A stretch of 52,043 bases of DNA. It comes from an uncultured Elusimicrobia bacterium. GTDB lineage: Bacteria > Elusimicrobiota > Elusimicrobia > Elusimicrobiales > UBA9959. Shown one piece after another: positions 1 through 52,043 of this stretch. The DNA is taken from assembly GCA_903889965.1 (NCBI GenBank), contig CAISZM010000062.1, positions 1 to 52,043 on the forward strand. The letters run 5' to 3'. The translations under genes were made by a program, and so were the position numbers. The notes under the pieces were generated by a model. The model was not told the DNA's origin. It ran no database searches and saw only the letters and a list, made by a program, of their open reading frames with translations. Position 1 is the first letter of the stretch. Each line of letters opens with the position of its first letter.

Positions 1-154
1 GAAGCCCGGAGTGGAGATGATCATGCCCGGCGACCACGCCGAGATGACCGTAGAACTGATAGCGCCTATCGCCATGGAAAAGGGTCTGCGCTTCGCCATC
101 CGCGAAGGCGGGCATACCGTTGGCTCGGGCGTAGTGAGCGAGATATTAGAATAA
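1..154 (+). CDS. tuf: elongation factor Tu, C-terminal fragment
   Basis: Only the last 50 codons are inside the window; the reading frame enters at base 2 and stops with TAA at 152-154. The visible residues include MPGDHAEM, then RFAIREGG and [13 protein letters not shown], which is the standard end of EF-Tu domain 3. EF-Tu delivers aminoacyl-tRNA to the ribosome as a GTP complex in the cytoplasm. It lies 3 bases upstream of rpsJ, matching the usual str operon order tuf-rpsJ, so both are probably on one transcript that started outside the window. Confidence 0.97.
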
Positions 155-157
155 TAT

Positions 158-502
158 ATGGCTGAAAACACTAAAAAAGACGAAGCTAAAGCCGGCGGCA
201 GTCAGCGGATACGCATCCGCCTTAAGTCGTACGACTACAGGCTCATCGACCAGTCGACTTCCAAGATCATGGAGACGGCCAAGCGCACGGGTTCGCTTAT
301 AGCGGGCCCGGTACTGCTGCCGACCAGGATCCGCAAGTACACCGTGAACCGCTCGGTTCACGTGGACAAGAAGTCGCGGGAGCAGTTCGAGATGCGCATT
401 CATAAGCGCCTTATCGAGCTGGTCAGCCCTACGCAGAAGACGGTGGACGAGCTGATGAAGCTCGATCTGCCCAGCGGCGTTGAAGTGGAGATAAAGCTTT
501 AA
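158..502 (+). CDS. rpsJ: 30S ribosomal protein S10
   Basis: The 114-residue product carries the S10 signature: [14 protein letters not shown] near the N-terminus, GPVLLPT in the middle and SGVEVEIKL at the end. S10 sits in the 30S head and, as NusE, also joins antitermination complexes. The family is usually about 102 residues; here there is a charged N-terminal leader ([14 protein letters not shown]) that resembles leaders on L3, S11 and L5 of this same genome. The ATG follows the tuf stop by 3 bases, so translation is probably coupled. A terminator lies 80 bases downstream, and the normal next gene, rplC, is almost 16 kb away. Confidence 0.98.
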
Positions 503-580
503 TTATCTCCCTGGGTGGGAGGTGTTGCCGCATAGCCCGCCCCGATTCACCGCAGCCTTAGTTCAGTTTGCTTTTGCCAG

Positions 581-616
581 CCCGGACCGCCCTCAAAAAG
601 CGGTCCGGGTTTTATT
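581..616 (+). terminator. intrinsic terminator after tuf-rpsJ
   Basis: CCCGGACCG at 581-589 pairs perfectly with CGGTCCGGG at 601-609 around an 11-base loop, followed by TTTTATTT. It closes the str operon after rpsJ and separates it from the accessory region. Confidence 0.9.
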
Positions 617-953
617 TGTGGCCCTTATTGTAAGGTATTGCCGAACTTATACGGCTGGTTGGCTTTGGGCTGAGAGCCGCAGGGTAGACCAGTTGGTTCG
701 GCCGGGGGATTACCCTGCTCACCCGGGCCGAGGGAAACGCTACAGTGTCCCGGGGTCCACGCTTGCGTCGGTTTCCCTCAAGCCGAAGCGGCTTGAGCCT
801 CCCATCCGCAACGGGTGCTCAAGGTAATACCCCGGCCGCCCCTCCAGCACGCTATGCTGGGTGCTTATAAATTAATGTGATATTGACCCCACCCATCTAA
901 GATAAATCAGAATAACCCGCCATTTATCACGACAGGCCCTTGTCGGGGTCGTC
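617..953. other. gene-free stretch with a repeat-like segment
   Basis: I see no convincing gene here. An open frame at 522-827 has no ribosome binding site, crosses the rpsJ terminator and has an arginine/proline composition typical of GC-rich noncoding DNA. Bases 695-738 resemble 45964-46005, sharing CCCTGCTC, CCCGGG and AAAC blocks in the same order. Short inverted repeats such as CTTGAGC/GCTCAAG also occur, so this may be a degenerate structured repeat. Confidence 0.5.
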
Positions 954-962
954 TGCTATGCT
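954..962 (+). promoter_or_regulatory. extended -10 promoter for the ORF6N gene
   Basis: TGCTATGCT is an extended -10 (TGn plus TATGCT). Expected transcription start is near 969, about 16 bases before the ATG, with no good -35. The Shine-Dalgarno AAAGGGGGG at 973-981 follows. Confidence 0.4.
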
Positions 963-984
963 ATTAGCGCAGAAAGGGGGGATT

Positions 985-1503
985 ATGAAATCATTAATTC
1001 CGGAGGATGTGCTCGCGCATAAAATCCTATTCATAAGAGGCTATAAGGTTATGCTGGACAGGGATTTGGCCGTTCTTTATGGCGTTGGGACACGGGATTT
1101 GAATAAGGCGGTTGCGCGTAACCTGGAGCGCTTCCCTGAAGACTTTATGTTCAAATTAAACAGGAAGGAGTTTGAAAACTTGATGTTCCAGACTGGAACA
1201 TCAAGTTGGGGCGGAACCAGGAAGATGCCATACGCTTTTACGGAACATGGGATATTAATGTTGTCCTCAGTCCTGAGGAGTAGTAGCGCTGTGCAGGTGA
1301 ATATTCAAATAATGAGGGCTTTCGTTAAACTGCGTCAATTGCTCAGTACACATAAAGAGCTTGCCCGTAAGCTTGAGGAACTGGAAAAGAAATACGACGC
1401 CCAGTTCAAAAGCGTGTTTGATGCCATAAAAATGCTGATGGCCCCGACCCCGGACACCGATGCCGGTCCAAAAACTATACCCGGATTCAAACCGGGAAAA
1501 TAA
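985..1503 (+). CDS. ORF6N domain-containing protein
   Basis: The product is 172 residues. Residues 1 to about 90 match the ORF6N domain, a DNA-binding module found in phage antirepressor-like and chromosomal proteins: [20 protein letters not shown], then [23 protein letters not shown] and [13 protein letters not shown]. The C-terminal third is a lysine/glutamate-rich predicted coiled coil. I chose the ATG at 985 because AAAGGGGGG sits just ahead; a longer frame from 940 has no such site. The target is unknown. Such genes spread with phages and plasmids, so it may have been acquired. The last codons lie inside a 21-bp repeat that recurs at 7239. Confidence 0.85.
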
Positions 1504-1516
1504 CCGCGGCCTGCTA
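1480..1516 (+). repeat. dispersed repeat, copy 1
   Basis: CCCGGATTCAAACCGGG followed by AAAA, then a looser match through CCTGC. It differs from the copy at 7239 by one base over the first 21. It contains a CCCGG/CCGGG palindrome and overlaps the stop of the ORF6N gene. Confidence 0.6.
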
Positions 1517-1637
1517 ATTGAAAAGGTGCCTGGCATTTTTTGCGCGGTGGTTTATTGTCTATTGGCCGGTAGGCCCAAAGACCGGAGCGGGCATAGTACT
1601 TAAGCCTCATTTCATTCGGCGAAGGAAGCTGTATAGT

Positions 1638-2477
1638 ATGGAGATGAAAGCGAACCGCTCAATGCTGCGCCAAGGCCTTTTTCTCCTCTCTTTGCCGCTG
1701 TTCACGGCGGCCGCTTACGCCCAGAGTCCCGCCCTTAAGGAATTGCTGTCTGTTCCCGGAGCCGCAGTCCCCGGGATATCGGCGCCCTCCCCGGTGCAGG
1801 CGGAGACATATCCCGACTATGTGCAGGATCGTAAACCCGCGACGCAGAGCTACAATTCCGGCGGCGTGCGCGTGCTGAATGGGGTGCGGTTCGAGCGGGA
1901 TCCCGCCACCGACCTGTACTCCTGGCGGGATCTGAAGCTGGAGGACGGCAAACTGGACGAGGCTTATTTCGGTTTCAGGTCCGGCGGCGTCGGACACGCT
2001 TTCCTGATGTTCACGTTCAACGGCGGGGCCATGTCGGACGGGAAACCGGTGCGGGGGCTGGTTGTGGAGGTCCTGCCCCTGGAGAAGAAGGGCGAGGATT
2101 TTTCTCCCTTCGGCGGGGGGATATCCGGGAAATACCCCCTGGTTTGGAACATGGTGGAATGGAACAGTTTCCTGGAGGCCGCCGTGGGCCGCGACGGCCT
2201 TTTTGTCGACGTTTATCCCATAAAGATAAGCCGCGAGGAAAAACTGCGCCTTCTGGACGAGGCCATAACCGAGGCGGTCCGGGACCACAGCGCCGAGAAG
2301 TACAACACTATATTCAACTCCTGCGCCACCAACGCCCTCAAGGTGTTCGGCAGGGCCACCGGCCACAACCTGGTGCTGGGGAATCACCTGCCCTCGGTGG
2401 TTATCGAGCATCTTAAGCTGCGGGGTTTTCTTGGCGACCGCCAGCGCTCGGAAGCCGCCAACTGGTTCCGTCCGTAA
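1638..2477 (+). CDS. secreted protein resembling DUF4105/Lnb N-terminal domain
   Basis: The product is 279 residues from the ATG at 1638, chosen because GAAGGAAG at 1621-1628 is well placed; the frame stays open upstream but without a site. Residues about 9-29 form a signal peptide ending AAAYA before QSP, so it is exported. GHAFLMFTF (mid-protein) and YNTIFNSCATNALK (toward the C-terminus) recall the conserved His and Asn-Cys motifs of DUF4105, the Lnb N-terminal periplasmic domain. That assignment is weak and no function can be stated. A strong terminator follows, so it is probably transcribed alone. Confidence 0.75.
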   Translation: MEMKANRSMLRQGLFLLSLPLFTAAAYAQSPALKELLSVPGAAVPGISAPSPVQAETYPDYVQDRKPATQSYNSGGVRVLNGVRFERDPATDLYSWRDLKLEDGKLDEAYFGFRSGGVGHAFLMFTFNGGAMSDGKPVRGLVVEVLPLEKKGEDFSPFGGGISGKYPLVWNMVEWNSFLEAAVGRDGLFVDVYPIKISREEKLRLLDEAITEAVRDHSAEKYNTIFNSCATNALKVFGRATGHNLVLGNHLPSVVIEHLKLRGFLGDRQRSEAANWFRP

Positions 2478-2504
2478 GATAAACTTTTAACCAGGTAATT
2501 CGAG

Positions 2505-2532
2505 ACCGCCGGGGAAACCCGGCGGTTTTTGT
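2505..2532 (+). terminator. intrinsic terminator
   Basis: ACCGCCGGG and CCCGGCGGT pair perfectly around GAAA, followed by TTTTTGTTT. It ends the transcript of the secreted protein at 1638. Confidence 0.92.
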
Positions 2533-2579
2533 TTCGGGCGAAATTCGGTGTCAGCAGTGACATGGGTCTTAAAATCAAA

Positions 2580-2688
2580 GGAAAAGGCAGCAGGAGCCTT
2601 TTAGATTCCGCGCTGGCAAGGATTGCTGCTGATTCCCATTTGCTAGAATAGATCTGCCGGTATAAAAAAGGCAGCAGGTTCCTTTAGC
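2580..2688 (+). repeat. promoter-bearing intergenic repeat, copy A
   Basis: About 109 bases that align with 3175-3287 at roughly 75% by eye, including GCGCTGGCAAGGATT and TTTGCTAGAATA, an extended -10-like element (TAGAAT at 2644-2649). It begins and ends with small hairpins of the AAAGGCAGCAGGAGCCTTT type. It precedes the membrane protein gene at 2768. Confidence 0.7.
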
Positions 2689-2767
2689 GTATACCTAGGT
2701 GTATTTTGTGAAATTGTTAAGATATAAATGACCGCGGATCAATAACTATGCGGCAGCGGAGAGACTT

Positions 2768-3175
2768 ATGCGTATCGTTACAGCTATAGCGGGAGCTTTA
2801 ATTGTCTTCACCGGGCTTAGCGCGTTTTTGGCTTTTCTGGTGTTGCTGCTGTTCCCGGTCGGTTCGGGAGGGGGTATAGACCTCGAGCAGCGCATAGTGC
2901 TTTTATCGTTGCTGCTTTTGGGGCCGCCGGCCGCGATATATTTAAGCTATCTATCCGGGAAGGCATTCCACAGATCGTATTTCAAACCTGCCATAGGCAG
3001 CGTTACGGTCGGGGCGATCATCCGGGCTATTTCTCTTCTGCCCACGCTCATTGTCGCTATACTCATTATGACCTGCATTAGGGCGGGCTTTATTAATGTT
3101 ATGTATCTTTTATTTTATCCGGCGAAAGGTACCTATATATACCTGTTGAAACTGGGGATTACCGGCAGCCTTTAG
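2768..3175 (+). CDS. small multi-pass membrane protein of unknown function
   Basis: The product is 135 residues and I do not recognise the family. Hydrophobic segments near residues 5-30, 42-62, 75-100 and 105-130 suggest three or four membrane helices, with few charged residues apart from GGIDLEQR and GKAFHRSYFK. GGAGAG lies 5-10 bases before the ATG. The gene sits between two copies of a 110-bp intergenic repeat that each carry a -10-like element, and its stop codon overlaps the second copy by one base. It could be a recent arrival or the centre of a duplication. Confidence 0.7.
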   Translation: MRIVTAIAGALIVFTGLSAFLAFLVLLLFPVGSGGGIDLEQRIVLLSLLLLGPPAAIYLSYLSGKAFHRSYFKPAIGSVTVGAIIRAISLLPTLIVAILIMTCIRAGFINVMYLLFYPAKGTYIYLLKLGITGSL

Positions 3176-3287
3176 GAAAAGGCGGCGGGAGCCTTTTGGA
3201 CTCGTCTGCGCTGGCAAGGATTAGCGGTTAATTGCCATTTGCAAGAATAGGCTTGTCAGTGTATAAAGGCTGCAGGTTTATTTTAGC
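3175..3287 (+). repeat. promoter-bearing intergenic repeat, copy B
   Basis: Second copy of the element at 2580. It starts with GGAAAAGGCGGCGGGAGCC and contains GCGCTGGCAAGGATT and TTTGCAAGAATAG, a weaker -10-like sequence than copy A. It ends immediately before the DTW-domain gene. Confidence 0.7.
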
Positions 3288-3289
3288 TC

Positions 3290-3976
3290 ATGTTTATGAG
3301 AGATTGTTTTTCAAAAGATGCCAGGACAGATAACCGCGAGGAGTGCTATGCCTGCTATAGGGCCAAGAAGAACTGCTTATGCGGCAGCATAAAACCTTTT
3401 TCCACCAGGATGCGCTTCGTGATCCTCATGCATACCAAGGAAGCCAAAAAACAAAAGACGGGGACCGCCCGGCTTGCGAAATTATGTTTAACGAACGCGG
3501 AACTCTTAATAGGGACTGATTTTACCAGGAATGAACGGGTTAATTCCCTGCTCCGGGATACCTCCTATAGCCCTTTTGTCCTGTACCCCGGTCCTAAAGC
3601 CGTGAATTTTAAAACCCCGGGGAATCCCCTGCTCCAGGAAGGGAAAACCCTTCTGATCTTCGTTATAGACGGGACCTGGGCTTGCGCCAAGAGACTTTTA
3701 AACAAAAGCCGGAATATCCACGCCTTACCCCGGCTCTCTTTTTTCCGCGGTTACAACTCCCAATTCGCGATCAAAAAACAGCCCAGGGAATACTGCGTTT
3801 CTACCATAGAGGCCCTCTATTATTTATGCGGGGAGGCCGAAGAGGCCGGTTATGAAAACCTTAACGGGCGAACTGAAAACCTGATGGTTGTTTTTAAAAA
3901 ACTGGTTGACTGCCAGCTTGAATATCAGCGGGGATATAAAAAGGCAGGACGTAAAAAAGCAGCAGGTTCATTTTGA
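3290..3976 (+). CDS. DTW domain protein, probable tRNA-uridine aminocarboxypropyltransferase
   Basis: The product is 228 residues. Cys19, Cys22, Cys29 and Cys31 form the N-terminal zinc-binding cluster, and IDGTW at about 126-130 is the signature that names the DTW domain. FVILMHTKEAKK and REYCVSTIEALYYL are also typical. TapT/DTWD enzymes transfer the aminocarboxypropyl group of S-adenosylmethionine to uridine in tRNA, giving acp3U; the exact target position cannot be read here. The start codon is uncertain: ATGs at 3290 and 3296 both lack a clear Shine-Dalgarno. The gene ends in another small AAAAAAGCAGCAGGTT repeat. Confidence 0.88.
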   Translation: MFMRDCFSKDARTDNREECYACYRAKKNCLCGSIKPFSTRMRFVILMHTKEAKKQKTGTARLAKLCLTNAELLIGTDFTRNERVNSLLRDTSYSPFVLYPGPKAVNFKTPGNPLLQEGKTLLIFVIDGTWACAKRLLNKSRNIHALPRLSFFRGYNSQFAIKKQPREYCVSTIEALYYLCGEAEEAGYENLNGRTENLMVVFKKLVDCQLEYQRGYKKAGRKKAAGSF

Positions 3977-4065
3977 GGGGGCAAGGCGCCATGTCCTTTT
4001 TTGAGTGTAAATAGGAGCGCCGTGATATTTATTATAATTTCATCATTGGGCTGGTCTCCAGGATC

Positions 4066-4212
4066 ATGCCGCATAAAAAGCAATCATATTACGGTTCGTT
4101 TAAGGTTGAAACCGCGTTTTTTCGTTATTACGGGGGAGGGGGGAATGGCGCGATGTTTCTTGAGCCAAGGTTCGGCATTGTGATACGTTCACCGGGAAAA
4201 GGGCGGCCATGA
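4066..4212 (+). CDS. possible 48-residue ORF coupled to the response regulator gene
   Basis: This frame begins ATGCCGCATAAAAAG and ends in TGA at 4210-4212, which overlaps the response regulator ATG in an ATGA arrangement. The peptide has an aromatic middle (AFFRYYGGGGNG) and a basic end (VIRSPGKGRP). A TATAAT lies at 4033-4038, but no good -35 or Shine-Dalgarno is seen. The overlap is the main argument for coding; chance is quite possible. Confidence 0.3.
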   Translation: MPHKKQSYYGSFKVETAFFRYYGGGGNGAMFLEPRFGIVIRSPGKGRP

Positions 4213-4601
4213 GCGGCGCGGCTTCGCCTGCCGTGCTTGTCGTAGATGACGACAGGAGCGTTCGCGACATGATCTGCGCGGCCCTGGCCGGCAAGGGCTA
4301 TGAGACGGCCGTGGCCGGCAATGGCAAGGATGCGCTGGCCTACCTGAGAAGTTCCTCCCGGCCGCCCAAACTGATATTGCTGGACCTGATGATGCCGGAA
4401 ATGACCGGTTGGGAATTCATGCGGATCCAGCATGAAGACCCCGCGCTCGCCGGCATCCCAGTCGCTATCATCACCGGCCTGCCCGAAGCGCGGGAGAAGG
4501 CCGCGGCCATAGGGGCCGTGGACGTGCTTTACAAGCCCTCGCGCGTTGAAACTCTTACGGCCCTCGTTTCCCGTTGCTGCGGAGGCGGGTCGAAACGATA
4601 A
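4209..4601 (+). CDS. CheY-like single-domain response regulator
   Basis: The product is 130 residues and consists of a receiver domain only. The acidic pocket is VVDDD (Asp13-15), the phospho-acceptor is Asp59 in LILLDLMMPEMTGWEF, and the switch residues Thr89 and Lys109 (LYKPS) are present. It is phosphorylated by a sensor kinase not encoded here and has no output domain, so it must act by protein contact or as a phosphate relay. No chemotaxis or kinase gene is nearby. A possible small ORF overlaps its start. Confidence 0.95.
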   Translation: MSGAASPAVLVVDDDRSVRDMICAALAGKGYETAVAGNGKDALAYLRSSSRPPKLILLDLMMPEMTGWEFMRIQHEDPALAGIPVAIITGLPEAREKAAAIGAVDVLYKPSRVETLTALVSRCCGGGSKR

Positions 4602-4855
4602 ACCTGCATTCCGACGGGTGCCGAAAAGGCGGATTTTTGAGCGATTATTGCTGCCGGGAAAATATGTTATGCTTTTTTTAATCTTCTGCATATAGGACCG
4701 CCGATCTTCGCTCTTTAGGTTTATGGGTATATGTTTCGTGCGTGCTCGTTATGGTCCTGTCCGTGTGGATATGCAATAAAACGGCCCGCCTGCTTTCCGG
4801 AGACGAACTGGTGGGAATGGGCGTAAAAAGGCGAGCCGGTTCCTTTTTGCTCATC
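4602..4855. other. intergenic stretch, no gene seen
   Basis: About 250 bases without a supported frame longer than 20 codons. It contains GAAAAGGCGGATTTTT and GTAAAAAGGCGAGCCGGTTCC, two loose members of the small AAAGGC-type hairpin family seen at 2580, 2665, 3175 and 3945. Confidence 0.5.
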
Positions 4856-4883
4856 TTGATCATGCCGGGAAAAGATATATAAT
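4856..4883 (+). promoter_or_regulatory. sigma70-type promoter
   Basis: TTGATC at 4856-4861 and TATAAT at 4878-4883 are 16 bases apart. It lies 52 bases before the ATG of the 526-residue membrane protein. Confidence 0.65.
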
Positions 4884-4935
4884 CGTTCATAGAACCCGGA
4901 CGGGGAACGCTGTCCTGGAGCGATGGAATGTGTAA

Positions 4936-6516
4936 ATGACCTTTAAGAAAACCTCAGTGCCAGCCTGTATCGTTCTTTTGGTGTTGTGCCAGGCGGCGGC
5001 CGTGGCCGCCACGCTGAAATCTTCCGATAATGGATTTTTACTGAACATTCCCGGCAAGTGGCAGGCTGCGGAGGTGACCGGGCCCAATAACGTCCTGCGG
5101 GTAAAAAAAGGGCGGTCAGAAATAAAGATCCTGTACCTTTCCGGGTTCTCCGCGGAGAAGGCTTTGAGAGCGAAGCTTCAAGCCACCCGGGAAAAGCTTA
5201 AAAGGGGCGGGGTTGCGGTGCCAAATAAGATATTCTCCGCTACCAACGAAGATGGCGCAGAATTTATCTTCCTCCGGTTCTCTTCTAAAGGCAGGAGGTA
5301 TCGCTCGGGCTATTTCAACCTGTCCGGGCGGTCCTACGGCTTTTTACTGACCGACCTCTCCAGCGCCGAATTTGAGGCGATGTCCGGTTCCCTGGTCCCG
5401 CTGCTGAGCAAAGCCGGATCTTCCCCGGCGGACCAGAGGGAGCCGGCAGGGCGGATTCCCGCTCCAGCGGCCGCCAGCCTGCCCCCCGCTGAGAAAGGTG
5501 GGGGCGCTCCCGCTGCGAACCCCGGTGCGGCGAACATGTTGCCACCCCCGGTTTCTACGGATACGCTTGGCGCGCCCCCAGTGGGCGCCTCCTTCGCCGC
5601 CGGAGGGGCACAGCCGGAGCCCGGTGCCCTGCCGCCTGTGCCTAAGCGGAGCGTTGGCAGTTCGCTTTTGCTTTTTCTGATCGTGATCGCGCTATCGGCG
5701 GCCGCCCTGGGCTACCGGGCGCTTGCCGGCAGAGCCCAGGAGGTCCCCGAAGTAAAACCCGTCACGGGTTCCCCTTTCCCTTTCCGCGTTGAAAGGCGTT
5801 ACCTCTCCTTCCCTATCGTTTTTGACGTCAAGGACGCGGCCGGGCAGCAGTACAGCGCGGTCTCCTACAGGGTGCCGGCCTTATTGTTGGGAACCGGGGT
5901 CGTCCTCTATTTTCTGATCACAGTGCTGATCCAGGGCATGCTTTTCGCCGGCGAGGACCCCAGACTTCTTCCCACAGCTGAAGTGATGCTTATCGTTAAC
6001 CTGCTTCATCTGGCTGGCATCATGGTGTTGGTCGGTTTCGTGCTGGGCCTGTTCTTCCGGAAAAAGCTGAAAATCTACGATTCTTCCGGCAACCTTATCC
6101 TGGACGTCTGCCAGAAGCGCCTGAGCTTCGCATCTCTTTATTTCCTTATCCGCGACCCGGCCGGGAACGGGCTGGGGAAGATGAAGCGGGTAGGCTTTGT
6201 CTTCATCAGAAGGCGCTGGCAGCTGCTCGACGCCGGGGACAAGGTCCTGCTCGACATCCGGGAAGATTCAGTCGCCAAAGCTATCGCCAGGAAGCTGTTG
6301 GGCCACCTCTGGGGCTTGCTCAGGACCAACTACATAATCTCCCGCGAAAACTCCGAGACAGGGGAGATAAAGCGCGACTGGTCTATCTGGAACCGCTACA
6401 CCCTTAAGCTGGCCCCAGTCCCCCAGGGCCCGGCCCCGGACCCGCGCCTGGTCATGGCGACAGCCCTTTTCATCGATATTGTGGATCCAGACAGGTGGCA
6501 TCCATGGCACGGATAA
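4936..6516 (+). CDS. exported/membrane protein with a scramblase/LURP-like C-terminal half
   Basis: The product is 526 residues. A signal peptide or first helix (residues 8-25) is followed by a soluble domain to about 155, a Pro/Ala/Gly-rich linker to about 235, a helix near 238-258, and two more helices near 310-330 and 345-375. The rest is cytoplasmic-looking and beta-rich, with IRDPAGNGLGKMKR, WQLLDAGDKVLLDIRED and DPRLVMATALFIDI, an order recalling tubby/LURP-one/scramblase folds. That likeness is only suggestive. The ATG at 4936 has GGAA 7 bases ahead. The downstream protease gene overlaps its end by 13 bases. Confidence 0.7.
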   Translation: MTFKKTSVPACIVLLVLCQAAAVAATLKSSDNGFLLNIPGKWQAAEVTGPNNVLRVKKGRSEIKILYLSGFSAEKALRAKLQATREKLKRGGVAVPNKIFSATNEDGAEFIFLRFSSKGRRYRSGYFNLSGRSYGFLLTDLSSAEFEAMSGSLVPLLSKAGSSPADQREPAGRIPAPAAASLPPAEKGGGAPAANPGAANMLPPPVSTDTLGAPPVGASFAAGGAQPEPGALPPVPKRSVGSSLLLFLIVIALSAAALGYRALAGRAQEVPEVKPVTGSPFPFRVERRYLSFPIVFDVKDAAGQQYSAVSYRVPALLLGTGVVLYFLITVLIQGMLFAGEDPRLLPTAEVMLIVNLLHLAGIMVLVGFVLGLFFRKKLKIYDSSGNLILDVCQKRLSFASLYFLIRDPAGNGLGKMKRVGFVFIRRRWQLLDAGDKVLLDIREDSVAKAIARKLLGHLWGLLRTNYIISRENSETGEIKRDWSIWNRYTLKLAPVPQGPAPDPRLVMATALFIDIVDPDRWHPWHG

Positions 6517-7232
6517 AAATAATATTTCCGGCGCTGGCCCTCCTGCTTTCGGGCTGCTCCAGGATCTGGGTCCCGGAAAAAGTAGAGAACCGCGTCGGCG
6601 AGCTTGTGACCCAGTCAGTCCTGCTGCAGATGCCGGTGCATACCGATCCTGCCTGGCAGAAGTATATCGAGGATATGGGCCGCAAGATCGCCGCCGTTTC
6701 GGAGCGCCCGGGTTATCATTACAGGTATTACGTGGTAGAGTCCTCCACCGTGAACGCTTTCGCCGTTCCCGACGGATCCATCTTCATAACTACGGGGCTC
6801 CTGAAGTTCATCGGGCAGGACCAGCTGGCCCTGGCCGGTGTCCTGGCGCACGAGACGGGGCATATCGCGCGGCGTCACGGCGCCGAAACCCTGCAGTCCC
6901 AGCTGGGCTACGGGCTGCTAAGCCTTATCGTTTTTGGTTTCGAAAATTCAGCGGCCAAGCAGGCCGGCAATATGACCAGCCGGATCATGGGGCTGGGCTA
7001 CGGCAGGGAGATGGAGCTGGAGGCCGATATCTGCGCCGTCCGGTACCTGGCCCGGCTCGGCTATTCGCCGGACAGTTCCCTGAAATTCCTGAGGAGCATT
7101 CTTACACTGGAGAAAGGCCAGCGCGATATAACCATAGAGAAATACCTCCGGTCCCACCCGCCTACCACAGAGCGTATCCAGTACGTAGAAAATTATATCA
7201 GCCGGTACCTTCCTAAACCCCAGGAGCGCTGA
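6504..7232 (+). CDS. M48-family zinc metalloprotease lipoprotein
   Basis: The product is 242 residues. LLLSGC puts the lipidation cysteine at Cys18, so it is anchored to a membrane outside the cytoplasm. HETGH at 116-120 is the zinc site and Glu173 in EMELEAD is the expected third ligand, as in BepA/LoiP-like peptidases that act on outer-membrane proteins. VNAFAVPDGSIFITTGLL is the typical preceding block. I chose the ATG at 6504 with AGGTGG just ahead; a GTG nine bases upstream is an alternative. It overlaps the previous gene and probably shares its transcript. Confidence 0.93.
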   Translation: MARIKIIFPALALLLSGCSRIWVPEKVENRVGELVTQSVLLQMPVHTDPAWQKYIEDMGRKIAAVSERPGYHYRYYVVESSTVNAFAVPDGSIFITTGLLKFIGQDQLALAGVLAHETGHIARRHGAETLQSQLGYGLLSLIVFGFENSAAKQAGNMTSRIMGLGYGREMELEADICAVRYLARLGYSPDSSLKFLRSILTLEKGQRDITIEKYLRSHPPTTERIQYVENYISRYLPKPQER

Positions 7233-7238
7233 AGGCTC

Positions 7239-7276
7239 CCCGGATTTAAACCGGGAAAAAAGCCACAACCTGCAAA
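7239..7276 (+). repeat. dispersed repeat, copy 2
   Basis: CCCGGATTTAAACCGGG followed by AAAAAA and, more loosely, CCACAACCTGC. It matches the copy at 1480 and contains the same CCCGG/CCGGG palindrome, but has no T-run on the + strand. Confidence 0.6.
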
Positions 7277-7335
7277 GCAATTCATTTACTGGAATGGGAA
7301 CAAGCCTGGGAGTCTGATCCGTACTATGGTACCTG

Positions 7336-7346
7336 TTTGGTAGAAT
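7336..7346 (+). promoter_or_regulatory. extended -10 promoter (TTTGGTAGAAT)
   Basis: TTTGGTAGAAT is the local extended -10 motif, seen also at 2639, 8742 and 10816. It sits 34 bases before the ATG of the gene at 7380. Confidence 0.5.
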
Positions 7347-7379
7347 ATGGGGGGAGATCAAAGCGGGCTTGGGGTTGCC

Positions 7380-7784
7380 ATGAAAGGGAGTAAGCTTAAT
7401 TATTTCTATTACGCGGCCCCGCTGTGGTTTCTGCTGGAACAGTTCCTTTGGCCCAATATGCGGGCCGGCGTGCTGACCGGCGGCTCGCTGGCCGGGAACC
7501 TGGCTTTTTACGGGGTAGAGTGCGGCATCGGGGCGGCCCTTTACCACGATCTGAGGTATGCGGGTGCGGCTGCCCTGGTAGAGAACGTGGTGCAGCTGAT
7601 CTTCTTCTTAAAATTTATACTTTTCAGGCCGTGGGATATCGTCGCTAATATCGAGGCGGACACGGCAGCCGCCCAGGCCGCGGGTTCGGCCTATGCGGCG
7701 GCTCTGCCGGGGGCGCTATATTCCTGTGCCTATATTCTGGCGAGGATAAGGAAAATGCAACAGGAGTCTGCTGAGGATGACTAG
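7380..7784 (+). CDS. small membrane protein of unknown function
   Basis: The product is 134 residues from the ATG at 7380; an ATG at 7347 abuts the -10 element and cannot be the start if that promoter is used. Three hydrophobic stretches are visible (about 8-24, 36-52 and 62-82) and a fourth weaker one near 105-122, with a short charged tail (RIRKMQQESAEDD). FRPWDIVANIEADTAAAQ forms a loop. I do not recognise the family. It appears to be a single-gene unit with its own promoter. Confidence 0.7.
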   Translation: MKGSKLNYFYYAAPLWFLLEQFLWPNMRAGVLTGGSLAGNLAFYGVECGIGAALYHDLRYAGAAALVENVVQLIFFLKFILFRPWDIVANIEADTAAAQAAGSAYAAALPGALYSCAYILARIRKMQQESAEDD

Positions 7785-7846
7785 GGGGCAAATCCAACAG
7801 TAGTTTTGCCGGGTGGTAAGCTTTGTTATTTCTAGGAGGCAACATT

Positions 7847-8110
7847 ATGGACAGGACGGCATGGCAGAATCTGTTTAAGAAGAGATTCGTACTGGACCCG
7901 GTCGACGAGAGGTCCCGGCCGGGGGAGTCAACCTACTCGCATGGGGATAAACAAATCACGGTTATAATCAAGGCGGCTACCCCGTCCGGAGCGCTCAGGG
8001 CGGAGTCGCTTACCGACACCGAGGAGTGCCTTGTCCTTAACAGGGGGCAGGGCAGATACTCCTATGTCGACTGGAACATGATAGAAGCCATAATAACGGT
8101 GGATAATTAA
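7847..8110 (+). CDS. small hypothetical protein
   Basis: The product is 87 residues, cytoplasmic by composition, with no motif I recognise. The ATG at 7847 has a near-perfect AGGAGG at 7836-7841, which decides the start over an earlier in-frame ATG at 7823. The middle (KQITVIIKAATPSGALRAES) and end (YSYVDWNMIEAIITVDN) look like alternating beta strands. Two hairpins follow, the first with a T-run. Confidence 0.72.
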   Translation: MDRTAWQNLFKKRFVLDPVDERSRPGESTYSHGDKQITVIIKAATPSGALRAESLTDTEECLVLNRGQGRYSYVDWNMIEAIITVDN

Positions 8111-8168
8111 GGGCAAAGACGCTGGGATATTTTGCCACTGTTGTTTATTAAACTCCGATAAAGGAAAA

Positions 8169-8208
8169 GCTGCCAGTCGCCATGGAAATAGGGCGGCAGC
8201 AGTTTTTT
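8169..8208 (+). terminator. terminator after the 87-residue protein
   Basis: GCTGCC at 8169-8174 pairs with GGCAGC at 8195-8200, followed by AGTTTTTT. Confidence 0.65.
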
Positions 8209-8212
8209 GGGA

Positions 8213-8238
8213 AAGCCGCCGGGAAAACCCGGCGGCTT
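8213..8238. terminator. strong hairpin, possible second terminator
   Basis: AAGCCGCCGGG pairs perfectly with CCCGGCGGCTT around AAAA, followed by CTTATT. The T-run is poor, so it may be a back-up to the hairpin at 8169 or an RNA-stabilising element. Confidence 0.5.
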
Positions 8239-8280
8239 CTTATTGGGGGGCCTTCGAAAGGGCTATGCGCGCGGGGGGAA

Positions 8281-8316
8281 TAAAAAACCGCCGGCCTTTT
8301 AAGGGGTCGGCGGTTT
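8281..8316 (-). terminator. intrinsic terminator of the RRM gene
   Basis: Read on the - strand, a 12-bp stem (AAACCGCCGACC against GGCCGGCGGTTT, one G-T pair) is followed by TTTTTTA. It lies just past the stop of the RRM gene. Confidence 0.9.
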
Positions 8317-8337
8317 AAAACCGTTAAAGGATTTTAA

Positions 8338-8673
8338 TTACCACTTGTTGTTGCCGTAGCCGCCGCCGCCGCGTCCGCCGCGATCGCCGCCGCGTCCACC
8401 GCGATCACCGCCGCCGGTGCGGGCTTCCATCGGGCGAGCTTCGTTAATGGTCAGCTTGCGGCCGCCGAAATCGGAGCCGTTAAGCTTTTCCATGGCGGTG
8501 ACAGCTTCCGCGTCATTCGCCATCTCTACGAAGCCGAATCCGCGGGACTGGCCGGATTCCCTGTCGGTGATCAGCTTGGCGCTGGTAACCGCACCGTATG
8601 TCGCGAAAAGAGTGTTCATTTCCGCTTCGGTGGTTGTGAAGGGCAGACCGCCCACATATATTCTCTTGCTCAT
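8338..8673 (-). CDS. single-RRM RNA-binding protein with RGG tail
   Basis: The product is 111 residues. Residues 4-80 are one RNA recognition motif, with RNP2 IYVGGL at 5-10 and RNP1 RGFGFVEM at 44-51. The tail from about 87 is made of GGDRGGRGG repeats ending YGNNKW. This is the architecture of cyanobacterial Rbp proteins and plant glycine-rich RNA-binding proteins, which bind single-stranded RNA and are often cold-induced. AGGAGG lies just before the ATG. The leader is long and A/T-rich (about 8674-8790), which could fit temperature control, though no known cold-shock element was recognised. Confidence 0.96.
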   Translation of the reverse strand: MSKRIYVGGLPFTTTEAEMNTLFATYGAVTSAKLITDRESGQSRGFGFVEMANDAEAVTAMEKLNGSDFGGRKLTINEARPMEARTGGGDRGGRGGDRGGRGGGGYGNNKW

Positions 8674-8765
8674 TGTACTATCCTCCTAGCAACTTTAATT
8701 ACCTGACTCAACTCTCTTTGCTCTATCTTTTCCGATTGTTGCTTGGTAGAATAGGCTTCGAAAAC

Positions 8766-8794
8766 TTGAGTTCTGGTTTGACTACCCCTATAGT
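8766..8794 (+). promoter_or_regulatory. sigma70-like promoter with no + strand gene downstream
   Basis: TTGAGT at 8766-8771 and TATAGT at 8789-8794 are exactly 17 bases apart. Transcription would start near 8801 and run antisense to the ygbA-like gene. A seven-codon frame at 8825 is the only + strand frame nearby. Confidence 0.4.
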
Positions 8795-8831
8795 ATGACA
8801 TTATTTGGAGGCAAATAGGGGGGAATGATTG

Positions 8832-8853
8832 ATAAAAGGGTAAAGTAACCCTT
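8832..8853 (-). terminator. probable terminator of the ygbA-like gene
   Basis: On the - strand, AAGGGT and ACCCTT form a 6-bp stem around a 6-base loop, followed by TTATC. It lies 7 bases after the stop of the gene ending at 8860. Confidence 0.5.
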
Positions 8854-8859
8854 ACCGGT

Positions 8860-9165
8860 TCAGCGTGAAGGTCTTTTTAGATAGTGCCGTAAAGTCAGGA
8901 GCGGGTGGAGGAGGAGCATGCGGGGGCCGGAGAAACGCATCACCTCTTTTATGCGCGCGCGCACGGGCGGGGGATAACAGTGCGCGGCGCAGTCCCTGCA
9001 GGCGGGTTTAGGGTCGCGCGTGCAGCTGCGCAGCCGCTCCAGAACGCGGGCCAGCAGAACGGAGCAGTCCGCGCAGAGGCTGGTCTTTGTGCCGTGCCTG
9101 GCACGGCAGAAGAGCCTGATCATCCTGACCGCAGTTTCTATCTCCGTTCCCGCATTATCGGTCAT
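8860..9165 (-). CDS. YgbA / nitrous oxide-stimulated promoter family protein
   Basis: The product is 101 residues and shows the full cysteine pattern of this family: LFCRARHG, then CADC, LRSC, PACRDCAAHCY and finally VMRFSGPRMLLLHPLLTLRH. E. coli YgbA is induced by nitric oxide and is linked to recovery from nitrosative damage; a metal or iron-sulfur role is usually inferred from the cysteines. The start ATG has a GGA 6 bases upstream. The two genes upstream on the same strand (9229 and 9766) are close enough for one transcript ending at the hairpin at 8832. Confidence 0.88.
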   Translation of the reverse strand: MTDNAGTEIETAVRMIRLFCRARHGTKTSLCADCSVLLARVLERLRSCTRDPKPACRDCAAHCYPPPVRARIKEVMRFSGPRMLLLHPLLTLRHYLKRPSR

Positions 9166-9228
9166 GATCGTCCTGGTTCCGTATTAAAGGGGGAAAGACC
9201 GTAGCAATTTTATGATCTCGCGGAAAGG

Positions 9229-9744
9229 TCAGCGGTGCTCCATATAATAAGAGGCCAGGGAAATGGCCACTGACACGGCTATGTAGGAGTATTCCACCGT
9301 TTGCTTCTTGTTTTCATCCTCCCGCGCCTGGGTGAGGTCCAGGAGCGCGTGGCGTATCAGGAACGTGTAGAGAGTATAATACAAGAACGGGACCACGTGC
9401 ACGTAAAACGGATAGTCGCCTATTTTCTTGCCGAAAAGAGACAGCAGCCAGCCGATCTGCGTATAGAGGCCGAGCAGGCCCAGCCCCGCATTTATGAACA
9501 TCCATTTTACTTCGTCCAGCCCGAAGATGGCCAGGTAAAAGATGGTGTAGACGGTGATAGCTATCCCGCCGTGCATGTAAAGGAACGATACAGGGGGATG
9601 TTTGTCGGCATAGGCCATGAAAAAGCCCGAGCCGCCGAACATCAGCATGTGGAACATGAAGAACGGGTAGATCATGTACCAGGGGATATCCGTGCCCTTG
9701 GCGTGGAGCGTTCCGTTTATTGTAATGTCGCCGCGCAGTTTCAT
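9229..9744 (-). CDS. multi-pass membrane protein of unknown function
   Basis: The product is 171 residues. After about 20 polar residues there are four hydrophobic segments near 24-44, 52-72, 84-104 and 116-132, and a weaker one near 150-166. HGGIAITVYTIFYLAIFG and FYVHVVPFLYYTLYTFL are the clearest. I do not recognise the family. It lies 21 bases after the stop of the secreted protein gene at 9766, so the two are probably co-transcribed. Confidence 0.72.
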   Translation of the reverse strand: MKLRGDITINGTLHAKGTDIPWYMIYPFFMFHMLMFGGSGFFMAYADKHPPVSFLYMHGGIAITVYTIFYLAIFGLDEVKWMFINAGLGLLGLYTQIGWLLSLFGKKIGDYPFYVHVVPFLYYTLYTFLIRHALLDLTQAREDENKKQTVEYSYIAVSVAISLASYYMEHR

Positions 9745-9765
9745 TTCAAGCCGGTCCTTCTTCCT

Positions 9766-10659
9766 CTATTTTGCGCCGATGGTGTAAAAAGCTTTTCCGT
9801 CGCTGTCCTTGTGTGAACAGTTGGGGGTTACCACGCAGTAGTACCTCGACTTCGGGTTCGAAAAATACAGCCAGCCCCCGGTATCTTTAACGGCGGAGGA
9901 AATATCAGCCTGGAAGTCTTCGTCTATCACGCGCACAGCCCTGCTCGCGGCGTGCCCGGGCAGGTCTATGGCGGGGATTTTCTTGATATGGCCGGGAACC
10001 AGCAAGTTAAGGTTTTCCGGGCATTTCCCGTTCTTCGCTTTATAATCCGACAGGGCCTGCGTAAGTTCGGCCGTGTGCAGCAGGCATTCCGCATTGTTTT
10101 CCAGTTTCCCGGCTTCCTTGAATTTTTTTGCCGAACGCAATTCCTCCTCAGCCATCTGCCGGTCCATGTTATTGAGCGTGGTCTCGCCTATTGCCTCATG
10201 TAAAGCTTCCGCGGCCGCAAATATCCTGGCCCTGTCCGCTTCCGGGAAACTTGTCTGGTCCCGGCTGAAGTTTTTAAGGCTTTCAAGGGTGTTTTTCAGT
10301 ATGGATATGTAGGCGGCCTGGCTGGAGCCCGCTCCGGCGAACCCGGCGGATTTCATGTCCTCGGTCGCTTTAGCCGCGGAGGCGTTATCTGCGCCCAACC
10401 GCTCTATAAGCGTTTTGAACTCAAAACAGTCTTTTGCGGTTGTGCTGCTTATTTCCGTGCCCAGTTCTTTGTTCAACATCAAAACCACGGATATGCCGGT
10501 TTCCGTTTCTGAAATTATGCCCTGCCGCATTTGTTCCGCGAACGGGGCCGGGTGTTCGGCCGGTTTAGCGTCCGCGGGTGTGGACAAACCCCGGGCGGAT
10601 ATATTGATAAAAACTAAGGATAAAGCCAAGATCCCGGCCGAATATTCTTTTAATAGCAT
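9766..10659 (-). CDS. secreted protein with a pseudopilin-like C-terminal region
   Basis: The product is 297 residues from the ATG at 10659, which has AAGGAA just ahead; the frame is open a further 26 codons without a site. Residues 1-25 are a signal peptide (ILALSLVFINISARG). The middle is helical and rich in Ala, Glu and Lys. Around residue 215-245, a stretch beginning ALSDYKAKNGKCPENL and followed by LVPGHIKKIP looks like the C-terminal half of type II secretion pseudopilins, but the N-terminal methylation helix is missing. Cysteines in CPEN and YYCVVTPNC could pair. Function is unknown. Confidence 0.72.
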   Translation of the reverse strand: MLLKEYSAGILALSLVFINISARGLSTPADAKPAEHPAPFAEQMRQGIISETETGISVVLMLNKELGTEISSTTAKDCFEFKTLIERLGADNASAAKATEDMKSAGFAGAGSSQAAYISILKNTLESLKNFSRDQTSFPEADRARIFAAAEALHEAIGETTLNNMDRQMAEEELRSAKKFKEAGKLENNAECLLHTAELTQALSDYKAKNGKCPENLNLLVPGHIKKIPAIDLPGHAASRAVRVIDEDFQADISSAVKDTGGWLYFSNPKSRYYCVVTPNCSHKDSDGKAFYTIGAK

Positions 10660-10815
10660 ATGTTTCCTTGAAATACCCGTAAATTGGTCCGTGGGTAAGC
10701 CTGTTTTTAAAGCGCCGTCATCCGCAAAATTATACAAAAAGATGGTCGGCCCCGTCCTAAACCGCGGAAGCAGGGAATACCGGCTGAGGGAGCATGTTAA
10801 GTACGCCGGCCGCCA

Positions 10816-10826
10816 TTTGGTAGAAT
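10816..10826 (+). promoter_or_regulatory. extended -10 promoter (TTTGGTAGAAT)
   Basis: TTTGGTAGAAT matches the motif at 7336 exactly. It is 39 bases before the ATG at 10866. A 12-codon frame (10831-10869) starts four bases after it and its TGA overlaps the ATG of the next gene. Confidence 0.5.
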
Positions 10827-10865
10827 GGTTATGCGGAAGAACCCGAAAAGCGAGGCGGAAGAAAT

Positions 10866-11411
10866 ATGAAGATCATTGATTTAAAACCTATGGATATGAC
10901 ACCTGCCGTCATGCGCAGGCTTGAGAAGCTGGGTTTGGTGCGCGCTTTCCGGCCTACGCCCGCCAGCCTGCGGGTGAAAGAGGGCGGCTGCGTGGTGGAC
11001 AAAGTTTACGCCACAGCTGCCCGCTTCGGTACGCATAAACTGATCTGCGTCGGCAAGAACGAAACGCGGATAGGTCTTACCACGCATCCGGACAACGAGG
11101 ATTTTATCGTGATAAATTCAGGCAGGCATAAATTCAAGCCGCTCTACCTCGTCATCGGCCTTGACGGCCCCGGGGGCCTGGAGCGGAAGGCTAAAACGGG
11201 GCGTTTGTCCGGGCGCGACGTCCTGGCCCTGCGTCTTGGCTATGATGACCCGGAAACCTGCGCGTTCACGATGCTCAAGAATACCCCGCACTGCGAAGTG
11301 ACCCTGCCGGGCCCGGGCAAAGCCCCGGTGTTTTTCGTCACGGAACCTGATGATTTTAAAATGGCCTCAGTGATGCTGCCCGGCTGCGATCTCCGCATCG
11401 CCAGGCCCTAG
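10866..11411 (+). CDS. hypothetical cytoplasmic protein
   Basis: The product is 181 residues with no signal peptide or membrane segment. Stretches such as KLICVGKNETRIGLTTHP, DFIVINSGRHKFKPLYLVIGL and FFVTEPDDFKMASVMLPG suggest a beta-rich, possibly cupin-like fold, but I cannot assign a family. GGCGGAAG lies 5-12 bases ahead of the ATG. A 12-codon frame in the leader ends on its start codon. The membrane protein gene at 11435 follows by 23 bases and is probably co-transcribed. Confidence 0.75.
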   Translation: MKIIDLKPMDMTPAVMRRLEKLGLVRAFRPTPASLRVKEGGCVVDKVYATAARFGTHKLICVGKNETRIGLTTHPDNEDFIVINSGRHKFKPLYLVIGLDGPGGLERKAKTGRLSGRDVLALRLGYDDPETCAFTMLKNTPHCEVTLPGPGKAPVFFVTEPDDFKMASVMLPGCDLRIARP

Positions 11412-11434
11412 CGGGTGTCTTTGTCGATATATTT

Positions 11435-11974
11435 ATGATCCCTGTTTTAATGCTTTTTCTTATCCCGGTAGGCGGAGGAATTCCCGCCGGGGTATTGCTT
11501 GCGCGCAGCCACGGCATAATCTGGCCGGTTACGGCGGGACTTTACCTCATCTCGGACATTGTCCTGGCTTTTCTCTTTGAGCCGCTCCTGCGGCTGATGA
11601 TCTGGGCGGGACGGAGGGTGCCGTTTATCGCCCGCATGGTCGCGGCGCTCAGGCTCGCCATGAGCCGGACCACGGCGCATTACGGGGGCGCGGGTCCTTT
11701 CGCGCTTATCATGATAGCGTTCGGTGTGGACCCTATGACGGGCCGGGCGGCGGCTGCCGCGGCCGGGCACGGCTTTATCTCCGGCTGGGCTATAGCTATC
11801 GCGGGGGATATGCTTTATTTCGGCGTCGTCATGGCCGCCACGCTGCGGCTGAACTCGGTACTGGGCGATCCGAACAGGACTATGTGGATCATATTGGCCG
11901 CCATGTTCTTCTTTCCGATAATATTACGCCGGTTTAAAACCATGAAAATACGGCGGGTGTTAACCCCCAGATAA
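11435..11974 (+). CDS. membrane protein of unknown function
   Basis: The product is 179 residues with hydrophobic segments near 2-22, 28-52, 85-100, 106-136 and 148-165, so four or five helices. The opening IPVGGGIPAGVLLA followed by a second helix with SD and a GAGPFALIMIAFGVDP loop faintly recalls the small multidrug-export family, which is not enough for a call. The C-terminus is basic (RRFKTMKIRRVLTPR), consistent with a cytoplasmic tail. No Shine-Dalgarno is obvious, and coupling to the gene at 10866 is likely. Confidence 0.72.
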   Translation: MIPVLMLFLIPVGGGIPAGVLLARSHGIIWPVTAGLYLISDIVLAFLFEPLLRLMIWAGRRVPFIARMVAALRLAMSRTTAHYGGAGPFALIMIAFGVDPMTGRAAAAAAGHGFISGWAIAIAGDMLYFGVVMAATLRLNSVLGDPNRTMWIILAAMFFFPIILRRFKTMKIRRVLTPR

Positions 11975-12010
11975 AATCCGCTTTATTCCCGCTAAACCGC
12001 GGGACCCGGG

Positions 12011-12619
12011 TTAAAACGAATATCCGAACCGGATGAGGGTGGCGAAGGGGAGCAGGTTCGTGGCCAGGTATTTTATCCCGTGGTCCGCGTATTTCCTGGC
12101 ATCGGGATCGTAGTCTCCGGGACCGGAGCGCTCAATATAGCGTTTTACCGACAGCGGCACCCTTATCCCTAATTCGGAGCCGACGGTCAAGCCGGAGGGG
12201 TAAACCTTGAGCCAGCCCAGGTGCGGAGTGATGTAAAACACCCGCGCGCCTTCCGTGACATTATATCCCGCGCCCGGCACCGTGTCCTGCGTCGATCGTG
12301 CGCTGAAGTCCTGGTAGCCGGCGTTAAGCCCGCCAAAAAAACGACCGCCGCTGAAAAAATACCTGGATACGGCTTCTATATTGCCGCCGTTCATCGAAAC
12401 CTTTTCTCCTGTCGGCTTGGTGGTCTGCGGCACGAAACTGGTGCCTATGGCCAGGCCTATAGCGGTTTTAGGGTTGAGCTGCCTTGAGTACTGCCCTCCG
12501 AAAAAATGAGGGAAGCCCGCCGCCGAAGTCAGGGCATTCTTAAAAGCCGGCGTTTCTCCGGCACGGGCGGGAACGGGGCCGAGAGCCAGGAAGATCGTTA
12601 AAATAAGTCTTTTCTTCAT
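12011..12619 (-). CDS. outer-membrane beta-barrel-like protein
   Basis: The product is 202 residues. Residues 1-20 are a signal peptide ending ARA before GET. The rest alternates polar and hydrophobic residues with many Gly and aromatic residues, and the chain ends LIRFGYSF; a C-terminal Phe after aromatic alternation is the usual signal for insertion by the Bam complex. The length suits an eight-stranded barrel. On the - strand TATAAT (12631-12626) is only six bases from the ATG, so the mRNA may be leaderless. No ligand can be inferred. Confidence 0.8.
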   Translation of the reverse strand: MKKRLILTIFLALGPVPARAGETPAFKNALTSAAGFPHFFGGQYSRQLNPKTAIGLAIGTSFVPQTTKPTGEKVSMNGGNIEAVSRYFFSGGRFFGGLNAGYQDFSARSTQDTVPGAGYNVTEGARVFYITPHLGWLKVYPSGLTVGSELGIRVPLSVKRYIERSGPGDYDPDARKYADHGIKYLATNLLPFATLIRFGYSF

Positions 12620-12734
12620 TCCCAGATTATAATAAACTCCGGCCGTAGGATTGCCTTAGACCTTTAAGTCCGGGGCCCCCGGGAGCAATGAGTATATGGA
12701 ACGGTTCAACTATGCCGCGATATTATGCGTACAC

Positions 12735-12763
12735 TTGAATTCCGGTGTTTTGGGAGCTATACT
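12735..12763 (+). promoter_or_regulatory. sigma70 promoter of a candidate small RNA
   Basis: TTGAAT at 12735-12740 and TATACT at 12758-12763 are exactly 17 bases apart. There is no + strand gene downstream, only a terminator at 12850. Confidence 0.7.
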
Positions 12764-12769
12764 ATATTC

Positions 12770-12881
12770 AGGAAGTGCGGTTCGGGATGGTGGTGCTATG
12801 GAGCCCATGCAGTTAAACGGCGGCAGGTGAAAAAGCCGCGTACCGAAAGGGAAGCCGGGCGAGTGGCCCGGCTTCCGTTTT
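12770..12881 (+). ncRNA. candidate small RNA between two - strand genes
   Basis: A strong promoter (12735-12763) and a strong intrinsic terminator (12850-12881) on the + strand bracket about 110 bases in a gap between two genes on the opposite strand. Only tiny frames occur inside (10 codons from ATGGAGCCC, 9 codons from an ATG just before). AACGGCGGC and AAGCCGC can pair internally. I compared it mentally with SRP RNA, 6S, tmRNA, RNase P and common riboswitches and saw no match. It is inferred from signals only. Confidence 0.45.
12850..12881 (+). terminator. intrinsic terminator
   Basis: GGAAGCCGGGC and GCCCGGCTTCC form a perfect 11-bp stem around GAGTG, followed by GTTTTG. The T-run is on the + strand; the reverse direction has only a weak run, so it mainly serves the candidate small RNA. 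Confidence 0.85.
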
Positions 12882-12909
12882 GTGCCCGGTTAAGGCGCTG
12901 GCGCGCCTG

Positions 12910-13488
12910 CTATGCGTGGAGTTTCGACAGCAGCCAGGCCATGTTCTCTCCCAGCACTCTCATCGTGGCCAGGCCTTCCTCGTCTTTCTCCACGTCCCCG
13001 GGATTGCGGCCTATGCCCACGTTCCAGTAGTTGGAGCCCGGGATTATCATCTGGCTGATGGTGAAAAAGTGGTTTATCGTGTCGAAGGCGTGCACCGCGC
13101 CGCCCCTGCGCACCGCTATCACGGCCGCGCCCGCCTTCCTTTTGAAAAGCCCGCCGTTGGCCATGCTCACGAAGCCGGACCGGTCTATCAGGGCCTTGGT
13201 CTCGGAGCTGACGTCCGCGAAATAAGTAGGCGAACCTATAAGTATCCCGGCGGATCCCGTCATCTTTTCTATGTACCCGTTCAGACCGTCGTCAGGCAGC
13301 ACGCAGCGCTTGTCTTTGTTCTTGAAGCAGCCGCCGCAGCCTGTGCAGCCCCGCAGCGGCCTGCCGGCCAGCTGCACCAGTTCCGTAGCAAAGCCGCGCT
13401 GCGCCAGTTCCGCCAGCGCGGTATTGAGCAGTATCGCCGTATTGCCGTCTTTGCGCGAGCTGCCGTTGAAAGCCGTTATTTTAAGCAT
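12910..13488 (-). CDS. NADPH-dependent FMN reductase / iron-sulfur flavoprotein
   Basis: The product is 192 residues with a flavodoxin-like fold: FNGSSRKDGNTAILL (residues 8-21) is the FMN phosphate loop, and ILIGSPTYFADVSSETKALIDR is the second FMN-contacting block. Cys48, Cys51, Cys54 and Cys62 are spaced C-x2-C-x2-C-x7-C, as in archaeal-type iron-sulfur flavoproteins that bind a [4Fe-4S] cluster. It probably reduces small molecules or passes electrons in the cytoplasm. A good AGGAGGG precedes the ATG and an extended -10 lies 25 bases upstream. Confidence 0.93.
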   Translation of the reverse strand: MLKITAFNGSSRKDGNTAILLNTALAELAQRGFATELVQLAGRPLRGCTGCGGCFKNKDKRCVLPDDGLNGYIEKMTGSAGILIGSPTYFADVSSETKALIDRSGFVSMANGGLFKRKAGAAVIAVRRGGAVHAFDTINHFFTISQMIIPGSNYWNVGIGRNPGDVEKDEEGLATMRVLGENMAWLLSKLHA

Positions 13489-13512
13489 ATACCCTCCTGC
13501 CTTTCCTTCCCT

Positions 13513-13521
13513 AGTATACCA
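13513..13521 (-). promoter_or_regulatory. extended -10 promoter of the flavoprotein gene
   Basis: On the - strand TGGTATACT (TGn plus TATACT) ends 24 bases before the ATG at 13488. No clear -35. Confidence 0.5.
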
Positions 13522-13540
13522 AAACGGCGCCGTTAGCCTT

Positions 13541-15484
13541 TTATGCGCCCGGGCGGGGCGGCGCGTTTTTCAGGCGGCCCGTAATGGATACAAAGCCCTC
13601 CTCGTCCACGCTGGCCGTGTCGCCAGTCAGGTACCAGCCGTCGCGCATTGCCGCGGCGGTAAGGTCGGGGCGGTCCAGGTAGCCCTTCATGACGTTCGGA
13701 CCCTTTATCAGCAACTGACCCTCTTTTCCCGGGGGCAGGTGGCCGCCCGTAACGGTATCAATAACTTTCATCGCCACTCCGGGCAGGGGCATACCGGCGC
13801 TGCTTTCCTGCCAGCCGCTCTGTAAATTGTCGCCTTTGCCCGAGTGCGGCACGGAGAGCGCGGCCACCGGGGAGGCTTCCGCCGAACCGTAGGCCTCAAG
13901 CGGGCGAACCCCGAATTTATTCTCAAAAGAGTCGGCCAGGCCCGGAGGCAACTTGCCGCCGCCGGCTATTATATAGCGCAGGCCGGCCATGTCCTCTTTC
14001 CTGGCTTTGCGGATGTAGAACTTAAGGAGGGCCGGGGTGGTGATCAGGACCGCCGCTCCGCTCTCGCGCGCGAGCCGCGCCATCCTCTCCGTCCCAAGAG
14101 GGTTGGAATGGTAAAAGACCGGGAGCCCGCCCAGGAGCGGGTACCAGAGGGAGGCCGCGACGCCCATGGAATGGAAAAGCGGCAGGGCGGAGCAGATCCC
14201 GTCGCCCTCCGACAGATCCAGGACTATGCGCAGCGATTCAACCCCGGAGAGTATGTTGCGGTGGTTCAGCATTACCGCCTTGTGGGTGCCGGTCGCGCCG
14301 GAGGAAAAAATTATCGCGGCCGTGTCCCCGGGCTGCACATCCCGCGCCGGAAGAAGGCTTGTGCCCGGCGCGAACCTGGCCTTCAGTGCGGCAAACACGC
14401 CCCCTGCCGGGGCCAGGTCCTCCAGATAAAGCGCGGAATTTACGGGGAGCTTTATGCCGCTTTCACGCAAAAAAGCGCGGGAAGTTATTACGACGCTTAC
14501 TTTACACTGCTCCGCGGCGGACGCAAGGGCTTTCGCCGGGAGCGTATAGTTCAGGTTCACCGGCGCGTGTCCCGCCATCACTACGGCCAGATTCGCCAGC
14601 GCGGCACCCGTCGAGAGCGGCAGAAGAACGCCGATATTCTCCCGGTCCCGGGCCAGTTCGTTTAAAGGCGCCGCAATTGCCAGCGCCCCTTTCACGCAAC
14701 CGCCATAGGTCAGCTTATTGCCGGCCGTGTCGGTAACGGCCGTCCTGTTCCAGTTCGCGCGCGCAGTGCGCAGGAATTCAAGGCCAAGGCCCCCGGGCCC
14801 GGTATTCCTGCTTGCAAAATAATCGCAGGAGAGCTCCATCACCGCCAGGCGCACGTCCGCGGGTTCCAGATCGGAGGGCAGCGGTTTGCCGAAAATAACG
14901 GAAACCTTGCGGCGGGACAAGCCGTGCCATTTTTTAACGAACCGGCCGTGGTAATGGCTTGTGATGGTGCCCCAGGCGCCTCCGAGATATACCGGGACGA
15001 TCGGATGTGAACTGTTCCTGACTATTCTGGTGAAGCCTTTCCGGAACTCCCTGAGCATGCCGGTGCGGGTAAGGGCGCCCTCGGCGAAAATTCCGACCAG
15101 CGCGCCTTCATCCAGCCTGCCGCGGGCCTTTCTGAGGGAGGCTACGACTTTTTTTGGCGGGTCGGTTATTTCTATGGGTATGCAGCCCAATGCCTTGAAG
15201 ATGGGCTTCATTAAGGTCCAGCCTTCATAAACTTCCCGCGTCAAAATGAAATGTATCCTCCGCGGCTGGGCGGCTATCAATATCGCCCCGTCTACATAGG
15301 AGATATGGTTGCAGATCAGGATGGCGGGGCCGTCCGGCAGATTTTCAAGGCCGGTTACCTCTATATCGTAGAGCAGGCGCGTCAAAAAGGAGGTCACCAG
15401 GCGCAGGAAGCGGTCGGTGTGGAGTTCGGCGCTGCGCCGCAAGCGGGAATTGGATCCGCTCTTTTTTTCGGACAGAATGCTCAT
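13541..15484 (-). CDS. Aas-like acyltransferase / AMP-binding fusion, C-terminally truncated
   Basis: The product is 647 residues. Residues about 25-230 are a PlsC acyltransferase: NHISYVD at 59-65 (the HX4D dyad), FAEGALTRTG at 133-142 and PVYLGG near 165. From about 240 on it is an acyl-adenylating domain, with IIFSSGATGTHKAV at 391-404 and YLTGDTA near 617. This is the Aas layout (lysophospholipid acyltransferase plus acyl-ACP synthetase, inner membrane). Aas proteins continue for about 100 more residues, including the catalytic lysine; here the frame ends at ITGRLKNAPPRPGA. The activating half may therefore be altered or dead. Confidence 0.9.
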   Translation of the reverse strand: MSILSEKKSGSNSRLRRSAELHTDRFLRLVTSFLTRLLYDIEVTGLENLPDGPAILICNHISYVDGAILIAAQPRRIHFILTREVYEGWTLMKPIFKALGCIPIEITDPPKKVVASLRKARGRLDEGALVGIFAEGALTRTGMLREFRKGFTRIVRNSSHPIVPVYLGGAWGTITSHYHGRFVKKWHGLSRRKVSVIFGKPLPSDLEPADVRLAVMELSCDYFASRNTGPGGLGLEFLRTARANWNRTAVTDTAGNKLTYGGCVKGALAIAAPLNELARDRENIGVLLPLSTGAALANLAVVMAGHAPVNLNYTLPAKALASAAEQCKVSVVITSRAFLRESGIKLPVNSALYLEDLAPAGGVFAALKARFAPGTSLLPARDVQPGDTAAIIFSSGATGTHKAVMLNHRNILSGVESLRIVLDLSEGDGICSALPLFHSMGVAASLWYPLLGGLPVFYHSNPLGTERMARLARESGAAVLITTPALLKFYIRKARKEDMAGLRYIIAGGGKLPPGLADSFENKFGVRPLEAYGSAEASPVAALSVPHSGKGDNLQSGWQESSAGMPLPGVAMKVIDTVTGGHLPPGKEGQLLIKGPNVMKGYLDRPDLTAAAMRDGWYLTGDTASVDEEGFVSITGRLKNAPPRPGA

Positions 15485-15622
15485 CTGACATCTATTCTAT
15501 AAAATATCACCCGCGAAAGCTTACAGCTTCCTGCGAACGCGCCGGAACGTTTCCCGGGACAGCGTGGGGGGGCGAGGCCTCATTTTATCGGGGGGTAATA
15601 AGGGCGGTCGTGATCCTGTTTA

Positions 15623-15631
15623 TGGTATAAT
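15623..15631 (+). promoter_or_regulatory. extended -10 promoter (TGGTATAAT)
   Basis: TGGTATAAT is a consensus -10 with the extended TG. No good -35 is seen. Transcription from about 15638 would give a 115-base leader before the lipoprotein gene at 15754. Confidence 0.6.
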
Positions 15632-15753
15632 ACAAATATAATTTCAATCGGAGGAACGGGAACGGAGTGCCGTACAGGGCCTTGTTCGGGGCGCATCCAT
15701 AGGGCGCCTGCAGCCCGGGGCAATAAACGGGGCAGGTTGCGCGTATACACTGG

Positions 15754-16050
15754 ATGAGTATATTCAAATTGTTATTAGTGGTCGGCATTGTGTTCGCTGC
15801 CGCTTGCGCACATAGCGGTTTGTCCGCTGGCAACCGGCCGCCGGCGGTAAAGATGGGAATAGATGGGTTCTCCGCGGCCGCCCAGGGGGGGCAGCCTCGG
15901 AACGGGCGGAGCGCCGCGGAATATGCCGCGGCAAACCAGACCGGATCCGGGGACGACTTTATAGAGGTTGACGACAGCCGCGGGTTTTCAAAAAGCTGGC
16001 CCATGGCGCTGTTTATGGGCCTGATAGGGGTCGCGATAGGCGCGCTGTAA
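15754..16050 (+). CDS. small lipoprotein of unknown function
   Basis: The product is 98 residues. FAAACAH near residues 14-20 is a lipobox, so the mature form would start at Cys18. A flexible Gly/Ala/Asn-rich middle is followed by a short acidic patch (DDFIEVDDS) and a hydrophobic C-terminal segment (WPMALFMGLIGVAIGAL) that could be a membrane helix. I do not recognise it. No clear Shine-Dalgarno precedes the ATG. It ends 19 bases before the -35 of the ribosomal-protein promoter. Confidence 0.65.
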   Translation: MSIFKLLLVVGIVFAAACAHSGLSAGNRPPAVKMGIDGFSAAAQGGQPRNGRSAAEYAAANQTGSGDDFIEVDDSRGFSKSWPMALFMGLIGVAIGAL

Positions 16051-16068
16051 CAAAGTCCCAGAAAACCT

Positions 16069-16097
16069 TTGACTCTTACTGGGAGTTTTGTTATAAT
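16069..16097 (+). promoter_or_regulatory. consensus promoter of the rplC ribosomal-protein operon
   Basis: TTGACT at 16069-16074, a 17-base spacer, and TATAAT at 16092-16097, with TG two bases before the -10. It is the best promoter in the window. It drives rplC and the downstream ribosomal-protein genes; start expected near 16104. Confidence 0.93.
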
Positions 16098-16103
16098 AAT
16101 TTC

Positions 16104-16405
16104 GTGGTTAACTGCGGCAACGCCGCGGTTTCTTTGAAAAAGCAGTTTTTATTACGCTGTCGCGTTCTTCGGAATACGGGCAGCGGCCCTATAGATGGAG
16201 CGGCCTTAATTCCCTCCACCTGCGGGCTTAATCATAGAAACTTAAAATATTGGTTTATACGAACCGGAAGCAGTTTTGTTCCGGCGCGGTTTGTCCGTTT
16301 GTTTTTACCGCGTGAAAAACCCGGAGTGAGATCCGGGCTTTTTCCGTCGTAACGGACAATGCATGTGCGGACGCCGCAAAGCGGCCAGTCAAGGAGCGGA
16401 CTGAT
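16104..16405 (+). promoter_or_regulatory. rplC leader: long 5' leader of rplC with a terminator-like hairpin
   Basis: About 300 bases lie between the expected start and the rplC ATG with no supported gene. At 16320-16337 CCCGGA and TCCGGG pair around GTGAGA, followed by CTTTTT, a terminator-like hairpin about 65 bases before the ATG. Other inverted repeats are present upstream. In many bacteria the S10 operon leader is the target of L4 autoregulation; whether that holds here is unknown, and no match to the E. coli leader was recognised. Confidence 0.55.
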
Positions 16406-17188
16406 ATGACAGAAGAAAATAAAAATAACACCGAGGCTAAACCCGAGGTTCAGGCTCTGCCTGTGTCGCATAAATTTTTGATCGGTCAGAAGGTTGGGAT
16501 GACCCAGCTCTTCGACGCGGCCGGCTCGCTGCACGCCGTCACCGTCGTAAAAGCCGGCCCCTGCCGCGTGGCTTACACCCGCACCAAAGAGAAAGACGGC
16601 TACCAGGCCGTCTGTCTGGGCTTCGGGCACAAAGAAGAAAAGCGCGCCAATAGCGCCGAGAAAGGCCTGGCCAAAAAACTGGCCGGCAAGCCTATCAGGC
16701 ATCTGAAAGAATTCCGTGTTCTCAACCTCGCGGGCGCCGCGCAGGGCCAGACCGCAGGCGTCGAGCGCTTCGCCGAAGGCGAGTATGTGGACCTTCAGTC
16801 GATCAGCAAAGGCAAGGGTTTTGCCGGCGGTATGAAGCGCCACGGCTTCCACGGCGGTCCCGCCTCCCACGGCGCTTCCGACAGGGAAAGGGCCCCGGGT
16901 TCTCTGGGGTCGCGCCGCTCCCTGGGCCGCGTGCTCCCCGGCCAGCGCATGGCCGGACACATGGGCGTGGACACCGTCTCCGTGCAGAAGGTGAAGGTAG
17001 TGAAGGTGATCAAGGAAGAAAATCTGATTCTCGTCAACAGCGGCATCCCCGGAGCCAACGGCAGCATGGTTTATATAACCATCACCAATAAAAAGGTGCC
17101 CAATCCGAAGGCGAACCTGGTCTCGAAGAATAAAGTAAAGTCGGACGCGGGCAAGGCCGCGGCAAAGAAACCGGCCGCCAAGAAGTAA
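16406..17188 (+). CDS. rplC: 50S ribosomal protein L3
   Basis: The product is 260 residues. IGQKVGMTQLFD at 26-37 and GFAGGMKRHGFHGG with GSRRSLGRVLPGQRMAGHMG further on are diagnostic of L3, a core protein that helps start 50S assembly. The family is usually 205-215 residues; the extra length is a charged N-terminal leader (MTEENKNNTEAKPEV) and a Lys/Ala-rich tail (AGKAAAKKPAAKK). It is first in the operon here because rpsJ is elsewhere. Shine-Dalgarno AAGGAG precedes the ATG. Confidence 0.98.
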   Translation: MTEENKNNTEAKPEVQALPVSHKFLIGQKVGMTQLFDAAGSLHAVTVVKAGPCRVAYTRTKEKDGYQAVCLGFGHKEEKRANSAEKGLAKKLAGKPIRHLKEFRVLNLAGAAQGQTAGVERFAEGEYVDLQSISKGKGFAGGMKRHGFHGGPASHGASDRERAPGSLGSRRSLGRVLPGQRMAGHMGVDTVSVQKVKVVKVIKEENLILVNSGIPGANGSMVYITITNKKVPNPKANLVSKNKVKSDAGKAAAKKPAAKK

Positions 17189-17209
17189 GGGCCGACAAGA
17201 GGATAAAAA

Positions 17210-17833
17210 ATGGAAACTAAACTTTTGAACCTGAAAGGACAGGAAGTTGGCAAAGTCAGCCTGCCGGAGATCCTTTTTTCCGTCAAGCCCGACCCCTGCT
17301 TCATACATGAAGTCATAAAGTACTACCTGGCCAACAAGCACCGCGGCACCGCCAGCACCAAGACCCGCGCCGAAGTTTCCGGCGGCGGCAAGAAGCCCTG
17401 GAAGCAGAAGGGCACCGGCCGCGCCCGTCACGGCACCATACGTTCCCCGATCTGGCGCGGCGGCGGCGTGGCGTTCGGACCCAAACCCCGCTCTTTCCGC
17501 CAGTACCTGCCGCTGCAGAAGCTGCGCCAGGCCCTGATCGAGGCCCTCTCGGCGCGCGCCGCCGACGGCGCCGTCATCGTGATGGAGAACCTCTCCCTCG
17601 AAGCGGCCAAGACCAGCTCGCTAAACGGCCTGCGCAAAGGTATTAACGCCAAGAGCGTGCTGTTCGTGACCGACAAAATGGACAAGAATTTCAAGGCCGC
17701 GGCCGGTAATATATCCAACTTCGGCTGGTGTCTCGCCGCGAACCTTAACGCCTACGAGGCCATGCGCAGCGAAAGGCTCGTTTTCACCACCGCGGGCCTC
17801 AAGGTCCTGGCTGAAAGCTTCAAGGAGAATTAA
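17210..17833 (+). CDS. rplD: 50S ribosomal protein L4
   Basis: The product is 207 residues. AEVSGGGKKPWKQKGTGRAR at about 58-77 followed by GTIRSPIWRGGGVAFGP is the L4 loop that reaches the exit tunnel. In enteric bacteria L4 represses its own operon. It starts 21 bases after rplC with GAGGAT as ribosome binding site and ends directly against rplW. Confidence 0.98.
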   Translation: METKLLNLKGQEVGKVSLPEILFSVKPDPCFIHEVIKYYLANKHRGTASTKTRAEVSGGGKKPWKQKGTGRARHGTIRSPIWRGGGVAFGPKPRSFRQYLPLQKLRQALIEALSARAADGAVIVMENLSLEAAKTSSLNGLRKGINAKSVLFVTDKMDKNFKAAAGNISNFGWCLAANLNAYEAMRSERLVFTTAGLKVLAESFKEN

Positions 17834-18124
17834 ATGAACTTTACAGAGGTGCTCATTTCCCCGATACTCAGCGAAAAAAGCGTCAGGATCAAGGACGCAG
17901 AGAACCGCTATACTTTCAGGGTCAACCCCGCTTCCAACAAGAGCGAGATAAAGAAGGCCATTGAAACACTCTTCAAGGTAAAAGTCTCCGCGGTACGCAC
18001 CGCTAATTACCCGGGCAAGCTCCATAAGGTGGGCCGCCACGAGGGCTACCGCTCCGACTGGAAAAAAGCGATAGTTACCGTGAAAGCCGGGCAAAAAATA
18101 GACATGACGGACCTGCCCAAGTAG
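17834..18124 (+). CDS. rplW: 50S ribosomal protein L23
   Basis: The product is 96 residues, normal length. [10 protein letters not shown] at 7-16 and [19 protein letters not shown] are the family motifs; the second half has the [17 protein letters not shown] loop. L23 lies at the tunnel exit and docks SRP and trigger factor. The ATG directly follows the rplD stop; AAGGAG lies within the end of rplD. Confidence 0.98.
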
Positions 18125-18146
18125 GGCGGAAAATAGGAAGAAAGAT

Positions 18147-18986
18147 ATGCCAATCAAATCATACAGACCCTACACTCCCTCGCGTCGCACGATGCAGATC
18201 GCCGACTTCTCGGAGATCACCAAGACCGAGCCCGAGCGCAAGCTCGCCACCGGTCTGCGCAAGCATGGCGGCCGCAATAATACCGGCATGGTCATGGTCC
18301 GCCACCACGGCGGGGGCCATCGCCGCCGCTACCGCGATATCGATTTCAAGCGCGAGAAGTACGGCGTGCCGGCCCGCGTGGCCGCCATCGAGTACGATCC
18401 CAACAGGAACGCCCGCATAGCGCTCCTGTTCTACGCGGACGGCGACAAGCGCTACATACCGGCCCCGCTCGGGCTCGGAGTTGGCGCCAGCGTCATGAGC
18501 GGTCCCAAGGCCGAGATACGCCTGGGGAACGCCCTGCCCATCACCAATATCCCCGATGGTACCTTTATCCACGCTATCGAAATGATCCCCGGCAAGGGAG
18601 CGCAGTTCGTGCGCGCCGCCGGCACGCAGGCGCAGCTGATGGCTAAGGAAGGCGACTACGCCCTCATCAAGATGCCCTCCGGAGAAATACGCAAGGTCCT
18701 CCGGGACTGCCTCGCCACCATAGGCCAGGTCGGGAATATCGAGCACAATACTATTACCCTCGGCAAGGCGGGCCGCCAGCGCCATATCGGCGTGAAGCCC
18801 ACCGTGCGCGGCGGAGCGATGAACGCCGTGGACCACCCCCTTGGCGGCGGCCGCGGCCGGTCAAAGGGCAACAATGTGCCCCGCTCGCCGTGGAACCAGC
18901 CCTCCAAGGGCTACAAGACCAGGACCAAATCCAAGATCTGGGGCTGGATGATAGTGCAGGACAGGCGCAAAGCGCAGAAAGCCTGA
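18147..18986 (+). CDS. rplB: 50S ribosomal protein L2
   Basis: The product is 279 residues, normal for the family. Diagnostic blocks are [11 protein letters not shown] at the start, [19 protein letters not shown], and [18 protein letters not shown] near the end, including the histidine linked to peptidyl transfer. L2 binds 23S rRNA next to the catalytic centre. It starts 22 bases after rplW with GGAAGAAAG ahead. Confidence 0.98.
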
Positions 18987-19001
18987 TAACGGAGGAATAT
19001 A

Positions 19002-19289
19002 ATGAGCAGATCGTCTAAAAAAGGCCCCTTTGTAGACCAGAAACTTCTGGCGAAAATCCAGGCGTCGGTGCTGTCGGGCGACAAGAAACAGATAAAGACC
19101 TGGGCCCGCGCCTGCACCATAACCCCCGAGTTCGTAGGGCAGACGCTGATGGTGCACAACGGCCGCAAGTTCCTGCCGGTGTATGTCACGGAGCGCATGG
19201 TCGGACACAAGCTGGGCGAGTTCTCTTTCCCCAGGCTGTTCAAGGGCCACGGCTCTTCCCATACCAAGGACGCGGCGGCCCTCACTTAA
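19002..19289 (+). CDS. rpsS: 30S ribosomal protein S19
   Basis: The product is 95 residues. [36 protein letters not shown] and [13 protein letters not shown] are standard S19 blocks. S19 sits in the 30S head beside S13. ACGGAGG precedes the ATG. Forty-seven bases separate it from rplV, slightly more than elsewhere in the cluster. Confidence 0.98.
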
Positions 19290-19336
19290 GGGCTTTGACG
19301 GAGATATAAAAAATAACGGTCCAAACGGAGAAATTT

Positions 19337-19693
19337 ATGGAAGCTAAATGTCACCTCAGATATCAGCGCTACGGCCGCCGCAAGGTAGCCCAGCTGCTCG
19401 ACCAGGTAAGGGGCAAGTCCATTTATGAAGCCCAGTACCTGCTGGCTAGCCTCCCCAGGATAGCCACCGGGATAGTGGATAAGGCCATTAAGTCGGCCGG
19501 CGCCAACCTGTCAGTGAAGCTTGGCCGCAAGCTGGATCTTAAGTCCGTGTGGGTTACCGCCGCCAGCGCGGACCAGGGCCCGATGAAAATGCTCAAGCGC
19601 GTACAGCCGGGACCGCAGGGCCGGGCTATGCCGTTCAAGCGCAAGATGTGCCACATTAACGTGGTCGTTTCTGATACCAAGGAGCGGAAATAA
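19337..19693 (+). CDS. rplV: 50S ribosomal protein L22
   Basis: The product is 118 residues. [20 protein letters not shown] at the start, [20 protein letters not shown] for the tunnel loop and [19 protein letters not shown] at the end identify L22. The usual SHARR-type opening is replaced by RYQRYGRRK. It ends one base before the rpsC ATG. Confidence 0.97.
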
Positions 19694-19694
19694 T

Positions 19695-20435
19695 ATGGGT
19701 CAAAAAATACATCCCCGCGGTTTAAGGCTGGGTTACATACAGGACTGGCAGTCCCGCTGGTTCTCTCCCAAGAAGATGCCGGAGCTCATTGGAGAAGATT
19801 TCGAGATCAGGCGCATGGTGACCGACCGCTTCCACCTGGCTTCCGTAAGTTCCGTGGACATAGAGCGCGCCGGCGCCTACCTGAAAGTAACCATACATAC
19901 AGCCCGCCCGGGAGTGGTGATAGGGCGCAGGGGCGCTGACATAGAGAGCCTCAAAAAAGACGTGGAGCGCCTGACCAAGCGCAAGGTTTTCATAAACGTT
20001 TCCGAGATAAAAGTCCCCGAGCTTGACCCGCGCCTTGTAGGGCAGTCGGTGGCGCAGCAGCTGGAAAAACGCATCTCTTTCAAGCGCGCCATCAAGCGCG
20101 CCATGGAGCGCACGATGGGCTCCGGCGCCCTCGGCATAAAGGTCATGGCCTCCGGCCGTCTCGGCGGCGCCGAAATCGCCCGCCGCGAGTGGTACCGCAA
20201 AGGCCGCGTGCCGCTGCAGACCATCTCCGCCGACATAGATTACGGTTTAACCGAAGCCAATACCGCCATGGGCAAGATAGGCATCAAGGTGTGGATCTTC
20301 AAGAAGCTGTTCTTCGCGAAGACGCCCCGCGAAATGCGCGAGCAGCTGCAGCGCATGGAACTTGAGAATCCGACCAAGGTAACGGTGATGGACGAATCCG
20401 CTGCCGCCGCGAAGGAAACCGCGCCCGGCGCCTGA
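19695..20435 (+). CDS. rpsC: 30S ribosomal protein S3
   Basis: The product is 246 residues. [14 protein letters not shown] opens the chain, [18 protein letters not shown] is the KH-domain GxxG loop, and [20 protein letters not shown] belongs to the C-terminal domain. S3 forms part of the mRNA entry channel. The last residues are an Ala/Lys/Glu-rich tail ([11 protein letters not shown]). GGAGCGG precedes the ATG. Confidence 0.98.
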
Positions 20436-20456
20436 GACATTTAAGGAGCGAACATT

Positions 20457-20873
20457 ATGTTAATGCCAAAAAGGGTTAAATACCGCAAGACGCATTCCGC
20501 CCCCCGCATAAAGGGTTTTTCAAAGCGCGGAACGTCGCTGGCCTTCGGTGATTACGGACTTAAGGCCCTCGAGCCCCGCTGGATAACCGCGCGCCAGATA
20601 GAAGCCTGCCGCGTGACCATCGTGCGCTATCTCCGCAAGAAAGGCAAGATCTGGGTGCGCATATTCCCGGACAAGGCAGTAACCAAGCACCCCGCCGAAA
20701 CCCGCATGGGTAAGGGTAAGGGCGCGCCCGATCATTGGGTGGCCGTAGTGAAGCCCGGCAGGATACTGTTCGAAGTCGAGGGACTGGATCTGCACGACGC
20801 CAAGGAAGCTTTTACCAGGGCCGGCCACAAGCTGCCGATACTCACCCGGCTGGTGAGCCGCGATCAAAATTAA
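20457..20873 (+). CDS. rplP: 50S ribosomal protein L16
   Basis: The product is 138 residues, normal length. [31 protein letters not shown] and [19 protein letters not shown] are diagnostic. L16 organises the tRNA-binding cleft of the 50S. The ATG at 20457 is used rather than the in-frame ATG at 20463 because AAGGAG sits nine bases ahead and L16 usually begins MLMPKR. Confidence 0.98.
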
Positions 20874-20891
20874 CAAGGAGCCGCCTGAATT

Positions 20892-21122
20892 ATGAAAAGA
20901 AAAGAAAAGGAAACATTGAGGAATATGGGCGACGCCGAGCTGAAAGCGCAGGCCTCGGACCTCAAAAAGCAGATCTTCCAGATAAACTTCAAGCGCACCA
21001 CGGCGCCGGTTGAAAACCCGCTGGTGCTGCGCACCGCCCGCCGCAAGATTGCCATGATCAATACCTGGCTCAGGCAGCGCGAGCTGGCGAAGTCAAATAC
21101 CGGCGCGGAGGCTAAAAAATAA
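20892..21122 (+). CDS. rpmC: 50S ribosomal protein L29
   Basis: The product is 76 residues. LRNMGDAELKAQASDLKKQI and NPLVLRTARRKIAMINTWLRQRE match L29, a two-helix protein near the tunnel exit. The stop TAA shares its last base with the rpsQ ATG, so the two are translationally coupled. AAGGAG precedes the ATG. Confidence 0.97.
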   Translation: MKRKEKETLRNMGDAELKAQASDLKKQIFQINFKRTTAPVENPLVLRTARRKIAMINTWLRQRELAKSNTGAEAKK

Positions 21123-21394
21123 TGAAAGAGAATACCGAAAAAAGAGCCAAGAGAAAGGTTTTACGCGGAATGGTCGTCTCGGACAAGATGACCAAGACCC
21201 GCGTCATCAGCGTGGACCACGTGCTGAGCCACGCGTTCTACGACAAGACCCTGAGGCGCAACCGCAAGTTTTACGCCCATGACGAGGCCAACGAGTCAAA
21301 GAGCGGGGACCTGGTGGAGATAGTCAGCACCCGCCCCCTGTCGGCGCTTAAGCGCTGGCGGATAAGCCGCATTATAGAGAAGGCGTCCAAGTAG
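21122..21394 (+). CDS. rpsQ: 30S ribosomal protein S17
   Basis: The product is 90 residues. KVLRGMVVSDKMTKTRVISV and YAHDEANESKSGDLVEI with RPLSALKRWR are typical of S17, an early 16S rRNA binder. A short charged N-terminal leader (MKENTEKRAK) precedes the core. Its ATG overlaps the rpmC stop by one base. Confidence 0.98.
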   Translation: MKENTEKRAKRKVLRGMVVSDKMTKTRVISVDHVLSHAFYDKTLRRNRKFYAHDEANESKSGDLVEIVSTRPLSALKRWRISRIIEKASK

Positions 21395-21418
21395 GGCCGG
21401 GTTAAACGGAGAACGAAC

Positions 21419-21787
21419 ATGATACAGTTAAGAACAATGCTCAACGTAGCCGATAATTCGGGCGCCCGCAAGCTGATGTGCTTCCACGTGATGGGCGGCA
21501 GCTACCGCCGCTACGCGTTCCTGGGCGATACCGTAGTATGCTCGGTGAAGGACGCTATGCCTCACGGAGCTATAAAGAAAGGCGAAGTGGTAAAGGCCGT
21601 GGTGGTGCGCGTGCGGAAAGAAGTGCGCCGCCCGGACGGTTCCCACATACGTTTTGACGACAACGCCGTTTGCGTGATAGACGAGAACGGCGAACCCAAG
21701 GGCACACGCGTCTTCGGACCGGTGGCCAGGGAACTGCGCGGCAAAAACTTCCTCAAGATAGTCTCGCTGGCGCCGGAAGTAATTTAA
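21419..21787 (+). CDS. rplN: 50S ribosomal protein L14
   Basis: The product is 122 residues, exactly the usual size. [37 protein letters not shown] and [13 protein letters not shown] are diagnostic. L14 forms an intersubunit bridge. CGGAGAAC precedes the ATG. Confidence 0.99.
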
Positions 21788-21799
21788 AAGGCGGTAATT

Positions 21800-22108
21800 A
21801 TGCTGAAACTAAAGAAAAAAGACACGGTCATAGTGATAGCCGGCCGCGATAAAGGCAAGAAGGGCGAAATAAAAGAAGTGATGCCCTCCGAGAGCAAGGT
21901 GGTGGTGATGGGGATAAACATCGTCTCCAAGCACAAGAAGACCACCAAGGATAAGCCGGGCGGCATACACAAAATTGAAGCCCCCCTGCACATTTCCAAC
22001 GTGCAGCTGGTCTGTCCCAAGTGCGGCAAGCCGGCGCGCGTGAAGGCGACCTTCGTAGGCGGCGAGAAAATGCGCGCCTGCAAGAAGTGCGGCGAAGCTA
22101 TAATCTGA
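21800..22108 (+). CDS. rplX: 50S ribosomal protein L24, zinc-ribbon form
   Basis: The product is 102 residues. KKKDTVIVIAGRDKGKKGEI is the KOW motif and GINIVSKHKK the adjoining rRNA contact. Cys72, Cys75, Cys94 and Cys97 form two CxxC knuckles, so this is the zinc-binding version. L24 is an assembly initiator of the 50S. It starts 12 bases after rplN. Confidence 0.98.
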   Translation: MLKLKKKDTVIVIAGRDKGKKGEIKEVMPSESKVVVMGINIVSKHKKTTKDKPGGIHKIEAPLHISNVQLVCPKCGKPARVKATFVGGEKMRACKKCGEAII

Positions 22109-22122
22109 CGAGGTAATTTACA

Positions 22123-22794
22123 ATGGCGAAGGAAACACCGAAAGAAAATTCGAAAGAGCAGCAGAAAGAGCGCAAGAAAGAGCACGTAAAGGTCCATATG
22201 ACCGAGGTGCCCAAGGGCCCCGTGGCCCCGCTGCCCAAGGGCTACAAGGTCCGCGTCAGCGAACTGTACGGCTCCACGGTCAGGCCCGCCCTCATGAAGG
22301 ACTTCGGCCTTACCTCCCCGATGGCCGCGCCGAAGATGGTCAAGATAGTCATCAATATCGGCGTCAGCGAGGCAAAGGAAAATATACAGGCCCTGGACCT
22401 GGCCAAGGAAGACCTCTCCCTTATAGCCGGGCAGGCCCCGCAGATCCGCAGGGCAAAAAAGTCCATCTCTAACTTCAAGCTGCGCGAAGGCATGCCGATA
22501 GGCGTGCGCGTTACCCTGCGCGGCATACGGATGTGCGAGTTCTTCGACCGCTTCGTTTCCCTGTCGGTGCCGCGCGTGCGCGACTTCCAGGGGTTCGATC
22601 CCCGGCTTTTCGACGGGCGCGGTAATCTTAACATCGGCCTCAAGGAACACCACATATTCCCCGAGGTCAGCATGGAAAAATCGCCCAAGGCGCGCGGCAT
22701 GAATATAACTTTCGTGACCACCGCCGGGGACGATAAGAAGGGCAAGGCGCTGCTTGAGTACCTCGGCATGCCTTTCAAGAAAGCTAAGGTCTGA
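22123..22794 (+). CDS. rplE: 50S ribosomal protein L5 with long charged N-terminal extension
   Basis: The product is 223 residues, against about 180 for the family. The core starts near residue 45 (LYGSTVRPALMKDFGLTSPM) and includes VVINIGVSEAKEN, RRAKKSISNFKLREGMPIGV and KEHHIFPEVS. Residues 1-43 are an added Lys/Glu/Pro-rich leader. The ATG at 22123 has GAGG ahead, and no better start lies closer to the core, so the extension looks real. L5 binds 5S rRNA. Confidence 0.97.
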   Translation: MAKETPKENSKEQQKERKKEHVKVHMTEVPKGPVAPLPKGYKVRVSELYGSTVRPALMKDFGLTSPMAAPKMVKIVINIGVSEAKENIQALDLAKEDLSLIAGQAPQIRRAKKSISNFKLREGMPIGVRVTLRGIRMCEFFDRFVSLSVPRVRDFQGFDPRLFDGRGNLNIGLKEHHIFPEVSMEKSPKARGMNITFVTTAGDDKKGKALLEYLGMPFKKAKV

Positions 22795-22821
22795 GATTTT
22801 TAAAAAGAAGGAGCGAGATAA

Positions 22822-23007
22822 ATGGCTACATACGCTTGGATGGCGAAGATGCGCAAACCCCAGAAGTTCTCTACGCGCTTCCGGAACCGCTGCCAGATCT
22901 GCGGCAGGCCGCGCGGTTACTACCGCGACTTCGGCCTTTGCAGGATATGCCTGCGCAAAATGGGGCACGAGGGCCTGATCCCGGGCCTGCGGAAGTCCAG
23001 CTGGTAA
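22822..23007 (+). CDS. rpsN: 30S ribosomal protein S14, type Z
   Basis: The product is 61 residues with Cys24, Cys27, Cys40 and Cys43 (CQICGRP and CRIC), the short zinc-binding form. RFRNRC and the C-terminal LRKSSW are standard. S14 completes the 30S head. AAGGAG precedes the ATG. The 68-base gap to rpsH holds no gene. Confidence 0.98.
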
Positions 23008-23075
23008 GGAAACATGCGGGCGATCGACAAAAGCCTGAGGTTTGCTGAAAAGTTTTAAGATCAAGAGGTGAAAAA

Positions 23076-23483
23076 ATGGATCCTATATCGAACATGCTGT
23101 GTGCTATAAAGAACGCCACGGCCAAAAAGAAAGAGCGGGTTGACGTGCCCTTTTCCGGCATAAAGGCCGGGCTGGTCAAGCTCCTTAAAGACGAGGGGTT
23201 TGTCTCGAACTTCAAGGTGCTCGACCCGAAACTGGACAAAACCATAGACAGGCGCGGGGTTATCCGCATAACCCTGAAGTACACACAGGACAAACAGCCC
23301 GTCATCAACGGCATACGCCGCGTTTCCAAACCGGGCCTGCGCATATATCGCGGCCATGACGAGATGCCGCGTGTGCGCGCCGCCTTCGGCGTGAGCATCG
23401 TCTCCACCTCCAAGGGGCTGCTTACCGACGCCGAGGCAAAGAAGCAGAAACTCGGCGGCGAAGTGCTCTGCCAGGTGTGGTAA
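23076..23483 (+). CDS. rpsH: 30S ribosomal protein S8
   Basis: The product is 135 residues. MDPISNMLCAIKNATAKKKE opens the chain, RRVSKPGLRIYRGHDEMPRV is the central block, and a Ser-Thr-Ser-Lys-Gly motif (STSKGLLTDAEA) with GGEVLCQVW closes it. S8 nucleates the 30S platform and in E. coli represses the spc operon. AGAGGTG precedes the ATG. Confidence 0.98.
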   Translation: MDPISNMLCAIKNATAKKKERVDVPFSGIKAGLVKLLKDEGFVSNFKVLDPKLDKTIDRRGVIRITLKYTQDKQPVINGIRRVSKPGLRIYRGHDEMPRVRAAFGVSIVSTSKGLLTDAEAKKQKLGGEVLCQVW

Positions 23484-23532
23484 CGGTTAATAAGACACAG
23501 GTCGCTGACAAGCTAATTTAAGAGGTAAAACT

Positions 23533-24111
23533 ATGAGCAGAATTGGAAAAATGCCGGTCGCGCTTCCGGAGAAAGTGAAAGCCAGGGTCGAGAACAGGAA
23601 GGTTTTGGTCGAGGGACCGCTCGGCAAGCTTTCCTACTCGCTCCCGGAAGGCATCAACGCCGAGGTAAAGGCGGCTAATATCAATATCAGCATTGCGCAG
23701 GGCGCCATGGACAAATCGGCCCTGTTCGGCACCGCCAGGGCGCGCGTGAACAACATGGTGGTAGGCGTCACCAAAGAATTCGAAAAGGTGCTGGAGATCA
23801 GCGGAGTCGGTTTTAAGGGCGCGGTTGAGGGCAACCACGTCACCATGCAGCTTGGTTTCTCGCACCCCGTGCTGGTAGACATACCGGCGGGCATAAAAAT
23901 GTCCTTCGATCCCAAGCAGGTCGTCCTTACCATAAAGGGCATAGACAGGGAAGCCGTGGGCAACCTGGCAGCCCAGATCAAAAGGATAAAACCCCCGGAA
24001 CCGTATAAGGGTACCGGCATAAAGTACCGGGGCGAACACATCATCCGCAAGGCCGGTAAAACGGCCGCCGGAGCCACCGCGGGCGCAGCCGGCGGCGCAG
24101 CTAAGAAATAA
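23533..24111 (+). CDS. rplF: 50S ribosomal protein L6
   Basis: The product is 192 residues. MSRIGKMPVALPEKV, VEGPLGKLSYSLP, LEISGVGFKGAVEGN and RIKPPEPYKGTGIKYRGE are diagnostic. The last 18 residues are an added Ala/Gly/Lys tail (AAGATAGAAGGAAKK). L6 lies near the GTPase centre. AGAGGT precedes the ATG. Confidence 0.98.
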   Translation: MSRIGKMPVALPEKVKARVENRKVLVEGPLGKLSYSLPEGINAEVKAANINISIAQGAMDKSALFGTARARVNNMVVGVTKEFEKVLEISGVGFKGAVEGNHVTMQLGFSHPVLVDIPAGIKMSFDPKQVVLTIKGIDREAVGNLAAQIKRIKPPEPYKGTGIKYRGEHIIRKAGKTAAGATAGAAGGAAKK

Positions 24112-24126
24112 ACCGGGAGAACGATT

Positions 24127-24489
24127 ATGATAAGCAAACAAGAACGTTACGAATTCCGCAAGATGCGCTCGAGGAACAATCTTTTCTCGAACGGTATTAA
24201 ACGCCTCAGGCTGAGCGTTTACCGCGGCAACAGGTACATATACGCCCAGGTTGTCGACGACGTGAAGGGTACCACCCTCGTCTCCGCCTCCAGCCTCGAA
24301 AAGGACCTGAAAGGCAAGAGCAAGTCCGGGAAAAGCCTGGATTCGGCGAAATTGATAGGGGCGCTTCTCGCGAAGCGCGCCATTGCCAAGGGTGTAACCG
24401 AGGTCTGCTTTGACCGCGGCGGAAGAATATACCACGGCCGCATAAAGGCCCTGGCTGATGCGGCGCGCGAAGGCGGTCTTAAATTCTAA
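24127..24489 (+). CDS. rplR: 50S ribosomal protein L18
   Basis: The product is 120 residues, normal. [20 protein letters not shown] and [20 protein letters not shown] with [11 protein letters not shown] at the end are diagnostic. L18 binds 5S rRNA with L5. GGGAGAAC precedes the ATG. Confidence 0.98.
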
Positions 24490-24546
24490 ATAACGTCTGT
24501 GCCGTGTCGGGAGCCATGCTCGTCTGACGGCCTAGGAGAAGCCAAA

Positions 24547-25104
24547 ATGCTCAGAAACCAGAAACAACTTAAAACCAGCAAGGAACTTAACGCGCAGGGC
24601 GGGCTTAAGAACCCCGGCGACGTTATGGAGCTCAATCTTACGGACGCGAGGGAAGAGAAGGTCGTGACCGTGGTCGTCAACCGGGTTACCAAGGTCGTCA
24701 AGGGCGGCAAACGCTTCTCGTTCAACGCCCTGGTAGTCGTGGGCGACAGCAACGGCAAGGTCGGGGTCGGCCTGGGCAAATCCAACGAAGTTCAGTCGGC
24801 CATACAGAAGGGAACCGACGGCGCCCGCAAGGACATGTTCCAGTTCCCGCTGCAGGGGTCCACTATACCGCACGAGATCGAAGGCAGGTTCGGGGCCGGT
24901 AAGGTCTGGATGAAACCCGCGGTGGACGGCACCGGCCTGATAGCCGGCGGCGGCGTGCGCGCGGTCCTCGAAGCCTCCGGAGTTAAGAACGTGCTTACCA
25001 AGAATCTCGGCAGCCGCAACGCGTTCAATACTGTTTACGCGACCCTCGACGCCCTTAAAAGGCTTAAGAGCAAAGAGGAAGTTATGAAGATCCGCGGGCT
25101 TTAA
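24547..25104 (+). CDS. rpsE: 30S ribosomal protein S5
   Basis: The product is 185 residues from the ATG at 24547, chosen because CTAGGAGAAG lies just ahead; a frame from 24499 has no site. [20 protein letters not shown] and [19 protein letters not shown] are the RNA-binding motif, and [19 protein letters not shown] the C-terminal domain. S5 affects decoding accuracy. The next gene is rplO, not rpmD: only 47 noncoding bases follow. Confidence 0.98.
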
Positions 25105-25151
25105 TAATCGCGCGCGACCTTACCAGATCCCAGGCAATCAGGAGAAACACT

Positions 25152-25667
25152 ATGATAAGACTAAACAATCTCGCGGGCAAACCGGGTTCGGTCCATAAGC
25201 GCAAGCGCCTCGGCACCGGCTCTGGCTCCGGCCACGGTCAAACCTCCACCCGCGGCCAGAAAGGCCAGCATTCTACTTCGGGCGGCACCAAGCGCAAGGG
25301 GTTCGAGGGCGGACAGATGCCGCTTTTGCGCCGCATCCCCAAGAGCGGCTTCAACAACACCAGGTTCCGCACGGAACACGAGTGGGTGAATATCTCCTCG
25401 CTCGAAAAGAATTTCTCCTCAGGCGCGGAGGTCAATCCCGAAGCGCTGGTGAAGTGCCGCGCGGTAAAACATTCCGACCTGGTGAAAGTGCTCGGCGACG
25501 GCGAGATCACGAAAGCCATGACCGTGCATGCGCACGCCTTCTCCGCTTCGGCCAGGGAAAAGATCGAAAAGGCCGGCGGCAAAGCCATCCTGATAGAGGC
25601 TCCGAAAGCGGAAGCCTCCAAAGCGAAAACCCCCAAGGCGAAAGCTCCCAAAACGGATAAGAAATAA
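25152..25667 (+). CDS. rplO: 50S ribosomal protein L15
   Basis: The product is 171 residues. GSVHKRKRLGTGSGSGHGQT, STRGQKGQHS and FEGGQMPLLRRIPKSGF are diagnostic. The last 25 residues are an added Lys/Ala/Pro tail (EASKAKTPKAKAPKTDKK). The TAA stop shares its last base with the secY ATG. AGGAGA precedes the start. Confidence 0.98.
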   Translation: MIRLNNLAGKPGSVHKRKRLGTGSGSGHGQTSTRGQKGQHSTSGGTKRKGFEGGQMPLLRRIPKSGFNNTRFRTEHEWVNISSLEKNFSSGAEVNPEALVKCRAVKHSDLVKVLGDGEITKAMTVHAHAFSASAREKIEKAGGKAILIEAPKAEASKAKTPKAKAPKTDKK

Positions 25668-26995
25668 TGCAACAGATAACCGATATCTTCAAGATAAAGG
25701 AGCTTAAAAAACGCATATTGTTCGTGCTCGGGGCGCTGGCCGTGTACCGCCTAGGCGCCTCCATACCGATACCCGGCATCAACACCGCGGCGCTGCATTC
25801 CATCTTTGAGTCGCAGAAAGGCTCCCTGCTGGGTTTCCTGGACATCTTTTCGGGCGGCGCGCTTGGCAGGTTCTCGCTCTTTTCTATGGGCGTCATGCCC
25901 TACATCAACGCCTCGATCATAATGAGCCTGGTGCAGGGCGCGCATATTTTCCCGGTGCTTGACCGCCTCCAGAAGGAAGGGGAAAGCGGCCGCAAGAAGA
26001 TAGTGCAGTACACCCGTATCTTCACGCTGTTCCTGGCCGCCTTCCAGTCGCTGGGCCTCACCATAGCTATGACCAAGATGGGGAGCAGCGGCGGTCCCTC
26101 CATAGTTAATAACCCCACTTTCGGGTTCTATTTCGTCACCGTGGTCACCCTGGTCGCCGGCACTGTTTTCGTGATGTGGCTGGGCGAGCAGATAACCGAG
26201 CGGGGCATAGGCAACGGTATTTCGCTGATCATATTCGCCGGTATCGTGGACCGCCTGCCCTCGGCCGTGATGTCCATGATAAAGCTGGTGCAGATAGATG
26301 AAATAAGCCTGCTTACCGGCCTCCTGATAGTGGCTATGGTCATCATCATCATAGGCTTTGTGATCTGGGTGGAAACGGCGCAGCGCAAGATACCGGTGCA
26401 GTACGCGCAGCGAATGGTTGGCCGCAAGATGTACGGCGGCGCCTCCACGTTCCTGCCGCTCAAAGTGGACCAGTCCGGCGTTATCGCCGTCATTTTCGCG
26501 GTTTCGCTCCTGAGCGTGCCGTACACCATCGGCTCCTTCAATCCCGGGGCTCCGTGGGCGCAGAAACTGATGTCGCTGATGAACCACTCAAGCATAATCT
26601 ATCAGCTGTGCTACGTCATGCTTATCATCTTCTTCTGCTATTTCTACAACTCGGTGAGCATCAACCCGAAGGATCTGGCGGAGAACATGAAGAAATGGGG
26701 CGGTTTTATACCCGGCATGCGCCCCGGCGAGCCTACCGCCACGCATATAGAGTGGGTCCTTAACAGGATAACGCTCGGCGGCGCGCTGTTCGTCTCGCTG
26801 ATAGCCGTTCTGCCTGATTACCTGCGCGCAAAGTTCAACGTGCCTTTCTATTTCGGCGGAACCTCTCTGCTCATCGTGGTCGGCGTGGCGCTGGACACGG
26901 TCGCGCAGACCGAAGCGCACCTCGTGATGCGCAACTATGAGGGCTTCTACAAGAACTCGAAGATAAAAGGCCGCTGGTTCAACGTGGGACAGTAG
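25667..26995 (+). CDS. secY: protein translocase subunit SecY
   Basis: The product is 442 residues with ten predicted membrane helices. Landmarks are YRLGASIPIPGIN after the first helix, MPYINASIIMSLVQ (lateral gate), ERGIGNGISLIIFAGI, and RKIPVQYAQRMVGRKMYGG in the loop that contacts the ribosome and SecA. SecY is the channel of the SecYEG export machine in the inner membrane. It is coupled to rplO by a one-base overlap. The 58 bases to adk contain a GC-rich hairpin. Confidence 0.98.
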   Translation: MQQITDIFKIKELKKRILFVLGALAVYRLGASIPIPGINTAALHSIFESQKGSLLGFLDIFSGGALGRFSLFSMGVMPYINASIIMSLVQGAHIFPVLDRLQKEGESGRKKIVQYTRIFTLFLAAFQSLGLTIAMTKMGSSGGPSIVNNPTFGFYFVTVVTLVAGTVFVMWLGEQITERGIGNGISLIIFAGIVDRLPSAVMSMIKLVQIDEISLLTGLLIVAMVIIIIGFVIWVETAQRKIPVQYAQRMVGRKMYGGASTFLPLKVDQSGVIAVIFAVSLLSVPYTIGSFNPGAPWAQKLMSLMNHSSIIYQLCYVMLIIFFCYFYNSVSINPKDLAENMKKWGGFIPGMRPGEPTATHIEWVLNRITLGGALFVSLIAVLPDYLRAKFNVPFYFGGTSLLIVVGVALDTVAQTEAHLVMRNYEGFYKNSKIKGRWFNVGQ

Positions 26996-27004
26996 CGGGA
27001 ATCG

Positions 27005-27044
27005 GCGCGGGCCGCGGAATGTTGCGCCGCCCGCGCAGTTTTCG
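27005..27044 (+). terminator. weak terminator or attenuator between secY and adk
   Basis: GCGCGGGC at 27005-27012 pairs with GCCCGCGC at 27029-27036, followed by AGTTTTCGTT. The T-run is short, so it may only reduce read-through into adk. Confidence 0.45.
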
Positions 27045-27053
27045 TTCAAGATC

Positions 27054-27698
27054 ATGAATATTATTTTATTGGGTTATCCTGGCTCCGGAAAAGGGACCCA
27101 GGCAAAAGTTCTATCGCGGAAACTCGGGCTTTTTCACGTCTCAACCGGCGATATTTTCCGGGAAGAACTTGGCCGAAAGACCCCGCTCGGCGAGGAAGTG
27201 GCCGGATATATCTCGGCCGGCAGGCTGGTCCCGGATAAGCTGGTCATGGAAGTCCTGAAGTCCAGACTTTCCACCGAGACCCGCGGTTTGCTTTTCGACG
27301 GGTTTCCCCGCACGGTGGAACAGGCCGAGGCTCTGGATGCCTGGTTCGGTTCGCGCGGACAGGCCATAGACGCGGTGATCTTCCTGGACGTTCCGGAGAG
27401 CGACGTCGCCAGCCGCTTGGGCGCCAGGCGCACCTGCACCGGCTGCGGCAAGATCTATAACACGATAACCAATCCGCCGGCCAAGGAAAATGTCTGCGAC
27501 GCCTGCGGCAAGCCGCTCATGACGCGCGACGACGACAAGCCGGAAGTTATCGCCCGGCGCATACAGGTTTACAATGACCAGACGGAGCCGCTCCTGGCCT
27601 ACTACCGCTCTTCGGGCATTTTTCACAGGGCGGACGGTTCAAAGGCCCCCGACGCGGTGGCGGAAGAACTTGTCGCCATGTTGAGCGGGAAACCGTGA
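27054..27698 (+). CDS. adk: adenylate kinase, zinc-LID form
   Basis: The product is 214 residues. The P-loop is GYPGSGKGT at 7-15, GFPRTVEQAE follows the NMP-binding domain, and Cys128, Cys131, Cys148 and Cys151 form a zinc site in the LID. The enzyme interconverts AMP, ATP and ADP in the cytoplasm. The adk-map pair after secY is the usual order. No strong Shine-Dalgarno is visible; its stop overlaps the map GTG. Confidence 0.98.
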   Translation: MNIILLGYPGSGKGTQAKVLSRKLGLFHVSTGDIFREELGRKTPLGEEVAGYISAGRLVPDKLVMEVLKSRLSTETRGLLFDGFPRTVEQAEALDAWFGSRGQAIDAVIFLDVPESDVASRLGARRTCTGCGKIYNTITNPPAKENVCDACGKPLMTRDDDKPEVIARRIQVYNDQTEPLLAYYRSSGIFHRADGSKAPDAVAEELVAMLSGKP

Positions 27699-28444
27699 TA
27701 GAGATAAAGACCGCCGCCGAGATAGAAAGCATGCGGCGTGCGTCGCGCATAGTCGCGGCGGTGCTCGGGCTGCTCAAGGCTAAAGTCCGCCCTGGAGTGA
27801 CCACCGCGGAACTTGACAAATTCGCGGAAAAGCAGATCCGTGAGAGGGGCGGTGCCCCGGCTTTTCTGGGCTATCGCGGTTACCCGGCCACGCTTTGCGT
27901 TTCCATAAACGAGGAGATCGTGCACGGCATCCCCAGTGAAAAGCGCGTGGTGCGCGACGGGGATATAGTCAGCCTGGACCTCGGCGCGCTCTGCGAAGGT
28001 TTTTACGGCGACGCGGCTATCACCGTAGTCGCCGGCAAGATACCGGCGCCGACGGCGAAACTGGTCGAGGTGACCAGGCGTTCGCTTGAACTTGCTCTTT
28101 TAAAAGTCAGGGCCGGCGCGCGGCTCGGGGACGTTTCCAGCGCGGTGGAAAAATACGCCGTCGAGAACGGTATGTCGGTGGTCCGCGAGTTCACCGGACA
28201 CGGGATCGGCCGCAGGCTGCACGAGGAGCCCTCGATCCCCAACTACGGGAAGGCGGGTTCGGGGCCGGTATTAAAGACCGGGATGACGCTGGCGATAGAG
28301 CCGATGCTCTGTCTTGGCCGCGCGGATGTCGTGGTAAAGAACGACGGCTGGACGGCGGTTTCCGCGGATGGCAGCCCGTCCGCGCATTTCGAGCACACTG
28401 TCGCCGTCACCGATGACGGCTGCGATATATTGAGCAGGGTGTAG
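27695..28444 (+). CDS. map: methionine aminopeptidase, type I
   Basis: The product is 249 residues and starts with GTG in a GTGA overlap with the adk stop. Metal ligands are visible in SLDLGALCEGFYGDAAITV (two Asp), EFTGHGIGRRLHEEP (His), MTLAIEPM (Glu) and FEHTVAVTDDG (Glu). It removes the starting methionine from new proteins. No N-terminal SEC-C or zinc extension is present. Confidence 0.98.
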   Translation: MIEIKTAAEIESMRRASRIVAAVLGLLKAKVRPGVTTAELDKFAEKQIRERGGAPAFLGYRGYPATLCVSINEEIVHGIPSEKRVVRDGDIVSLDLGALCEGFYGDAAITVVAGKIPAPTAKLVEVTRRSLELALLKVRAGARLGDVSSAVEKYAVENGMSVVREFTGHGIGRRLHEEPSIPNYGKAGSGPVLKTGMTLAIEPMLCLGRADVVVKNDGWTAVSADGSPSAHFEHTVAVTDDGCDILSRV

Positions 28445-28458
28445 CGCCCGATATTTTG

Positions 28459-28464
28459 TATAAT
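28459..28464 (+). promoter_or_regulatory. -10 element immediately upstream of infA
   Basis: TATAAT lies eight bases before the infA ATG, so transcription from it would start at or within about two bases of the start codon. No matching -35 at the normal distance was seen. Confidence 0.5.
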
Positions 28465-28472
28465 ATACTGAT

Positions 28473-28694
28473 ATGGCAGAAAACAGCGAAAAAATAGAGG
28501 TTGAGGGGATAGTAAAAGAGTCCCTCCCCAACGCCACTTTCAAGGTTGAGATCGCCCCGGGTAAAACCATACTCGGCATCATTTCGGGCAAGATGCGGAT
28601 CCACCATATTAAAATACTGCCCGGCGATAAAGTTAAGATGGAACTCTCGCCGTACGATCTCAGCAAGGGTCGGATAGTTTACAGGGAAAAGTAA
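28473..28694 (+). CDS. infA: translation initiation factor IF-1
   Basis: The product is 73 residues, normal. [18 protein letters not shown] is the start of the OB fold, [20 protein letters not shown] the conserved middle and [12 protein letters not shown] the end. IF-1 occupies the ribosomal A site during initiation. A consensus -10 lies so close to its ATG that a leaderless transcript is possible, besides read-through from map, which ends 28 bases upstream. Confidence 0.98.
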
Positions 28695-28753
28695 CGGGCC
28701 GTCCGAGGAGATCAGCTCCGGATACGGCATAACCAAAGATTAGAGGTGCTTCA

Positions 28754-28867
28754 ATGAAAGTCAGAGCCAGCGTTAAAAAAATTTGTGTTAAATGCACAAT
28801 CGTAAAGCGCAAGGGTGTTGTGCGCGTTATCTGCACGGATCCCCGCCACAAGCAGCGGCAGGGCTAA
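28754..28867 (+). CDS. rpmJ: 50S ribosomal protein L36, zinc form
   Basis: The product is only 37 residues: it begins [14 protein letters not shown], continues with RRKG-like KRKG, and ends RHKQRQG. Cys11, Cys14, Cys27 and His32 form the zinc site of the C+ version. L36 is a late 50S protein. It lies 59 bases after infA with AGAGGTG ahead, in the standard infA-rpmJ-rpsM order. Confidence 0.97.
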
Positions 28868-29012
28868 GCAGGGAAAACGGCCGCGGCAGCGAGAAGCCAG
28901 CCTCGGCCAGCATTAAAGACGGAGAGGAGGAAGTGTTTGTGTGAAGTTCGGTTTATGACAAAGCCGGTTCCCGCGCTTGTCGTTGATCACCGTTCACTAA
29001 TCACTTTTCATT

Positions 29013-29411
29013 ATGGCACGTATAGCAGGCGTAGACTTACCGAGAGATAAAAAAATAAGCATCGCTTTGGCCTATGTCTTCGGAATAGGCCGGCCCATGG
29101 CCAAGAAGATCCTTGAGGGTCTCAAGGTCCAGATCAACCCCGATATGCGGGTGAAGGACCTCACCGAAGACCAGGTGGGTCTGCTCAATTCGGTTATCGC
29201 GAAAGAATACAAGGTGGAAGGCGAGCTCCGCAGGGAGATCACCGCGAACCTTAAGCGCTATGTCGAGATAAACAGCTACCGCGGTTACAGGCACAGAAGG
29301 AATCTGCCCGTCCGCGGCCAGCGCACGCGCACGAACGCGCGCACACGCCGCGGCAGGAGACGGACCGTGGGGTCGTCCAGCAAGGCGACGGCGGCTGCCG
29401 CCAAGGCATAA
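29013..29411 (+). CDS. rpsM: 30S ribosomal protein S13
   Basis: The product is 132 residues. [34 protein letters not shown] and [20 protein letters not shown] are diagnostic. The tail is Ala/Lys-rich ([11 protein letters not shown]). S13 contacts S19 and the P-site tRNA. The 145-base gap from rpmJ is unusually long for this cluster, holds a GGAGAGGAGGAAG without a real frame after it, and no Shine-Dalgarno lies directly before the rpsM ATG. Confidence 0.98.
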
Positions 29412-29490
29412 CAACGCAGCGCGCCGCGCGAAAGCCGGCGCCAGGGCGGCCCGAGGCCGCGGGTAAATTACGACGGAGGATACTTCAGAT

Positions 29491-29922
29491 ATGGCAGAGG
29501 AAAATAAAAACCAGCAGCCCCAGGAAGGGGCCAAGAAGCCGGACCAGAAGGCCCAGCCCAAGCGCCGCTACCGCACGGTGGCTTTCGCCCGGGTGTACGT
29601 GAACTGCTCGTTCAACAACACCATCATAACCTTTACCGACGAGAAGGGCGGGGTTATCGCCTGGTCCACCTCCGGCGGCAACGGTTTCCGCGGCACCAAG
29701 AAGGGGACACCCTTTGCCGCCCAGATAACCGGAGCCAAGGCTTCCGCCAAGGCCGCGGATTACGGAGTTAAGCAGGCCATGGTTTTCGTCAACGGCCCCG
29801 GCCCGGGGCGCGAGACCGCGATACGCGCGGTGGCCCAGAGCGGCATACACGTGGTGTCCATAAAGGACGTCACCCCTATACCGCATAACGGCTGCAGACC
29901 GCCCAAGGCGCGCAGAGTCTGA
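29491..29922 (+). CDS. rpsK: 30S ribosomal protein S11
   Basis: The product is 143 residues. VNCSFNNTIITFTDEKGGVI, WSTSGGNGFRGTKKGTPFAA and GPGPGRETAIRAV with PIPHNGCRPPKARRV at the end are diagnostic. The first 24 residues are a charged leader (MAEENKNQQPQEGAKK) like that of L3. S11 forms part of the platform. CGGAGGA precedes the ATG. Confidence 0.98.
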   Translation: MAEENKNQQPQEGAKKPDQKAQPKRRYRTVAFARVYVNCSFNNTIITFTDEKGGVIAWSTSGGNGFRGTKKGTPFAAQITGAKASAKAADYGVKQAMVFVNGPGPGRETAIRAVAQSGIHVVSIKDVTPIPHNGCRPPKARRV

Positions 29923-30007
29923 TGACCGCGGCGGGGGCCTGCGAAGGCCCCGGGCCGCACAGCGTACAGCCAGCAGAAAGTTATTGACGGATCGTTTTGG
30001 AGGATTA

Positions 30008-30643
30008 ATGTCGAGATATACCGGACCCAGCTGCAAGAAATGCAAGAAAGTCAACCAGAAGATGTTCCTTAAGGGAACCAAGTGCTACACCAACTGCCTC
30101 GTCGACCGCGCGCAGAAAGCCGCCAAGGAAAAACGCTTTTCCTCCGGCCCGCGCAACAAGATGTCCGACTACGGCAAACATCTTCGCGAAAAGCAGATAG
30201 CGCGCCTGACGGCCCAGGTGACCGAGGCGCAGTTCAAACGCTTCTTCGCAAAAGCGGCCAAAGACAAGGGCCAGACCGGCGCCGCGCTCCTGCGTTTCCT
30301 GGAAGTCCGCCTCGATAACATCACCCGCCGTCTCGGATTCGCCGTGTCCCTTAAAGCCGCCCGCCAGATGGTTAACCACGGGCACATAAAGGTCAACGGC
30401 CGCGTCCTCTCCATCCCGTCCGCCATGCTGAAGCCCGGCGACGAGGTTACGATCAACGCCAAGGCCGCCGATATCCCGCTCGTAAAGCAGGGCATCGAGC
30501 ACGCCGAGAAGACCACGCAGCGTCCCAGCTTCCTTACCTGGGTTCCCGGCACGAAGACCGGTAAACTGGTGCGGTGGCCGGATCGCGCGGAGTCAAGCAT
30601 CTCCGTGAACGAGCAGCTCATCGTAGAATATTATTCCAAGTAA
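30008..30643 (+). CDS. rpsD: 30S ribosomal protein S4, zinc form
   Basis: The product is 211 residues from the ATG at 30008, chosen for GGAGG just ahead; a frame from 29984 has no site. MSRYTGPSCKKCKK opens it, and Cys9, Cys12, Cys26 and Cys30 form a zinc site. VRLDNITRRLGFAVSLKAAR and QMVNHGHIKVNGR are the S4 RNA-binding fold. S4 initiates 30S assembly and in E. coli represses the alpha operon. Confidence 0.98.
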   Translation: MSRYTGPSCKKCKKVNQKMFLKGTKCYTNCLVDRAQKAAKEKRFSSGPRNKMSDYGKHLREKQIARLTAQVTEAQFKRFFAKAAKDKGQTGAALLRFLEVRLDNITRRLGFAVSLKAARQMVNHGHIKVNGRVLSIPSAMLKPGDEVTINAKAADIPLVKQGIEHAEKTTQRPSFLTWVPGTKTGKLVRWPDRAESSISVNEQLIVEYYSK

Positions 30644-30656
30644 GCGGAGGCCTTTA

Positions 30657-31628
30657 ATGTCGACTTTCTCAAAACAACTCATCATCCCGGAAACGCTCAA
30701 TATAGAGAGCAAAACCAAGACGGACAACTACGCCAAGTTCACGGCCGAGCCTTATGAAAAAGGCTACGGCCATACCATAGGCAACTCGCTCAGGCGCATC
30801 CTGCTCTCGAGCCTCGACGGCGCCGCCGTGGTGGCCGTGCGCATCAAAGGCGCGCGTCACGAGTATGCCGCCGTCAACGGCGTGCAGGAAGACGTGGTTA
30901 ACATAGTGCTGAATCTCAAGAAGCTGCGCGTGCGCCTGAAGAGCGACGGTCCCGAGACCGTTCTCATCTCCGTGAAGGGCAAGAAAGAGGTTAAAGCCTC
31001 CGACATCCGCGAGAATTCCAACGTCGAGATCATCAACAAGGACCTGGTGATAGCGCACGTCGAGTCCGGCGCGGAGTTCGAGGCCGAGCTCGAAATAGCC
31101 CGCGGTTCCGGCTATCTTACTTCCGACGAGATACGCTCCCGCGTTAACCTCCCGATGGAATTTATCCCGATGGACGCCATCTTCTCCCCCATACAGAAAG
31201 TGCACTACACCGTGGAGAACGCCCGCGTCGGACAGCGCACCGACTACGATAAGCTCGTGCTCGAGGTCTGGACCGACGGGACGGTAACCCCCGCCGCCGC
31301 GGTCAGCAACACCGCCGCGCTGCTGAGGCGCTCCATAATGCCGTTCCTGCCGGCCGAGGAAGCCGCCAAGGAACCCGCCCGCGCCGTAGAGGTCGGGAAG
31401 GAACCCGGCGCCGAACTTTCCGGCAAGCTGGACCAGGGCGTGGAGATGATAGAGCTCTCCTCCCGCGCTTCCAACTGCCTTAAGGTCGCCGGCATCCGCA
31501 CAATAGGCGAACTTGTCAGCAAATCCGAGGACGATCTGCTCGCGGTGAAGAATTTCGGCCAGAAATCGCTCGACGAGATCAAGGAAAAGCTCAAGGAAAT
31601 GGGCCTCGGTCTCGGGAAGAAAGACTGA
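30657..31628 (+). CDS. rpoA: RNA polymerase alpha subunit
   Basis: The product is 323 residues. The N-terminal assembly domain includes EPYEKGYGHTIGNSLRRILL and EDVVNIVLNLKKL. The C-terminal domain has two helix-hairpin-helix motifs, LKVAGIRTIGELVSKSEDDL and LAVKNFGQKSLDEIKEKL, which bind UP-element DNA and activators. The linker (about residues 235-260) is Glu/Ala-rich. It lies between rpsD and rplQ as usual, with CGGAGG ahead. Confidence 0.99.
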   Translation: MSTFSKQLIIPETLNIESKTKTDNYAKFTAEPYEKGYGHTIGNSLRRILLSSLDGAAVVAVRIKGARHEYAAVNGVQEDVVNIVLNLKKLRVRLKSDGPETVLISVKGKKEVKASDIRENSNVEIINKDLVIAHVESGAEFEAELEIARGSGYLTSDEIRSRVNLPMEFIPMDAIFSPIQKVHYTVENARVGQRTDYDKLVLEVWTDGTVTPAAAVSNTAALLRRSIMPFLPAEEAAKEPARAVEVGKEPGAELSGKLDQGVEMIELSSRASNCLKVAGIRTIGELVSKSEDDLLAVKNFGQKSLDEIKEKLKEMGLGLGKKD

Positions 31629-31650
31629 GAAGCGATCTAAAGGAATCCCT

Positions 31651-31992
31651 ATGATAAGAAACCTGGGTACAAGGAAACTTTCAAGAACCGGATCTCACCG
31701 GCGCGCCATGTTCTCCAACATGGCCTCCAGCCTTCTCCTGCACGAGAAGGTGTCGACCACCCTCCCGAAGGCCAAGGAACTGCGCCGCGTGGTTGAGCGC
31801 GTGATCGCCGACGCAAAGAACGGCCGCCACGTGGAAGTGCGCCGCGTCATCAAGGACAAGGCCGTGTACCACAAGGTTTTCGACGTGATAGCCCCCCGCT
31901 ATAAAGAGCGCCCCGGCGGCTTCACCCGGATCCTCAAGCTCGGCGCGCGCAAAGGCGACGCCGCGGAAGTGGCGATGGTGAAACTGGTTTAA
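31651..31992 (+). CDS. rplQ: 50S ribosomal protein L17
   Basis: The product is 113 residues. [20 protein letters not shown] and [20 protein letters not shown] are diagnostic, and [20 protein letters not shown] closes the fold. L17 normally ends the alpha operon. Here mreB begins five bases after its stop with no terminator between them. Confidence 0.98.
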
Positions 31993-31997
31993 CAAAA

Positions 31998-33038
31998 ATG
32001 TTCGATTATTTCTTCAGCCTGTTCTCCAACGATATCGGCATAGACCTCGGCACCGCGAATACCCTTGTGTACGTTAAAGGCAAGGGTATCGTGCTGCGCG
32101 AGCCGTCCGTCGTCGCTATCGACAAGAACAGGAGGAAGGTCCTGGCGGTCGGCACCGAGGCCAAGCTGATGCTTGGCCGGACCCCGTCGAATATAATCGC
32201 TGTGCGCCCGCTCAGGAACGGCGTCATCGCGGATTTCGAAGTTACGCAGGAGATGATAAAGTATTTTATCCGCAAGGTGCACAACAGGCGGAGCCTGCTG
32301 CATCCCCGCATCGTGATAGGCATCCCGTCAGGCATAACCGAAGTTGAGAAGCGCGCGGTGCAGGAATCGGCCGAACAGGCCGGCGCGCGGGAGGTCGCCC
32401 TCATAGAGGAGCCGATGGCCGCGGCTATAGGTTCGGAACTGCCCGTCTCCGAGCCGCACGCGAGCATGATCTGCGACATAGGCGGCGGTACCACCGAAGT
32501 CGCCGTGATCTCCCTTGGAGGCATGGTGGTCGCCAAGTCCCTGGATGTGGCGGGCGACGAGATGGATGACTGCATAGTACAGTATTTCCGGCGCAAGCAC
32601 AATTTAGTCATAGGCGAAATTACCGCGGAAGAGGTTAAGATACAGATAGGATCGGTTTTCCCGTTAAAAGAAGAAAAGACCATAGAGGTTAAAGGCAGAG
32701 ACCAGGCCAAAGGCCTGCCCAAGACGATTCTTGTGACTTCGGAAGAAATAAGGCAGGCCCTGATGGAGCCTGTCCAGCTTATAGTGGACGTCATCAAGCA
32801 GGTGCTTGAAGATACTCCGCCGGAACTCTCCTCGGACCTCGTGGACCGCGGGATGGTGCTGGCGGGCGGGGGGTCGCTGCTACGCGGCTTCCCCGAGCTG
32901 ATCCGGCAGGAAACAGAACTGCCCGTCCACAGAGCTGCCGATCCTTTGAGCTGTGTCGCCTTGGGCTGCGGTAAGTATCTTGAAGAACTGGATAAGATCC
33001 AGCAGCGGCCCGAGTTCCTGAAGTCTTACCGCAGCTGA
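31998..33038 (+). CDS. mreB: rod shape-determining protein MreB
   Basis: The product is 346 residues. An amphipathic start ([11 protein letters not shown]) precedes [20 protein letters not shown] (phosphate 1); [18 protein letters not shown] is phosphate 2 and [16 protein letters not shown] the adenosine site. MreB polymerises at the inner membrane and guides the elongation machinery. There is no recognisable Shine-Dalgarno; the ATG follows rplQ by five bases, so coupling with rplQ is likely. Sequence points to a rod-shaped cell. Confidence 0.98.
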
Positions 33039-33091
33039 CCGCGCCCGGCGGCGCGGCGGTAACGCAGGCGGGCCCCTTACAGGGGCAGGCG

Positions 33092-33949
33092 ATGAGCAGA
33101 GAAAAAGACGCAGCCAATTACGCGGTATTGTTTTTTGCCTCCGTTTCCGTACTCCTCCTTATTTTCCCCGCATCACGGATAGCGCACACGGCCCGCATCG
33201 CGGCCAGCTACAGTCTTTACCCCTCCATGCATTACGGCGCCAGGTATGGTCACTTCGTGCGCAATGTGCCCGCCAACTTCGTTGCGCTCCTTGAGACCGA
33301 CCAGGAGAACCGCGCCCTTAAAGATAAAGTGAGGGAGCTGGAACTGCGCCTTCAGAACGCTTCCGCGGACGATTCCGAAAATGAGCGGCTTACCGGCGAG
33401 ATGGGTTTGTCCCGCAAGCTCCCCTGGACGGGGGTCTGGGCCAGGGCTGTGGGCAAAACTCCGGCGGACTGGTACGGCTCTTTTTACGCCGACAAAGGCT
33501 CCGAGGACGGGGTTTCCCCGAACGATACCGCGCTTGCCATGCAGGACGGCCGTGCGGGGCTCGTAGGCCGCGTTTTCGAGGTATACCCGAAGTTCTCAAA
33601 GGTGCTGCTGCTGACGAATGGCTCCGCCTCGACCGTCTGCTCCCTGGGCCCCGGCGGCCCGGACGCGCTGATAGAGGGGAGGGGGACCAGACTGCTCCGT
33701 ATGAACTATGTGCCGGAGGAGGCCGCGCCCGCCGAAGGGGCGGAGCTTGTAACCTCGCCGAGCGGTATTCTTTTCCCGCGCGGGATCCTTGTCGGCAGGG
33801 TGAAAAAGATCTATCCCAGGGAATCCTTCATGAATTTCATCACGGCCGACGTGGTGCCCGCGGTGGATGCCGGCGCCGTAAAAGAAATTTTCCTGGTGAA
33901 GCGGAATATCCCGTCGGAGTTCTCTCCTGCGGCGCAGGCGGACAAATGA
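33092..33949 (+). CDS. mreC: rod shape-determining protein MreC
   Basis: The product is 285 residues. A membrane helix at about 10-30 is followed by a coiled coil (about 70-93, DQENRALKDKVRELELRLQN) and a double beta-barrel domain with WYGSFYADKGSEDGVSPNDT and GLVGRVFEVYPKFSKVLLLT. MreC links MreB to PBP2 in the periplasm. It starts 53 bases after mreB and overlaps mreD. Confidence 0.95.
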   Translation: MSREKDAANYAVLFFASVSVLLLIFPASRIAHTARIAASYSLYPSMHYGARYGHFVRNVPANFVALLETDQENRALKDKVRELELRLQNASADDSENERLTGEMGLSRKLPWTGVWARAVGKTPADWYGSFYADKGSEDGVSPNDTALAMQDGRAGLVGRVFEVYPKFSKVLLLTNGSASTVCSLGPGGPDALIEGRGTRLLRMNYVPEEAAPAEGAELVTSPSGILFPRGILVGRVKKIYPRESFMNFITADVVPAVDAGAVKEIFLVKRNIPSEFSPAAQADK

Positions 33950-34428
33950 TGACGATATTAATTGAAGCGCTCATATATCTCGCTTCCGGCGCCTTCTACT
34001 GGTGGTGGACGCAGAACCTGACCTTTTTCGGACTGGCACCCGATATCATCTTCGCGGCCGCGCTTTGCGCCGCCATACTGGCCGGGCCGGTCAAAGCCGT
34101 GGCCTGGGGCTTTTTCCTGGGGCTTTACGCGGACGTGCTGGGCGCCAACATATTCGGCGGATACGCGCTTACCTACACTCTGATGGCTTACGGCGTGCAC
34201 GTGATGAAGCGTCATTTCGACATGGACGGGGCATTTTCGCAGCTGGTCGCCGCGCTTTCTTTTTCCTGGCTCTGCATGTTCTTTTACCAGGCCCTGAACG
34301 TGGTATTTTCGGGAACAAGCCCCCTTGGACTTAAAATCTTACTGGCGGAACCACTCTTGAACGCCCTAGCGGTGCCGGTGGTGTTCCAGGTATTTTACCG
34401 CCTGAAACGGCGGTTCCGCGTCCTATGA
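33946..34428 (+). CDS. mreD: rod shape-determining protein MreD
   Basis: The product is 160 residues with five predicted membrane helices. GPVKAVAWGFFLGLYADVLG followed by the helix ANIFGGYALTYTLMAYG is the typical MreD core. It belongs to the elongasome in the inner membrane. The ATG overlaps the mreC stop (a second ATG follows at 33949), and its own stop overlaps the mrdA ATG. Confidence 0.93.
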   Translation: MMTILIEALIYLASGAFYWWWTQNLTFFGLAPDIIFAAALCAAILAGPVKAVAWGFFLGLYADVLGANIFGGYALTYTLMAYGVHVMKRHFDMDGAFSQLVAALSFSWLCMFFYQALNVVFSGTSPLGLKILLAEPLLNALAVPVVFQVFYRLKRRFRVL

Positions 34429-36263
34429 GAGACCGCCAGATACCGCAGGAACGATTCGATCTGATCTGGGCGCTCGCCTGCTGCGCCGCCATCCTTTTCC
34501 TGCTGAGGCTGGTTAACCTGCAGGTCATAGGCGCGGCCCGCTACCGCGAGATGGCCGAGAAGAACCGCACCCAGGTGATATCCCAGGCCGCGCCGCGCGG
34601 CCGCATCTTCTCGTCCGACGAGGTCGCGATAGCCACCAGTAAACCCTCTTTCAGCCTTATCTATTTTCCCGGAGGGGACAAGACCAAGTCCTCTATGGAC
34701 AGTATGGCCAAGGCGCTCGCCGGACCGCTGGGGGCCGACTTTGAAACTCTCCGTAAAACCATATACACCGCGGCTTCAAAAGAGAAGCCCGTGCGGCTGG
34801 CCGAGAACCTGCCGCCGAAGGTGATGCTGTCGCTGTCCGAGCTGAAGGCCATACATCCGGGCATTGACATAATCGTGGAGGCCAGGCGCTTCTATCCTTT
34901 CGGCGCCTACCTGAGCCACCTGATAGGATATATAGGCAAGATGGACCAGAGCGACTGGACGGCGAGGTCCAAGGACAAGAATTATTCGATGGATTCAAGG
35001 CTGGGCAAGATGGGCCTTGAGAAAATGTACGAGAAGGAGCTCAAGGGCAAGGACGGCGGCATTTACCTGGAGGTGGATTCCCGCGGCAGGCTTAACCGGG
35101 TGCTGGAAAGCCGCAAGTGGGTGCCGGGGGCGGATATTTTCCTGACCATAGATTCCAAGGCGCAGGCTGCGGCGGAAGAAGGGCTCTCTAAATCCATAAG
35201 CGGCCGCGGCGCAGTGGTCGCTATCGACCCGCGCAACGGGGCGATAATAGCCTTCGCCTCCGCTCCGGATTACGACCCCAACATGTTCGTGCTTTCAGGC
35301 TCGGAAAAAGAGAGTTCGTCCATCGGGAAAGCGCTGCCGGGGTTTAACCTGGCGCTTCAAGGCGCCTATCCTCCCGGCTCGATCTTTAAAATAGTCACCG
35401 CCGCCGCGCTGCTTGAGTCCGGCCGCGTCCGCCCGGACGAGAAATTCAACTGTCCGGGCTACTATGACGCCGGCAACCGCGTGTTCAAGTGCTGGGACAA
35501 GCGGGGGCACGGCCAGATGAACTTTGTGGAGGGGCTGGCTAACTCCTGCGACGTTTATTTTTATAACGCAGGCCAGCGGGCCGGGGCCCTCGCGATCGAA
35601 AAATACGCGAACGCCTTCCGGCTGGGTCAGGCCTCGGGCATCGCCATGCTGGACGAGAATAAAGGCAATGTGTTCGGCCCCGGTACGCGCGCGGCAAAGA
35701 AAAGCTACTGGTTCATCGGCGACACGCTTAACCTGGCCATCGGCCAGGGCGAAACGCTGATCACGCCGATACAGGCGGCGGGCCTGATAAGCGCGGTGGC
35801 CAACCGCGGGGTCTTTCACAGGCCTTATTATGTGGACCATATAATCCGGAGCGACGGCCAGCTGTTTTATAAGGCCTCTCCCGAAGTGCTCGGCACGGTC
35901 GAGCTAAAGGACAGCACCTGGTCCCTCATGCAGGAGGGCCTGCATAGCGTGGTGGAGGAGGGGACGGGCAAGGCCGCCCAGATCGAGGGCGCGGAAATTT
36001 ACGGCAAAACGGGAACGGCCCAGAACCCCCAAGGCAAAGACCACGCCTGGTTCGTGGCTTACGCCACCGTAGGCGGCGCTCCGTCAAGGATAGCTGTGGC
36101 CGTTCTGGTCGAGCACGGTGAGCACGGCGCTTCCGCCGCCGTCCCTATAGCCAAGGCCGTTATAGAGGCCGCCTTGCGCGAAGATCTCAAAGCGGTGAAT
36201 AATGTGCCCGGCCCGGCGGTACCGCCTCAGGCGCCGTCCGTGCCCGCGATGGGGGTGCTGTGA
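34425..36263 (+). CDS. mrdA: penicillin-binding protein 2
   Basis: The product is 612 residues. One membrane helix (about 12-33) is followed by the dimerisation domain (APRGRIFSSDEV at 56-67) and the transpeptidase domain: catalytic Ser319 in GSIFK, SCD at 374-376 and KTG at 528-530. It crosslinks peptidoglycan during elongation with RodA. The C-terminus is Pro-rich. Its start overlaps mreD in an ATGA; 76 bases separate it from rodA. Confidence 0.98.
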   Translation: MRDRQIPQERFDLIWALACCAAILFLLRLVNLQVIGAARYREMAEKNRTQVISQAAPRGRIFSSDEVAIATSKPSFSLIYFPGGDKTKSSMDSMAKALAGPLGADFETLRKTIYTAASKEKPVRLAENLPPKVMLSLSELKAIHPGIDIIVEARRFYPFGAYLSHLIGYIGKMDQSDWTARSKDKNYSMDSRLGKMGLEKMYEKELKGKDGGIYLEVDSRGRLNRVLESRKWVPGADIFLTIDSKAQAAAEEGLSKSISGRGAVVAIDPRNGAIIAFASAPDYDPNMFVLSGSEKESSSIGKALPGFNLALQGAYPPGSIFKIVTAAALLESGRVRPDEKFNCPGYYDAGNRVFKCWDKRGHGQMNFVEGLANSCDVYFYNAGQRAGALAIEKYANAFRLGQASGIAMLDENKGNVFGPGTRAAKKSYWFIGDTLNLAIGQGETLITPIQAAGLISAVANRGVFHRPYYVDHIIRSDGQLFYKASPEVLGTVELKDSTWSLMQEGLHSVVEEGTGKAAQIEGAEIYGKTGTAQNPQGKDHAWFVAYATVGGAPSRIAVAVLVEHGEHGASAAVPIAKAVIEAALREDLKAVNNVPGPAVPPQAPSVPAMGVL

Positions 36264-36339
36264 CTTCTCCATTATTTAACCCTTTTTACGCGTACCTGCC
36301 CTTCGGGATATCCCGCCCGGCCGCCCCGGGGGTGCCGGC

Positions 36340-37680
36340 ATGATCTTTACCCCAAAGGCGGGGCTCAAAAAGAGCCGCATGGACTGGGCACTTTTCCTCT
36401 CGGTTATAGTGCTGCTTGCGGTCGGGACGCTGGTTATCTTTTCATCCGTGGCCGTGCTGCCGCAGCAGGCGAAAATAGTGCGCACACAGCTGATCGCGAT
36501 ACCGCTTGCCCTTATCGTTTTCGGCGCGGCCTGGAGCCTTAACTACCAGATCTACCAGGACCAATGGAAATACGTCTACGGCATACTGCTCGTAATTCTC
36601 GCCGGGGTTCTGCTTTTCGGCGTGGTTGATAAGGGCGCCCGGTCCTGGTACCGCCTGCCGTTCTTTTCCGTGCAGCCTTCCGAGTTCGCCCGCGTGGGGC
36701 TTATACTGGTGCTCGCCAACTTCCTGGACAAGCGCATAGGGAAGATACGGGAACTGCAGACCGTGCTGGGAGCTTTCGCGCTCTGCCTGCCGGTATTCTT
36801 CCTTCTTATCAAGCAGCCGGATTTTTCCGCGATACTTATCACTTTCCCGGTGGTTATCCTGATGCTCTTCGCTTCCGGCGCCAGCGTTTCCCACCTGGCC
36901 ATCATACTCGGCTACGCTTTTATCTCCGCGCTTTTCCCGGTGCTCTGGAGCGTGATAAATCTCAACCCCGACCTGCTGGATAACGCTCTCGCAGGCTATT
37001 TCTTCCACCTTTCGGATTCCTGGCTGAACGCGGGTTCTTTTGTGGCGGCCACCGCCGCCGGAGCGTGGTGGCTGTGGCGGATGTCCGTGCGGCTTTATGC
37101 CAACGTTTCGGGCGTGTATTTCGCCGGAACGGCGCTGGTGCTGATACTGGGTTTTTTCTCCGGCATGGTGGTGAAGAACCAGATGAAGGATTACCAGCAT
37201 AAGCGCATCGAGGTCTTTCTGTCGCCGGAAGCCGACTCGCGCGGAGCCGGCTATAACCTGCTCCAGGCGCGCATCGCCATCGGTTCAGGAGGGATACTCG
37301 GGAGGGGGATCTTCTCGGGCACGCAGTCGCGCCTGGGTTTTGTGCCTGAGCGCCACACGGACTTTATACTGGCGGTGGTGGGCGAGGAAATGGGCTTCTG
37401 GGGGATGCTGCTGGTGACGGGGCTTTACGTGCTGATGATGCGCCGCATAATGCAGGGAGCGCGCCTCGCGCGCGACAGGTTCGGATACCTGGTCAATTGC
37501 GGCATCTTCGCCATGTTCCTGGTATATTTCTGCATCAATTTCGGAATGCTGCTCGGCTTCGCGCCCGTGGCCGGCGTGCCTCTGCCGCTGCTTTCGTACG
37601 GTGGCTCCAATCTGGTGGCGACACTGGCCGCGCTGGGGATAGCCGAGTCGGTTTACGCGCGGCGCTACGCTTTGGTCTGA
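36340..37680 (+). CDS. rodA: SEDS peptidoglycan glycosyltransferase RodA
   Basis: The product is 446 residues with about ten to twelve membrane helices. GARSWYRLPFFSVQPSEFAR contains the family PSE motif, KQPDFSAILITFPVV the catalytic Asp loop (here KQPDFSA where KQPDLGTA is common), and PERHTDFILAVVGEEMGF plus PLPLLSYGGSNLV the C-terminal motifs. It is longer than usual (about 370-400) because of an inserted region around residues 205-260. RodA makes glycan strands for PBP2. Confidence 0.95.
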   Translation: MIFTPKAGLKKSRMDWALFLSVIVLLAVGTLVIFSSVAVLPQQAKIVRTQLIAIPLALIVFGAAWSLNYQIYQDQWKYVYGILLVILAGVLLFGVVDKGARSWYRLPFFSVQPSEFARVGLILVLANFLDKRIGKIRELQTVLGAFALCLPVFFLLIKQPDFSAILITFPVVILMLFASGASVSHLAIILGYAFISALFPVLWSVINLNPDLLDNALAGYFFHLSDSWLNAGSFVAATAAGAWWLWRMSVRLYANVSGVYFAGTALVLILGFFSGMVVKNQMKDYQHKRIEVFLSPEADSRGAGYNLLQARIAIGSGGILGRGIFSGTQSRLGFVPERHTDFILAVVGEEMGFWGMLLVTGLYVLMMRRIMQGARLARDRFGYLVNCGIFAMFLVYFCINFGMLLGFAPVAGVPLPLLSYGGSNLVATLAALGIAESVYARRYALV

Positions 37681-37698
37681 AGGGCTGTCTGACTTATT

Positions 37699-38376
37699 AT
37701 GAACGAAGGACCTAAATCGAGGATACGGCTGAAGTTCGCGAGGCTCGCGCCGGCGAAGGAAAAGTCGCATCTGGACCAGATAAAGGCGCTGCGCGCCAGG
37801 TCGGCCGCATGCGGTCTTAAATTCTGGCCGGCCAAAGCCGGCGGCGCTGTCGCCCCGAAAATGGCCTTCGGCCCGGCGGTTTCGGTGGGCCACGAGAGCC
37901 TGTGCGAATACGCGGACCTCTACCTGGAGGAGTTCGTGAAGGAAGACGCCGTGCTGGAAAAATTGCGTCCGCTGGACGACGACAACTTCCGCCTGCTTTC
38001 GGCCAGGCGCATACCCGTTTTTTTCCCTTCCATCGAGGCCGCGGTAAACGCCGCGGAGTATTTTATGGAGGCGGATTTTCCTGCCGGTTTCTCGCAGGCG
38101 GCCGTGGACGCGTTCATGGCTCTGAAGAACCTGGCGTATGAAAAAGTTAAGCCCTCCGGCGAGCACAAGACCCTGGACGCGCGGATCCCGGTGCTGGCGG
38201 CCTCGTTCGACCCCGCTTCGTCGCTCCTTAAAGTCACCTTGAAGCTGGAGCCGGGACGCAACGTAAAGCCGGAGACGGTGGCGGAGCTGATGTGCGGGGG
38301 GAAGCCTGTTTTCAGGCGCATAGTAAGGAAAGAGCTGTACTGGTTCGATTCCAGCGGCAAGCTTGAAGTATTTTAA
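37699..38376 (+). CDS. DUF2344 / radical-SAM-associated protein
   Basis: The product is 225 residues. RIRLKFARLAPAKEKSHLDQ at the start and KMAFGPAVSVGHESLCEYAD match DUF2344 (TIGR03936), which is usually fused to or beside a radical SAM protein, just upstream of rng. Here only the DUF2344 part is present and rng follows by 12 bases. The function is unknown; the constant link to RNase G suggests a role in RNA metabolism. It starts 18 bases after rodA. Confidence 0.85.
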   Translation: MNEGPKSRIRLKFARLAPAKEKSHLDQIKALRARSAACGLKFWPAKAGGAVAPKMAFGPAVSVGHESLCEYADLYLEEFVKEDAVLEKLRPLDDDNFRLLSARRIPVFFPSIEAAVNAAEYFMEADFPAGFSQAAVDAFMALKNLAYEKVKPSGEHKTLDARIPVLAASFDPASSLLKVTLKLEPGRNVKPETVAELMCGGKPVFRRIVRKELYWFDSSGKLEVF

Positions 38377-38388
38377 GGAGAGTTAAAA

Positions 38389-39837
38389 ATGGCAAACACA
38401 AAAGTTAAGAAGGAAATTTTCGCGAACACCTCGTTCGAGGAAACGCGCATAGCTATACTCGAGGATAATAAGCTGGCGGAGCTGTTCTGGGAGCGCAGAA
38501 GCTCCGGGAACATAGTGGGCAATATCTATAAGGCCGTGGTGGAGAACGTCCTGCCGGGCATCTCCAGCGCGTTCATGGATATCGGCCTGGACAAGAACGC
38601 CTACATATATATTTCCGACGTGCTCGGCAACCAGAAAGAGCCCATAGACAAGCTGCTGAAAAAGGGCCAGGAGGTGATGGTGCAGGTCAATAAGGACGCC
38701 ATCGGCACCAAGGGCATGAAGGTTACCATGGACGTCTCGCTTCCGGGCCGCTACCTGGTGCTGACCCCGTTCCAGGAGTTCGTCGGCGTCTCGAAGAATA
38801 TCGAGAACGACGAGGAGCGCAAGCGCCTTTCCGAGATCATGCGCAAGATAGCCGACACCAAAACGCTCGGCACCAAAGGCTGTATCGTTCGCACCGAGGC
38901 CGAGGGCGCCACGGAGGAGGAACTGGAGCGCGAGGTGAAGTACCTGCTGAAGATGTGGGACACGGTGCAGGCGCATTTCGACACCGCCAAGCCCCCGACG
39001 CTCCTCCACAAGGATATGGATATGACGCTGCAGGTGGCGCGCGACATCCTCTCCGAGGACACCACCATCTACATGCTTGATAACAAGGATGACTTCAACA
39101 ACGTACAGGAGTTCGCCGCCAAGATCTCCCCGGACCTGAAAGACCGCGTGAAGTTCTACGACAGCAAGACCCCCGTCTTCAAAGCCTTCAACATAGAGAA
39201 AGAGATAGACGAACTGCGCCGGATAAAGGTGCCGCTTCCCAACGGCGGCAGCATAATAATACAGGAGGCGGAATCCCTCTGCGCCATAGACGTCAACACC
39301 GGGCGCTTTACCGGTTCCAAGTCGCAGGAAGAGACCGTTACCGCCACCAACATCGAGGCGGCCCAGGAGGCGGCCCGCCAGCTGCGCCTCAGGAATATCG
39401 GCGGCATAATAGTTATCGACTTCATAGATATGAAGAAGGCCTCGAACAGGCACAAGGTCGTGGACGTGCTTGAAAGCGCCGTCAGCCGCGACCGCGCCAA
39501 GATACGCATACTGCCTATAACGCGCCTTGGCCTGGTGGAAATGACGCGCGAACGTAAACGCGAAAGCACCGTGAGCCTGCTCACAGAAGAGTGCCCCGAA
39601 TGCCACGGTTCCGGGCGCGTCCTCTCGAGCGAAAGCATACGCATAAAGGTCCAGCGCGAGATCCACAACATAACGATGGGCCGCCCCGGCGGCAATTTAC
39701 GCGTGGTGACCCACCCGATACTCTGCGAGGTGCTGAAGAAAAAGCTCAGCATGATAGAGAAGAACGTGCACCGCAGCGTTAAACTGTCCGCGGACCCGCA
39801 GCTCACCTGGGAAGATTACAGGATCATCCTGGAGTAA
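38389..39837 (+). CDS. rng: ribonuclease G / E family endoribonuclease
   Basis: The product is 482 residues, the RNase G length with no long RNase E scaffold tail. An S1 domain lies at about 38-125 (GISSAFMDIGLDKNAYIYIS). The catalytic Asp loops are CAIDVNTGRFTG and GGIIVIDFIDMK, and CPECHGSG is the zinc link that holds dimers. It processes rRNA and decays mRNA in the cytoplasm. AAGGAGAG precedes the ATG. Confidence 0.98.
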   Translation: MANTKVKKEIFANTSFEETRIAILEDNKLAELFWERRSSGNIVGNIYKAVVENVLPGISSAFMDIGLDKNAYIYISDVLGNQKEPIDKLLKKGQEVMVQVNKDAIGTKGMKVTMDVSLPGRYLVLTPFQEFVGVSKNIENDEERKRLSEIMRKIADTKTLGTKGCIVRTEAEGATEEELEREVKYLLKMWDTVQAHFDTAKPPTLLHKDMDMTLQVARDILSEDTTIYMLDNKDDFNNVQEFAAKISPDLKDRVKFYDSKTPVFKAFNIEKEIDELRRIKVPLPNGGSIIIQEAESLCAIDVNTGRFTGSKSQEETVTATNIEAAQEAARQLRLRNIGGIIVIDFIDMKKASNRHKVVDVLESAVSRDRAKIRILPITRLGLVEMTRERKRESTVSLLTEECPECHGSGRVLSSESIRIKVQREIHNITMGRPGGNLRVVTHPILCEVLKKKLSMIEKNVHRSVKLSADPQLTWEDYRIILE

Positions 39838-39928
39838 GGAGCGGGCAGGGAAGACCGGCGGGCGCCGAATATCCTGCGGCCCGCCGAGCGGTTCCGGGAA
39901 AGCTCCCGGCAAATTGGAGATGGCTTAT

Positions 39929-41482
39929 ATGTTAAAACGTTTATCGCTATTCCTGCTGGCGGCCGCGGCGCTGTGCGTTCAGGCCCAGGCCAGGGTTGAC
40001 CAGGTCAGTTACTCTAAAAACGGGGTTTACGCCGGGAAGATAGGCACCTATACCCTTAACGGCGCTATCTACCTTGATTCCGCCCAGGCCGCGAAGCTCT
40101 TGGGCGGCAAGATATACTGGTACCCGGTATCCGGCAAACTGATGCTGCAGATAAAGGGCAGCAAGGTCGTCTTCTTCATGAAGTCGGACTCGGTGCTGAT
40201 AAATGACGAGAAACAGGAGTTCCCCAATCCCCTGATAGTGCGCGGCGGCAAAGCCTTCCTCGCGCTGAACTTCTTCGTTTCAAGGCAGTTCGCCTCCGCC
40301 TTCGGGTTCATGCTGGATTACAATAAAGCCACCGGGGCGCTGGGGGCGCAGCGCGCCGTCAATATAAGCTCCGTTAATTTCTTTTCCTATCAGGACAAGA
40401 CCCGCGTGGTGGTGTATATGGAGGAACCTCTGGAATGGCAGTCCTTCCAGAAGGAGAATAATATTTTCTCCGTTAACATCACGGGCGGCGTGATAGGCGG
40501 GGACGAGAAAATAAACATCGGCGACGGCGTGCTGAAAGGAGTGGACCTTTTCCAGGAGAACAAGCTGGTGCGCCTTGTGGTAAATCCGGACGATAACTTC
40601 GGGAAGGTCACGGCGTTCAAGCTTACGGACCCGGACAGGATAGTGCTGGACGTGTCCCGGCTTACCACCTCCATCCCCCGGGCCGCGGACGCACCGGCAG
40701 AAGAAGCGAAGGTTATCCCTCCGGACAGGGACGTGCAGGCCGCCGTAGCGGCGTCCACCTCCGGCGTCAGCATGCAGGGCGTGGCGGAACCGGAAGGCCC
40801 CCCGAGGAGAAGGATCGTGATAGACGCGGGGCACGGCGGCAAGGACGCCGGCGGCAGGAAGCTTTTCGGGCTTAAGGAAAAGGAACTTAACCTGCTGGTG
40901 GCCAAAGAGCTCTTTGAGCAGCTAAAGGGAGAGGAAATGTTCGACGTGACGCTTACCCGCGCCGACGACACCTTCGTTCCGCTGGCCGACCGTTCCATCA
41001 TGGCCAATAATTTAAAGGCCGATATCTTTATTTCGATACACGCCAACGCTTCGCGCGACAGGCGTGAGAAGGGCTTCGAAATATATTTCATGTCGGAAAA
41101 AGCCTCCGATCCGTGGGCCGCCGAGGTGGCCGACTATGAAAACTCCGTGGTGGGGCTCGAGGACGGGGCCGGGCAGGGCGATACGGCGGCCATGCTGCTG
41201 CATTCCCTGGCGCGCAACGAATACCTGAACGAAGGAAGCCGCCTCGCCGGAATGGTGGGCGCGGAAATGGAAAAACGCACGCCTTTCGCGAACCGCGGGG
41301 TGAAGCAGGCCGCTTTCTACGTGCTGCGCGGCACCTACGCTCCGGGCATACTGGTCGAGATGGGCTTTACTACGAATTCAAGCGACCAGAAGAAATTGAA
41401 CGATAAAAAGGTCAGGACCAAGATCGCCAACGCCATTTACAGGGGCGTTATGAAATACGCCAAAATAAAGGATTGGAAGTGA
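39929..41482 (+). CDS. amiC: N-acetylmuramoyl-L-alanine amidase (amidase_3) with AMIN domain
   Basis: The product is 517 residues from the ATG at 39929, with GGAG nine bases ahead (a closer ATG at 39920 leaves no space). A signal peptide ends AQA at about 21. Residues 40-135 look like a copper-amine-oxidase-N-like fold, about 145-245 an AMIN domain, and 295-515 the zinc amidase: VIDAGHGGKDAGG (His302), ADIFISIHANAS and GILVEMGFTTN (catalytic Glu). It cleaves the stem peptide from murein in the periplasm, usually at division. The gene symbol is by family only. Confidence 0.92.
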   Translation: MLKRLSLFLLAAAALCVQAQARVDQVSYSKNGVYAGKIGTYTLNGAIYLDSAQAAKLLGGKIYWYPVSGKLMLQIKGSKVVFFMKSDSVLINDEKQEFPNPLIVRGGKAFLALNFFVSRQFASAFGFMLDYNKATGALGAQRAVNISSVNFFSYQDKTRVVVYMEEPLEWQSFQKENNIFSVNITGGVIGGDEKINIGDGVLKGVDLFQENKLVRLVVNPDDNFGKVTAFKLTDPDRIVLDVSRLTTSIPRAADAPAEEAKVIPPDRDVQAAVAASTSGVSMQGVAEPEGPPRRRIVIDAGHGGKDAGGRKLFGLKEKELNLLVAKELFEQLKGEEMFDVTLTRADDTFVPLADRSIMANNLKADIFISIHANASRDRREKGFEIYFMSEKASDPWAAEVADYENSVVGLEDGAGQGDTAAMLLHSLARNEYLNEGSRLAGMVGAEMEKRTPFANRGVKQAAFYVLRGTYAPGILVEMGFTTNSSDQKKLNDKKVRTKIANAIYRGVMKYAKIKDWK

Positions 41483-41498
41483 GGCGGCGGCCGTTTTT

Positions 41499-42302
41499 AT
41501 GAAGAATCAAGAAAGGCCCATAGGGATATTCGACTCGGGGCTGGGCGGCCTGACGGTTTTTAAGGCCGTCAGGGCCCTTCTGCCGGGGGAGAACCTCGTT
41601 TACTTCGGCGACACCGCCCGCGTTCCCTACGGCACCAAGTCCGCCGAGGCCGTGGTCGCTTTTTCAAAAGAGATAACGGCTTTCCTGCTTGAAAAGAAGA
41701 TAAAGCTTCTCCTGGTGGCCTGCAACACGGCCTCCTCCCTGGCGCTGGAAGAAATACGCGCCGTTTCCCCGGTGCCGGTGCTTGGCGTTATAGCCCCCGG
41801 AGCGGCCGAGGCCGTGGCGGCCGCGCGTCCCGGCGGGAGGATACTCGTCACCGGCACCTCCGCCACCGTAGCGAGCCGGGCTTATTCAAAGGCCCTGGCG
41901 GCTGCAGGGTATAAGGGACGCGTGACGGAAAAGGCCTGCCCGCTGTTCGTGCCGCTTGTCGAAGAAGGCTGGTGCTCTAAGCCCGTGGCCGGGATCGTGG
42001 CAAGGGAATACCTGGCGTCTTTCCGCCGTTCCGGGATAGACGTGCTGATACTCGGCTGCACGCATTACCCGCTGCTTAAGAAGGTGATAGCCGGCGTGAT
42101 GGGGCCCGGCACCAGGATAGTCGATTCAGCTAAGGCTGCCGCGGATTCGGCCAGGCGCGAGCTGGAGGCGCGCGCCCTGCTTAACCCCGGGCGAAAAGGG
42201 CGTTCCGAATTCGTGGTCAGCGACGCCCCGGAGAAGTTTTCCTTCCTGGCCAGGAAGCTGCTGGGGATAAGAACCGGCCAGGTGCTGGTGAAGAGGTTTT
42301 AA
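41499..42302 (+). CDS. murI: glutamate racemase
   Basis: The product is 267 residues. GIFDSGLGGLTV at 9-20, the first catalytic cysteine Cys75 in VACNTASS, and the second, Cys187, in LGCTHYPLL are all present. It makes D-glutamate for peptidoglycan in the cytoplasm. It lies 16 bases after the amidase gene and closes the long run of envelope genes. No strong Shine-Dalgarno is visible. Confidence 0.97.
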   Translation: MKNQERPIGIFDSGLGGLTVFKAVRALLPGENLVYFGDTARVPYGTKSAEAVVAFSKEITAFLLEKKIKLLLVACNTASSLALEEIRAVSPVPVLGVIAPGAAEAVAAARPGGRILVTGTSATVASRAYSKALAAAGYKGRVTEKACPLFVPLVEEGWCSKPVAGIVAREYLASFRRSGIDVLILGCTHYPLLKKVIAGVMGPGTRIVDSAKAAADSARRELEARALLNPGRKGRSEFVVSDAPEKFSFLARKLLGIRTGQVLVKRF

Positions 42303-42328
42303 GGCGCGGCCGCGCCACGGAGGCTGTT

Positions 42329-42781
42329 ATGAATAAAACTTTATTAGCTGTCGTACTTTTATCCTGCGCCGTTTCCCTCTGGGCGCAGGGCGTTCCCGAA
42401 AAAGGCAATAAACCGCCGGCGGATAAAAAAGTCTCGGTTCAGCCGCTGCCGGCGGAGGCCATCCCGACCGGTTCGGCCGAGCGTAAGGCCGCCGCGCAGG
42501 CCGCGTTGGAAGCCGAAGATTCGGTTGTGATGATAGATTCGAAGTCCGAGGGCGACGAAGGCGGGAGCGCGGAACCGGCGGCCGTTCAGACCGAACCCGC
42601 TGCACCGGGGAGCATGCCGGCCTCATATGGCGATTGCAAAGGCGTCCTCAACGAGGGCGGCCGCAGCGTGCTGGTTTTTGAAAGCCCGGAAAACGGGACT
42701 ATTTCATTCGTGCAGGTGACGGTCGGCAAGGACGGCGTTTCCTGGAAGCTGCTGGGGCGCATACCGCGCAACGCGGGTTGA
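42329..42781 (+). CDS. exported protein of unknown function
   Basis: The product is 150 residues. A signal peptide (LLAVVLLSCAVSLWAQ) is followed by a Pro/Ala/Glu-rich disordered stretch to about 95 and a compact C-terminal part with CKGVLNEGGRSVLVFE and TISFVQVTVGKDGVSWKLLG. The cysteine inside the signal region (LLSCAV) could be read as a lipobox, but AWAQ-type signal peptidase I cleavage fits better. CGGAGG precedes the ATG. I do not recognise the family. Confidence 0.72.
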   Translation: MNKTLLAVVLLSCAVSLWAQGVPEKGNKPPADKKVSVQPLPAEAIPTGSAERKAAAQAALEAEDSVVMIDSKSEGDEGGSAEPAAVQTEPAAPGSMPASYGDCKGVLNEGGRSVLVFESPENGTISFVQVTVGKDGVSWKLLGRIPRNAG

Positions 42782-42828
42782 CGCGGCTGTGGCGGCCCGC
42801 CGGTTCTTTCCATACCCCCAAAATTGCT

Positions 42829-42837
42829 AAAATATAC
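42829..42837 (+). promoter_or_regulatory. extended -10-like element
   Basis: TTGCTAAAATATA contains TGn plus TAAAAT just before 42840, about 40 bases ahead of the HicA-like gene. No good -35. Confidence 0.4.
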
Positions 42838-42877
42838 CTGCGGCCGAGACTTTCCCGGCGGCCGCATCGAGGTATAT

Positions 42878-43063
42878 ATGAAACGAAAGGATCTGGTTAG
42901 GCATCTTGTAAGCAAGGGGTGCGTGCTTTCCCGCGAGGGCGGCAAGTACTCGGTGTTTATGAACCCGGTTACCAGCAAAGAAGTCCCGGTCACCAGGCAC
43001 ACCGAAATAGCGGATTTTACGGTCAGAAAGATCTGCCGGGACCTTGGAGTAGATCAGCCTTGA
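42878..43063 (+). CDS. HicA-like protein without HicB partner
   Basis: The product is 61 residues. MKRKDLVRHLVSKGCVLSRE and PVTRHTEIADFTVRKICRDL match the dsRBD-like fold of HicA mRNA interferases. The usual GGxH has become GGKY, so the catalytic His is Tyr24. No hicB antitoxin is adjacent; the next gene is a lipoprotein whose ATG overlaps the TGA. GAGG precedes the ATG at 42878, better than a longer frame from 42824. It may be a harmless RNA-binding relic. Confidence 0.85.
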   Translation: MKRKDLVRHLVSKGCVLSREGGKYSVFMNPVTSKEVPVTRHTEIADFTVRKICRDLGVDQP

Positions 43064-43455
43064 TGAAACCGGCCCTGGCCGTTCCACTGGCGCTTTTCCT
43101 ATGCGCCTGCGCCGCAGCCAATCTTGACGTGATACAGGTCGGGCCGTGGTCCAACCCCCGCAGCTGGCGGGAGGTGGAGGTTTTTGCTTCCCGTTCCGAA
43201 ACCAAGCGGCCGTGGGGCGGCATAGGCATAATACACGGGCCGAAGCTCCCCGCAAACACGGATAAGGCCGGTTTGGAAAAAATGAAACTCGCGGCCCGCA
43301 AGTCGGCCGCGGCCATGGGCGCGGACGGGGTTATAGTCGTTATCGAGCCCGCGGATTCCGGCGCGCAGCTTGGCGTTTACGAGGCGCCGGAGATCTACCT
43401 TAGCGCGCTCGCCATAAAATATGTCACAGAAGTCTCCACTTCCGCCGCGAAATGA
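43063..43455 (+). CDS. lipoprotein of unknown function
   Basis: The product is 130 residues. FLCACAAA near residue 11-18 is a lipobox-like signal, so it is probably membrane-anchored outside the cytoplasm. The mature part has a beta-alpha pattern (WREVEVFASRSETKRPWGG, KLAARKSAAAMGADGVIVVI), similar to small periplasmic heavy-metal or YbjQ-like folds, but that is a guess. Its ATG overlaps the HicA-like stop, and its end overlaps the next gene by 35 bases. Confidence 0.72.
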   Translation: MKPALAVPLALFLCACAAANLDVIQVGPWSNPRSWREVEVFASRSETKRPWGGIGIIHGPKLPANTDKAGLEKMKLAARKSAAAMGADGVIVVIEPADSGAQLGVYEAPEIYLSALAIKYVTEVSTSAAK

Positions 43456-44134
43456 GGTCGGTATAGCCGCGGATCCGGCAGAAGCCCGGGCATGGCGCGG
43501 CCGCGGCATAGTCATAGACCTTTTCCGTTTTTCCAACACTATATGCGCGCTGGTCGAAAGCGGCCGCAGGGATATACGGGTTTATTCCTCGCCCGCCCCT
43601 GCCGTGGCCGCGGGCAGGGAAGCCGGCGCCGACATTTTCTCCGAGATAGACCTGGGGCCCGAAGTGAAGCAGTACGACAATTCTCCCCACACCGCGCTCT
43701 ACGGTTCCGACCCGTCCCGTCCCGCCGTTTCGGTCACCAATTCCGGTTCTCCTGCCGCAGCCTCGCTCGTAAAGGCGGCTGAAATACTGGTAGCCTGCTT
43801 CGCAAATTTTCCGGCGGTTGCCGCCTACTGCCGCGCCAACCCCATGCCCACCCTGATAGTCCCGGCCTGCCTTTTCTACGATCCGCGCCATGTGGAGGAC
43901 GTCATCTGCGCCCGCGCGCTGGAACAGGAACTTGAGGGGCGCGACGCTTTCCAGCGGGCCCTTGAGGAGATACGCTCAAGCGGGCGCGTGGAGGATTTTA
44001 TGGCTTACCGGCCCCTGACCTGGAAGCGCGACATGGATCTTGTGCTGCGCAAAGGTTTTTATAAAGCCGTGCCGCGGATAAAGCTGTCGGACGGGGTAGG
44101 CACCGTCGAAAACGCGGCTGGCATCGCGGCTTAG
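43421..44134 (+). CDS. ComB-like protein (2-phosphosulfolactate phosphatase family)
   Basis: The product is 237 residues. GIVIDLFRFSNTICALVESG at 29-48 matches the opening of ComB (Asp33 and Arg36), and KQYDNSPHTAL, SVTNSGSPAAASLVKAA and FYDPRHVEDVICA are also placed as in the family. ComB removes phosphate from phosphosulfolactate on the way to coenzyme M in methanogens; many bacteria have homologs of unclear substrate. None of the other ComABC genes is nearby. The ATG at 43421 overlaps the lipoprotein gene by 35 bases; a later start is possible. Confidence 0.8.
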   Translation: MSQKSPLPPRNEVGIAADPAEARAWRGRGIVIDLFRFSNTICALVESGRRDIRVYSSPAPAVAAGREAGADIFSEIDLGPEVKQYDNSPHTALYGSDPSRPAVSVTNSGSPAAASLVKAAEILVACFANFPAVAAYCRANPMPTLIVPACLFYDPRHVEDVICARALEQELEGRDAFQRALEEIRSSGRVEDFMAYRPLTWKRDMDLVLRKGFYKAVPRIKLSDGVGTVENAAGIAA

Positions 44135-44173
44135 GTGCTGGAAGCGGTTTTGCCGGCCGCGGGTATTTCCTTT

Positions 44174-44878
44174 ATGAAACGCAAAAAAGCCGTAGTACTT
44201 TTTTCAGGCGGGCTGGATTCTACCACGGCCCTTTGCTGGGCCCTGGCGGAAGGCTATGATTGCCTCGCCGTATCCTTCGACTACGGTCAGCGCCACTCGA
44301 GGGAGAACGCCAGCGCCCGCGCCATAGCCCGCCGCCTTGGGGTAAAGCTTTACGAGATAAAACTGGACTTCCCCTGGTTCCGGACGAGTTCCCTGGTAAA
44401 CGCGGGGATGAAGCTTCCGCAGGTAAGCCTTTCTAAAATAGGCAGGCCGGGAAATATTCCCTCCACTTACGTTCCTGGCCGGAACCTGGTGTTCGCCGCC
44501 GCCGGTTTTTCTCTGGCGGACTCCGCCGGCGCCCAAGCCGTGGTGCTCGGCCCCAACGTGGTCGACTATTCAGGCTATCCGGACTGCCGTCCCGAGTTTT
44601 ACCGGGCGCTGGCGAAAGCGGCGGCCTACGGCACGCGCAGCGGTGCGGACGGCAAAAAAATAAAGCTTTTGACGCCCTTGATAAAGCTGAGCAAGGCTGA
44701 AATAGCGCGGCTGGGAGTAAAACTGAAGGCTCCGCTGGAACTTACCTGGTCCTGCTACGGAGGCGGAAAAAAGCCCTGCGGCCGCTGTGACTCGTGCAAG
44801 CTGCGCGCCAAGGGTTTTAGTGACGCCGGGTTTGCGGATCCCGCGCTGGCGGGGCTGGAAAAGCGGGCGGGATTATGA
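44174..44878 (+). CDS. queC: 7-cyano-7-deazaguanine synthase
   Basis: The product is 234 residues from the ATG at 44174; a GTG at 44135 in the same frame directly follows the ComB-like stop. SGGLDST at 11-17 is the PP-loop that binds ATP, YVPGRNLVF and GPNVVDYSGYPDCRPEF are typical, and CYGGGKKPCGRCDSCKLR binds zinc. It converts carboxydeazaguanine to preQ0 for queuosine. It overlaps queE by an ATGA. queD and queF are not in the window. Confidence 0.96.
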   Translation: MKRKKAVVLFSGGLDSTTALCWALAEGYDCLAVSFDYGQRHSRENASARAIARRLGVKLYEIKLDFPWFRTSSLVNAGMKLPQVSLSKIGRPGNIPSTYVPGRNLVFAAAGFSLADSAGAQAVVLGPNVVDYSGYPDCRPEFYRALAKAAAYGTRSGADGKKIKLLTPLIKLSKAEIARLGVKLKAPLELTWSCYGGGKKPCGRCDSCKLRAKGFSDAGFADPALAGLEKRAGL

Positions 44879-45579
44879 GAAAAATAACGGCCCCGGTAGC
44901 CGATCTTTTCTGCTCTATACAAGGCGAGGGCCTTTATGCGGGGCAGCGGCAGGTATTTTTACGTTTCGCCGGCTGCAACCTGGCCTGCTCGTATTGCGAC
45001 GAACCCGCCGCTCTGGACGGAGCCGCCGCGGAGGCCATGTCGTCCTCGGCCGCGGCCGCCGCGGTGGTAAAGCTGGCCCGGAGTAAAAAGGTCCGGGCCG
45101 TTTCCCTCACCGGGGGGGAACCGCTGCTCCGGTGGCGGTTCATAAAAGCCATTGCACCCGCGCTTAAAAAAGCCGGCCTGGCCCTGCACCTTGAAACTAA
45201 CGGCGTGCTTTACCTTGAGCTAAAGCGCATAAAGGGCCTGGTGGACGTTGTGGCGATGGATATAAAGCTTCCCTCCTCCACCGGACAGAGAGGTTTTTGG
45301 GCCGCGCATAAAAAATTCCTGTCGGTTGCCCCCGAAAAAACTTTTATAAAAACCGTGGTCACTTCCAGAACAACCATGGCGGATCTGGAAAAAGCGGTAA
45401 ACGCCGCGGCTTCGGCCGGTCCCGGGGTGCCGTTTTTTATACAGCCGTCCACGGCGCGCCGCGGCCGCTCCAGGCCTCCTTCCTCTAAATTCGTGGAGGA
45501 GGCCTGCTGCTACGCCGCCGTCAGGCTGGGGCGCGTTAAGGTGCTGCCGCAGCAGCACCCTTTATGGGGGGTAAAATAA
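44875..45579 (+). CDS. queE: 7-carboxy-7-deazaguanine synthase (radical SAM)
   Basis: The product is 234 residues. FCSIQGEGLYAGQRQVFLRF precedes CNLACSYCD (Cys34, Cys38, Cys41), the radical SAM cluster site; SLTGGEPLLR and HLETNGVLYLE follow. It makes carboxydeazaguanine from carboxytetrahydropterin, the step before QueC. The ATG overlaps the queC stop. The C-terminal PQQHPLWGVK is standard. The usual CxxxCxxC holds. Confidence 0.96.
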   Translation: MRKITAPVADLFCSIQGEGLYAGQRQVFLRFAGCNLACSYCDEPAALDGAAAEAMSSSAAAAAVVKLARSKKVRAVSLTGGEPLLRWRFIKAIAPALKKAGLALHLETNGVLYLELKRIKGLVDVVAMDIKLPSSTGQRGFWAAHKKFLSVAPEKTFIKTVVTSRTTMADLEKAVNAAASAGPGVPFFIQPSTARRGRSRPPSSKFVEEACCYAAVRLGRVKVLPQQHPLWGVK

Positions 45580-45580
45580 A

Positions 45581-45886
45581 ATGTCCGAAGGCTCATTCCT
45601 GGTGGATTGCCCGTGCTGCGAGGCGCGCATAGAGGTTGATAAGAGGACCGGCAAGGTCCTGCGGCATTGGAAAAAACCGGAAATTAAAAAGGGCGCCGAT
45701 CCCCTCCAGGAGGCCTTCAAAAAAATGAAGGACGACAAGAGCCGCCTGAACGATTATTTCTCTAACGCCGGCAAGTCCATGGAGGACAAGAAGAAAGAAC
45801 TGGAAGAAAAGTTCAAGCAGGAAAAAAAGCGAATAGAAGATTCCGGCGACACCTCAAAGCCCATAAACCCCATGGACCTGGACTAA
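45581..45886 (+). CDS. small zinc-ribbon/coiled-coil protein
   Basis: The product is 101 residues. FLVDCPCCEARIEVDKRTGK is a half zinc-ribbon with CPCC, then a highly charged helix (about 35-85, KKKELEEKFKQEKKRIED) likely to be a coiled coil, and an acidic end. The start is one base after the queE stop, so it is probably co-transcribed with queC-queE. No function can be assigned. Confidence 0.75.
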   Translation: MSEGSFLVDCPCCEARIEVDKRTGKVLRHWKKPEIKKGADPLQEAFKKMKDDKSRLNDYFSNAGKSMEDKKKELEEKFKQEKKRIEDSGDTSKPINPMDLD

Positions 45887-46246
45887 AAGCGCCCCTGCAG
45901 GCGGGTTCGCGGGTCCTGCCTGGAGGTCAGGGTTCTTCAGGCACTGCGTCGGGTACACCGTGGGGTCGTGCGGGATATTCCCCTGCTCGCCCGGGAAGAG
46001 GAAACACCTGGGTTCGCGAGGCTACCGCCGGGTTGGATTCATCAGGCACGCGTCGGCCACACCGTGGCCGCGCTCCGCACGCAGAAAGTGGCCTGCTGCC
46101 ACCCAGCCGCCGGGCTTATGCAACCGGCGGCCTCCGCGAGGGCCTTCTTCACCAACCCGCCGGCACCCGCTCCACCATTACTTCGCGACCGCCTTCGCGT
46201 ATATAAACGGCTCCGGCCGTTTACCGTTAACTGCAAACCCTGCCCC
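45887..46246. other. gene-free stretch with degenerate tandem repeats
   Basis: I see no supported gene. A unit starting GGGTTCGC at 45903 recurs at 46010, and TCAGGCAC...GCGTCGG...ACACCGTGG at 45937-45963 recurs at 46042-46067, about 105 bases apart. Bases 45964-46005 resemble 695-738. CGGCCAC/GTGGCCG forms a palindrome at 46054-46070. Open frames across it are Arg/Pro-rich and lack ribosome binding sites. Confidence 0.5.
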
Positions 46247-46275
46247 AAGGGCCTATTTTTTTATAGGCCCTTTTT
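46247..46275 (+). terminator. intrinsic terminator
   Basis: AAGGGCCTAT and ATAGGCCCTT pair around six T, followed by TTT. It lies upstream of the phospholipase-D-like gene and probably ends the queC-queE transcript. Confidence 0.8.
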
Positions 46276-46299
46276 GCGCTCCTGAAGGCCTTTACGGCC

Positions 46300-46329
46300 C
46301 TGTCAAAAAATACGATCCGGCCGTATACT
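46300..46329 (+). promoter_or_regulatory. promoter of a probably leaderless transcript
   Basis: CTGTCA at 46300-46305, an 18-base spacer and TATACT at 46324-46329. The ATG is at 46336, where transcription is expected to begin. Confidence 0.55.
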
Positions 46330-46335
46330 ATAGGC

Positions 46336-48021
46336 ATGACAAACAAAACAATCGCACTCGCGCTGCTGGTTTGTTGCGCCGCTCTCCCCGGCTTCGCCGC
46401 CGCCGAGAATGGGGCCCAGGCGGATGCCAAAATAGAAGAATTTAACGCTAAAATATCCAGGACGGCTGAAGCCCTCGGGATAAGCGTGTATGAAGATGTC
46501 CCGGTACAGGCCAGCGCCGCCTACACGGAGGCTGGAGAGGCCCCCAGGGAGGTCCGCTCCTCACAAACGCGCCTTGCGGCCGCCGTTCCTGAACCCACCC
46601 CCGAAAGGGTGTCCGTGCCCCAGGCCTTCTCCGGCCCGGAACCTGTCTACTATTCCGGCACGGCTGTCACCATCTGGCACGCTCTGGGCACCCAGATAGC
46701 GGATCTCGGCTGGATTCCCGGCACCCAGGCCCCTCCTTCCTTTGAGGCCATTTCGGAGCGCGTTACAAAAGCTTCGAAATCCACCGCTTTCCCGGCACGC
46801 CCGGCCGGCCAGCCCTCGCTTTTCACCGAGGCCGGTTTCGTATCCGAGTATGAGAAGGCGACAGGCGCCAGCTTCACCTCAGGCAACTATACCCGCTTCC
46901 TTATAGACGGCGAGGAGTCGTTCCAGGTAAAGGACTCGCTCATTAAAAACGCCAAAAAGAGCCTCCTGATCTCCAGCTGGGCCTTCTATGACGACACTAC
47001 CGGCTACGAGGCCGCCCAGATGCTGATAGCCAAACAGAAGGAAGGCGTGAACGTCCAGATAATGGTCGACAACATGGTGACCTCCAGCCACGGCAAAAAG
47101 ATAGTGAAGATGATGAAGGATGCCGGCATAGAGATACTCCCCTACACCGACAGCGACCGCTCCGGCGACATCTGGCACGTGAAGATCATGATAGCCGACG
47201 ACCAGTACGCGGTGGCGGGCGGCATGAATTTCGGCGATGTGTATTCCCACAAGGCGGGTTCCATAAAGTGGCGCGATACCGACGTGATGTTCTCCGGACC
47301 CGCCGTCCAGGACGCCAAGAAGCTGGTCGGCGACCTCTGGAACGCCAAGATAGCCGAGAAAAAGCTCCCCTATAAGACCGTGGATGTGAGCGGCGCCAAG
47401 GGTTTCTCTTCCGGGTCCGGCAGCGCCCGCGTGTCGGTAGTGCTCGAGAACCCGCCCAACAGCTCCCCCGTCCTTATAAGCATAATCAAAGCCATGTACG
47501 GCGCCACCAGGAACATCAATATCGAGAACGCCTACTTCGTGGCCATACCCGCCGTCACCCAGGCCGTGCTTGAGGCCCGCGGCCGCGGCGTCGAGGTGAA
47601 TATACTGACCAACTCCAAAGAGAGCATCGATGCCGAGGGTAAGTCGCTGGTGGACGCGATGGCGAAGTGCATGATCCCCCTGGTCCAGGCCGGCGTCAAC
47701 GTATACCTGAAACAGGGCGTCCTGCAGACGCTGCATTCCAAGTTCATGACCGTTGACGGCGAGTTCGCGGATATCGGTTCCTATAACCTCCACCCCAGGA
47801 GCGAGCGCCTGGATACCGAGCTCAACGTGAACGTGCTGGACCGCGCCTCGGTGGCGCAGCTCGACGAGGCCTTCCGCCGCGACATAGCTGCCGCCAAAAA
47901 GACGAATTCGGCCGCGGATTTCGGCGAGAAGCCCGGCTTCGTTTCCCATATAATGTCCACTTATTTCTACGCGCAGCTGGAAGCTTCACCGGAAGGGGCG
48001 CTGCTGGCTCCCGGGAAATAA
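46336..48021 (+). CDS. periplasmic phospholipase D-like / cardiolipin synthase-like protein
   Basis: The product is 561 residues. A signal peptide ends FAAA at about 23. Residues 30-175 form a low-complexity leader region; two HKD motifs follow, H281-x-K283-x4-D288 in HVKIMIAD with GGMNFGD, and H467-x-K469-x4-D474 in HSKFMTVD with GSYNL. This pair defines PLD and cardiolipin synthases, which cleave or exchange phosphodiesters. No membrane helix is present beyond the signal, so it likely acts outside the cytoplasm. There is no Shine-Dalgarno; the ATG coincides with the predicted transcript start. Confidence 0.92.
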   Translation: MTNKTIALALLVCCAALPGFAAAENGAQADAKIEEFNAKISRTAEALGISVYEDVPVQASAAYTEAGEAPREVRSSQTRLAAAVPEPTPERVSVPQAFSGPEPVYYSGTAVTIWHALGTQIADLGWIPGTQAPPSFEAISERVTKASKSTAFPARPAGQPSLFTEAGFVSEYEKATGASFTSGNYTRFLIDGEESFQVKDSLIKNAKKSLLISSWAFYDDTTGYEAAQMLIAKQKEGVNVQIMVDNMVTSSHGKKIVKMMKDAGIEILPYTDSDRSGDIWHVKIMIADDQYAVAGGMNFGDVYSHKAGSIKWRDTDVMFSGPAVQDAKKLVGDLWNAKIAEKKLPYKTVDVSGAKGFSSGSGSARVSVVLENPPNSSPVLISIIKAMYGATRNINIENAYFVAIPAVTQAVLEARGRGVEVNILTNSKESIDAEGKSLVDAMAKCMIPLVQAGVNVYLKQGVLQTLHSKFMTVDGEFADIGSYNLHPRSERLDTELNVNVLDRASVAQLDEAFRRDIAAAKKTNSAADFGEKPGFVSHIMSTYFYAQLEASPEGALLAPGK

Positions 48022-48050
48022 GGACGTCCTTTAACATGCGCGCGCGGGCC

Positions 48051-48079
48051 GGGGCCGGGAGGCTCCGGCCCCGTTTTTT
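48051..48079 (+). terminator. intrinsic terminator
   Basis: GGGGCCGG and CCGGCCCC form a perfect stem around GAGGCT, followed by GTTTTTT. It ends the phospholipase-D-like gene. Confidence 0.93.
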
Positions 48080-48082
48080 GTG

Positions 48083-48112
48083 TTAGCCAAAACCCTCCAA
48101 AAAATCTAGAAT
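48083..48112 (+). promoter_or_regulatory. promoter of hpt-ftsH
   Basis: A weak TTAGCC and TAGAAT (48107-48112) are 18 bases apart. The hpt ATG at 48119 is six bases past the -10, so the transcript may be leaderless. Confidence 0.5.
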
Positions 48113-48118
48113 ATAGCT

Positions 48119-48664
48119 ATGCACAAGGATTTGGAAGAGATTCTCATCCCCACAGCGGAACTTAACGCCGGCATTAAAAAGCTGGGCGAGCGCATCTCAC
48201 TGGACTACGCCGGCCGTTGCGTCAGCCTTGTGGGCGTGCTCAAGGGCTGCGTGCTTTTCATGGCGGACCTCGTAAAGCACCTTTCCATCGACACCCGCAT
48301 GGATTTCATGATGTTGTCCTCTTACTCAGGGGCGCAGTCTACCGGCGTGGTGCGCACCATACTCGATCTCAAAGAGAACATAGAGGGCCGCGACGTCCTC
48401 ATCATAGAGGATATAGTGGATTCCGGACTGACCATGCATTACATGCTGCAGAACCTCAGGACCCGTCACCCTAAGTCCCTTGAGATCTGCACGCTGCTCG
48501 ACAAGCCCAGCTGCCGCAAGGCGAAGGTGCCGATAAAATATACTGGTTTTACGATACCCGATAAGTTCGTGGTCGGATACGGGCTCGACTACAACGAGAT
48601 CTACCGCAACCTGCCGTATATAGGGGTGCTGAAAAAATCCGCCATCGAAGGAAAAAAGACATGA
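48119..48664 (+). CDS. hpt: hypoxanthine phosphoribosyltransferase
   Basis: The product is 181 residues. VGVLKGCVLFMADLVKHL and MMLSSYSG are the early motifs, VLIIEDIVDSGLTMHY (about 100-115) is the PRPP-binding loop, and DKFVVGYGLDYNEIYRNLPY the end. It salvages hypoxanthine and guanine. Gene order hpt-ftsH is common in bacteria (tilS, often upstream, is absent here). No Shine-Dalgarno; it overlaps ftsH in an ATGA. Confidence 0.96.
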   Translation: MHKDLEEILIPTAELNAGIKKLGERISLDYAGRCVSLVGVLKGCVLFMADLVKHLSIDTRMDFMMLSSYSGAQSTGVVRTILDLKENIEGRDVLIIEDIVDSGLTMHYMLQNLRTRHPKSLEICTLLDKPSCRKAKVPIKYTGFTIPDKFVVGYGLDYNEIYRNLPYIGVLKKSAIEGKKT

Positions 48665-50559
48665 CGTTGAAAAAGAATTTCAGGCAGCTCCTTTTCTGGT
48701 TCCTCGCCTTCACGCTTTTTATCGCCGTTTACCAGAACATGAAGGGCATTGAGGGTGACCGCCAGATCCCCTATTCCGAATTCAAGCAGAAGCTGCGCGA
48801 CAAGCAGATAACAAAGGTCAGCGTACGCCCCGACCTCATAAAGGGCGAGATGGAAGAGCCCGTGGCGAACGCGGTGTCCACCGGCACCAGCGTGGCCAAT
48901 GTGTCCACGACCAGCGCGCCCAACGTGTCCACCGGCACCGTTGTGGCCGCGGCCATGAAAAAGGTCAATTTCAAGACCCGGCCCCTTACGGACCCCAAGC
49001 TGATCGAGGATATGGAAGCCGCGGGCGTTACGGATTTTTCCGCCGAGGCCGACAGCAGCTGGATAGCGAGCCTTATACTGAATATCGGCTGGATACTGCT
49101 TTTCATCTTCCTGTGGTGGTTCCTGTTCATGCGCCAAGCCCAAATGGGCGGCAAGCAGGCGATGTCCTTCGGTAAATCAAAGGCCCGCCAGCAGAACCTG
49201 AAAAAACAGAAGATCTCCCTGAAGGATGTTGCCGGCTGCGATGAGACCAAGGAAGAGCTGCGCGACATAATCGATTATCTCAAGAACCCCAAGAAATACC
49301 AGCTCCTGGGCGGGGAACTGCCGAAGGGCGTTCTGCTTTACGGCCCTCCCGGAACCGGCAAGACGCTGCTGGCCCGCGCTGTGGCCGGCGAGGCCGGCGT
49401 GCCGTTCTTCACCGCCTCGGGTTCGGAGTTCGTGGAGATGTTCGTGGGCGTGGGAGCCAGCCGCGTGCGCGACCTGTTCGAGCGCGCCAAGAAAAGCGCC
49501 CCCGCTATAGTTTTCGTCGACGAGCTTGACGCCGTTGGGCGGTCGCGCTTCGCCGGCATAGGCGGCGGCCACGACGAGCGCGAGCAGACCCTCAACCAGA
49601 TGCTTGTGGAACTGGACGGCTTCGAGGCAAACGAGGGGATAATACTCATCGGCGCCACCAACCGCCCCGACGTGCTGGATAACGCGCTGCTGCGCCCCGG
49701 CCGCTTCGACAGGCGCATAAACGTGCCCGTGCCGGACATAAAAGGCCGGCTGGAAATATTGAATATACACTCCAAGAAAGTGAAGCTTACCGCGGGCACG
49801 GACCTCTCCGTGATAGCCCGCCATACCCCGGGTTTCGTGGGCGCGGACCTCGCGAATATCGTAAACGAGGCGGCCATCCTCGCCGCCAAGAAAGAGCAGA
49901 AATCGGTGGACCTGAAGGACCTGGAGGAGGCCATCGAGAAAATGATAGCCGGACCCCAGCGAAAATCGCGCATAATTTCGGAGGCGGAAAAAAAGGTGGT
50001 GGCCTACCACGAGTCGGGCCATACGCTGGTGGCTAAGATCCTCCCCGGCTGCGACCCCGTGCACAAGGTGACCATAATCCCGCGCGGGCCCGCCCTCGGC
50101 TATACCATGCAGATGCCGCTGGAGGATAAATACCTTACCTCCCGGACCGAGATAATGAACAGGCTTTGCGTGCTGCTGGGCGGCCGCGCCGCTGAAGAGC
50201 TGGTCTTTAACGAGATCACTACCGGCGCGCACGACGACCTGGCCAAGGTCACCAATTACGCCCAGAAGATGGTGCTGGAATTCGGCATGAGCGACAAGAT
50301 AGGGCCTATAACGCTTAAAAAAGACGAATCCGAGGTGTTCCTGGGCCGCGACATAGTGCGCCAGCCCGGCTACTCCAACGAGACCGCGCGCAGCGTGGAC
50401 GAGGAGATAAAGCGCATCGTCAACGAGTGCTATATAAAAGCCAAGGCGGCGCTTACGGACAACCGCAAGGCCCTCGACGCTATCGCCGCGCGCCTGGTCG
50501 AGAACGAGGTTATAGACGCGGCGGAGATAGATTCTCTGATGGCCGCCGCGAAGGCCTGA
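48661..50559 (+). CDS. ftsH: ATP-dependent zinc metalloprotease FtsH
   Basis: The product is 632 residues. Membrane helices at about 9-25 and 134-158 flank a periplasmic domain. Walker A is GPPGTGKT at 228-235, Walker B VFVDELD at 284-290, the second region of homology includes [20 protein letters not shown], and HESGH at 450-454 is the zinc site. It extracts and degrades membrane proteins. Residues 72-97 are an odd Val/Ser/Thr-rich repeat in the periplasmic domain. The ATG overlaps the hpt stop. Confidence 0.98.
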
Positions 50560-50575
50560 GGAATAGGGGAACTCT

Positions 50576-51406
50576 TTGTACCTGCATTACATACGCAATC
50601 TGGTGGATATCCTGGCCGTATACTACATAGTATACCGGCTGATACTGCTGCTTAAGGGCACCCGCGCGATGCAGGTCGTCTGGGGCGTCTTCATTCTAGC
50701 CGGCATCACCGCCGCGGCCAAGCTGCTCAACCTGTACTCCACGGTCTGGCTGATGCAGCAGTTCTGGCTGGCCGGCATAGTCCTCCTGATAGTCGTTTTC
50801 CAGCCCGAGATACGTTTCGCGCTGGCCAATATCGGTTCCAACCCGCTGGGGCGGGTGATGGTCTCCCAGGAATACCGTTTTATCGGAGAGATGATGGAGG
50901 CCGTTCGCACCGCCGCGGCCGAGAAGATGGGCATGCTGGTAGTGCTCGAGCAGGATATGTCCCTTCGCGACGTGGTGGATACTGGTGTCAGGATAAACGG
51001 CGAGGTCTCGAAAGAGATGCTGCAGACGATATTCCACGAGAATACCCTTCTGCACGACGGCGCCGTGGTTATAGCCAATAACCGGCTTGTGGCCGCGGGC
51101 TGCATACTGCCGCTCACCGCGCAGCAGGAACTTTCAAAGATACTCGGTATGAGGCACCGCGCGGCGCTGGGACTCAGCGAAGCGGCCGACGCGATAATCA
51201 TAATAGTTTCCGAGGAAACCGGAATGCTTTCAGTGGCCAGGAACGGAAAACTGCAGCAGGCCGTGGACCCGAAGGACCTTGAGGCCATGCTCTACCAGCT
51301 GTACCGTTCCAAGGCGGAGAAGACCCTGCTGCGCAAGGCCAACAGGCCCGCGGCAACCCCGGCACCCTCCGCCGCCGCCCCGGCTCAGCAGCCACCGCAG
51401 GCCTGA
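50576..51406 (+). CDS. cdaA: diadenylate cyclase CdaA
   Basis: The product is 276 residues, starting with TTG (GGGGA five bases ahead). Three membrane helices (about 10-26, 33-52 and 62-78, ending FQPEIRFAL) are followed by the DAC domain, with DGA at 161-163 and RHR at 193-195 for ATP binding. It makes c-di-AMP, which controls osmolyte uptake and wall turnover. The C-terminus is a Pro/Ala-rich tail. CdaA is usually followed by CdaR; here only a 32-residue anchor-like peptide follows. Confidence 0.96.
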   Translation: MYLHYIRNLVDILAVYYIVYRLILLLKGTRAMQVVWGVFILAGITAAAKLLNLYSTVWLMQQFWLAGIVLLIVVFQPEIRFALANIGSNPLGRVMVSQEYRFIGEMMEAVRTAAAEKMGMLVVLEQDMSLRDVVDTGVRINGEVSKEMLQTIFHENTLLHDGAVVIANNRLVAAGCILPLTAQQELSKILGMRHRAALGLSEAADAIIIIVSEETGMLSVARNGKLQQAVDPKDLEAMLYQLYRSKAEKTLLRKANRPAATPAPSAAAPAQQPPQA

Positions 51407-51407
51407 C

Positions 51408-51506
51408 ATGAACATATACGAACTCTTTACCCGCAACTGGAAGATAAAGCTGTTCTCCCTTGTAATTGCCGTCCTCATCTGGTACTTCGTAACCGGCGGC
51501 GCCTGA
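51408..51506 (+). CDS. 32-residue CdaR-anchor-like peptide
   Basis: The ATG is one base after the cdaA stop. The peptide (MNIYELFTRNWKIKLFSLV, then a helix with WYF and the end VTGGA) matches the first membrane helix and its N-K-L-S-L lead of CdaR/YbbR proteins, but none of the YbbR beta domains follow: the frame ends in TGA and a strong terminator comes 28 bases later. It could be a shortened CdaR, a new small regulator of CdaA, or a decayed gene. Confidence 0.7.
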   Translation: MNIYELFTRNWKIKLFSLVIAVLIWYFVTGGA

Positions 51507-51533
51507 CAGGCGGTTGATTAGGTGCTCGCCTAT

Positions 51534-51567
51534 AATTAAAAAAGCCCCTTTCGGGGCTTTTTTAATT
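51534..51567. terminator. bidirectional terminator after cdaA
   Basis: AATTAAAAAAGCCCC and GGGGCTTTTTTAATT form a perfect 15-bp stem around TTTC. It has T-runs on both strands. Confidence 0.95.
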
Positions 51568-51577
51568 TGATCCGGTT

Positions 51578-51615
51578 GGACTGTGCCGCAGTCTTGCTAT
51601 GCTACGGACACAAGA
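51578..51615 (+). repeat. 38-bp direct repeat, copy 1
   Basis: GGACTGTGCCGCAGTC followed by TTGCTATGCTACGGACACAA. It matches 51645-51682 at 32 of 38 positions. Confidence 0.8.
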
Positions 51616-51644
51616 CGGACTTTTTGAAAGCAAAACTGCGGGGT

Positions 51645-51682
51645 GGACTTAGCCACCGTTTTGCTACGCTACGGACACAAGA
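51645..51682 (+). repeat. 38-bp direct repeat, copy 2
   Basis: GGACTTAGCCACCGTT followed by TTGCTACGCTACGGACACAA. The spacer from copy 1 is 29 bases, containing GCAAAAC, which pairs with GTTTTGC in this copy. Confidence 0.8.
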
Positions 51683-51736
51683 GAAGTTTTTGGTTCGGGG
51701 TCGACTGTGCTAACCTGCTTGTGTTTCGAAGACTGC

Positions 51737-51761
51737 GCCATTTTCCCGGGGGGAAAATGGC
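51737..51761. repeat. perfect palindrome beside the tRNA-like element
   Basis: GCCATTTTCCC and GGGAAAATGGC pair around GGG. Its right arm runs into the tRNA-Ser-like sequence. Confidence 0.85.
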
Positions 51762-51870
51762 GGAGAGGGAGGGATTCGGCCACAGGTTCCCTCCTCGCCG
51801 TCGCTCGGCGGGACCCGCGGCCCCGCCTCGCCGCTGCCGCCTTCTGGCGTCGCGGCTCCGGCTTTCGAAT
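51758..51870 (-). repeat. tRNA-Ser 3'-end-like palindromic element
   Basis: Read on the - strand, the end is GAATCCCTCCCTCTCCGCCA, which is what the T-arm, acceptor strand and CCA of a bacterial tRNA-Ser look like. The T stem GGAGGG/CCCTCC is present but its loop has 15 bases, not 7. Upstream there is no D-arm or anticodon arm, only a GC-rich stretch of nested inverted repeats beginning GGGGATTCGAAAGCC. It is therefore a tRNA-derived or tRNA-mimicking repeat and not a working gene. Confidence 0.55.
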
Positions 51871-51876
51871 CCCCAC

Positions 51877-51898
51877 GCGAAACATCATTATGTTTCGC
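51877..51898. repeat. perfect hairpin
   Basis: GCGAAACAT and ATGTTTCGC pair around CATT, directly next to the tRNA-like element. Confidence 0.8.
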
Positions 51899-51909
51899 TC
51901 CTCTCCTCG

Positions 51910-51945
51910 CAATTTAAAAGGCCCCTTGCGGGGCCATTTAAATTG
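51910..51945. repeat. terminator-like palindrome
   Basis: CAATTTAAAAGGCCCC and GGGGCCATTTAAATTG pair with one mismatch around TTGC. It resembles the element at 51534 in plan (A/T outer arm, GCCCC inner arm). The remaining bases to 52043 hold no gene; AAGGAG at 52034-52039 may be the ribosome binding site of a gene beyond the window. Confidence 0.6.
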
Positions 51946-52043
51946 ACTCGGAGCTTCACTATCAAAGTTCGAGGTTACTTCGCGCAACACCCCGAGGAAA
52001 CATTATAAATACCGCTTTCGATCTGTTTTAGCGAAGGAGTCCC

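Follow-up and report, generated by a model that had tools for sequence, protein, structure and literature searches.

An RtT-like tRNA-tail repeat unit in an Elusimicrobia contig and its relatives behind tRNA genes

Introduction

Close to the end of the 52,043-nt stretch of DNA analysed here (the window, which is an entire contig, G000:C62, of an incomplete assembly of 2.24 Mb in 87 contigs), a nest of palindromes on the minus strand finishes in what reads as the 3′ end of a tRNA-Ser. An initial annotation took this for either a mobile, tRNA-derived intergenic element or a site left by an integrated element. What kind of sequence ends like a tRNA, and does it belong to a tRNA, to a visitor or to neither? 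The answer, well supported as to identity and anatomy, is a new sequence family of the RtT-like kind: the unit is an inverted repeat of a tRNA tail, its left arm split by a hairpin and its middle occupied by a conserved core.

Results

Anatomy of the window copy

ARAGORN sees no tRNA gene and no full cloverleaf with an anticodon in the window, which rules out an ordinary tRNA, and Rfam gave no credible match to the window element. The minus strand of 51729-51900 folds to -101.2 kcal/mol, whereas shuffled versions average -73.9 (z -6.2; 0/200 shuffles as low); this score and further copies in the same genome rule out chance palindromes. The structure is thus not due to chance, and what is decisive is the presence of four more strong copies in the own genome and of many elsewhere.

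Read in the direction of the tRNA, the family has the order P1 5′ arm, P2 9-bp hairpin, P3 5′ arm, two-armed core and tail copy, where the P3 5′ arm is the complement of T-stem and T-loop and the tail copy starts at T-loop C56 (Table 1). In the window the tail copy reads CGAATCCCTCCCTCTCCGCCA (minus strand, 51778 to 51758), and the core between 5′ arm and tail copy is about 85 nt long. The covariance model R1 matches the window copy at 51770-51899 with 138.1 bits (E 3.4e-27), a score that is not independent because R1 was built partly from this copy itself. The proposed tRNA-Ser origin of the tail is supported by the identity of its last 20 nt with the tRNA-Ser(CGA) of the relative L112, and the 9-bp hairpin is indeed perfect, its halves (51877-51885/51890-51898) pairing without mismatch. 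The T-like stem is also present, but with 8 bp (GGGATTCG / CGAATCCC) rather than the 6 bp originally counted, and the flanking palindrome, described as perfect over 11 bp, exists as a 15-nt inverted repeat (51733-51747/51751-51765) that is 93% complementary.

Table 1. Features of the window copy, and loci of two further sequence classes (positions are those of the window unless a locus is named).
Feature	Position	Strand	Basis
Whole element, RtT-like tRNA-tail repeat unit, tRNA-Ser(CGA) version	51758..51906	-	R1 match, with arms added by reading
3′ arm, copy of tRNA-Ser(CGA) tail, T-loop C56 to CCA	51758..51778	-	Agrees exactly with tRNA-Ser(cga) of relative L112 over the final 20 nt
Conserved core, two helical arms (P4/P5 and P6), motifs GAAAG.CGGAG and GTGNCC	51779..51865	-	Alignments A2, A3 and A5; covariation
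P3 5′ arm GGGATTCG, inverted complement of the T-arm copy	51866..51873	-	100% complementary to 51771-51778
P2 hairpin (9 bp, AATG loop), which splits the 5′ arm where acceptor and T-stem meet	51877..51898	-	Perfect inverted repeat
P1 5′ arm GGAGAGG, complementary to CCTCTCC of the acceptor strand (51762-51768)	51900..51906	-	Read from sequence
Terminator-like hairpin just 5′ of the unit	51910..51945	-	Inverted repeat; terminator-like scan 51935-51920
Palindrome starting in CGCCA of the tail copy	51733..51765	.	15-nt arms, 93% complementary
Second class of unit, GGTCCGCAAGGGCG core	L134:906-1025, L155:707-826, L169:780-897, L191:590-708, L164:763-876
TTGTTGCTCACTTGCTCGAGTACCTCC block	L313, L319, L333, L335, L337, L341

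Within the contig, the window copy stands without a tRNA. The 137 nt between the unit and the contig end at 52043 contain none, terminator-like hairpin included, and this hairpin occupies the spot where relatives carry the tRNA's terminator. A functional tRNA-Ser with the same tail had been suggested as a check, and none was found in the incomplete assembly, among whose tRNA-Ser genes UGA, GCU and GGA are present and CGA is absent; the matching gene occurs in relatives only, where the Ser(CGA) unit lies about 48-54 nt behind its tRNA (among the copies listed, 83 of 90). The absence at the window copy is likely due to an insert between tRNA and unit, or to loss of the tRNA. Inserts of this sort were seen at two other loci. 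At L091 the insert lies between a tRNA and its unit, and at L141 it lies between two units at a tRNA-Met (740-2580), its left end bearing a tail-repeat unit and its far end a partial tRNA that begins near the anticodon; the 373-aa ORF of the insert, judged by eye, is presumably Fic-like. Such inserts may explain the missing tRNA at the window copy, but they are not what creates the unit.

Copies in the same genome and in relatives

A DNA search of the own genome, proposed as a test of copy number, gave related copies, and the element proved to be multicopy. Five strong copies match R1, the covariance model from the five-copy alignment A2, which was built from these same five. The other four lie directly behind tRNA-Leu(CAG), tRNA-Tyr(GTA), tRNA-Ser(GGA) and tRNA-Val(CAC), and each ends in the tail of its own tRNA; the Leu, Tyr and Ser(GGA) copies came from the DNA search and the Val(CAC) copy from reading behind the genome's tRNAs. 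Three weaker R1 matches (E 9e-11 to 7e-6) are also present, two of them on the strand opposite to the nearby tRNA.

Among 150 relatives, which span two families and include the own genome, 124 have R1 matches at E<=0.01, and a looser-filter search left two of ten genomes without any unit. Across the phylum, 123/340 genomes were positive at E<=1e-5, nearly all of one order, with five genomes of other families. The suggestion that the window holds a tRNA-derived repeat that has spread therefore stands, given a family that sits behind many tRNAs in the own genome and in relatives. A scan of the GTDB collection with a pattern of the core returned at least 114 stretches, with many Patescibacteria and Elusimicrobiota and some Deltaproteobacteria; the pattern fixed part of the core and T-arm copy, so that the scan is uninformative on conservation there. 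When 80 of these stretches and five other loci were given to R1, 69 of the 85 sources had a match and 16 had none, the latter mostly Actinobacteria and other apparent chance hits. A same-strand tRNA lay at most 600 nt upstream in 69/85 R1 matches from the scan loci and the five others. Several Patescibacteria copies, among those listed, have no clear P2. Among viral contigs, the core pattern was found in only one.

Arms that follow the neighbouring tRNA

We aligned 114 copies from 100 loci, comprising the best-scoring and the fetched ones. A same-strand tRNA lies within 600 nt upstream of 100 of them, mostly 10-60 nt away, and 23 tRNA types are represented; among the other 14 are contig ends, copies parted from a tRNA by an insert and weaker opposite-strand copies. 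The 10-nt T-arm tail agrees with the neighbouring tRNA at a mean of 9.21/10 positions, against 6.51 for other tRNA types. At the opposite end, the P1 arm is the complement of the acceptor strand, sometimes reaching the discriminator base and CCA (TGGCTCCGGGAC for Gln, TGGTGGACGTG for Ala): where the acceptor copy is intact (56 copies), the 7-nt P1 5′ arm fits its own tRNA at 5.2/7 positions and other tRNAs at 3.4. The acceptor part of the tail has been lost in many copies. Whole-tRNA mimicry, in which P1 would copy the tRNA 5′ strand, was rejected, as the arm tends to complement the tail instead (5/6 informative positions). Among the copies listed (83 of 90), five Ala copies have GGACGTG or GGTCGTG where the tRNA has GGGCGTG, and L171 retains the tRNA letters. 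In the same 83 copies the unit is frequently found behind the tRNA's terminator, which makes transcription doubtful at many loci, that of the window included.

Covariation and pairing

Standard pairs fill 95.4% of the pair cells in the alignment of 90 copies, and 40/45 pairs have changes on both sides. Double-change cells number 909 there, compared to 254 after shuffling and at most 139 when slid, and 839 compared to 236 after shuffling in a Patescibacteria-rich set, with the proviso that both alignments were fitted to the model, which favours structure. The P3 pairing covaries across the family. In P2, 1001/1010 pair cells are Watson-Crick over the family, and G.U makes up 5/1006 in P2 versus 19/728 in tRNA stems (p 0.0002). 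Pooled over all stems, the G.U share is 1.6% and 3.6% in the two sets versus 2.6%, no clear difference; we therefore do not take Watson-Crick-only pairing as proof of a role as DNA, since the pooled stems are not clearly different from tRNA stems.

With pairs that are mostly G.U omitted, the ratio of G.U to A.C was 71:37 and 102:48 in the two sets, compared to 19:1 in the stems of neighbouring tRNAs (Fisher p 0.007 and 0.015). This ratio of about 2:1 argues against tight RNA constraint: the units seem less constrained as RNA than tRNA is. P6 has two G.U pairs that range from common to fixed (104/114 and 67/114), which suggests a specific recognised single-strand shape rather than neutral DNA. 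A TnpB-like guide RNA, with the core followed by a 3′ guide, was also considered and set aside, as the would-be seed is paired in the predicted fold.

Cores shared between tRNAs

Near-identical cores were found behind different tRNAs: 98% identity between the Gln and Met copies of G016, 100% between G096 Ser and G112 Gln, 95% between G110 Tyr and G145 Leu, and 93% between the window Ser copy and G050 Arg. This indicates that the core moves and that the arms fit the new tRNA. The P2 stem differs despite the like core in the pairs read (G016 Gln/Met, G096 Ser/G112 Gln, window/G050). Among 98 of the 114 copies (omitting identical rows and copies without a near tRNA, the window's excepted), nearest core pairs share their tRNA type in 29/98 cases (permutation mean 5.6) and their genome in 15/98 (2.8), and hence much of the evolution is local or vertical.

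Arrays and variable occupancy were also observed. At the tRNA-Met of L183 a tandem array of 2.5 x 193 bp begins inside the T-arm. Behind tRNA-Ser(GGA), within one genus, some species carry the unit and others have a terminator followed by the apparent next gene.

Comparison with RtT and other known systems

The E. coli RtT element (RF00391) is built in a similar way: it is non-coding, lies behind tRNA genes in tandem, repeats the local tRNA's tail at its end, and its base helix pairs a 5′ arm with the tail copy (RF00391 alignment and rtT). Behind tyrT/tyrV of K-12, rtT tail copies are spaced 178 nt, in an array that resembles the one at L183; each unit opens with an arm that complements the tail and agrees at its end with tRNA-Tyr in 19 of the final 20 nt. 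Within the selection of K-12 tRNA clusters that we examined, exact 17/17-nt tail copies follow tyrV, lysQ, lysV and argQ, and no 17-nt copy follows, for example, serU, alaX, leuV, leuZ or metV; RF00391 scores above threshold at the Tyr and Lys arrays and below it at the argV copy. As the E. coli tail copies follow Tyr, Lys and Arg, a tRNA-specific tail is also a property of RtT.

The family departs from E. coli RtT in its core sequence and inner fold, in its P2 hairpin, which is missing from the RF00391 structure, and in its host range of Elusimicrobiota and Patescibacteria. RF00391 had no match at E<=10 in window 50500-52043 and none at E<=1 in the family loci L002, L003, L034, L228 and L251, and in the reverse direction R1 scored 5.1 bits on rtT, no match. 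The pairwise score of the window unit with rtT was equalled by 8/500 shuffles. We also considered homology to rtT for the Pro(cgg) unit of the own genome and rejected it, with 144/500 shuffles scoring as high. Judged from sequence, then, the family and RtT have the same architecture, and homology is not demonstrated. In the titles and abstract openings of the literature on Elusimicrobiota and Patescibacteria, we found nothing on such elements.

Integron attC sites are folded imperfect palindromes of variable sequence and conserved shape, and the family resembles them in folded shape only, in a general way. Like the attL/attR sites of genomic islands, the family carries a duplicate of a tRNA 3′ end that starts in the T-loop; unlike them, it holds this duplicate in a conserved fold of about 150 nt with an inverted partner, without integrase or cargo. 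The window contig ends at 52043, and family copies mostly lie right behind intact tRNAs. The idea of an attachment-site scar found no support in this comparison, since the same tail copy belongs to a conserved structured unit that usually follows an intact tRNA at a distance of 10-60 nt. REP/RAYT and other small palindromic repeats are likewise short, structured and intergenic, but the family has tRNA-specific arms and its copy-rich genomes have no Y1 transposase.

Candidate protein partners

We compared unit copy number with three protein families over the 150 relatives. Y1_Tnp (PF01797) is present in 72/150, with no match in the copy-rich G000, G016, G025 and G062-G066. Phage_integrase (PF00589) is present in 148/150, with exactly two matches each in G025, G112, G132 and G135, which carry 7-8 unit copies; these two tyrosine recombinases are probably the XerC/XerD pair. 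RVT_1 (PF00078) is present in 31/150. None of the three tracks unit copy number in these tables, read by eye, and none of a Y1 transposase, a tyrosine recombinase or a reverse transcriptase looks required.

Discussion

Origin and spread of the unit

Starting from what was observed (anatomy, arms specific to the tRNA, covariation, tandem arrays, units present or absent at one and the same tRNA in related species, and cores shared across tRNAs), we read the element with moderate confidence as a non-coding tRNA-tail repeat unit of RtT-like design that is anchored behind its tRNA by the tail copy and probably spreads by means of that anchor. The 5′ arm pairs with the tail copy and thereby closes the whole unit into one branched fold. 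Units may multiply or change site by host recombination or by replication template switching anchored on tail copies; what is transferred would then be the core, and the arms would derive from the local tRNA or be corrected to it. The loci examined yielded neither an insertion nor an excision product. By analogy with E. coli RtT, a read-through RNA could be set free by the enzymes of tRNA 3′-end trimming. The pattern can be explained without a host function, and most copies look selfish or neutral, although presence in so many relatives (124/150) over two families could point to host use. Tentatively, and with clearly less confidence, tRNA-tail repeats may be a wide class of re-targeting small elements, found at least in Elusimicrobiota, Patescibacteria and Proteobacteria, in which the core moves and both arms become those of the new tRNA through palindrome copying at the DNA level, with no dedicated enzyme.

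Two other readings have to be weighed seriously, each of them improbable to about the same degree. If the unit were a non-autonomous mobile element, a recombinase acting in trans would recognise its folded hairpin and insert it at tRNA T-loops, leaving tail copies as attachment duplicates; the start of these copies at C56, the occupied and empty sites, the movement of cores between tRNAs and the insert at L141, bounded by a partial tRNA-Met and carrying a unit at its end, are all consistent with it. However, a normal integrase circle has one fixed tail and could not switch tRNA, neither a Y1 transposase, a reverse transcriptase nor an extra tyrosine recombinase follows copy number, and the core pattern was met in only one viral contig. 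A host RNA gene, on the other hand, would yield a structured RNA that is freed from tRNA transcripts and acts, for instance, under amino-acid starvation, a role that has been proposed for E. coli RtT. PMC4986893 describes how RtT RNAs come out of tRNA transcripts, links them to the stringent response and reports Northern signals near Asn- and Lys-tRNA in Actinobacillus; such processed RNA, the strong covariation and the nearly fixed P6 G.U pairs favour a host RNA. Against it are the patchy distribution between species and tRNA types, the terminators that often precede the unit, and the G.U:A.C ratio of about 2:1 where neighbouring tRNA stems have 19:1. The literature consulted (including PMC4986893 and PMC2965389) regards rtT/RtT as something that tRNA operons of E. 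coli and its relatives give off as a by-product.

Far less probable than either is an antisense or decoy role, in which the 5′ arm would pair with the tail of the neighbouring tRNA, or the tail copy would divert integrating elements from the real gene. The arm can reach the discriminator base and CCA, as in the Gln and Ala examples, but it is already paired in cis within the fold, and the acceptor part of the tail is gone from many copies.

Returning to the tail-anchored repeat unit, its interest lies in the same design being met in distant phyla with different cores, with arms that follow the tRNA in 23 types or more and with cores that pass from one tRNA to another, which raises a testable question: how does a 150-nt unit re-fit itself to a new tRNA? 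Such repeats may also break assemblies at tRNA genes, and they would mislead searches for attachment sites.

Other sequences beside tRNA genes

Several contigs of G000 (C17, C24, C55, C63, C64 and C74) begin or end at a tRNA gene, and perhaps the reason is that tail repeats break the assembly there. A different type of unit (GAAGCCGAC...) was seen in the own genome behind the tRNA-Pro(CGG) of L039 and the tRNA-Thr(CGT) of L033; it carries a copy of the tRNA-Pro tail and an inverted T-arm, and the Thr unit is cut by the contig end. A second class, with a hairpin of the same kind and a core like ..GGTCCGCAAGGGCG.., lies on the strand opposite to the tRNA and is sometimes nested with the first class. 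In several species a recurring block (TTGTTGCTCACTTGCTCGAGTACCTCC... and variants) was found behind tRNA-Ser(GGA), in or adjoining the same place (for both classes, see Table 1).

Beside the window unit, at 51574-51682, are two 42-nt direct repeats that are 83% alike (GCTAYGCTACGGACACAAGA); strings resembling them also occur behind tRNA-Leu(GAG) and tRNA-Gln(CTG) of the same genome, and they are likely another tRNA-side repeat family. At lower coordinates, a 32-codon frame starting MNIYELFTRNWKIKLFSLVIAVLIWYFVTGGA (51409-51507) directly follows the gene at 50576-51406. By eye, we take this gene to be DisA_N/CdaA-like, and the frame presumably resembles the start of YbbR/CdaR cut short.
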